The notes under the pieces were generated by a model. The model did not search any database. It was not told where the DNA came from and saw nothing but the letters and a program-made list of their open reading frames with translations. A program made the translations under genes and the position numbers. 53,856 nt of DNA from Prevotellaceae bacterium (GTDB taxonomy: Bacteria > Bacteroidota > Bacteroidia > Bacteroidales > UBA932): assembly GCA_031269545.1 (NCBI GenBank), contig JAISYZ010000204.1, positions 1 through 53,856 of the forward strand. Direction: 5' to 3'. Shown in pieces: positions 1-53,856 of the stretch (positions within the stretch are counted from its first letter, which is position 1; each line of letters begins with the position of its first letter).

Positions 1-315
1 GTAGAAATAATGAAAACCCCCAACTGTTCCAATATCAAACCCAAATTGGAGTACTCTATGTTACTGATAAACAGTATAGATAAGTACATGAGAGATGCCA
101 AAGTTGAGGTTAAATGCAAGTTAATTGGTTCAATGTTTCCTGAAAAAATCACATTTGATGGAAAATCATATCAAACCAATGCTTACAATTCAGTACTTAA
201 CTTAATATATCAGCAAACCAAGCAGTTACAAGGTACAAAAAAGAAAAAAGGAGGGACTTTTGAGAGTTCCTCCAATTCAGTACCCGGGGTCGGGCTCGAA
301 CCGACACAGGGGTGA
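1..315 (+). CDS. C-terminal fragment of a large serine site-specific recombinase (truncated by window start)
   Basis: Frame is open to the left edge. 'EVKCKLIGSMFPEKITFDGKSYQTNAYNSVLNLIYQQTKQLQG' resembles C-termini of Bacteroidetes DNA-invertase/zinc-ribbon recombinases. The last residues (VPGVGLEPT) are antisense tRNA read-through. Confidence 0.65.
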   Translation, partial: VEIMKTPNCSNIKPKLEYSMLLINSIDKYMRDAKVEVKCKLIGSMFPEKITFDGKSYQTNAYNSVLNLIYQQTKQLQGTKKKKGGTFESSSNSVPGVGLEPTQG

Positions 316-364
316 ACCTACTGGTGTTTGAGACCAGCGCGTCTACCAATTCCGCCACCCGGGC
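281..364 (-). tRNA. tRNA-Leu (anticodon CAA)
   Basis: Reverse complement GCCCGGGTGGCGGAATTGGTAGACGCGCTGGTCTCAAACACCAG...GGTTCGAGCCCGACCCCGGGTA has acceptor, D, anticodon (CTGGT-CTCAAAC-ACCAG), variable and T arms of a Leu tRNA. Confidence 0.95.
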
Positions 365-470
365 AATTACCTTGACAGTAATTTAGAGCGACAAAAGTAT
401 AAAAAAAAAATAATTTACAAGCATAAATAAAAAAAAAATAAAAAAAACTTTTGTTTTATAAAAAAAATTG

Positions 471-478
471 TAATTTTG
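471..478 (+). promoter_or_regulatory. Bacteroidetes -7 element TAnnTTTG (TAATTTTG) upstream of the Lrp/AsnC gene
   Basis: Exact match to TAnnTTTG, about 43 bp upstream of the ATG at 521. Confidence 0.5.
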
Positions 479-520
479 CTTTTTTAACAAAATTATATTA
501 AATAATAAAAATTATAAGAA

Positions 521-1033
521 ATGACAACAATGTACCAAGTTGATGCAATTGACCAGAAAATTCTTTATTATCTGGTAAAAAATGCAAGAATTCCTTTTTT
601 GGAAATAGCCAGAGAATGTGGCATTTCGGGAGCTGCAATTCACCAACGTGTAAAAAAAATGGAAGAAGCCGGCATTATCGTTGGCTCGCAACTTATTGTT
701 AAACCTAAATCTCTTGGCTACGATTTATGCGCTTTTGTCGGCATTACACTGGTGCAATTGAGTATGTATAATTCGGTTGTCGAGCAATTGACAAAAATCC
801 CAGAAGTTGTTGAGTGTCATTTTGTTACTGGGGTGTTTGCCATGCTGGTAAAAGTTTATTGCCGCGATAATTCACACCTTATGGAAGTTTTGGTTAACAC
901 AATCCAAAATATTCCCGGAGTATCAAAAACCGAAACATGGGTTTCATTAAATCAGGCAATAAACCGTCAGATTTATGTGATGGATAAAAAAGTTTCAAAA
1001 ACTAAAAAAATCCGTAAAGGAATTATCGTTTAG
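521..1033 (+). CDS. Lrp/AsnC family transcriptional regulator
   Basis: 'DAIDQKILYYLVKNARIPFLEIARECGISGAAIHQRVKKMEEAGII' HTH followed by an AsnC/RAM-type domain. Confidence 0.93.
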   Translation: MTTMYQVDAIDQKILYYLVKNARIPFLEIARECGISGAAIHQRVKKMEEAGIIVGSQLIVKPKSLGYDLCAFVGITLVQLSMYNSVVEQLTKIPEVVECHFVTGVFAMLVKVYCRDNSHLMEVLVNTIQNIPGVSKTETWVSLNQAINRQIYVMDKKVSKTKKIRKGIIV

Positions 1034-1039
1034 TAAATT

Positions 1040-1702
1040 TTATATAAATCTTTCAGCAAAATCAATATCTGTCGGAAATGTAATCTTTATGTTTTCGCGA
1101 TTTCCTTCTATATAATTTATGGAATGTCCTGACTTTTCAACAACCGAGGCATCGTCCGTAAATTCAGGAATATAAGCCTGCTTATATGCATTCATTATAA
1201 TATCGTACCTGAAAATCTGCGGCGTCTGAACAATACAAACTCCATCTCTGTCAATAATTTCGGTTCTGTGCTTACATATTCTTCTAAGCGATTCGTTTAT
1301 CTTTAACACAGGAATTGCATTACCCTGTTCGATTGCAAGTTCAAAACATTTTTTAATTGTTTCAATTTTCACTAACGGACGCACGCCATCATGTACAGCA
1401 ACAAATTTATAATCGTCAGAAATCTTTTCGAGAGCATTGCAAACCGAATGAAATCGGGTAATTCCGCCAGCGACAATTGTAAGTTTACTGTCGAAATTAT
1501 ATTCGGCGCAAAGTTTTTGCCATGCTTGTATTTGATTTTCGGGAAGCGTCAGGATTATATCAAGCGTATTGTCAAAGTTGATAAATTTTTCAATGGTATG
1601 CATCAAAACAGGCTTGTTTTTTATCAATAAAAATTGTTTGGGAATAGAACTTCCCATTCGTAAACCTATGCCTCCTGCAACTATTATTACTGCGTTTTTC
1701 AT
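1040..1702 (-). CDS. ispD: 2-C-methyl-D-erythritol 4-phosphate cytidylyltransferase
   Basis: N-terminal 'AVIIVAGGIGLRMGSSIPKQFLLI', 'VHDGVRPLV', 'TDDASVVEKSG' motifs of IspD. Confidence 0.95.
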   Translation of the reverse strand: MKNAVIIVAGGIGLRMGSSIPKQFLLIKNKPVLMHTIEKFINFDNTLDIILTLPENQIQAWQKLCAEYNFDSKLTIVAGGITRFHSVCNALEKISDDYKFVAVHDGVRPLVKIETIKKCFELAIEQGNAIPVLKINESLRRICKHRTEIIDRDGVCIVQTPQIFRYDIIMNAYKQAYIPEFTDDASVVEKSGHSINYIEGNRENIKITFPTDIDFAERFI

Positions 1703-1709
1703 TGTTAAT

Positions 1710-2138
1710 TTATTTTGATTTTTCCCAAATTATCTTTTTTCCAAATCCCAACATGTTATTTGTATATTTTGCAAAAGTTATTTCGAGCATCCACAGGTCT
1801 GATTTGCTTATAATGGCATAAGGAAAACGTTTAACATAAATTTTATAACAGCGTTTTTGAATTTCGTTTTTCGGTTGCGTTGCAGTTCCATTGAGTTGCA
1901 AACCCTGTATTTTACCGACAATTTTTGTTTCCAGAACTATTGATGCCGCTACGTTTTCATTTTTTTTCATATCGTTGAAATGTTTTGTTTTGTCATCCGA
2001 ATAAAAAATAAAAGCATTGTTTTCCGTATCGTAAGCGTAGAATACGTTAGAGCAGTACACCTGATTACCATCGAATGTTGCAAGCGTAAGTACATGATGT
2101 TTTTTTATAAACGATATTATGCGTCTGTCGATTTCCAT
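1710..2138 (-). CDS. Pyridoxamine 5'-phosphate oxidase-like (YhbP/UPF0306-type) protein
   Basis: 'HHVLTLATFDGNQVYCSNVFYAYD...FYSDDKTKHFNDM' split-barrel FMN-binding style sequence. Confidence 0.75.
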   Translation of the reverse strand: MEIDRRIISFIKKHHVLTLATFDGNQVYCSNVFYAYDTENNAFIFYSDDKTKHFNDMKKNENVAASIVLETKIVGKIQGLQLNGTATQPKNEIQKRCYKIYVKRFPYAIISKSDLWMLEITFAKYTNNMLGFGKKIIWEKSK

Positions 2139-2297
2139 TCTGCAAGAATTTTACTTTCCAATCTTCAAAGTTAGCATAAAATCCTCAATTATATACAAAC
2201 GAATAAAATGTTTTACAAAATTTATAGAGGAAAGTTACAAAAATTTAAGTTCAAAACGGTTCGGGAATGGTTATGGGAAAATTTAGGGATGAGAAAT

Positions 2298-2331
2298 AAA
2301 AAAAAGGCTACTCTTAAAGCAGCCTTTTTTT
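2298..2331. terminator. Bidirectional intrinsic terminator
   Basis: AAAAAAAGGCT(ACTCTTAAAGC)AGCCTTTTTTT hairpin just beyond the stop of the leftward SusC/D operon. Confidence 0.75.
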
Positions 2332-2354
2332 GTGTTTCAAATTATATCAGACCG

Positions 2355-3206
2355 TTATTTCTTTGTCCATATACTCCAAATAACCTGATCGAAGTACCCT
2401 GCATCAACATAAATCTTATAATTTGTATTAATAATCAGATCACACGCGGATGCCGTACCTTCTGATCGTTGTTCAAACCACATTTGCCCATAAACAGCAT
2501 GCGTATCATAAGCCTGTTTAGGAATATTCACTTTAATGTTGAATGGATCTCTTCCATCAATTTCAAAAGTAACAGGTATTGTATATCCCCAAAGACCCAT
2601 AACCTCATAAGTTCCAATACCATTTGATGCTGATAATAAGGTAACATCTACATCATACAAGTCATAAGGATCAGTTTCATAACCCGATTGTTCATAAACC
2701 TCATAAGTACCCTCAAAATCTTCTGGAACGTAAGGACATAATCCACGTAAAGTAAGTGTGCATGTATTTACACCCAGGTTATTAGATGCGCTTATTGGAG
2801 TTTTAAGGCTTGGCACACCATTAGTTCCAACAAGTTCAAGAACGAGAGTCCGTATGTCTTGCGTTCCATCTTTTAAACCATCATAATATCCGGTAACAGT
2901 AAGTGTTCCAACATTCTTCCCTGCCTGAATAGTAACAGTAGATGGCATAGAATAATCAGTACCTGCACGGGCATTTGATAAATCACTTAATACGTTAACC
3001 TGCAAAACAACATCTTTATCAATAGGAGCGCCTACGAGCTGAACATCTATGTCAAAAGTTGCAACTATATCAGGTTCTACGTAAAACACGTTCGCATACG
3101 AACCAAATTTAACATAAGGAGAACCAAGATACCTGTGGTCATCTTCGCAAGCTGAAAACAATACAGTTGAAACAATTATTGCTAAAATATATTTTAAACT
3201 TTTCAT
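2355..3206 (-). CDS. SusD-associated lipoprotein (DUF4843/DUF4984-like, beta-sandwich)
   Basis: Lipobox 'VLFSACEDD'; position directly after SusD; Calx-beta/Ig-like composition. Confidence 0.7.
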   Translation of the reverse strand: MKSLKYILAIIVSTVLFSACEDDHRYLGSPYVKFGSYANVFYVEPDIVATFDIDVQLVGAPIDKDVVLQVNVLSDLSNARAGTDYSMPSTVTIQAGKNVGTLTVTGYYDGLKDGTQDIRTLVLELVGTNGVPSLKTPISASNNLGVNTCTLTLRGLCPYVPEDFEGTYEVYEQSGYETDPYDLYDVDVTLLSASNGIGTYEVMGLWGYTIPVTFEIDGRDPFNIKVNIPKQAYDTHAVYGQMWFEQRSEGTASACDLIINTNYKIYVDAGYFDQVIWSIWTKK

Positions 3207-3239
3207 ATTTTTATCTTTTTATAATAATTAAACATAATA

Positions 3240-4751
3240 TTAATTTCCATATCCAGGGTTTTGATCTATAAGGTCATTCACATTCATTTCATGTTCCGGA
3301 ATAGGATATGCAAAACGATAATCGGGATATGCAACTCCATAATTTTGATTACCCGCATTGTTAGAATCCTGTCCACGTACCACACCAAGATTTAAGCGTT
3401 TGAGATCTGCAAGACGATGTCCTTCAAAACAAAGTTCCTTACGACGTTCAAGCATAACCGTATTTAGTACATCCTCATTAGGAGTATTACTATCAAGAGT
3501 ACTTACATTTCTGTTATATCTCAATGCATTTATATAGCCAATAGCGGCATTTTTGTCTGGGCTTGAGCATTTTAAAGCACTTTCTGCTGCAATTAGGTAG
3601 AGTTCTGATATGCGGAATATATTTATATTACATAAATCCCAATTATCAGCAGTGCCGAAGAATTTACGCACACAGGGAACGTCCCCTGCTGTATAGGCAT
3701 AATTATAAAATATGGTATTTCGAACATCTGTAGGATTTGATGCTATTAAAGCAACTATTTCGTTAGATGGCAATAAATCTCCATAGCCCCGTACATCATC
3801 CAGATAAATTCTACTGATATGATTTGTATAATTACGTTCAGTAGCAGTATAAGGCAGGGTAAATATTGATTCCGATGAAAATCCTGCAGCAGGCAGCCAC
3901 ATTTTAGAAGAAAATTCGTCTGTTCCGCTTATAGCATATTCTTCAGGAGTTGCAAGTTTGTATTCATTTGTATTTATTACATCTTTCGCATATTTTAGAG
4001 CTTCGTCAAAATCTGCCGCACTTGAAGTACATGCTTTGTAAAGATAAACACGAGCCAGCAAAGCATTTACTGCTGCCTTACCTGCTGTGAAAGGTTCTTC
4101 TTTTTTAACTACATTCATTAAAGTCAAAGCTTCTTTCGCATCTGCAATAATGTGCTCAAATGATTCTTTTGCGTTTAGGCGTGCATGATCATCGCTTTGG
4201 GTTGGTTCAAGCATGTAAACAATACCAAGATGATCACCATTAGCAGTATAATTATAGGCTTGTGCAAAATATTTCATTACTTCAAAATGAAGCAAAGATC
4301 TAAGAAAATATGTTTCTCCCAATATTTGGTTTTTAACCTGTTTGTCATCATCCGTTGCAGGTTCTATCGGTTCAATATTCCTGATTATTTTATTAGCAGC
4401 ATCAATAGCTCTATATGCTATTATAAAAATGTCTGAATAATAAGATCCGCCTGGTTGAGGATTTTGCCAATTATACACTATTGAATACCTGTTGCTGTTT
4501 GGAATCTTTTGAACTACATCTGGAGTTCCTGCATCTCCGCAAGCTATTGCTTCACGACCATAAAAAGAGGGAGATCTTAAATAGTCATACACACCTAAAA
4601 GAGCGATTTGCCCATCTTTGATTTCTGTTATAGCCACTTGATCTGATTCTGACGAATAAGGCTTAAGGTCTAACCAATCTGTGCAAGAAGTTAAAACAAG
4701 GCTAAAACTAATTATTATTATTGTTAATATCTTTTTCATATATTTATTCAT
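3240..4751 (-). CDS. RagB/SusD family nutrient-uptake outer-membrane lipoprotein
   Basis: Lipobox 'LTSCTDWLDL'; 'LGETYFLRSLLHFEVMKYF', 'LERRKELCFEGHRLADLKRL' SusD motifs. Confidence 0.95.
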   Translation of the reverse strand: MNKYMKKILTIIIISFSLVLTSCTDWLDLKPYSSESDQVAITEIKDGQIALLGVYDYLRSPSFYGREAIACGDAGTPDVVQKIPNSNRYSIVYNWQNPQPGGSYYSDIFIIAYRAIDAANKIIRNIEPIEPATDDDKQVKNQILGETYFLRSLLHFEVMKYFAQAYNYTANGDHLGIVYMLEPTQSDDHARLNAKESFEHIIADAKEALTLMNVVKKEEPFTAGKAAVNALLARVYLYKACTSSAADFDEALKYAKDVINTNEYKLATPEEYAISGTDEFSSKMWLPAAGFSSESIFTLPYTATERNYTNHISRIYLDDVRGYGDLLPSNEIVALIASNPTDVRNTIFYNYAYTAGDVPCVRKFFGTADNWDLCNINIFRISELYLIAAESALKCSSPDKNAAIGYINALRYNRNVSTLDSNTPNEDVLNTVMLERRKELCFEGHRLADLKRLNLGVVRGQDSNNAGNQNYGVAYPDYRFAYPIPEHEMNVNDLIDQNPGYGN

Positions 4752-4785
4752 AATTTTATTAAATTGAAATTCAAATTGTTAATAA

Positions 4786-7700
4786 CTAAAATTTAACATC
4801 TATACCAAGAGTCCATGTTTTTGATGTAGGATAAGAATAAAATGCTTCTCCTGTATAATTAACCTCGGGATCTTGTCCCGGATACTTGGTAATAGTAAGA
4901 AGATTCTGCCCCTGAGCAAATATTCTAAGACCTGTTAATCCTATTTTATTTACCCATTTTGCAGGAAAGTCATAACCTAATAGAACATTTTTTAAGCGAA
5001 TATAAGAACCATCAAACAAATAACGGGTTGATACCTGTGTGGTATTTGTAATCAAAGGTTTAGGGACGGTTGTAATATCGCCCGGTTTTTGCCAGCGATC
5101 TAATTGCGTTGCCACTATTCCTTGTGTTAACGTATTTCCATCGTCCATATATTGATAAGCTACATTATCAAATATTTTGTTTCCATACTGGAAATAGAAA
5201 AATGCACTGAGGCTAAATCCTTTATATGTAAAAGTGTTTGTTATACCTCCAAAACCTTTAGGACTTGCAGATCCAATTCCTGTAACAGACATATTGCCAT
5301 AAACACGGTAGAAAACAATTTCTCCATCTTTATTATACCACATTTGGCTACCATCGGCAGGATTAACGCCTGCATATTTAACAAGTTTATAAGCCATTAG
5401 GTCACCTCCTACCTGAAGTTCGCACCTACTGTTATTAGGATTAGTTATAGGGCTACCATCTACAAGTGAAAGTATTTTGTTTAGATTACGCGACCAGTTG
5501 GCATCAATGTTCCATGTAAAATACTTAGTTTTTACCGGCATTGCATTGATACTTACCTCAATGCCTTGATTACGCAACGAACCAACATTAGCCATACGAG
5601 TAGAAGAAACTCCCTGCATATAAGATATGGGCATATCTAACAATAAATCTGTAGTTTTGTTGTAATAAATCTCAATCGTACCGCCTATACGACGATTCAG
5701 CACACTGAAATCAACACCAATGTTTGCAGCCTCTGTTTGTTCCCAGCGAAGATCATCATATCCTATTTGATTTGGATATTTTGTTGATAAACCATTATAT
5801 GCTCCATAGGTATAAAGTCCTTGACTACGATAATTACCTATTTCAGAGTTGCCTGATGTACCATAACTTGTCCGTAATATCAATTGGTTTATCCAGTCAT
5901 AAGATTCCAAAAACTTTTCTTTATTGATATACCACGATAATCCCACACTCCAAAAGGTTGCGTATTTGTGATTTGTACCGAATTTTGAAGATCCATCTTG
6001 ACGAAGAGATCCTGACAGATAATATTTGCCATCATAATCATAATTAAACTGACCAAATACAGAAACCAATCTTGAACCGCTTCTACTACCGGCAGCTGTC
6101 ACTGGAGTAGCGCCTAATGATGGTTCTTTTAGTTTATAACCGGGAAAACCTTCATTTACAGCCTGTACCCATTTATTAGATTTGTCCGATGCCTCTTGTC
6201 CTGCTAATATACTAATATTGTGAATATCTTTCAGAGTAAAATTATATTGCAGTGTGTTTGTAATATTTTGCACAAGATATTGATCTGTATAACGAGTGGC
6301 TCTACCTAAATTATCTGCAGAAGAGCCTGTAGTACGTGGATCATCCCATTGGTCGCTTGTAAGCATAGTAAGATCATAGCCGTATTGAGTTTTAAACTTT
6401 AAATTTTTTAACAGAGTAAGTTCTGCATATAAAGCGCCAATCAGACGATGAGACCTATATTCCATTATATTGTAATTATTAGCCTCAACAAAATTTACAC
6501 CGTTATTTCCAATCATTTTGTGACGATAAGATCCATCTTCATTGTAAACTGGCTCAAGTGGAGAGAGATTCAAAGAACCTGCTACGGGATTTATATAATA
6601 AGCGGATGTTGTCAGCGGAATATCTCTGAATACATAGGAATATGTTGAATTAACACCAAACTTCAACCATTTAGCTCCCTGATGATCTAAATTTAGACGA
6701 GCAGAAGTACGGCGTACTTCACCCCATTTTAGAACTGCCTCCTGAGAGTAACGACCCAAAGAGAAAAAGAATGCCGTTTTGTCATCTCCCCCACGAGCAG
6801 AGAAATCTGCTTGATATGTTAATGCATTATCCCTGTATGCCTCTTTTTCCCAATCTGTATCATAAAAGTTGTCATTTGCATCTTTTGGGAAATTGTTCAT
6901 ATAAGTATTAAATTGCGTTTCCGTACGTCCCGAATTAAGGTAAGATTCACGAGCGAGTTCTATCCATTCATCTCGATTTACCATTCTGAAACCTGTGTTG
7001 GTACGGCTTGAAATGCCTGCTTGAGATGAAAAATTGAAATTTGTTTTTCCTTTACGTCCATGTTTTGTTGTAATAACAACAACTCCATTTGCAGCACGGG
7101 ATCCATAAATAGAAGTTGCCGAAGCATCTTTCAAAACGTTCACAGTTTCGATATCATTGGGATTTAAATCAACCGAAGCGCTTGCAACTTCTCCGTTGTA
7201 GCCTCCTGCTATATCAAGAAGATTACCTGTAGTAACAGGTATTCCATCTACTATATAGAGAGGGTCTGTACCTGCATTTACAGAACCGATACCACGAATA
7301 AGTAATTTTGTGGCGGATCCGGGCTGTCCGCTACCTGTTGTTGCCTGTAAACCCGGCACCTGTCCTTGTAAAGCTTGATCAACAGAAGCGACAGGTAATT
7401 TTTCGATCTTATCGCTTTTAAGAACTGTAGCGGCTCCTGTAAAAGTTGATTTTTTTACAGTCATATACCCTATAGTAACTGATTCTTCAAGTGTTATAGC
7501 ATCACTTTCTAATGTAACATTTATAATAGAACGTGTGCCAATAGCAACTTCCTGTGTTAGATAACCTATATAACTGAACACAAGAGTCGATCCTCCTGAC
7601 GGTACATTTATTGTATAATTACCGTCAGCATCAGTGAACGCGCCCGCTGTGGGCACCTCTTTTACAGTAACAGTCACGATATCGAGGGGTTTACCCTCTG

Positions 7701-7791
7701 CATCTATGATTTTTCCTGTAATTCTGGTTTGCGCTTGCGCAAAACCAACGCTCGCAATTACGAGCAGCATTTGTAAAATGATTTTCTTCAT
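4786..7791 (-). CDS. SusC/RagA family TonB-linked outer-membrane protein
   Basis: CarboxypepD_reg-like N-terminus, plug 'LIRGIGSVNAGTDPLYIVDGIP...NVLKDASATSIYGSRAANGVVVITTK', C-terminal barrel. Confidence 0.97.
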   Translation of the reverse strand: MKKIILQMLLVIASVGFAQAQTRITGKIIDAEGKPLDIVTVTVKEVPTAGAFTDADGNYTINVPSGGSTLVFSYIGYLTQEVAIGTRSIINVTLESDAITLEESVTIGYMTVKKSTFTGAATVLKSDKIEKLPVASVDQALQGQVPGLQATTGSGQPGSATKLLIRGIGSVNAGTDPLYIVDGIPVTTGNLLDIAGGYNGEVASASVDLNPNDIETVNVLKDASATSIYGSRAANGVVVITTKHGRKGKTNFNFSSQAGISSRTNTGFRMVNRDEWIELARESYLNSGRTETQFNTYMNNFPKDANDNFYDTDWEKEAYRDNALTYQADFSARGGDDKTAFFFSLGRYSQEAVLKWGEVRRTSARLNLDHQGAKWLKFGVNSTYSYVFRDIPLTTSAYYINPVAGSLNLSPLEPVYNEDGSYRHKMIGNNGVNFVEANNYNIMEYRSHRLIGALYAELTLLKNLKFKTQYGYDLTMLTSDQWDDPRTTGSSADNLGRATRYTDQYLVQNITNTLQYNFTLKDIHNISILAGQEASDKSNKWVQAVNEGFPGYKLKEPSLGATPVTAAGSRSGSRLVSVFGQFNYDYDGKYYLSGSLRQDGSSKFGTNHKYATFWSVGLSWYINKEKFLESYDWINQLILRTSYGTSGNSEIGNYRSQGLYTYGAYNGLSTKYPNQIGYDDLRWEQTEAANIGVDFSVLNRRIGGTIEIYYNKTTDLLLDMPISYMQGVSSTRMANVGSLRNQGIEVSINAMPVKTKYFTWNIDANWSRNLNKILSLVDGSPITNPNNSRCELQVGGDLMAYKLVKYAGVNPADGSQMWYNKDGEIVFYRVYGNMSVTGIGSASPKGFGGITNTFTYKGFSLSAFFYFQYGNKIFDNVAYQYMDDGNTLTQGIVATQLDRWQKPGDITTVPKPLITNTTQVSTRYLFDGSYIRLKNVLLGYDFPAKWVNKIGLTGLRIFAQGQNLLTITKYPGQDPEVNYTGEAFYSYPTSKTWTLGIDVKF

Positions 7792-7857
7792 GCGAATTTA
7801 ATTTTAATTGTTTCCTTTTTCACTATAAATTTCCATAAATTTTATGTTTTCTTTTTG

Positions 7858-7865
7858 CAAATATA
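7858..7865 (-). promoter_or_regulatory. -7 element TATATTTG for the first SusC gene
   Basis: Reverse complement of caaatata at 7858-7865 matches TAnnTTTG, about 67 bp upstream of the ATG. Confidence 0.5.
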
Positions 7866-8486
7866 ATGGGTTTAACATAAATTTACAAGCCTTTATGAAA
7901 AAAATATTAAAATTATTTTACATTTTATTTATTATCAGAACGTTATAAAATCACATTATTTTAAATTTTTTTCGTAGAAGTGTTAAAATCGTAAATTTTA
8001 TTCTATTTTCATAAATTTAAATAGTTTTACTGAAAAAACTGCGTTTTTATTATGTTTTTTTGTAATCATAAAAATATTTTTGTTTTTCCCACGAATAAAA
8101 AACAATATGTAATATTAGCAATATAATAGCGTATGATACAATCAATTAAACATTAAAAATTATATCAATCCATTACTATGTATTATCAAAACAAATATGG
8201 TTTTTTTATTTTTAAATGTATTATAGTATCAATATTTACAGGCATTTACAAGTATTTAAATGTTTATATCGTTTTGCTAATTTTTACATAAAATTTTTAA
8301 GTAAAAAATAGATATAACGATTATATTACAAATTATAACAAAAAATAATATTTTTTGATTTTTATTATTTATAATGTGTAACAAAACATATATACAGTAA
8401 AGATTTTCTAAGATTATTGAATGCATATAAATTGTAAGTTAATATAATTGTAACATGACAAATTTATATAATCGAGCATAATCTAT

Positions 8487-8494
8487 TATTTTTG
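8487..8494 (+). promoter_or_regulatory. -7 element TATTTTTG for mnmE
   Basis: TAnnTTTG match 17 bp before the mnmE ATG. Confidence 0.45.
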
Positions 8495-8511
8495 CAAAAA
8501 AAATATATTAA

Positions 8512-9897
8512 ATGAATCAATCTACAATTTGTGCAATATCAACTGCGACAGGCATTGGAGGCATTGCTGTGATAAGGATTTCAGGCGAAAAAGCAATAGC
8601 AAATGCGAGCAAAATTTTCTGCGCATCGAACAAAAATAAAAATTTGTTTGATGCAAGATCAAATACAATCGTTTTCGGCAAAATAAAAAACAATAAAAAC
8701 GAAATTATAGACGAAGCGCTTATCAGTATTTTTCGAGCGCCACACTCATATACAGGCGAAGACACGGTGGAAATTTCGTGCCATGGTTCTGCCTATATTC
8801 AACAACAAATATTGAAATTACTTATCGAAAATGGCTGTGAGCTTGCTCGCGCAGGCGAATTTACTCAACGTGCATTTTTAAATGGCAAAATGGATTTGAG
8901 TCAAGCCGAAGCTGTTGCCGATTTAATAAACTCCGAATCGCAAGCGGCGCACAGGGTTGCAATGAATCAAATGCGTGGAAATTTTTTGAACGAACTGCAA
9001 AGTATTCGTCAAAAATTAGTTGAATTTGCTTCGCTTATTGAACTTGAACTTGATTTTAATGAAGAAGATGTTGAATTTGCCGACAGAAAACAACTTGGCA
9101 AAACTGCTACAAATATCGAAGAATTTATTTCAAAACTTTGTAAATCTTTTGATGTCGGCAATGTTATCAAAAACGGCATTCCTGTTGCGATTGTCGGCGA
9201 AACAAATGTGGGAAAATCAACATTGTTAAACATTCTTCTCAACGAAGAACGCGCAATAGTCAGCGAAATTCACGGTACAACGCGCGATGCAATCGAAGAT
9301 ACAACAAATATCGGAGGAATAATATTTCGTTTCATCGACACTGCAGGAATCCGCACTACAAAAGATAAAATAGAAAATTTGGGAATAGAGCGGACATATA
9401 ATAAAATCGAACAGGCTTCTATTGTTCTTTGGATTATCGATGCATCGCAATCTTTGGAAAATACTGAAAATATGTTACCGAAAATAATTGAACGCTGTAA
9501 AAATAAAAAACTGATTATTGTTTACAACAAAATTGACATAGGCAAATCGACTGTAAATCTTAATATTGCAAGCGATATAGAAATGAAACAAGTGAATATT
9601 TCGGCTAAAAAATATTTAAATATCGAACTGCTGCAAAACATTTTGCTCGAAACAGTCCAAATGCCAGAAATTGGTTCGAATGATGTTGTTGTAACAAATG
9701 TTCGGCATTTTGAAGCCTTGCAAAACGCACATTCGGCAATAGTCAGAATACAAAACGGACTGAAGCAAAACATTCCTCACGATTTGCTTGCACAGGATAT
9801 TCGCGATTGCATTTTCCATATAGGTACAATCACAGGAAGCATTACGACTGACGAAATTTTAGGCAATATATTTTCAAAATTTTGTATAGGAAAATAG
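8512..9897 (+). CDS. mnmE: tRNA uridine-5-carboxymethylaminomethyl(34) synthesis GTPase MnmE
   Basis: 'AISTATGIGGIAVIRISG', 'GEFTQRAFLNGKMDLSQAEAV', G1 'GETNVGKST', C-terminal 'IFSKFCIGK'. Confidence 0.98.
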   Translation: MNQSTICAISTATGIGGIAVIRISGEKAIANASKIFCASNKNKNLFDARSNTIVFGKIKNNKNEIIDEALISIFRAPHSYTGEDTVEISCHGSAYIQQQILKLLIENGCELARAGEFTQRAFLNGKMDLSQAEAVADLINSESQAAHRVAMNQMRGNFLNELQSIRQKLVEFASLIELELDFNEEDVEFADRKQLGKTATNIEEFISKLCKSFDVGNVIKNGIPVAIVGETNVGKSTLLNILLNEERAIVSEIHGTTRDAIEDTTNIGGIIFRFIDTAGIRTTKDKIENLGIERTYNKIEQASIVLWIIDASQSLENTENMLPKIIERCKNKKLIIVYNKIDIGKSTVNLNIASDIEMKQVNISAKKYLNIELLQNILLETVQMPEIGSNDVVVTNVRHFEALQNAHSAIVRIQNGLKQNIPHDLLAQDIRDCIFHIGTITGSITTDEILGNIFSKFCIGK

Positions 9898-9998
9898 ATA
9901 ATAAGCAAAATCTGATAAAAATCAAAAAGAAAGATGATTTTAATATTTCATAAGAAAAAAATAAAAGCCGATTCAAATTCAAAAAATGCTACAACATT

Positions 9999-10787
9999 TT
10001 ACAAAAGATTATCAACATTTATTTTCAATTGATTAATTCCTGCGCCGAACAGCGCAAAATCGAAACGAACAGGATCGGCGGCATCAAACTTGCGAAGATT
10101 TTGAGTGATTTCTTCAACCGCTTTCCAGTCGTTTTGTTTGCGTGCAAGCAGACCAAAAGCGCGTCCCATGTTTCCACTGTGAACATCCAGAGGCAAATAT
10201 AATGCCGACATCGGAATGTTTTTCCACAGTCCAAAATCTACTCCGCGTCTGTCGCTGCGAACCATCCAGCGAAGATACATGTTCAATCGTTTGCAGGCAG
10301 CGCCTCTGTCGATTGACGAAAGATGTTTTTCGCAATGTTTATCGTGCTGTATTTCAAAAAAATGTGAACGAAAACGCGACAGCACAATTCTTATATCCTG
10401 ACTGTTGATAAATTCCTGCTCAAAAAATTTTCCAAGACTTTCAAATTTCATACAAAATTGCCGCAATGCTCTGACAAAATACATGAAATCCTGTCCGTTG
10501 AACGTTCTGTAAACGTATGTCGATAATTGTTGTATTTCGTTTTCGGATGCCGTTGTTATAAAATCATACGGCTGATTATCCATATACGACATCATTTGCA
10601 TTGCGCTTTTTACAATGGCTTTGCGATTTCCCCACGCAACAGTCGATGCAAAAAATCCGCTTATCTCAATATTTTCTTTTGTCCCAAAATTGTGAGGAAT
10701 TGAAACAGGATCGTTTTCTATGAAATCGGCATTATTGTATTTATCATGCAAGGTTTCGAGTAAATCTTTCAAAGCATCTTTTTCCAT
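9999..10787 (-). CDS. TIGR02757/DUF2400 family protein
   Basis: 'DPVSIPHNFGTKENIEISGFFASTVAWGNRKAI' and 'LPLDVHSGNMGRAFGL' match this family. Confidence 0.9.
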   Translation of the reverse strand: MEKDALKDLLETLHDKYNNADFIENDPVSIPHNFGTKENIEISGFFASTVAWGNRKAIVKSAMQMMSYMDNQPYDFITTASENEIQQLSTYVYRTFNGQDFMYFVRALRQFCMKFESLGKFFEQEFINSQDIRIVLSRFRSHFFEIQHDKHCEKHLSSIDRGAACKRLNMYLRWMVRSDRRGVDFGLWKNIPMSALYLPLDVHSGNMGRAFGLLARKQNDWKAVEEITQNLRKFDAADPVRFDFALFGAGINQLKINVDNLL

Positions 10788-10796
10788 TTTTCGACT

Positions 10797-11459
10797 TTAA
10801 TTATCTGTTATTTTTCCATCGCTCATTGTGATTTTTCTGTCAGCCATTTCGGCAAGATTTTTATCGTGAGTAACAATTACTATCGTTTGACCGAAATTAT
10901 CGCGCAACTTGAAAAACAGTTTGTGAATTTCGTCTCTGTTTTTTGAATCCAGATTTCCCGAAGGCTCATCGGCAAGTATAATGTCGGGATTGTTGATTAA
11001 CGCTCGCGCAATGGCTACGCGCTGCTGTTCGCCTCCCGAAAGTTGCGATGGTTTGTGGCTTGCCCGTTCCGTAAGATTCAGAAACGACAGAATTTCTTTT
11101 GCGCGTTTTTCGGCTTTACTTGGTTTTTCGTTTGCGATGAACGCTGGAATACAAATATTTTCGACAGCAGTAAACTCTGCCAGCAAATTATGAAATTGAA
11201 AAACAAATCCTATATGTTTGTTCCTGAAATCAGCCAGAGCCTTACCCTGCAACGAAAACACATTGGTATTTCCTATAAAAACCTTGCCTTTGTCGGGATT
11301 GCCGATTGTTCCTATAATCTGCAACAAAGTTGTTTTTCCCGCTCCGCTTGCTCCTACTATCGAAACGACTTCACTTTTGTAGATATTCAGTTGTATGCCT
11401 TTCAGAACTTCGAGATTGCCATAACTTTTATATAAATCCGAAACTTTTATCATCCGCAT
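10797..11459 (-). CDS. ABC transporter ATP-binding protein (LolD-like)
   Basis: Walker A '[10 protein letters not shown]', signature '[15 protein letters not shown]', Walker B '[12 protein letters not shown]'. Confidence 0.92.
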
Positions 11460-11638
11460 TAAATTTAATTATATCATTGTATCCGCAAAAATAATTAAAT
11501 ATTTTAAAATGACCAGAATGAATGGGCAAATATAATGCTATTAAGGTTATTTTAAGGATGTGAAATAATGAGATATATCGGTTTTATTCCAGATTAAACA
11601 AAAATCATTCGCAAAAAATAACTGTCGAAGGGAGAACA

Positions 11639-11827
11639 AAACCTAATTTTTACCTGATTTCGACAACAAAACAATCTCAGTAACAGGGCAATTTACCTCG
11701 CATAATTACCTTATTAGCTAATTCTTTTGTGTGAGATTTTACTCGCACTTTAATAATATTTTTGTGTGGATTATTCACGTATTCTACTAAGGTTGTTTGT
11801 CAGATGAATCAGGTAGAAATCAGGTTT
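11639..11827. repeat. 189-bp fold-back/MITE-like element with 21-bp terminal inverted repeats
   Basis: Left AAACCTAATTTTTACCTGATT (11639-11659) versus right AATCAGGTAGAAATCAGGTTT (11807-11827): 19/21 complementary, both mismatches GU-compatible. Confidence 0.55.
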
Positions 11828-11871
11828 TAATGATTAACGTTAATCAATTAAGAATTAAGAGATAAACAGAT

Positions 11872-11960
11872 AAGAGCGTTATTTTGAACGCAGTGAGAAA
11901 CCGAAGCTCGGCGTAGCCAAACTGCAACAGATTTCTCGACAGGCTCGCAATGACAAGCAA
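11872..11960. repeat. Dispersed REP-like intergenic repeat, copy A
   Basis: 'gagcgttattttgaacgcagtgagaaaccgaagctcggcgtagccaaactgcaacagatttctcgacaggctcgcaatgacaa' recurs at 13573 and, more diverged, at 18903. Confidence 0.8.
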
Positions 11961-12089
11961 ATAAACAATTCAACATTTTTTTAACATTTCGCTTTTCGGT
12001 TCGTGTATAAAAAAGGGGGGGTCGTGTACTGCGGATACTGATTCGTAAAAAAGTGCTTTTTTTATGATGTTTTTAAAATCGGCTCATTA

Positions 12090-12097
12090 TACCTTTG
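12090..12097 (+). promoter_or_regulatory. -7 element TACCTTTG for the porin-family gene
   Basis: TAnnTTTG match about 30 bp upstream of the start region at 12127. Confidence 0.6.
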
Positions 12098-12126
12098 CAT
12101 CGACAAATTAATTATCAAACAAAAAA

Positions 12127-12771
12127 ATGTTTTTTATTATGAAAAAAATCACTTTTATTTTAGCAGCGTTAATAATGACGCTTGATGCAAATGCACAAAA
12201 TTTGAAATTCGGCGTAAAAGCCGGACTTAACGTAGCAACCATGTCGGCGGCAAGCTACAGTGGTGAAAAAGAGAAAACACCGGGCATGACAATAGGATTT
12301 CATGTTGGCGGGTATGTAAATTACGCTATTAGCGACATTTTTGCAATTCAGGGCGAATTGCTGTATTCAGGTCAAGGCTCAAACAAGAAGACTGCACAGT
12401 CGGGCGAAACGAAAATTCGTATGGGCTTTATCAACGTTCCTTTACTGGCAGAGTTCAAATTTATACCGACTGTTCCCGAGTTCAGTGTTTTTGGCGGGGT
12501 ACAGGTTGGTTTTAACATCAGCCGCAAAGTTACATGGTCGGATGGCTCAAGCGCTTCGGGTTCGAAATTAGACGATATGTTGAAACCCGAAAAAATCAAC
12601 ACTCTTGATGTTGCTGCTGTTACAGGCGTGCAATATATGTTTATGGAACATCTCACTGTCGGCGCACGCTATAACATGGGACTGCTGAACGGCTCAAGCG
12701 GGAGTGGCGAATACAAGGTATCGGGCAACCGTCATAGCGTTTTTCAAGTCTGCGTTGGCTGGACTTTCTAA
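12127..12771 (+). CDS. Outer-membrane beta-barrel (porin/PorT-like) protein
   Basis: Signal peptide; 'KFGVKAGLNVATMS', 'FGGVQVGFNISRKV', C-terminal 'CVGWTF'. Start possibly 12139. Confidence 0.85.
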   Translation: MFFIMKKITFILAALIMTLDANAQNLKFGVKAGLNVATMSAASYSGEKEKTPGMTIGFHVGGYVNYAISDIFAIQGELLYSGQGSNKKTAQSGETKIRMGFINVPLLAEFKFIPTVPEFSVFGGVQVGFNISRKVTWSDGSSASGSKLDDMLKPEKINTLDVAAVTGVQYMFMEHLTVGARYNMGLLNGSSGSGEYKVSGNRHSVFQVCVGWTF

Positions 12772-12868
12772 ATTATTTTTAACCTTAAATTAAATTACAA
12801 ATTTTTATTACAGACAAATTAAAAAAATGATTACAAAATTTCTTACAAACAAATTAAAAAATCACACA

Positions 12869-13399
12869 ATGAAAAAACTAATGATTACTTTGGTTGCTGC
12901 ATTTATTGCTTGCACAGCCTTTGCTCAGGTTCCCGAGCAATTACAGAAAGGGAATATTTTGATAGCGGCAGATGGGACAAGCGTAGGAATAAGATTTACC
13001 AACGGCGTTGCCCTGAATATTAATGGTACGGGTGGCTACTTTGTCGCCGATAAACTTGCAATTGCCGGCGGTATCGGGCTTAATGTGGCTTCGACTGAAA
13101 GCGTAGCTGGCGAATGGGGAGAAACGTCAAGTTCTACTACCACCACTACATTCGATATTGGCGCAGGCGTACGTTATTATTTTTTGGCTAACTCGCGCGG
13201 AGGACTGTTTGCTACAGCAATGTTTAAAGTTACAGTAGGAAGTGGCGATCCCGTGTTTGGCGTGAACTTCAACGGCGGATATGCATTTTTTATCAACAAA
13301 AACATTTCTATCGAGCCGTTAATGATTATTGACTTGCCATTCTCGAAAGGCGCAGACGTGAATTTCGGCATTGGCGCAGGATTCAGTCTTTACTTTTAA
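12869..13399 (+). CDS. Outer-membrane beta-barrel protein
   Basis: Signal peptide MKKLMITLVAAFIACTAFAQ; glycine/aromatic-rich strands; C-terminal 'GFSLYF'. ORF opens at 12827, MKK start chosen at 12869. Confidence 0.75.
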   Translation: MKKLMITLVAAFIACTAFAQVPEQLQKGNILIAADGTSVGIRFTNGVALNINGTGGYFVADKLAIAGGIGLNVASTESVAGEWGETSSSTTTTTFDIGAGVRYYFLANSRGGLFATAMFKVTVGSGDPVFGVNFNGGYAFFINKNISIEPLMIIDLPFSKGADVNFGIGAGFSLYF

Positions 13400-13449
13400 T
13401 AATTAACAGTTTACAAACGAATGAACAAATAAACAAACAAACAATGAAT

Positions 13450-13550
13450 AAAGGCAGCGGTACTTTGCACTGGGAATGAGATTTTTTCATAAATTACATT
13501 TTATAAATTAAAAATTAGAACTGATACTTTTTATTGCCGCTGCCTTTTTT
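13450..13550 (+). terminator. Long-loop terminator-like hairpin
   Basis: AAAGGCAGCGG (13450-13460) pairs with CCGCTGCCTTT, followed by a T run, downstream of the barrel genes. Confidence 0.5.
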
Positions 13551-13572
13551 AACTGAAAACAAATAAACAAAA

Positions 13573-13660
13573 AAGAGCGTTATTTTGAACACAGAGAGAA
13601 ACCGAAGCTCGGCGTAGCCAAACTGCAACAGATTTCTCGACAGGCTCGAAATGACAAACA
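13573..13660. repeat. Dispersed REP-like intergenic repeat, copy B
   Basis: Near identical to copy A at 11872-11960. Confidence 0.8.
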
Positions 13661-13688
13661 AACAGATTAAACAACAAATTTTAAAAAA

Positions 13689-14141
13689 ATGAAAAAAATA
13701 TTAAACTATTTAATGATTGCAGCAATGGCTGTAATAGTCTGCACGGCGTGCAGCAAAGATGACGACAACCCCGAACCGATATCTAAAGAATTGGATGGCA
13801 CTTGGGTGAGAACGATGCATAATAACATTGAATACGACATGGAAATAACCTTTGCCGGCGACAGCGCCGTATTTGCCAAGTTATCAAACGACAGCGGATG
13901 GAACATGCCATTGAATAAAGGATTTATCAGTTTGGGAACATCGGCTAAATTTAAAGATATTGTACGCACAACCGACACTACATGGACCTGTTCCGAGCTT
14001 TGGCATTCTACATGGGATGGTTCTACATATTGGCGAGCAGCAAAAATAACAATGAAAGCAGATTATAAGACATTCTCGGTAACGGCAGTCAACGTTAGTG
14101 ATACTTATATGCGAAAGACAAACCAAATTCGCGTAGAATAA
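13689..14141 (+). CDS. Small surface lipoprotein (hypothetical)
   Basis: Lipobox 'VCTACSKDDD'; N-terminus almost identical to the next gene. Confidence 0.75.
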   Translation: MKKILNYLMIAAMAVIVCTACSKDDDNPEPISKELDGTWVRTMHNNIEYDMEITFAGDSAVFAKLSNDSGWNMPLNKGFISLGTSAKFKDIVRTTDTTWTCSELWHSTWDGSTYWRAAKITMKADYKTFSVTAVNVSDTYMRKTNQIRVE

Positions 14142-14206
14142 ACAGGATATTATATGCACGGAACAACACAATGTATAAAACAAACAAATTTTAACACACA
14201 AACAAA

Positions 14207-14704
14207 ATGAAAAAAGTATTAAACTATTTAATGATTGCAGCAGTGGCTGCATTAGTCTGCACGGCGTGCAGCAAGGATGATGACAACAACGGAAGCACAA
14301 GCGGTGTCGACAAATCTAAAAATTACGTACTATATAACGGTAAAAATTATGTCGCTGTATCAGCGCAGCTGATTGATTATGAAGATTATTACGGAAACGG
14401 CACGTATGGTTATGGAATAGAACTCGCACTCGCAGGCGGCAGTATTGTAGAGATTGATATTTTAGTTGCCAATTCTACATTTCCCGAAGGTTCTAAAACG
14501 TACGATTACAGCACTTCACATGCGGCAGGCACTATGGATGCGTTCTTTTACTCTATTGGCAGCGAATCGTCCGGTGAGAGTGGCTCCCTGAAATCGGGTT
14601 CTGCTACAGTAGCGAAAAACGGTAACACTTACGAAATCAGTTTCAATGTAACAACACGTGATGATAAACCAATTTTGGGGCATTACAAAGAAACTGTAGA
14701 TTGA
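14207..14704 (+). CDS. Small surface lipoprotein (hypothetical), N-terminal paralog of the preceding gene
   Basis: Lipobox 'VCTACSKDDD' and shared MKK(I/V)LNYLMIAA signal. Confidence 0.75.
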   Translation: MKKVLNYLMIAAVAALVCTACSKDDDNNGSTSGVDKSKNYVLYNGKNYVAVSAQLIDYEDYYGNGTYGYGIELALAGGSIVEIDILVANSTFPEGSKTYDYSTSHAAGTMDAFFYSIGSESSGESGSLKSGSATVAKNGNTYEISFNVTTRDDKPILGHYKETVD

Positions 14705-14722
14705 ATAATAAATATGCAAAAA

Positions 14723-14790
14723 CACGGCGGGCGCACAGATTTCACAAAAAATAAGGATAAAACTCGAGTGAAAACCTTGCGCCCGTTGTG
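14723..14790. other. Extended hairpin of unknown function
   Basis: ACGGCGGGCGCA...TTTCAC...GTGAAA...TGCGCCCGTTGT pair as nested arms. Confidence 0.5.
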
Positions 14791-14930
14791 AAAATGCAAT
14801 AAAAACAGGTTATTCCGACAGGATCTATAACAAAAATGGTCTTTGACATTATGAGTTTACACGCTGTTGACAATTAGTAATTAGCAATTAATAACGAAAA
14901 ATCCGAAGGATTGATATTGCTGTAGAAACG

Positions 14931-14980
14931 CGAAACATCCATATTCACAACGCGCGGGTTGCTGTCGATGACATGAAACG
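14931..14980. repeat. 50-bp direct repeat, copy 1 (left of the Abi gene)
   Basis: cgaaacatccatattcacaacgcgcgggttgctgtcgatgacatgaaacg, identical to 16262-16311. Confidence 0.95.
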
Positions 14981-15076
14981 CCGCCGCTGCTCCGCGCGAA
15001 ATGATATTCGTCAGGATATTTTTCTTGTTTATGGAAAATGAAATCAAAAAGAATTTGACACGGTAGAATTTTTTAT

Positions 15077-16008
15077 CTATTGCCAAATGAGTTCTTTTTC
15101 CCAATTATTGAGGAACCCAAGTTTGTAAACAGGAATATTGATATTATTTCGAAACAGATTTAATAATTTATTTTTTATTTCATTGTTTGGGTTTATGGCA
15201 TTGCAGAGATAAACCATAGCTGTAATAATGAGAAATGGCTTTTTTTCCTGCACTTGTTTTATTTCGTTTTGTAACCATTGATTACGCGGGTTTTTGGGCG
15301 AGGCAGGGGCTTTATCATATTTCTACTCCATACTCTTGAATGGTGAGCAATAATATTGCGTATGTACGATATTGCTTCCAGCCAACTTGATAATTCGCTA
15401 TGCAAATTCAATCCAAATTCGTTGGCTATATGAGATTTTTGTGGTAACTGGTGTTTAAGATTTTTGTAAATTTTTGAGAGTGTGCCAAAGGTAGCAACTT
15501 CAAAAATTATCCACACATCAGGATTGACACTACTTATCCAGATAGATGTATCTTCACTTTCTGTTGGGTGTTTTGTACGAAAATTTTTTGCAAATATTTC
15601 ACCACTTCTGGCAAATTCGGTTTTAAGTTCTTCTATTTGGATTTTGTGTAATTTGTTATTTTCAAACAATGTATCGTCTAAGTACCATAAGCCTCCGTAT
15701 GCCTGCGAAAGGTGATAGATGAATTTGGTGCGAAAGGCTATTTCAATAAACTCAATTGCATCAAAAAGTACCAATCTCAATTGACGGTCAAAGTTGTAAA
15801 GATTAATAACATCTTCAAAATATGAATTAGGCGCGAAAATATGATTAATTCGGTCGGTTTGCATATCCCACCAATATCCTTTCAAACGATAATAACTGAT
15901 ATAATTTAAATAAAAAGCCGCTTTTTGTTCGTCTTTAATCAACATCCCTCTTGATTTCAGTAGGGCTATTTGTTCTTCAATCGTTCTTGAATCTTTATTG
16001 GTTGTCAT
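15077..16008 (-). pseudogene. Abi_2 (AbiD/AbiF-like) abortive-infection protein, apparently frameshifted near the C-terminus
   Basis: The 15259-16008 ORF carries 'LLKSRGMLIKDEQKAAFYLNYISYYRLKGYWW...LYNFDRQLRLVLFDAIEFIEIAFRTKFIYHLS...YIRNIIAHHSRVWSRN'. A different frame continues to 15077 as 'APASPKNPRNQWLQNEIKQVQEKKPFLIITAMVYLCNAINPNNEIKNKLLNLFRNNINIPVYKLGFLNNWEKELIWQ*'. Confidence 0.8.
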
Positions 16009-16010
16009 TT

Positions 16011-16103
16011 ATAAAAAATGACCCGCCTGCAGTTCTTACGGTATGCAAAACGGGTACTGTTATCTTTAACCGAAACTAAGTCCGTATAGTTACCTTTGTT
16101 TTC
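16011..16103 (-). ncRNA. Candidate structured RNA upstream of the Abi gene (abiF-RNA-like)
   Basis: Minus strand: TTTG-N20-TACCTTTG promoter, then RNA with GGUA(A)CU/AGUACC and UUAG/UUAA helices and an ACCCG...CGGGU-CAUUUUUU terminator-like end directly before the ATG. Confidence 0.5.
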
Positions 16104-16108
16104 AACTG

Positions 16109-16116
16109 CAAAGGTA
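16109..16116 (-). promoter_or_regulatory. -7 element TACCTTTG driving the candidate RNA and Abi gene
   Basis: Reverse complement of caaaggta; TTTG -33 box 20 nt upstream. Confidence 0.7.
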
Positions 16117-16261
16117 TAAATATTTTAGAAATAAAGCAAATAAAAAGAAATATTTTGAAGAAAAAGTATAGATATGATAATATGGCATTATGATGAAGTT
16201 ATCAGAATATTATACCAAACACGAGAAATATTCCGTCAGGAATTATCGCTCGGTAAAAATC

Positions 16262-16311
16262 CGAAACATCCATATTCACAACGCGCGGGTTGCTGTCGAT
16301 GACATGAAACG
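16262..16311. repeat. 50-bp direct repeat, copy 2 (right of the Abi gene)
   Basis: Identical to 14931-14980. Confidence 0.95.
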
Positions 16312-16417
16312 AATTAATTATCAATTGATAATTAGCAATTAATAACTATAAACAAATAAACAATCAAACCTTACAACATTACAAACTTTTAACTGAATAA
16401 ATAAAAATGAAAAAATT

Positions 16418-17152
16418 ATGGTAAATGAAGAAAAAACAAGCGTAATAGTCGAACTGTACGACCTGACTATTACCGAACGTAAAGACGATCGTTTTGGTCG
16501 AGTAGTAACAAGCAAATCGCTCAAAGAAGACGATTTGATTAAACTCGCCGTTGCACGCCGCACCGACTTGAGTCCTGCTACGCTGCGCGCTTCGCTTGAT
16601 ATTCTCAAAGAGATAGCCATCGAGCAGATAACCAACGGAGCAAGCGTATATTTCGGACTCGGATATTTCAGTCTTATAGTTAACGGCACGTTTATCGGCG
16701 ACCATGCAAAATGGGATCCGACAAAACACAGCCTCCACGTAAAGGCAGCGGCATCCGTCGCACTGCGCGAAGCAATAGAAACAACGCAGGTAAACGTGCG
16801 CGGGATGTCGCAAAGCGGCATAGTCATCAACAGCGTACACGACGTTGCATCGGGCGAAGACAATGCGCACCTGACGCCGGGCGGAGGCGTAAGCCTGTCG
16901 GGAAACAAAATCAAAATCGCAGGCGAAAGCCACGACAACGGCATTTATCTGACAAACCTGAACACGCAGGAAGTTACGGCGATAGCCGCAAACGCTGTCA
17001 TCGTAAACGACCCGTCGAAGGTAAGTTTCATCGTGCCGAACGGTTTGCTCGCAGGCGACTACAAACTGAGTATCACTACGCAGTACTCTTCGGGAACAAA
17101 TTTGCTCAAAGAGCCGCGCACATACGTCTTTGATTACGTGTTGACGGTATAA
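16418..17152 (+). CDS. HU-like DNA-binding protein with DUF4469 (Ig-like fold) C-terminal domain
   Basis: HU-like N-domain 'TSKSLKEDDLIKLAVARRTDLSPATLRASLDILKEIAIEQITNGASVYFGLGYFSLIVNG'; C-domain 'NKIKIAGESHDNGIYLTN...VSFIVPNGLLAGDYKLSITTQY'. Confidence 0.85.
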   Translation: MVNEEKTSVIVELYDLTITERKDDRFGRVVTSKSLKEDDLIKLAVARRTDLSPATLRASLDILKEIAIEQITNGASVYFGLGYFSLIVNGTFIGDHAKWDPTKHSLHVKAAASVALREAIETTQVNVRGMSQSGIVINSVHDVASGEDNAHLTPGGGVSLSGNKIKIAGESHDNGIYLTNLNTQEVTAIAANAVIVNDPSKVSFIVPNGLLAGDYKLSITTQYSSGTNLLKEPRTYVFDYVLTV

Positions 17153-17185
17153 GCCGTTGATATGAAGATGCCGCACTTGGTGCAA

Positions 17186-17231
17186 CGAGGATGTCCCTTT
17201 CGGTGTGGCGAGGTCGTCCCACTCGGAACGG
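17186..17231. repeat. Two imperfect 23-bp tandem repeats
   Basis: CGAGGATGTCCCTTTCGGTGTGG followed by CGAGGTCGTCCCACTCGGAACGG. Confidence 0.6.
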
Positions 17232-17488
17232 CGAGGATGATGATCTTTGTAAATTTTACAGACAGGATAATTTTGGGGTTGCAATAATAACGATACGGGT
17301 TGCGATTGGCAAACCAGCCATCCATCGGTTGTTTTTTAATTGATTGAACATAATTATATATTTTGCCAATCCTGCTCGTATGTTATTATAATAATTACAA
17401 GCCTTCGGGTTTATATTAAATTGAAACAATTATTAACGAAGAATGAAACGACAATATTAAGCAAAACACATAACTGTCAATTGTCAAT

Positions 17489-17530
17489 CGCGTGTAAACT
17501 CATATTGAAAAAGGCTTGCACGTTTTTTTA
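17489..17530 (+). terminator. Intrinsic terminator-like hairpin
   Basis: CGTGTAA...TTGCACG followed by a run of T. Confidence 0.5.
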
Positions 17531-17560
17531 TGTGAAAATTAAAATAATTTATAAATAAAT

Positions 17561-18751
17561 ATGGAAATGAATAAAATTATAACAATACTGTTAATCGCTG
17601 CCGTATTTATATCGTGCAGCGGACAGACAGGCACGGGCAGGGCAAAGACCGTCCGCGCCTACTCTCCCGACATGAACAACATGGAGATGTTAAGCATGTC
17701 GCAGTTGCCCGGATGGCAGTTACTTGCAGGAACGCAATGGACAGGTACGGCATATTGCAACAGCATAAAGGGAGTAAACGAACATCTGAACGCTTACTTC
17801 TTTATAGATGGCAATCGCAACTATTCGCAGACACAGTTCAATCGATCGGGTACAAGCGATGGCAAAACGGTTTATCTGAACCTTATGACGGCTGCCGATT
17901 ATCTCGATTACGTGTTTCGCCGTCAGTTTCCAAACATAAAAAATGCAAAGCGTGTCATGTTGAAGACTGTTGACCAGTATTCGGAAGACGAACGTCGCCA
18001 GCTCGAAGAGCAGCGCATGCAAATGTATAATACTATGGTTGACTATGCAAGAAACAATCCTGCCGCTACCACAGGCTTGCACATACACAAGCAGACCATT
18101 GACCGCGCTGCGGCAGAATACCGATGGCTGCAAAACGGCGACACTGTAATACATTTTATGGAAGTTATCATTCACGCCACATATCAGGATATTCGCAGCC
18201 AATACCTTAACACATCTACTGTTCTTTGGAATCAGCAGGCGTTGTGGTCGGCTACCGTGCCTGCAAAAAACCGCAAAAAGGCAGAAAAGGATATTGAACA
18301 GATGTTGCCTTCCATAAAATACAACGAGCAGTATATTGCAGATCTCAACAACATTGTGATGCAAGGCATACGGCACAACGAACAGGAATCGATGCGCATA
18401 AAGAACGAAATGGCGCAATTCGAAATACGTCATCAGCAAAACATGTCGCGACAGATTCAGGAAACGCATGAATATGTGATGAACTCGCGCCGCGAGGTGA
18501 ACGCCAGCCGTCAGGCATCGATGGAGCGTATAAATCAGGGATGGACGGATGTTATCAAAGGCGTTGATCGCTATGTGGGTACGGATGGCAAGGTTATGGA
18601 AGTGCCTGTAAGCATGGGCAGCAAGGTATGGCAAAGCGCCGAGGGCGGCACAATTTATACTTCCGACAGTTATCTGTTCAATCCTGTGGATTATGCTGTG
18701 GACAGAAACGGAAACATACAGGAATTTCGACAATTGCAACTGCTCAAATAA
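17561..18751 (+). CDS. Hypothetical lipoprotein
   Basis: Lipobox 'AAVFISCSGQTGTG'; long charged helical region; no family recognised. Confidence 0.75.
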   Translation: MEMNKIITILLIAAVFISCSGQTGTGRAKTVRAYSPDMNNMEMLSMSQLPGWQLLAGTQWTGTAYCNSIKGVNEHLNAYFFIDGNRNYSQTQFNRSGTSDGKTVYLNLMTAADYLDYVFRRQFPNIKNAKRVMLKTVDQYSEDERRQLEEQRMQMYNTMVDYARNNPAATTGLHIHKQTIDRAAAEYRWLQNGDTVIHFMEVIIHATYQDIRSQYLNTSTVLWNQQALWSATVPAKNRKKAEKDIEQMLPSIKYNEQYIADLNNIVMQGIRHNEQESMRIKNEMAQFEIRHQQNMSRQIQETHEYVMNSRREVNASRQASMERINQGWTDVIKGVDRYVGTDGKVMEVPVSMGSKVWQSAEGGTIYTSDSYLFNPVDYAVDRNGNIQEFRQLQLLK

Positions 18752-18902
18752 TTAATAATTAAGAGATAGACAGACAGATAATTTGATTAATGATAAAAAA
18801 ACCTCTGCCTGCCTTTGCGTAGAACTTTGCGACCTTCGCAGTAAAAAAATCAAACCGCAAAGAAAGAATGAACGATTAATAATTGACAATTAACAATGCA
18901 GG

Positions 18903-18985
18903 GTGTCATTCCGAGCGCAGTAAGGAATCGAAGCTCGGCGCAGCCAATCTGTTACAGATTTCTCGACAGGCTCGAAATGACGAAA
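18903..18985. repeat. Dispersed REP-like intergenic repeat, copy C
   Basis: 'gtcattccgagcgcagtaaggaatcgaagctcggcgcagccaatctgttacagatttctcgacaggctcgaaatgacg', related to copies A and B. Confidence 0.75.
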
Positions 18986-19065
18986 CAAACAAATAATAAT
19001 TTAATGATGATATGTACAATGCTAAATCAAGATGCTGAATACAAATATTTTTTATACTTTTGACA

Positions 19066-21981
19066 ATGAAATTAAAATTAACAATTATACTGTTTTTGAG
19101 TTGTGCGGCTCTGTCGGCGCAACCGCTCGTTACGTCCGAGTACAATTACCGGCGTTACGGCATTGCCGATGGACTGCCAACCGAAATAGTCGAATGTCTG
19201 TTTCAGGATTCGCGCGGCTTTATGTGGTTTGGTACCGAACACGGCTGCGTATGTTTCGATGGGCATACATTCAAAAAATATTTAACCGACAAGTCGCTGC
19301 CAATAAACAAAATTGAAGAAAACGAAAGCGGCGAGATAGTCATTTACGGCTATTATTTTATTTACATACTTGATGTCAAAACCGACAAATTGCGCATGAT
19401 ATTCAAAGACCGAAACCTGAATTATAATGTAAATCGGTCGCCCGGACTTCCTCGCGGTTACAGTGTCTATATGAAACGCGATACAAGAAAAAATTCGCTT
19501 TTCCGCTTACATGGCGATACGCTGGTCGAATTTTTCAACCATCCGCTAATTGATGAAATGGAATACGGTCAGAGCATATATTACGACATGGCATCACAAC
19601 TGTTTTATATTCCCACAGGCGACAGTAAGATACACATAACAGACACAGATGGTAACGAAAAGGCGGTGTTCGACAATATTTACGTATGCAGATTTGTTAA
19701 AACAAAAGACGAATTGCTGGCAGTCGGCTATGATGGAGTATGGAAAATAAACAAAGCAGGCGTTGACCAGAAATATAAGTTCGAGCAAGGAATCGACCGC
19801 TCTTCCATAAACAGCGATGAAGATTTGTTTGCTGTCGTTGATGCCGACGATAATCTGATTATCTACGATAACAGCGGAGTACGCTACTGTCGAAACGGCA
19901 AATTAGAAACAATTATAGACAATATCAATATTCCGCGTTCGTTGATGTTCGACCATGAAGGCAATCTGTGGTTCACTTCGCGACAGGGTATTTACAATTT
20001 CTTCAAACTTGATTTTGTTACCTACAAGGTAAACGCGCAAAATGCCGACATTGTCTATTCCATTGTTCCGATAGAAAACAGCAAGGTCTTTATGACTACC
20101 GGTAACGGTAAACTCATACTTTTCGATGATGGCAAATACGAAGAACTGCATTATCCGGCGCATCCCACATCAACTACGGAATTTTCATACCAGTCAATAC
20201 GTGTAGGCGATGCATTCTATTTTCCCACATATTCGGATATTCTGAAATATAAAAACGGAAAATTCAGTTGGCTCAACATAATACCCGAACAATATCATGT
20301 CGCATCGTGCATAATTAATGATAACGAATTTGCTGTTGGAGGCTATGGTAAACTTTTCATACTTGATAATGAAGGAAACAAAAAACGCGAGATTTCACAC
20401 GTAGATATACTACGTTCCACTATTTATACCGTAAAAGCCGACAATAAAAACCGACTGTGGATAGGTGGACACGACGGTATTTGCCGTATAAGCGAAACGG
20501 ATACCGCTTACTTCTTCGGCGAAAACACAATGAATGCCGAAGCATCGATAAAAGACCGCTCGGGACGAATATGGTTTAGTTGCGAAAGTCATATCTACTA
20601 CACCGATGGCGATACAATACGGCTGTTTATGGAGTTCCCGAATACCATAATCGCAAACATCTGCTATACGCAAAACAACCTGATTGTCATATCCGACAAT
20701 ACGGGAATACGCATAATAGACGCCGAAACGAAACGTTTTAAATCATTCGACTACAGCAACGGATATTCAGCAGGCGAGCCAAGCTGGAACACCATGTCAG
20801 AAGATTACAGCGGCAATATCTGGATGGGAACACAAAGCCCCAATGTGTTAAAATTTAATCCGTCGAAATTAATGCACCGAAACTATACGCCTCTGCTTTA
20901 TCTTACATCAGCCCAATATTCGGCAAACAATACAGATATGATGGAATTGGAAAACGGCTCTTCACTGAAACACAATCAGCGTAATTTCCGTTTTGCGTAC
21001 ACCGGACTTTGTTATTCAGACCCTCAAAGCGTACGTTATCGCTATCGCCTGACCGGCTTTCAGGACGAATGGTCGAAACCTTCACCCGAAAGCGAAGTAA
21101 CATTCAACAACCTGTTGCCCGGTCATTACGAGTTTCAGGTAATTGCCGATACCGGTACGCCCGATTCGGAAACCACTGTTATAACAAAAACTTTTACCAT
21201 TTTACCCGCATTTTGGCAAACCTTATGGTTTTATTCCTTATGCATCATATTCTTTATACTGATAATAGCATTTATTTCATACCGTTATATGGACAAACAG
21301 AACAAGAAAAAACTTGATGTACTCGAACGTCAAAAACAATTAAATAACCTGCAAATACAGTCAATACGTTTGCGCTCCATTCCCCATTTCAATGCCAATG
21401 TGCTGGCAGGAATAGAATATTACATTATGAACTTTTCGAAAGAAGAAGCCAACAAATATCTTTCGATGTATTCGGCGTTTACCAATATCACGCTCAACGA
21501 TGTTGACCGTCCCGCTCGCACGCTCGAACAGGAAATAGAATACGTAGAACTGTATCTGAATCTCGAAAAAATGCGTTTCGGCGATAATTTTGAGTTTAAT
21601 ATTGAGATGGATAAAGATGTTGACAGGCAAATAATGTTGCCCAATATGATTTTGCATACGCATAGCGAAAATGCAATCAAACACGGACTTCGCACTAAAA
21701 AAGACAAAGGACTTTTGAACGTGCGAATATTGTCGCTGCACAATACCGACGAGATTATTATCATAATAGAAGATAACGGAATAGGACGCGAAGAAGCAAA
21801 ACGCCTGCAAACACAGGGCAGCCAGCAGGGATTGAATATTCTGTCGCAGCAAATACAACTGTACAATCAGATGAACGATAAAAAAATAATACAGCGCATC
21901 ATCGACCTGTACGACAGCGACAACCGTCCGCTCGGCACACGCATAGAAATTATTGTTCCCAAAGGGTTTGATTATGAGTAA
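19066..21981 (+). CDS. Sensor histidine kinase: N-terminal beta-propeller, Y_Y_Y domain, TM helix, LytS-type His_kinase domain
   Basis: 'GIADGLPTEIVECLFQDSRGFMWFGTEHGCVCFDG' propeller, 'YRYRLTGFQDEWSKPSPESEVTFNNLLPGHYEFQV' Y_Y_Y, 'IRLRSIPHFNANVLAGIEYYI' His_kinase-like region, 'IIIEDNGIGREEA'. ATG at 19066. Confidence 0.92.
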   Translation: MKLKLTIILFLSCAALSAQPLVTSEYNYRRYGIADGLPTEIVECLFQDSRGFMWFGTEHGCVCFDGHTFKKYLTDKSLPINKIEENESGEIVIYGYYFIYILDVKTDKLRMIFKDRNLNYNVNRSPGLPRGYSVYMKRDTRKNSLFRLHGDTLVEFFNHPLIDEMEYGQSIYYDMASQLFYIPTGDSKIHITDTDGNEKAVFDNIYVCRFVKTKDELLAVGYDGVWKINKAGVDQKYKFEQGIDRSSINSDEDLFAVVDADDNLIIYDNSGVRYCRNGKLETIIDNINIPRSLMFDHEGNLWFTSRQGIYNFFKLDFVTYKVNAQNADIVYSIVPIENSKVFMTTGNGKLILFDDGKYEELHYPAHPTSTTEFSYQSIRVGDAFYFPTYSDILKYKNGKFSWLNIIPEQYHVASCIINDNEFAVGGYGKLFILDNEGNKKREISHVDILRSTIYTVKADNKNRLWIGGHDGICRISETDTAYFFGENTMNAEASIKDRSGRIWFSCESHIYYTDGDTIRLFMEFPNTIIANICYTQNNLIVISDNTGIRIIDAETKRFKSFDYSNGYSAGEPSWNTMSEDYSGNIWMGTQSPNVLKFNPSKLMHRNYTPLLYLTSAQYSANNTDMMELENGSSLKHNQRNFRFAYTGLCYSDPQSVRYRYRLTGFQDEWSKPSPESEVTFNNLLPGHYEFQVIADTGTPDSETTVITKTFTILPAFWQTLWFYSLCIIFFILIIAFISYRYMDKQNKKKLDVLERQKQLNNLQIQSIRLRSIPHFNANVLAGIEYYIMNFSKEEANKYLSMYSAFTNITLNDVDRPARTLEQEIEYVELYLNLEKMRFGDNFEFNIEMDKDVDRQIMLPNMILHTHSENAIKHGLRTKKDKGLLNVRILSLHNTDEIIIIIEDNGIGREEAKRLQTQGSQQGLNILSQQIQLYNQMNDKKIIQRIIDLYDSDNRPLGTRIEIIVPKGFDYE

Positions 21982-21998
21982 AAATAAATATAATAATA

Positions 21999-22733
21999 AT
22001 GAAAAAATACACAGCAGTAATAGTCGAAGATGAACGTTTGCCTTTGTTAAGTCTAATTCAAAAGTTGAACGAATATCATCCCGATATCGAAATTGCAGAT
22101 ACCTGCGGCGATGCCGATACCGCTCTTGAAAAAATATTGAAAATAAAACCCAAGTTGCTGTTTTTGGATATTCAGTTGCCGGGTAAAAACTCGTTATGGC
22201 TGGTAGAACAGTTAAACCTTGCGCTGAACATAATGCCTTACATAATTTTTACCACAGCATTCAATAAAACCAATTATCTTTTACGGGCAATAAAATATCA
22301 GGCAGTCGATTATCTGTTGAAACCTGTGAATATCGTAGAACTGGCAAAAGCCATAACAAAGATGAAAGAAATATCTGACAAAAATATTAATATTCCTGAA
22401 CGAAAATATTCATTTCACACATTCAATTCGACACTGGTAATATATGCATCGGAAATAGCGTATTGCGAAGCCGAAGGCAATTATTGCAAAATGTTTACAT
22501 CGAAACATGGCGAAGAAGCAATTTTTGAACGTTTGGGCGAAGTTGAAGCAAAATTGCTTCCATCTGGACTGTTTGTGCGGGCAGGAAGAGGTCATCTGAT
22601 AAACAAAAAAGCCATTTACAAGTTAGACATACGAAAACAAATATGCTACCTGAAAACAGACGTCGGTATGCTTTACGAAATAAATATGTCGTCGAGCGGT
22701 TTTGCAGCGCTAAAAGACGAATTGGATAAATAG
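21999..22733 (+). CDS. LytTR-family response regulator
   Basis: REC domain 'VIVEDERLPLLSL...LLFLDIQLPGKNSLWLVEQL' and LytTR domain 'IAYCEAEGNYCKMFTSKHGE'. Confidence 0.95.
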   Translation: MKKYTAVIVEDERLPLLSLIQKLNEYHPDIEIADTCGDADTALEKILKIKPKLLFLDIQLPGKNSLWLVEQLNLALNIMPYIIFTTAFNKTNYLLRAIKYQAVDYLLKPVNIVELAKAITKMKEISDKNINIPERKYSFHTFNSTLVIYASEIAYCEAEGNYCKMFTSKHGEEAIFERLGEVEAKLLPSGLFVRAGRGHLINKKAIYKLDIRKQICYLKTDVGMLYEINMSSSGFAALKDELDK

Positions 22734-22879
22734 CGGTTTTTTTGAGTCGCTACTTAAAAGAATACAAATTATTTATTATAAACAAGTTATAAATGCAAAT
22801 TACCGAATAAAAATACCGTGTTTTACATACATACAGGCTAAAAGTCGGCAAAACATGAACAGTTTTTTTTTCTTTGTGT

Positions 22880-23068
22880 TCGTCATTGCAAACTGCGAAG
22901 CAGGAAGCAACCGAAACCCGCAGGGTTCGGCGTAGCCAACCGCAGCGGAGCTCGGCGCAGCCAATCCAAAAAGCACGTCATTGCGAACGAAGTGAAGCAA
23001 TCCAGAATATTATTCATTGTTTATTTTTCTGGCTTGCTTCGTCGCTGCGCTCCTCGCAATGACGTGCT
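22880..23068. repeat. Composite REP-like repeat cluster with internal inverted copies
   Basis: GCACGTCATTGCGA...GAAGCAATCCAGA facing TCTGGCTTGCTTCG...TCGCAATGACGTGC. Confidence 0.8.
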
Positions 23069-23142
23069 GCTTGCTTTTATGTCAAAACAAAATTGACAGA
23101 AATAATGTCGTATTATTGCTGATTTTTTATTTTTAAGGAACG
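23050..23142. repeat. Long dispersed repeat, copy 1
   Basis: 'gctcctcgcaatgacgtgctgcttgcttttatgtcaaaacaaaattgacagaaataatgtcgtattattgctgattttttatttttaagga' nearly identical to 37653-37744. Confidence 0.85.
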
Positions 23143-23184
23143 ACTATTTAATCCTTTTGTTTGCGGTTTGATATTACGTTCTTT

Positions 23185-26073
23185 TCAAAAAGACACTGCC
23201 GTTATTAATCGAATTCCAATATTATTTTCCAAATTTGTTTTATAAAATCTTATTCCCAGCGTTACGGGATAAGGCATTCTAAACCAATATGCATCAAACA
23301 AAACATCCGTTCCAAATGAATAAATATTATCGTTTATATTTTTTGCATTTTTTGTTAGGGCAAAGTCGTAAAACAAATTTGCGCGTATGCGGGTAATGTA
23401 AGTCAATGCGCCTAAATTGACATCGGGATATGCAATCGGAAACGTGTAATCTGCCGAATACATATTAAGTTTCTGGCTTATCATGTTATTCGTTTCTCGC
23501 GGAAAATCATAGACAGAAGAATAAAAATATCTTTTGGCATTCTGTTTCTGATATAATGCAGATAATTGCAATCCGTGATTTACAAACAGTCCGGGAATAT
23601 ACGCCGTGATTTTTCCGCCGTAAATATTTCCAAAATTTTCTGTATCGAAAGGCGAATTTTTAAACTGAAAATTAAATATTAAACCCCATCTTGGAAAAAT
23701 ATCTGTTTTTGATAATCGTCTGTAAACATACGCACTGACACCGTATTCGGCAAGATTTGCTTTTCGCATCGACAAATGACTTGGCGCAAAATATTTTGAA
23801 TTGCTGACAGAAAATATAATGCTTGGAATAATTCCCCGCACATAACGTGAATTTGAAAAAACAAACGGAATATACGTTGTGGCTTCTATGTTAAATCTGT
23901 TTTCGTTTCCTTCGTACAATTTTCCTTCGTTTATCAAAAAATTTTTCCCGCCGCCGTAATGTCCTTCAATGCTTATAACGGGAAACCAGCCTGAATGTGT
24001 GAAACCTGCGTGTATTGCCGAATGATTGTTGCGATACGAATATGCCAATTGTGCAGTTGTGTTTCGTCCAAGCAGATTTTGAGAAATAATTGTTGTTCCC
24101 CAACTCAGTTTATCGTCTTCATCATCGCTGCTGTAAAACGAAGTAATTGTTTTTTCGGGATTTATTCCTGCATAAAAAGGCAGCCAGTTGCGTATGCGAA
24201 ATGAGTTTGTTGTTTTGCTGTACGGTTCAGGAGTGTATGTTTTTATATTTTTCAAATCGATGGTGTCAATTACAAAATTTTCCTGTGCGGCAATGGTTTC
24301 GGCAAGTTCAAATTTATAAGGCTGCGTCCAGTCGATATTGGTGTTTTCATCAAATGTAATTTTTTTTGTTGCAAGTTTCAGTCCGTTGCCGTAATATTCG
24401 GAATATATCAAATCGTTGTTTTTATTATGATTTGCGGCAATCGCCCCAAATTTTGAATTTGTCAAACGATGTATTTTTTTCGTTTTCGTTGATATTAAAT
24501 ATAAATTATCAACTCCATCAAAACCCGAATTGAAAATAATATATTCATCGTAAAAACAGATATTTTCAATACCTGTAAACGACTGCTCGATTAAAATATT
24601 CCATTTGCCGTTTGTAATATCCAGCGTTTGCAACGACATTCCATCATCCGAAAGTAAACTTGCCGCAATCATATTGCCTTGTTCGTTTATCGTAAGACTG
24701 ACAACTGTTGCATTTTTCGGCGTTTGCGTTTCATATATTTCGGCGAATTTGGTTTTATCTAAAATACAAATAAAATTTTTGTCATTTTTTGTATATTTTG
24801 CGGCTGCAAACACATTGGCGCTGTCGGCAAAAGCAAGCGTACGATAACGGGTTCGATTCAAAGCGGTTTTAATCTGTTTGGAATTTAAATCGTAAAATTT
24901 GACAGTATTACTGCTTTTGGCAGTCCAGCGAATATCCTGTATGGTTTCAATCCAATAGATTCTGTTGCCGGCGAAATAAATTTTATCCGCATAATATCCA
25001 ATATCGGCAAGATGTTTTTCATTTGCATTTTTGTCAATCGCAACAAGCGATGGAATATTTTTTAGATTATGTTTTACTGCAATAATATTTTCTTCGGCGA
25101 TAAAATAAGGATAAAGATATTTTGTATAATTTTTCGCATCGGCAGTAATATAATTTACGTTTTCGTCTGTCTGGCGGTTTTCTGCTTCCCACGATTTTTT
25201 AAGATATTCAAACGATTCGGTTTGAAGTTGCTTTAACGTGATATTTGTAATTTTTCTGAATCCGCGCCCAAAAAACGGAATTGATTTTGTTTGCGCACGA
25301 TCGAGAGTCTTTTCCCAGACGTCTGTACCGAAACGTTTGCGGGCATAAGAAGTTTGCACATATCCGTAAGCATAATCATTAGGAATGAAATTTTTGTATG
25401 ATCCCTGCAACCATTTGTCGTACGAGAAATTTTTATCCGAAAGCAGATATGCGCGATATTCGGCAAGGAAAAACGGCATCCGTCCGCGTCCCGATTTTGA
25501 CATCGATGTTTCTGAAAGAGTTGCATCGCCTTCAAAAAACCAGTTTGGAACAATTCCCGCCCAGGCAACCGAAGCATAATCGCCAAACAAATAACTTGCA
25601 AATTTCAAAACGCCTTTACTGTTGTATTTGCTTATTTGCACATAATGACGAAATTCATGCAAAGCAAGACTTTTTGACCATGGCGTAACATATAAATTGT
25701 TTATCGGCGCTGTCATAAAATCCATTTGACGCGGAGCAAAACTAACCCATGCATTTGAATTTAAATCTTTATTGTGCAAAACCAGCGGTATCGTTCGTTT
25801 ATAATAATAGTTGAGCGAGCGAGGAACATAATTATAAGCCTTTTCCAGAATATTTGCGTAATATTGAGCAGTAGAATCAATTTCGCGCGGATAAATAATT
25901 TTGAAATGATCTGTTTTTATCTGATTCCATTTTGTGGCAGGCGGTTCGTCGTAGTTTTGAGCAAATACAGAAATTGCTGCGAATATAAAATATGCAAAAC
26001 AGGCAAATCTTTTCAGTTTAACCGCCGATAAATTATTCTTTGCATTTTTAATATTTTTCACGTAAAGCGTCAT
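23185..26073 (-). CDS. Putative outer-membrane metallopeptidase-like protein (HExxH region, beta-propeller-like middle, C-terminal barrel)
   Basis: Signal sequence; 'KSLALHEFRHYVQISKY' HExxH; TolB-like repeats; barrel-like C-terminus ending 'ITAVSF'. Confidence 0.7.
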   Translation of the reverse strand: MTLYVKNIKNAKNNLSAVKLKRFACFAYFIFAAISVFAQNYDEPPATKWNQIKTDHFKIIYPREIDSTAQYYANILEKAYNYVPRSLNYYYKRTIPLVLHNKDLNSNAWVSFAPRQMDFMTAPINNLYVTPWSKSLALHEFRHYVQISKYNSKGVLKFASYLFGDYASVAWAGIVPNWFFEGDATLSETSMSKSGRGRMPFFLAEYRAYLLSDKNFSYDKWLQGSYKNFIPNDYAYGYVQTSYARKRFGTDVWEKTLDRAQTKSIPFFGRGFRKITNITLKQLQTESFEYLKKSWEAENRQTDENVNYITADAKNYTKYLYPYFIAEENIIAVKHNLKNIPSLVAIDKNANEKHLADIGYYADKIYFAGNRIYWIETIQDIRWTAKSSNTVKFYDLNSKQIKTALNRTRYRTLAFADSANVFAAAKYTKNDKNFICILDKTKFAEIYETQTPKNATVVSLTINEQGNMIAASLLSDDGMSLQTLDITNGKWNILIEQSFTGIENICFYDEYIIFNSGFDGVDNLYLISTKTKKIHRLTNSKFGAIAANHNKNNDLIYSEYYGNGLKLATKKITFDENTNIDWTQPYKFELAETIAAQENFVIDTIDLKNIKTYTPEPYSKTTNSFRIRNWLPFYAGINPEKTITSFYSSDDEDDKLSWGTTIISQNLLGRNTTAQLAYSYRNNHSAIHAGFTHSGWFPVISIEGHYGGGKNFLINEGKLYEGNENRFNIEATTYIPFVFSNSRYVRGIIPSIIFSVSNSKYFAPSHLSMRKANLAEYGVSAYVYRRLSKTDIFPRWGLIFNFQFKNSPFDTENFGNIYGGKITAYIPGLFVNHGLQLSALYQKQNAKRYFYSSVYDFPRETNNMISQKLNMYSADYTFPIAYPDVNLGALTYITRIRANLFYDFALTKNAKNINDNIYSFGTDVLFDAYWFRMPYPVTLGIRFYKTNLENNIGIRLITAVSF

Positions 26074-26084
26074 GGTTTTTGTAA

Positions 26085-26936
26085 TTATTTCACGGCTTTC
26101 AAGCTCAAATCCAGACTTTTTATTTGATGCGTAAGAGCGCCAACCGAAATAAAATCAACTCCACATTCGGCATAATCGCGCAAATTGGTTATTATTATTC
26201 CGCCCGATGATTCTGTTTGATATTTCCCATCAATCAGTTTCACGGCTTGGCGAGTTGTTTCGACATCAAAATTGTCAAGCATGATAATATTGATTCCGCC
26301 GATGTGCATTATTTGTTTTATATCGGCGATGCTGCGAACTTCTATTTCGATTTTCAGCGAGCGATTTGTATTTTTCAAATAATCCTGTGCTTTGATGATT
26401 GCTTTTTCAATGCCTCCTGCAAAATCGATATGATTATCTTTCAACATTATCATGTCAAACAGTCCTATTCTGTGATTTTCGCCGCCGCCGATTTTCACAG
26501 CCATTTTGTCGAGTATTCTCATCCCGGGCGTAGTTTTGCGAGTGTCGAGTATTTTTGTTTTCAAACCTTCGAGTTGTTTTACGTAAATTGACGTTTGAGT
26601 GGCAATTCCGCTCATGTGCTGCATTACATTAAGAACAAGCCGTTCCGATTGCAAAAGCGACTGTATTCGTCCTTCGACAAAAAAAGCAATATCGCCAAAT
26701 TTTATTTTATCGCCGTCGTACAATCTTTGTTCAACAATTTTTATGTTTTTGTCGATACGGTTAAAAATTTGTTTGGCAATTTCAATTCCTGCGATTATAC
26801 CATCCTGTTTAACAAGAAGTTTCATTTTGCCACAGGCATCAAATGGAATAGTCGATAACGATGAATGATCACCATCGCCAATGTCTTCTTTTATTAATAA
26901 CGAAATTAAATCGTCAATAAATTCCTGATATTTCAT
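26085..26936 (-). CDS. nadC: Carboxylating nicotinate-nucleotide diphosphorylase
   Basis: 'EDIGDGDHSS', 'LNVMQHMSGIAT', 'LDTRKTTPGMRILDKMAVKIGGGENHRIGLFDMIMLKDNHI'. Confidence 0.97.
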   Translation of the reverse strand: MKYQEFIDDLISLLIKEDIGDGDHSSLSTIPFDACGKMKLLVKQDGIIAGIEIAKQIFNRIDKNIKIVEQRLYDGDKIKFGDIAFFVEGRIQSLLQSERLVLNVMQHMSGIATQTSIYVKQLEGLKTKILDTRKTTPGMRILDKMAVKIGGGENHRIGLFDMIMLKDNHIDFAGGIEKAIIKAQDYLKNTNRSLKIEIEVRSIADIKQIMHIGGINIIMLDNFDVETTRQAVKLIDGKYQTESSGGIIITNLRDYAECGVDFISVGALTHQIKSLDLSLKAVK

Positions 26937-26973
26937 TTCTGTTCGATTTTATTTTGTTCTGTTTTCCAATCGT

Positions 26974-26981
26974 ACAAAGGT
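26974..26981 (-). promoter_or_regulatory. -7 element TACCTTTG for nadC
   Basis: Reverse complement of caaaggta, about 38 bp upstream of the nadC start. Confidence 0.55.
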
Positions 26982-27118
26982 ATGAATTTTAAGATAAAAT
27001 ATTAAAAAAACATGACAAAAAACAACAAAATGTGGAATGTGGTTCATTCGGGCTAACAGCGCCTCAAAAAAAGAATTAACCAATTAACCATTTTTTCATA
27101 TACTTTGGAATAAAATAT

Positions 27119-27126
27119 TACCTTTG
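27119..27126 (+). promoter_or_regulatory. -7 element TACCTTTG for the LysM gene
   Basis: TAnnTTTG match upstream of the start at 27171. Confidence 0.6.
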
Positions 27127-27170
27127 CAAGTTGAATAATTTATAAATAATAATTTGATTTTTTGTTAAAA

Positions 27171-28883
27171 ATGAAAAAGATAAAATACTTATTTTCGTTT
27201 GTTTTGCTGTTATTTATTTTCCCGATTTTTTCGCAGGTTGAAATAAAAAAATCAACAGAAAAAATTCGCATCAACGATAAAGTTTATTACATTCATCATG
27301 TGAAACAAGGCGAAACAATCTATTCGCTTTGCCGAGTTTATGGCGTTACACAGGAAGAACTTATTGCTGCAAATCCGCAACTGTCGCAAGGCTTGAAAGC
27401 CGAACAGCGGATAAAAATTCCTGATAAAACCACTGCGAAAACAAAAGTTGCACAAACCCCAAGCGAAACAAAACAGGAAGACGATAAAAACGCTGTAAAA
27501 ACAGAAGATATACAAAGCGTAAATACAAATGATGCTGAAAATTCGGCTATAAAACATAAACTAAAAAGCGGAGATAATCTTGTTGAATTGGCAAAAAAAT
27601 ATAACTGTACAGTCGAAGATATTTTAAAGTACAATCCGCATTTAAACAAAAATTCAAAATTAAAAAAAGGACAGTATCTTACCATTTATCCCGATAAACG
27701 CGAATCGTTACAAGCCGAAAATATTGAAGAAAACACGGCACAGCAGGATACACTTATCGACACAATAACCGAGACACTTATAGACACTGATTGCAACAAA
27801 AATTTATATTCCGCCGATGTGCTGAACGTGATATTGATGTTGCCGATAAAAACAAACGAAATAAATGATAATACAATAGTGAAAAATCAGCGCAGCGTTT
27901 ATGATTTTGTTGAATTTTACGAAGGTTTTCTCTTGGCGATAGATTCGTTGAAGAGTAAAAATATTTCGATAAATCTTACAACTTTTGATGTATATGATGC
28001 ACAAACGTTAAAAACGGCGTTAAATTCTTCGGCATTCGACGAAGCTCAATTAGTCATAAGTCATGTTCCGAAAAATTTGACGGATACTCTTGCAAAAGTT
28101 GCAAACGAACACAAAATACCTGTTGTTACGGCGTTTTCGCAGGAAACGGAAAATATTGCCGAACAAAACAAATATTTTATTCAGGCTCTTGCTCCGACAG
28201 CGCTGCAACTCAAAAAACTGAATACAATATTATGCAGCGCCGAACAAAATATCATTGTCATTTATGAAGAAATAAGCGACACGGCAAATTTCGACAATTT
28301 CGTTCAAACGCTTGAAAACTGCGGGAAAACTGTGAAAAAATATCATTATCGTTTGCGTGGAAGCCGGAACGAAAATCTACAGAGCGAACTTGACAACAAC
28401 GTCAAAAACAACGTTATAGCGCTGTCGAACAGCAGAGTTTTTATAACTGATGTTGTGTCAAAATTAAATGAGATTTCGATAAGTCTGAAATGCGATGTAA
28501 CGGTTTACGGATTACCGCACTGGCAAACGTTTGAAAAAAATTTGAACTTCGACCACGTTCATAATTTGAATCTATCTACGTTGAATTTGTTTTTCGTAGA
28601 TTATGACCGCGATGATGTAAAAAATTTCATAAACAAATACAGATATTATTATAAAGGCGATCCATCTCAATTTTCGTTTCACGGTTATGATTTGGGAATT
28701 TATTTTATCGAAAGACTTGCAAAATACGGAACGGATTTTATGCAATGCATAACAAAAGACGAAGCATCAACGCTTTTGCAAACACGTTTTAAGTTCGATA
28801 AGATTTCGCCGCAGGGAGGTTTGGTAAATACGGAATTACTGTTGCTGCGGCACACAAAAGATTTGAATATCATTGTCGAATGA
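27171..28883 (+). CDS. LysM-domain protein with periplasmic-binding-protein-like C-terminal domain
   Basis: Two LysM repeats ('HHVKQGETIYSLCRVYGVTQEELIAANPQL', 'HKLKSGDNLVELAKKYNCTVEDILKYNPHL') then a PBP1-like region. Confidence 0.9.
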   Translation: MKKIKYLFSFVLLLFIFPIFSQVEIKKSTEKIRINDKVYYIHHVKQGETIYSLCRVYGVTQEELIAANPQLSQGLKAEQRIKIPDKTTAKTKVAQTPSETKQEDDKNAVKTEDIQSVNTNDAENSAIKHKLKSGDNLVELAKKYNCTVEDILKYNPHLNKNSKLKKGQYLTIYPDKRESLQAENIEENTAQQDTLIDTITETLIDTDCNKNLYSADVLNVILMLPIKTNEINDNTIVKNQRSVYDFVEFYEGFLLAIDSLKSKNISINLTTFDVYDAQTLKTALNSSAFDEAQLVISHVPKNLTDTLAKVANEHKIPVVTAFSQETENIAEQNKYFIQALAPTALQLKKLNTILCSAEQNIIVIYEEISDTANFDNFVQTLENCGKTVKKYHYRLRGSRNENLQSELDNNVKNNVIALSNSRVFITDVVSKLNEISISLKCDVTVYGLPHWQTFEKNLNFDHVHNLNLSTLNLFFVDYDRDDVKNFINKYRYYYKGDPSQFSFHGYDLGIYFIERLAKYGTDFMQCITKDEASTLLQTRFKFDKISPQGGLVNTELLLLRHTKDLNIIVE

Positions 28884-28920
28884 AAAATGCTAATAAATTG
28901 TTGTTTGCTAATTAAAAGAA

Positions 28921-30234
28921 ATGACTTATTCCGAAACCATCAATTATCTTTTCAACAGTTTGCCGATGTTTCATCTCATTGGCGCTGCTGCTTACAAAGC
29001 GAGTCTGGATACAACATTAAAATTAGATGAAATATTTGATCATCCGCATAAAAAATTCAAATCAATTCACGTTGCAGGAACAAACGGCAAAGGTTCCGTT
29101 TCGCATATTATTGCTTCGATTTTGCAAAGCGCGGGCTACAAAGTTGGACTTTATACATCGCCACATTTAACCGATTTTCGCGAGCGAATAAAAATCAACG
29201 GAAAAGAAATTCCCGAAGATGAAGTTGTGCATTTTGTCGAAAAATACAAATCCGTTTTTGACGAACTTCAACCATCTTTTTTTGAGATGACTGTCGCTTT
29301 GGCTTTTGACTATTTTGCACAGCAAAAAATTGATGTTGCCGTTGTCGAAGTCGGACTTGGCGGACGGCTGGATTCTACAAATATAATTTCTCCGCTGTTG
29401 AGCATAATAACAAACATTGGCTTCGATCATACGGAATTTTTAGGAAAAACAATCGCAGCAATTGCAAGCGAAAAAGCCGGAATTATTAAAACTCAAACTC
29501 CCGTTGTTGTTGGAGAATGGAATGATGAATCATCTGTTGTGTTTTCTGAAAAAGCAATATACGAAAATGCTGAAATTATTTTTGCCTCGCAATGTGTAAA
29601 AGCCAATGTAACAAAACAATATGACACATATCAGGAATTTGAAATATCGGTTTCGGACTGTAAATTTATGCCTTTTGACAAAAAAAAAATAAAACTTGAC
29701 TTGCTTGGAAATTATCAGCAAAAAAACATTATAACCGTGCTCGTTGCTATAGCGACACTTCAAAAAAACAATCTGCTGAAAATAACGAATGATACAATAT
29801 TTACAGGATTTGCAAATGCTGCAAAACAGACAGGCTTGCGCGGACGCTGGCAAATTCTTTCCAAAAATCCGCTTACAATTTGCGACACAGGACACAACGC
29901 CCACGGCTTGAATTTGAGCATGACACAATTGAAATCCATCAAACGCAATAAACTGTTTTTTGTTTTTGGAATAGTGAGCGATAAGGATTTGGAATCGGTT
30001 TTGCCGTTTTTGCCGCAAGATGCATTTTACATTTTTACCAATGCCGATATTCCGCGAGCAATGCCTGCATCCGATTTGGCGCAGCGATGCATTTCTGCAA
30101 ATCTGCAGGGCAAAACAATTCCAAATGTAAAAGAAGCACTGCTTTATGCGCAAAAATCAGCGCAACAGGATGATTTGATTTTTATTGGAGGCAGTACTTA
30201 TGTTGTTGCTGAAATTATAGATGTTTTATTGTGA
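28921..30234 (+). CDS. folC: Bifunctional folylpolyglutamate synthase/dihydrofolate synthase
   Basis: 'HVAGTNGKGSVSHIIASIL', 'GLYTSPHLTDFRERIKING', 'VVEVGLGGRLDSTNII'. Confidence 0.97.
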   Translation: MTYSETINYLFNSLPMFHLIGAAAYKASLDTTLKLDEIFDHPHKKFKSIHVAGTNGKGSVSHIIASILQSAGYKVGLYTSPHLTDFRERIKINGKEIPEDEVVHFVEKYKSVFDELQPSFFEMTVALAFDYFAQQKIDVAVVEVGLGGRLDSTNIISPLLSIITNIGFDHTEFLGKTIAAIASEKAGIIKTQTPVVVGEWNDESSVVFSEKAIYENAEIIFASQCVKANVTKQYDTYQEFEISVSDCKFMPFDKKKIKLDLLGNYQQKNIITVLVAIATLQKNNLLKITNDTIFTGFANAAKQTGLRGRWQILSKNPLTICDTGHNAHGLNLSMTQLKSIKRNKLFFVFGIVSDKDLESVLPFLPQDAFYIFTNADIPRAMPASDLAQRCISANLQGKTIPNVKEALLYAQKSAQQDDLIFIGGSTYVVAEIIDVLL

Positions 30235-30284
30235 AATTTTTGCGCGGAGTAAAATGTGATATTTGAAAAAACTGAAATTTACGG

Positions 30285-30310
30285 ATTATACTTCATGCGG
30301 TATAATTTTG
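30285..30310 (+). terminator. Hairpin ATTATAC-N8-GTATAAT followed by TTTTG
   Basis: Perfect 7-bp stem downstream of folC. Confidence 0.5.
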
Positions 30311-30415
30311 TGAATTATTAATATTCTGAATTAAATCGTTGAACTCCGCTTCGTTTCGGTTAATATCGCACTATTCCCTGTTTTTCGCTTATCACCTTTC
30401 GTTCAAATGACACCA

Positions 30416-30449
30416 AACAAAAAAGACGTTACAATATTGCAACGCCTTT
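30416..30449 (-). terminator. Intrinsic terminator of the bamA/skp operon
   Basis: Minus strand GAAAGGCGTTGCAATATTGTAACGTCTTTTTTG: strong stem followed by a T run. Confidence 0.75.
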
Positions 30450-30496
30450 CAAAATTTGTTTTATGGATAAGACAAAATTTGTTTTTATGGATAATA

Positions 30497-31006
30497 TTAA
30501 TTTATTCCCAATTCTTTTTTCACCACAGGCAAAATATTTGTGCTTTGCGCTTCGTCAACATAATGAACTGCCGTAGCTTCAAATACATAAACGTATCCAC
30601 CTGTTTTAGCGACTTTGCTTATTGCATCGCCTGCTTTTTTCAGTACAGGAGCAAACAGTTCTTCCTGTTTTCTTGAATACAAATCATTTGCATTGGTGTT
30701 TTGTTCCTCCAAACGTCTTCGGATTCCTACAAGTTCCTGCGATTTCACTTCTTTTTTTTCGGCACTCCACGTTTCGTTGTCTTTTTGAAATTCGTCAAGT
30801 TTTCTGTTGTATTCAACTTGAATTTCGTCTATTGTTGCTAATAATTCTTTTTCGTAGGCTGCTAATTTTTCTTGAGCCGTTTTAAAATCGGGCATGGCTT
30901 GAATAAGTTCGGTGCGATTGATATGCGCAAATTTTTGTTGTGCAAATGTATTGTTCACAACCATTGCAAATACAATGATAAATACTGATTTAAGTAAATT
31001 TTTCAT
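30497..31006 (-). CDS. OmpH/Skp family periplasmic chaperone
   Basis: 'KFAHINRTELIQAMPDFKTAQEKLAAYEKEL' Skp/OmpH coiled-coil. Confidence 0.92.
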   Translation of the reverse strand: MKNLLKSVFIIVFAMVVNNTFAQQKFAHINRTELIQAMPDFKTAQEKLAAYEKELLATIDEIQVEYNRKLDEFQKDNETWSAEKKEVKSQELVGIRRRLEEQNTNANDLYSRKQEELFAPVLKKAGDAISKVAKTGGYVYVFEATAVHYVDEAQSTNILPVVKKELGIN

Positions 31007-31053
31007 ACTATATTATTTTTAATTTTTATTTTAAGAATGCAAAAGTAATAAAA

Positions 31054-31569
31054 TTATTGTTTATACCCTAATTTTTCAAGAATTTTATCACTAACGTCAT
31101 AACGCGAGTTCACATAAACCATTGATGCGTTATTTGCCAAGTCGAAAATTGTGGCGTATCCGCCATCGTCGGCAAAGTTTTTTATTGCATTAAAGATTCG
31201 TTCCTGAATTGGTTTCAGCAATTCTTCGCGTTTTTTTGCCAGTTCGCCTTCGGGAGCAAAATATTTTTGCTGCAAGGCTTTTACCGTTTTTTCTTTTGCA
31301 ATGATTTCGTCTTCGCGCTTTTTCTTCATTGCATCTGTGAGTAAGGCTTTTTCGGCTTGATACGATTTATACATTTCGTCAACATTTCTGTAGCCATCTT
31401 CAATTTCTTTCTGATATTGAGCCGAAATTTTTTCAATTTGCTCCTGCGCCGATTTATAATTCGGAATTTTGTTCAAAATATATTCTGTATCAATACATGC
31501 ATATTTTTGAGCAAATGCCAATGATGATAACATCATCAATCCTACTGATATTAAAACAATCTTTTTCAT
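31054..31569 (-). CDS. OmpH/Skp family periplasmic chaperone
   Basis: 'KYACIDTEYILNKIPNYKSAQEQIEKISAQYQKEI'. Confidence 0.93.
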   Translation of the reverse strand: MKKIVLISVGLMMLSSLAFAQKYACIDTEYILNKIPNYKSAQEQIEKISAQYQKEIEDGYRNVDEMYKSYQAEKALLTDAMKKKREDEIIAKEKTVKALQQKYFAPEGELAKKREELLKPIQERIFNAIKNFADDGGYATIFDLANNASMVYVNSRYDVSDKILEKLGYKQ

Positions 31570-31604
31570 AATCTGTATATTTTATATTTGTGTTTAATAA
31601 ATTA

Positions 31605-34121
31605 TTAATCAATTATCGTGCCAATCGAGAAATGGAACTTTCCTCCGCCTGCGCCATCGTTATCTTTTACTTTGTCTAAGCCGTAACCCCAGTCTATGCC
31701 GAGAATACCTACAATGGGCAAATACAGTCGCAATCCTACTCCGACAGAACGTTTGAGCGAGAAAGGATTGAAATTGCGAATTTCAGACCACGAATTTCCT
31801 GCTTCAAAAAACGCAAGCGCATAAATGCTCGAACTTGGTTCAAGTATTATGGGATAACGCATTTCTACTGTGAATTTGGAATAAATATTTGCAACGTTAA
31901 CTCCTGATTTTTTATCTATGGGCGAAAGCGAATTGTTTTCGTATCCGCGCAAGCCTACTACTTCCTGTCCGTAGCGTGTATATCCGCTCATGCCGTCGCC
32001 GCCGAGAATATATCCTTCAAACGGAGAATATCCCCAATCTTTGTTATAATATCCTAAAACTCCGAATTTTGTTTTTGTGTGCAAAACCAATTTTCTGTCG
32101 GAAGACAACGATGTGTATGTTGCAAATCTTAATGTCCATTTATGATATTCAATCCATTTATAACGTTCTGCATCTGATATTGTTGAATAATCTTTATCAC
32201 TTCCGAGCAATGAATAAGGCGGAGTGAATTGTAATCCTATTGAAAATTCCGAACCTTGACGCGGATAAAATTGCTGGTCGATTGATATTCGCGACAGCGT
32301 TAATCCCAAACTTAAATTGTTAGATGCTCCGTTTGAAAATGTGAAATAGCTTGACCATTTGTGCAGTGTATATCGCTGATATGACAAATCGCCGCGCAGC
32401 ATAAAATTATTGTCGGGCCATTTCAGCCGTTTTCCCAATCCTACGGAAATACCGAGAACGCTCATCCATTGATCGGAATCACCAAACCAGTACGAAGCGT
32501 TAGATTCGTGAGCGAAATATGTCGAGAACGTGAATGTGTTCGGTTTCTTTTTGCCGAACCATGGATCCATGAAACTCAAACTGAATGTATTATAATATGT
32601 TCCGTTTGACTGTCCGCGAAGCGAAAGTGTTTGTCCTTCGCCTGATGGAACAGGTCGCCATGCGCCTTTTTTGAATATTCGCGACATTGCAAAATTGTTG
32701 AATGTTACGCCAATAGAGCCAACAAACATTCCGCTTCCCCAGCCGCCCGAAAGTTCGAGCTGGTCGTTTGAAACTTCTTCGAGATTGTAGGCAAGGTCAA
32801 CGGTAGAATTTGCTCTGTCGGGAATTACGCTTATTCCTTCCGGTTTGTTGAATGCTTCGGGATTGAAATATCCCGATGTTCCCAAGCGCCGTATTGATTC
32901 TACTATTGCCGTTTTGCTGAAAAGTTCTCCGGGTTTTGTATAAAGTTCGCGGCGCACAACTTCTTCATCCGTCTTGTTGTTTCCGTTGATTGCTATTCTG
33001 TTGAAACGCGCCTGATTGTATTCTATCATTCTCATTTCCAAGTCTATTGAATCACCTTCGATATTTACTTCTACAGGATCGAGATAAAAAAACATGTAGC
33101 CCATGTCGTTGTATTGAGTTTGTACAGACAAGTCATCGTCAAACAGCATTTTGTTGAGAGTCGATTTATCATATATATCTCCTTTTTTGAATCCGAGCGT
33201 TGCGTTTAAATGTTCTTCGTGCAATACGGAATTTCCTACCCAGGTTATATTGCGCACAAAATACTGTTTTCCTTCTTCGATATTTATATCTACATTTATA
33301 TACTTGTTGTCGAGAGCATATATTGTGTCGGAAACAATTTTTGCATCGCGATAACCTTTTTTGTTGTAATATGTGATAATATTGTCCAAATCTTCGTCAT
33401 ATTTTTCTTGAATATATTTGCCTGAACGAAAAAGACTTTTGCGTTTCGTTTTTTTCATTGACTTGCGCAGTTTTTTGTTTGATATGTCGTTATTTCCGTT
33501 AAAATTCAGATTTTTGATTTTTACTTTCGGATTTTTGGTTATTACAAAAGTTAATATTGTGGCGTTTTTCACAATTGTATCGGCGTGTTGCATTGTAGAA
33601 ACTTCGACATTAAGAAATCCCTTATCGGCATAATACATTCTTATTAAGCGTTTTGAATTTTCTACCATAAAATCCGATACTTCCAAGCCTCTGCGCAGTT
33701 TGAGTTTTTCCACCAAGTCGGTTTTATTGCCTTTGCTTATTTTCGTTCCCAAACTGCCTGTAAATTCCCATTTCGACAAGCGCGGATTTTCTTGAAGATA
33801 TATTTCCATCCATATTTTATCGTCTTCGATTTTTGTGTATCGCAGTTCTACTTTAGAAAAGGCGCGATTAAGCCACAATTTTTTTACCAAAAACGACAAA
33901 TCTTCGCTTGGCACTGTAATTGTGTCACCAACGGCAAATCCGGATATTGAAAGGATTTGATTCGGGTCGAGAAACTGCAAACCCGAAACCGTCAGTTCCT
34001 GTATGACGTACTGTTTGGGATTGTTGTAATTTGCCTCTATAAAATTTATATTCTGTCCAAGCAAAATATTGCTTGTGAAAATCAGAATAGCGAGGATTTT
34101 TAGATTTAACAATTTTTTCAT
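31605..34121 (-). CDS. bamA: Outer-membrane protein assembly factor BamA
   Basis: POTRA repeats and C-terminal Omp85 barrel ('YILGGDGMSGYTRYGQEVVGLRGYENNSLSP'). Confidence 0.95.
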   Translation of the reverse strand: MKKLLNLKILAILIFTSNILLGQNINFIEANYNNPKQYVIQELTVSGLQFLDPNQILSISGFAVGDTITVPSEDLSFLVKKLWLNRAFSKVELRYTKIEDDKIWMEIYLQENPRLSKWEFTGSLGTKISKGNKTDLVEKLKLRRGLEVSDFMVENSKRLIRMYYADKGFLNVEVSTMQHADTIVKNATILTFVITKNPKVKIKNLNFNGNNDISNKKLRKSMKKTKRKSLFRSGKYIQEKYDEDLDNIITYYNKKGYRDAKIVSDTIYALDNKYINVDINIEEGKQYFVRNITWVGNSVLHEEHLNATLGFKKGDIYDKSTLNKMLFDDDLSVQTQYNDMGYMFFYLDPVEVNIEGDSIDLEMRMIEYNQARFNRIAINGNNKTDEEVVRRELYTKPGELFSKTAIVESIRRLGTSGYFNPEAFNKPEGISVIPDRANSTVDLAYNLEEVSNDQLELSGGWGSGMFVGSIGVTFNNFAMSRIFKKGAWRPVPSGEGQTLSLRGQSNGTYYNTFSLSFMDPWFGKKKPNTFTFSTYFAHESNASYWFGDSDQWMSVLGISVGLGKRLKWPDNNFMLRGDLSYQRYTLHKWSSYFTFSNGASNNLSLGLTLSRISIDQQFYPRQGSEFSIGLQFTPPYSLLGSDKDYSTISDAERYKWIEYHKWTLRFATYTSLSSDRKLVLHTKTKFGVLGYYNKDWGYSPFEGYILGGDGMSGYTRYGQEVVGLRGYENNSLSPIDKKSGVNVANIYSKFTVEMRYPIILEPSSSIYALAFFEAGNSWSEIRNFNPFSLKRSVGVGLRLYLPIVGILGIDWGYGLDKVKDNDGAGGGKFHFSIGTIID

Positions 34122-34150
34122 TTTATTAATATAATTTCTGTGTTTTGTTC

Positions 34151-34885
34151 TTATTTTTCAATTTGTTCGCTTGTTTTGCCGAATCTTCTTTCGCGTTGTT
34201 GATAATCGTAAATTGCATCAAACAGATGTTGCTTGCGAAAATCGGGCCAAAATGTTTCGTTAAAGTAAAATTCGCTGTAAGCAGCCTGCCACAGCAAAAA
34301 ATTACTTATACGTTTTTCTCCGCTTGTGCGAATTATGAGTTCGGGGTCAGGCATTTCATTTGTATAAAGTTTAGATGAAATCAGTGTTTCGTTTATTTCA
34401 TCTGTCTTCATTTTATTGTCGATAACTTCTTGTACACAGCATTTTATACATTCAACAATTTCTTCGCGCGAACCATAATTAAGAGCAAGTGTCAACGTCA
34501 AGCCTGTATTTTCGGCTGTAAATATAGTTGCTTTTTTTAATTTTTCCTGAACTTTGCCGTTCATTTTTTCAATATTGCCTATTGTTTTCAGGCATACATT
34601 GTTTTTTTTCAGTTCGGGAAGTTCCTTTTCTATTGCCGAAATGAGCATGTTCATCAGTTCTTCGATTTCGTCTTTCGGACGGTTCCAGTTTTCTGTCGAA
34701 AAAGTAAAAAGAGTTAAATATTTTACGCCTGTTTCGCTTGCGCCTTCGACAGTAGAGCGGACGGATGCCAATGCATGACGATGACCAAAAATTCTTTGCA
34801 GTCCCTGCTGTTTTGCCCAGCGTCCGTTGCCGTCCATGATTATGGCAATGTGTTTGGGAATATTATTTTTGTCGAGTCTGTGCAT
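34151..34885 (-). CDS. uppS: Isoprenyl transferase (undecaprenyl diphosphate synthase)
   Basis: 'HIAIIMDGNGRWAKQQGLQRIFGH', 'LTLFTFSTENWNRP', 'PDPELIIRTSGEKRISNFLLWQAAYSEFYF'. Confidence 0.97.
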   Translation of the reverse strand: MHRLDKNNIPKHIAIIMDGNGRWAKQQGLQRIFGHRHALASVRSTVEGASETGVKYLTLFTFSTENWNRPKDEIEELMNMLISAIEKELPELKKNNVCLKTIGNIEKMNGKVQEKLKKATIFTAENTGLTLTLALNYGSREEIVECIKCCVQEVIDNKMKTDEINETLISSKLYTNEMPDPELIIRTSGEKRISNFLLWQAAYSEFYFNETFWPDFRKQHLFDAIYDYQQRERRFGKTSEQIEK

Positions 34886-34887
34886 TA

Positions 34888-35706
34888 TTAATATAATTCT
34901 TTATTAAATCCTGTATATTGACGTTTTTTTGAGCTTTTATTTGTTCTGTACGTTGCGCACGGCGTTTTATCAACAAATCGGTAACTTAGAGTCAGCAATA
35001 TTGTCGAAACCCAATCTTTGTTGAATATGTTAAACGTATTTTTTTCGCTTCGGTTTATATAGAAATCCATTTTATCGGTATTAGTTTTGTGAAATACACA
35101 TTCAACGCCTATTGTCCATTGATTTACAGGCGAAAATTTAAATCCGAAACCTATTGGCAGAATAACGCTCGATGCGGTTTTTGCCGAATCGTACAAGGCT
35201 GGATAAAGCGCTACCGCATTGTTCAGTTGAGGTTCGCTGTTGATTTTATTTTTATCAAAATATGTATATCCTGCTCCTACCATCAAAAAAGGAGTGAAAA
35301 TTTGCTGCCGTTTTGGGTCAACTGATGAGAAAGGGAAAAAATTAAATTCGACAAAAGCGTTGATATTATAGAAGTTGCGTTTAAATGCTAAATGTACGCC
35401 TTGCGGAAATCCTTGCAGTCCGCCAACATAATTGCGCGAATCGCCTTTTACAATTCCCATTGATGCTTGAAGTCTGACGTTTATATATTTTGTAAAATTA
35501 TGTCGGTAAAACAATCCGCCCATCGGATTAATCATATATGGGACAAAACTTTCGTTGAAATCGCCGATATAATACGAAACTCCGCCGGCTAAGCCTATTT
35601 CGCTTTTATGAATCGGCGTAAGCAATTCATTGCTTTCCTGCGCAAGCGCTGTCGTGCAAAACGCTGATAATATTACACATACATATATTTTCTTAGTCGC
35701 TGTCAA
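34888..35706 (-). CDS. porG: DUF6089/PorG-like outer-membrane protein
   Basis: 'KSEIGLAGGVSYYIGDFN' barrel; adjacent to uppS-bamA-ompH as PorG is in T9SS-bearing Bacteroidetes. Confidence 0.75.
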   Translation of the reverse strand: MTATKKIYVCVILSAFCTTALAQESNELLTPIHKSEIGLAGGVSYYIGDFNESFVPYMINPMGGLFYRHNFTKYINVRLQASMGIVKGDSRNYVGGLQGFPQGVHLAFKRNFYNINAFVEFNFFPFSSVDPKRQQIFTPFLMVGAGYTYFDKNKINSEPQLNNAVALYPALYDSAKTASSVILPIGFGFKFSPVNQWTIGVECVFHKTNTDKMDFYINRSEKNTFNIFNKDWVSTILLTLSYRFVDKTPCATYRTNKSSKKRQYTGFNKELY

Positions 35707-35731
35707 TTGTTCTAATTCTTTAATAAAGTTG

Positions 35732-35739
35732 CAAAGGTA
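35732..35739 (-). promoter_or_regulatory. -7 element TACCTTTG for the porG-uppS-bamA cluster
   Basis: Reverse complement of caaaggta, about 26 bp upstream of the start at 35706. Confidence 0.55.
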
Positions 35740-35748
35740 ATATTTATT

Positions 35749-36657
35749 TTACGTTCTACCATTATTGGAATGTTGATAAACGTTAATATCATTACGAATG
35801 TCATATCCCCACATTAATTTATTTCTAAGTGTTTTGTAAAAATTTACGCTGTTCGGTTTTATTATGCTTATTTTGTATTTTGATTTTTTGACTGTAAATT
35901 CCATTCCCGATTCTACTTCAAACATTTCGTTATCGGCGGTTAGCATTGCTTTCTCGCCGCGTGTTTGCAGTTTTATTTTTATTTCAATATCGTCTGATAT
36001 TACAAACGGACGTATTGACAGATTATGAGGTGCAATAGGCGATATGACAAAATTTGATGCTGTCGGTACGATTATTGGACCTCCAACGCTCATCGAATAT
36101 GCAGTCGAACCTGTTGGCGTAGCAATTATCAATCCATCAGACCAGTATTGAGATAAACGTTCGCCGTTGATTTCGACTGTTGAAGAAATAAGCGTTGACA
36201 TTGTTCGCTGCAAAGTGATTTCGTTAAGCGCACATATCGAAATATTTTTTTCGTCCTGCGATGTAACATGTATCAATGTGCGATGTTCTATTTCGTATTT
36301 TTTATTTAAGATTTCGTCCAGCACATTGCTAAATTCATCAACCGATACGTTTGCTAAAAATCCTAACGAACCTGTATTTACGCCAATTACAGGAATATTG
36401 TTTTTTCGTATAAAACGGGTTGCTTCCAAAAAAGTTCCATCTCCGCCAAGACTTACAAAAAAAGCAAAATCGGAAGTCAAATAATCTTCTTCCGAAAAGG
36501 TGGAATAATCACGAAAATCAGAAAGGTTTTCCGACAAAAATTTTGCAAACTCATAATAGAGAAAAGGCTTGCAATCATTAGATTTAAGCACATTCAATAT
36601 CGACAAATAATTGTCGATTGATTTAGGTATGTTTCTTCCATAAACAGCAATTTTCAT
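35749..36657 (-). CDS. nadK: NAD kinase
   Basis: '[18 protein letters not shown]', '[15 protein letters not shown]', '[26 protein letters not shown]'. Confidence 0.97.
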
Positions 36658-36759
36658 AAATTTGAAATTTTCGGCAAGTTATATTTTTTTTTGTTACGAA
36701 ATGCTTTTATTTTCATAATAAATATTAACTTTGTGGACGGAAATACACAATTTAACATA

Positions 36760-37473
36760 ATGACAAAATTAAGTGTTAACATAAATAAAATAGCGACATT
36801 ACGAAATTCGCGCGGCGGAAATACTCCCGATGTATTGCAGGCAGCTATTGACTGTCAGCGATTTGGCGCACAAGGCATAACAATTCATCCTCGTCCTGAC
36901 GAACGTCATATTAAATATTCGGATGCAAAAAATCTTAAACCTTTGATAATAACAGAATTTAACATCGAAGGAAATCCTGTTCCGAAGTTCGTCGATTTGG
37001 TTCTCGAACTTTGTCCCGAACAGGTTACCTTAGTGCCTGATACACATGATCAAATTACATCAAACGCAGGCTGGGACACGCGAAAACACAAGAAATTTTT
37101 GAAAAATATTATTTCTGTTTTTAAAAAACAGGGAATAAGGACGTCCGTTTTTGTTGATACCGATTTGACAAATATTTGCCATGTCGCCGAAACAGAAACC
37201 GACCGTATTGAACTGTACACCGAACCTTATGCGACAAACTTTGCAAACGATAAGGAAAATGCCATAAAACCATTTATTATCGCAGCAGAAAAAGCGGCAG
37301 AACTTGGCTTGGGATTAAATGCAGGACACGATTTAAACCTTGAAAATCTGAATTTTTTTCATAAAAATATTCCCTGTCTTCTTGAAGTTTCCATCGGTCA
37401 TGCCATAATAAGCGATTCCATTTATTTAGGACTTGAAAACACAATACAACTTTATTTGAAGCAACTGAAATAA
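36760..37473 (+). CDS. pdxJ: Pyridoxine 5'-phosphate synthase
   Basis: '[48 protein letters not shown]', 'ELYTEPYA', '[15 protein letters not shown]'. Internal ATG chosen over the ORF-track start at 36691. Confidence 0.96.
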
Positions 37474-37597
37474 AAATATATTTGACCATGTCAACGTATT
37501 TTGTTTCTCCTGAAAAAGTGATTTTTGCAGAAGTAAATGTTTTGTTTGACCGATTTGAAAATGCTGGCTGTTCCGTCAGGGACAGTCATTATTATCA

Positions 37598-37628
37598 AAC
37601 CTGACAGGTTTTCAAAACCTGTTAGGTT
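37598..37628. repeat. Near-perfect intergenic palindrome
   Basis: AACCTGACAGGTTTT-C-AAAACCTGTTAGGTT, 14/15 paired arms. Confidence 0.8.
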
Positions 37629-37652
37629 GTCTTCTGGATTGCTTCGGGCTAA

Positions 37653-37744
37653 CGCTCCTCGCAATGACGTGCTGCTTGCTTTTATGTCAAAGCAAAATTG
37701 ATAGAAATAATGTTGTATTATTGCTGATTTTTTTATTTTTAAGG
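37653..37744. repeat. Long dispersed repeat, copy 2
   Basis: Nearly identical to 23050-23142, same orientation. Confidence 0.85.
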
Positions 37745-37871
37745 AGAAACTAATTACTTGTTAATAACCACATTACATTCTTTTTAATGAACGACTAATT
37801 ATCAACACATTACGCTCTTTGAAGGCGTTTATCCTGCATGAAAGGGATTTTTTTTCATGCCGTTTTTGTAT

Positions 37872-53856: not shown

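Follow-up and report, generated by a model that had tools for sequence, protein, structure and literature searches.

CRISPR-Cas13 has been proposed to descend from the AbiF toxin family. In Clostridioides difficile, the RNA RCd22, which lies upstream of abiF, is an abundant transcript of ~100 nt that ends at or before the terminator, and it binds AbiF and neutralizes the toxin both in cis and in trans (PMC12373285). A second described system is the PbAbiF-AbiFr complex (PDB 8VZ6; Zilberzwige-Tal et al. 2025), in which AbiFr is reported to inhibit the HEPN RNase (PMC12373285, PMC12737573) and the PbAbiF R210/H215 double mutant is reported to be inactive (PMC12373285).

We analyzed a 53,856-nt stretch of DNA from a Prevotellaceae bacterium (GCA_031269545.1, contig JAISYZ010000204.1), the whole of which is called the window here, and identified an RNA directly 5' of an Abi_2 gene, a place that the RNA also occupies in dozens of relative loci. 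The following features were annotated:

16137..16140, minus strand: promoter -33 element TTTG of the Bacteroidota type, from direct reading
16109..16116, minus strand: promoter -7 element TACCTTTG, from direct reading
16013..16104, minus strand: predicted ~90-nt RNA in its long form, with the start inferred from the promoter and the end from the U-tract
16071..16084, minus strand: 5' accessory hairpin CGGA/UUCG, from half-swapping covariation, in the Bacteroidales long form only
16057..16069, minus strand: conserved single-stranded linker UUAAAGAUAACAG, from alignments
16021..16055, minus strand: core hairpin ACCCG...CGGGU, also the terminator stem, with 11 consensus pairs
16029..16046, minus strand: near-invariant loop element GCAUACCGUAAGAACUGC, from invariant and nearly invariant alignment columns
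16013..16018, minus strand: intrinsic-terminator U-tract, from direct reading, kept in nearly all relatives
15259..16008, minus strand: Abi_2 (AbiD/F) HEPN toxin gene, 249 aa, from profile matches
15288..15298, minus strand: CCCAAAAACCC, the frame-change site in the toxin ORF, downstream of the catalytic motif, from translation comparison
15077..15287, minus strand: C-terminal part of the Abi protein in the other frame, similar to the C-termini of three relatives (L032, L033, and L036)

The 49-nt hairpin with its U-tract makes up the 3' half of the ~90-nt RNA, and the ATG of the Abi gene (16008-16006, minus strand) follows shortly 3' of the U-run. The arrangement resembles that of RCd22 and AbiF in the C. 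difficile prophage phi027, where the RNA also lies upstream of abiF with its own promoter and a terminator before the gene; however, RCd22 has a distinct terminator 3' of its two abiF motifs, whereas the window RNA has one motif whose own hairpin is the terminator (PMC12373285). The protein was matched to PF07751 (E 2.3e-53) and to the PADLOC AbiD profile (E 9.4e-59), and its catalytic motif, RNIIAH, spans R217-H222 (RxxxxH). PbAbiF (PDB 8vz6) is a homologous toxin (E 4.8e-35) with R217/H222 aligned to R210/H215, although it is only distantly related and was compared here by protein alone.

The RNA feature is real. We aligned 80 homologous loci from bacterial genomes at the Abi start, nearly all of them from Bacteroidota and one from Ignavibacteriota, with further loci for alignment taken from 300 genomes of the same family as the window. 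The position of the RNA is shared by homologous Abi genes throughout Bacteroidota. The promoter proposed in the initial annotation, TTTG-N20-TACCTTTG, was read directly at 16140-16137 and 16116-16109 on the minus strand, and the RNA sequence quoted downstream of it was confirmed in the same way. TAnnTTTG was present 5' of the RNA in 73 of 79 homologous loci (shuffled-sequence mean, 5.8), and the layout with 20 nt between TTTG and the -7 box recurred in 43 of the 79 (shuffled mean, 0.18). The distance from promoter to RNA was 3-5 nt in 46 loci and 35-51 nt in 27 loci, and these fixed distances suggest a transcription start of its own for the RNA rather than mere leader sequence. There are thus 2 predicted forms of the RNA, a short one of ~50 nt and a long one of ~90 nt, and the window RNA is of the long form. 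An inverted repeat, TACCTTTG...CAAAGGTA, was also noted at 16091-16116, where it overlaps the -7 box, with none seen in the relatives inspected.

The final ~50 nt 5' of the gene were strongly conserved (AACAGUACCCGyu..GCAUACCruAAGAwCUGC..GCGGGUCAUUUUUU). Among 36 distinct cores, 95.3% of cells of the 11-pair core stem were paired, with both-sided changes in 7 pairs (31 cells), and covariation in homologous loci, which had been named as a check on the RNA, scored 0.281 versus 0.109 for shuffles (0/500), with slid registers reaching at most 0.082. The terminator-like end that had been placed just before the ATG is represented by the U-run at 16018-16013 and a hairpin that is both conserved and covarying. 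The core hairpin covaries across the alignment, and the 5' hairpin covaries in Bacteroidales relatives. In their long form, the 5' hairpin has no fixed sequence, its arms being GGAC/GUCC, GGGC/GCCC, GCAG/CUGC, GUGG/CCAC, GUAG/CUAC, and others, and it is followed 3' by a conserved linker similar to UUAAAGAUAACAG. Its mean folding energy in these relatives was -6.2 kcal/mol versus -3.6 (sd 0.48) for swapped halves (0/300), a gap indicating that the hairpin is maintained, and the window copy, at -2.8 kcal/mol, was the weakest of the set. Minimum free energy was unremarkable over the full 94 nt (z -0.05), the core being just mildly low (z -1.76), and since it is not unusual by itself, the case for the RNA rests on conservation. 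The UACGG/CCGUA pseudoknot that had been considered possible was rejected as not conserved, since only 3 of the 19 relatives with the 5' part had a match to CCGUA and RNAs devoid of that part conserve the loop to the same degree.

We compared the RNA with the Rfam abiF family, RF03085, as the initial annotation had advised, and the model gave no match at its gathering score (37 bits) or up to E=10 in 551 nt, nor any match in the whole window genome. The 2 share a short hairpin RNA directly 5' of Abi_2/AbiF genes, a C/G-rich outer stem, a short inner stem, and a conserved loop, with a U-tract 3' at abi loci. They differ in the loop and inner stem, which read GCAUACCRUAAGAWCUGC here and AAGCCUCUCAACGAUGCUCAAA in Rfam, and in the long form of Bacteroidales with its extra 5' hairpin. 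For the new class we built a covariance model, R1, only from bacterial abi-linked sequences, and it matched 5' of nearly every close Abi relative, including the window at 16061-16013 (77.5 bits, E 2.3e-17, with the window sequence being in the training set). R1 also matched, weakly yet end to end, 2 RNAs of the RF03085 type, one of them 5' of Abi in L031 (23.8 bits, E 0.0015) and the other in L028 (17.7 bits, E 0.067), and an RNA of the CGCUUCCCAUAAGAACAGCG type 5' of Abi in L018 (24.9 bits), which represents Abi loci at about 40% protein identity. Judged from the sequences, it is suggestive, not proven, that the new class, the CGCUUCCCAUAAGAACAGCG type, and RF03085 are subclasses of one abiF RNA superfamily in which the class follows the toxin clade. 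Of the 2 possibilities first raised, a variant of the abiF RNA agrees with the Abi_2 linkage, the stem covariation, the near-invariant loop, and the R1 bridge of 23.8 bits, and a regular member does not agree with the missing RF03085 match. The interpretation that fits best is that of an abiF RNA antitoxin variant spread throughout Bacteroidota, which forms a new class by the public RNA library.

We consider it highly probable that the unit represents the RNA side of a type III-like toxin-antitoxin locus of the AbiF type, in which a protein is the toxin and an RNA the antitoxin, with the hairpin acting as both toxin ligand and terminator. Against this reading stand the lack of an RF03085 match, the broken toxin frame of the window, and several bacterial copies that have no neighboring Abi gene. 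The promoter, the covarying hairpin with its conserved loop, the linkage to Abi_2, and the catalytic motif are all observed at this locus. Because the toxin is homologous and the RNA has an equivalent position and architecture, the most likely mode of action of the window unit is that of its relatives, from which RNA binding, inhibition, and premature termination would carry over by analogy. One promoter would then drive a ~90-nt RNA ending in the conserved hairpin, and that hairpin would both bind the Abi toxin and be the intrinsic terminator before the toxin gene. Most transcripts would stop at the hairpin and supply an excess of antitoxin, occasional read-through would yield toxin mRNA, and the RNA would keep the HEPN ribonuclease inactive by forming a complex with it, up to the point where the RNA disappears or is titrated away. 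Antitoxin action by direct binding is known for RCd22 (PMC12373285), and the window RNA may share it by analogy. A U-tract 3' of the hairpin and just before the ATG would also suit an RNA that merely attenuates or leads the abi mRNA in cis, with a hairpin that stops transcription until a signal arrives and no antitoxin role in trans, and RCd22 too terminates transcription in cis (PMC12373285). However, a plain terminator does not need the near-invariant 18-nt loop element, and the solitary phage and bacterial copies described below have no abi gene to attenuate, so we regard the attenuator as improbable.

The antitoxin reading concerns what the RNA is; whether this particular copy is active depends also on the toxin gene. 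The ORF is 249 aa in the window, with relatives open to about 300 aa, and this frameshift means that the window copy may be inactive, so that in this genome the toxin was possibly lost and the RNA kept. Programmed -1 frameshifting, for which C CCA AAA fits a slippery heptamer, was considered, and because the relatives inspected read straight through the site, mutation or an assembly error is likelier than slippage. The frame change at 15298-15288, together with toxin-less copies of the RNA in related genomes, would fit a decaying remnant whose RNA persisted by chance or because it protects from other AbiF toxins. Against this, the genome is a draft of 248 contigs, where an assembly error may account for a one-base change next to a short run of A, and the remainder of both frames is well conserved; we hold a remnant to be a real possibility that falls somewhat short of an even chance, and one that bears on the activity of the window copy and not on the identity of the RNA. 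The Abi unit is flanked by a direct repeat (14907-14980 / 16238-16311, 86% over 74 nt) and by a second repeat of 31 nt (14871-14901 / 16322-16352), and other contigs of this genome hold related copies; the unit may lie between copies of a dispersed repeat.

Among the 300 same-family genomes, we identified 21 RNA matches, with 1 being the window, 10 others having an adjacent Abi gene, about 3 cut by contig ends, and about 7 having no recognizable Abi gene or a fragment only. The frameshifted toxin of the window is consistent with an antitoxin that survives longer than its toxin. The bacterial loci L248, L276, L284, and L288 have the RNA but no intact Abi gene, and Porphyromonas uenonis (L041) had 2 copies 1.8 kb apart (1436 and 3235).

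We searched viral contigs for the core pattern CCCG-N1-8-CATMCCRTWAGAWCTGC, with the reversed loop as a control, and 56 contigs matched the pattern versus 0 for the control. In 55 of the 56, the match was genuine, with a recognizable hairpin and nearly always a U-run, and the remaining one (L128) was a chance match. R1 scored the viral copies at up to 73 bits (E 3e-16). Because MAFFT misplaces a gap when aligning the phage cores, pairs were counted by register, in 17 distinct viral cores from IMG/VR and 1 from Dulem virus 42 (18 in all); of 126 stem positions, 118 paired versus 99.9 with swapped arms (0/5000), and the outermost pair was kept in 18/18 cores versus 11.6 (0/5000). An ordinary intrinsic terminator that resembles abiF RNA by chance would be compatible with the unremarkable folding energy, but it is contradicted by the conservation tests, namely, the phylum-wide conserved loop, the compensatory changes, and the 56 viral matches against none for the reversed loop, leaving it a negligible chance of being right.

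Only in L135, among the 55 genuine viral contigs, did an Abi gene adjoin the RNA. Abi_2 was absent from 21 of 22 viral records with the new-class RNA (up to 150 kb, some of which may be fragments), with L135 again the only one to have it, and the complete 99.7-kb genome of Dulem virus 42 had one copy of the RNA and no Abi_2. The solitary RNA was found in about ten unrelated phage gene contexts (L112-L167, L242), with neighbors including a T4-type head maturation protease, a gp32-like protein, an Rz-like spanin, a ribonucleotide reductase with an exonuclease, and a NinI-like phosphatase that has a large tRNA cluster alongside. In T4-like phages the copy follows the head-protease gene, and elsewhere copies adjoin other genes for structure, replication, and lysis or lie within or next to tRNA clusters. 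In one T4-like carrier, the capsid was 65% identical to a Flavobacterium phage capsid, which makes Bacteroidota plausible as the phage hosts. The isolated phages most closely related to the T4-like carriers among those characterized, Flavobacterium phage immuto and Microcystis phage Mel-JY01, had no copy of the RNA, so carriage is patchy. In T4-like phages (L113, L115, L118, L123, and relatives), a second hairpin lies 5' of the RNA, with a stem that varies and a loop that is fixed (GCCUGCUACCUUAGGC, GUCUGCUACCUUAGAC, ACCUGCUACCUUAGGU).

Other abiF RNA classes were identified in phages as well. The CGCUUCCC type was present in 19 viral contigs and the RF03085 type in 55, with an Abi gene detected by the queries in one and two of these, respectively. 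In a second search, covering 25 viral contigs with other abiF classes and Dulem virus 42, 23 of the 26 records (up to 267 kb, some of which may be fragments) had no Abi_2. Copies of these 2 classes (L168-L241) were solitary in many phages and often lay beside tRNA genes, with several between or next to them, and some of the CGCUUCCC type (L168, L169, and relatives) had a rebuilt outer stem, GTGCCAGACA...TCCCAGGTTTGGAC.

On balance, we lean toward the view that solitary AbiF antitoxin RNAs are widespread in phages, belong to at least three sequence classes, and serve as decoys that bind the AbiF ribonuclease and hold it inhibited during infection. A decoy is the simplest explanation because the copies share no neighbor gene, their variable stems stay paired, and their loop is that of the RNAs of host toxins. 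Alternatively, the phage copy may be a phage terminator with a borrowed loop, may bind another host protein, or may be the remnant of a lost toxin-antitoxin unit, the last of which is spoken against by its repeated occurrence in unrelated contexts. There is a precedent for the decoy in the pseudo-ToxI of phage PhiTE, a mimic of a type III RNA antitoxin that allows escape from abortive infection by ToxIN (PMC3475682). It is likewise a phage-borne RNA antitoxin without a toxin, although the toxin and RNA families are different and the PhiTE repeats resemble ToxI repeats (PMC3475682). An RF03085 sRNA was annotated in the lytic cyanophage S-CREM1, with no mechanism proposed (PMC9964418); this is a single case of the Rfam class, whereas the new class is invisible to Rfam. 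Further, a DNA region of lactococcal phage sk1 protects phage 712 from AbiF, according to the title of Rince 2000 (PMC12737573). The sk1 genome had no abiF RNA by the Rfam model or R1, and the decoy idea is thus neither supported nor refuted by it. No paper proposing abiF RNA decoys was found in the literature searched, a scope that excluded Zilberzwige-Tal 2025 and the source paper of the Rfam family, so that priority is uncertain.

The results extend abiF RNA antitoxins to a Bacteroidota-wide class missed by the public RNA library, with the special feature that the antitoxin hairpin would double as the terminator before the toxin. If the solitary phage copies are decoys, phage mimicry of RNA antitoxins, known from few cases, would be common and recognizable by sequence, and it would represent a widespread RNA-based counter-defense against the proposed ancestral toxin family of Cas13.
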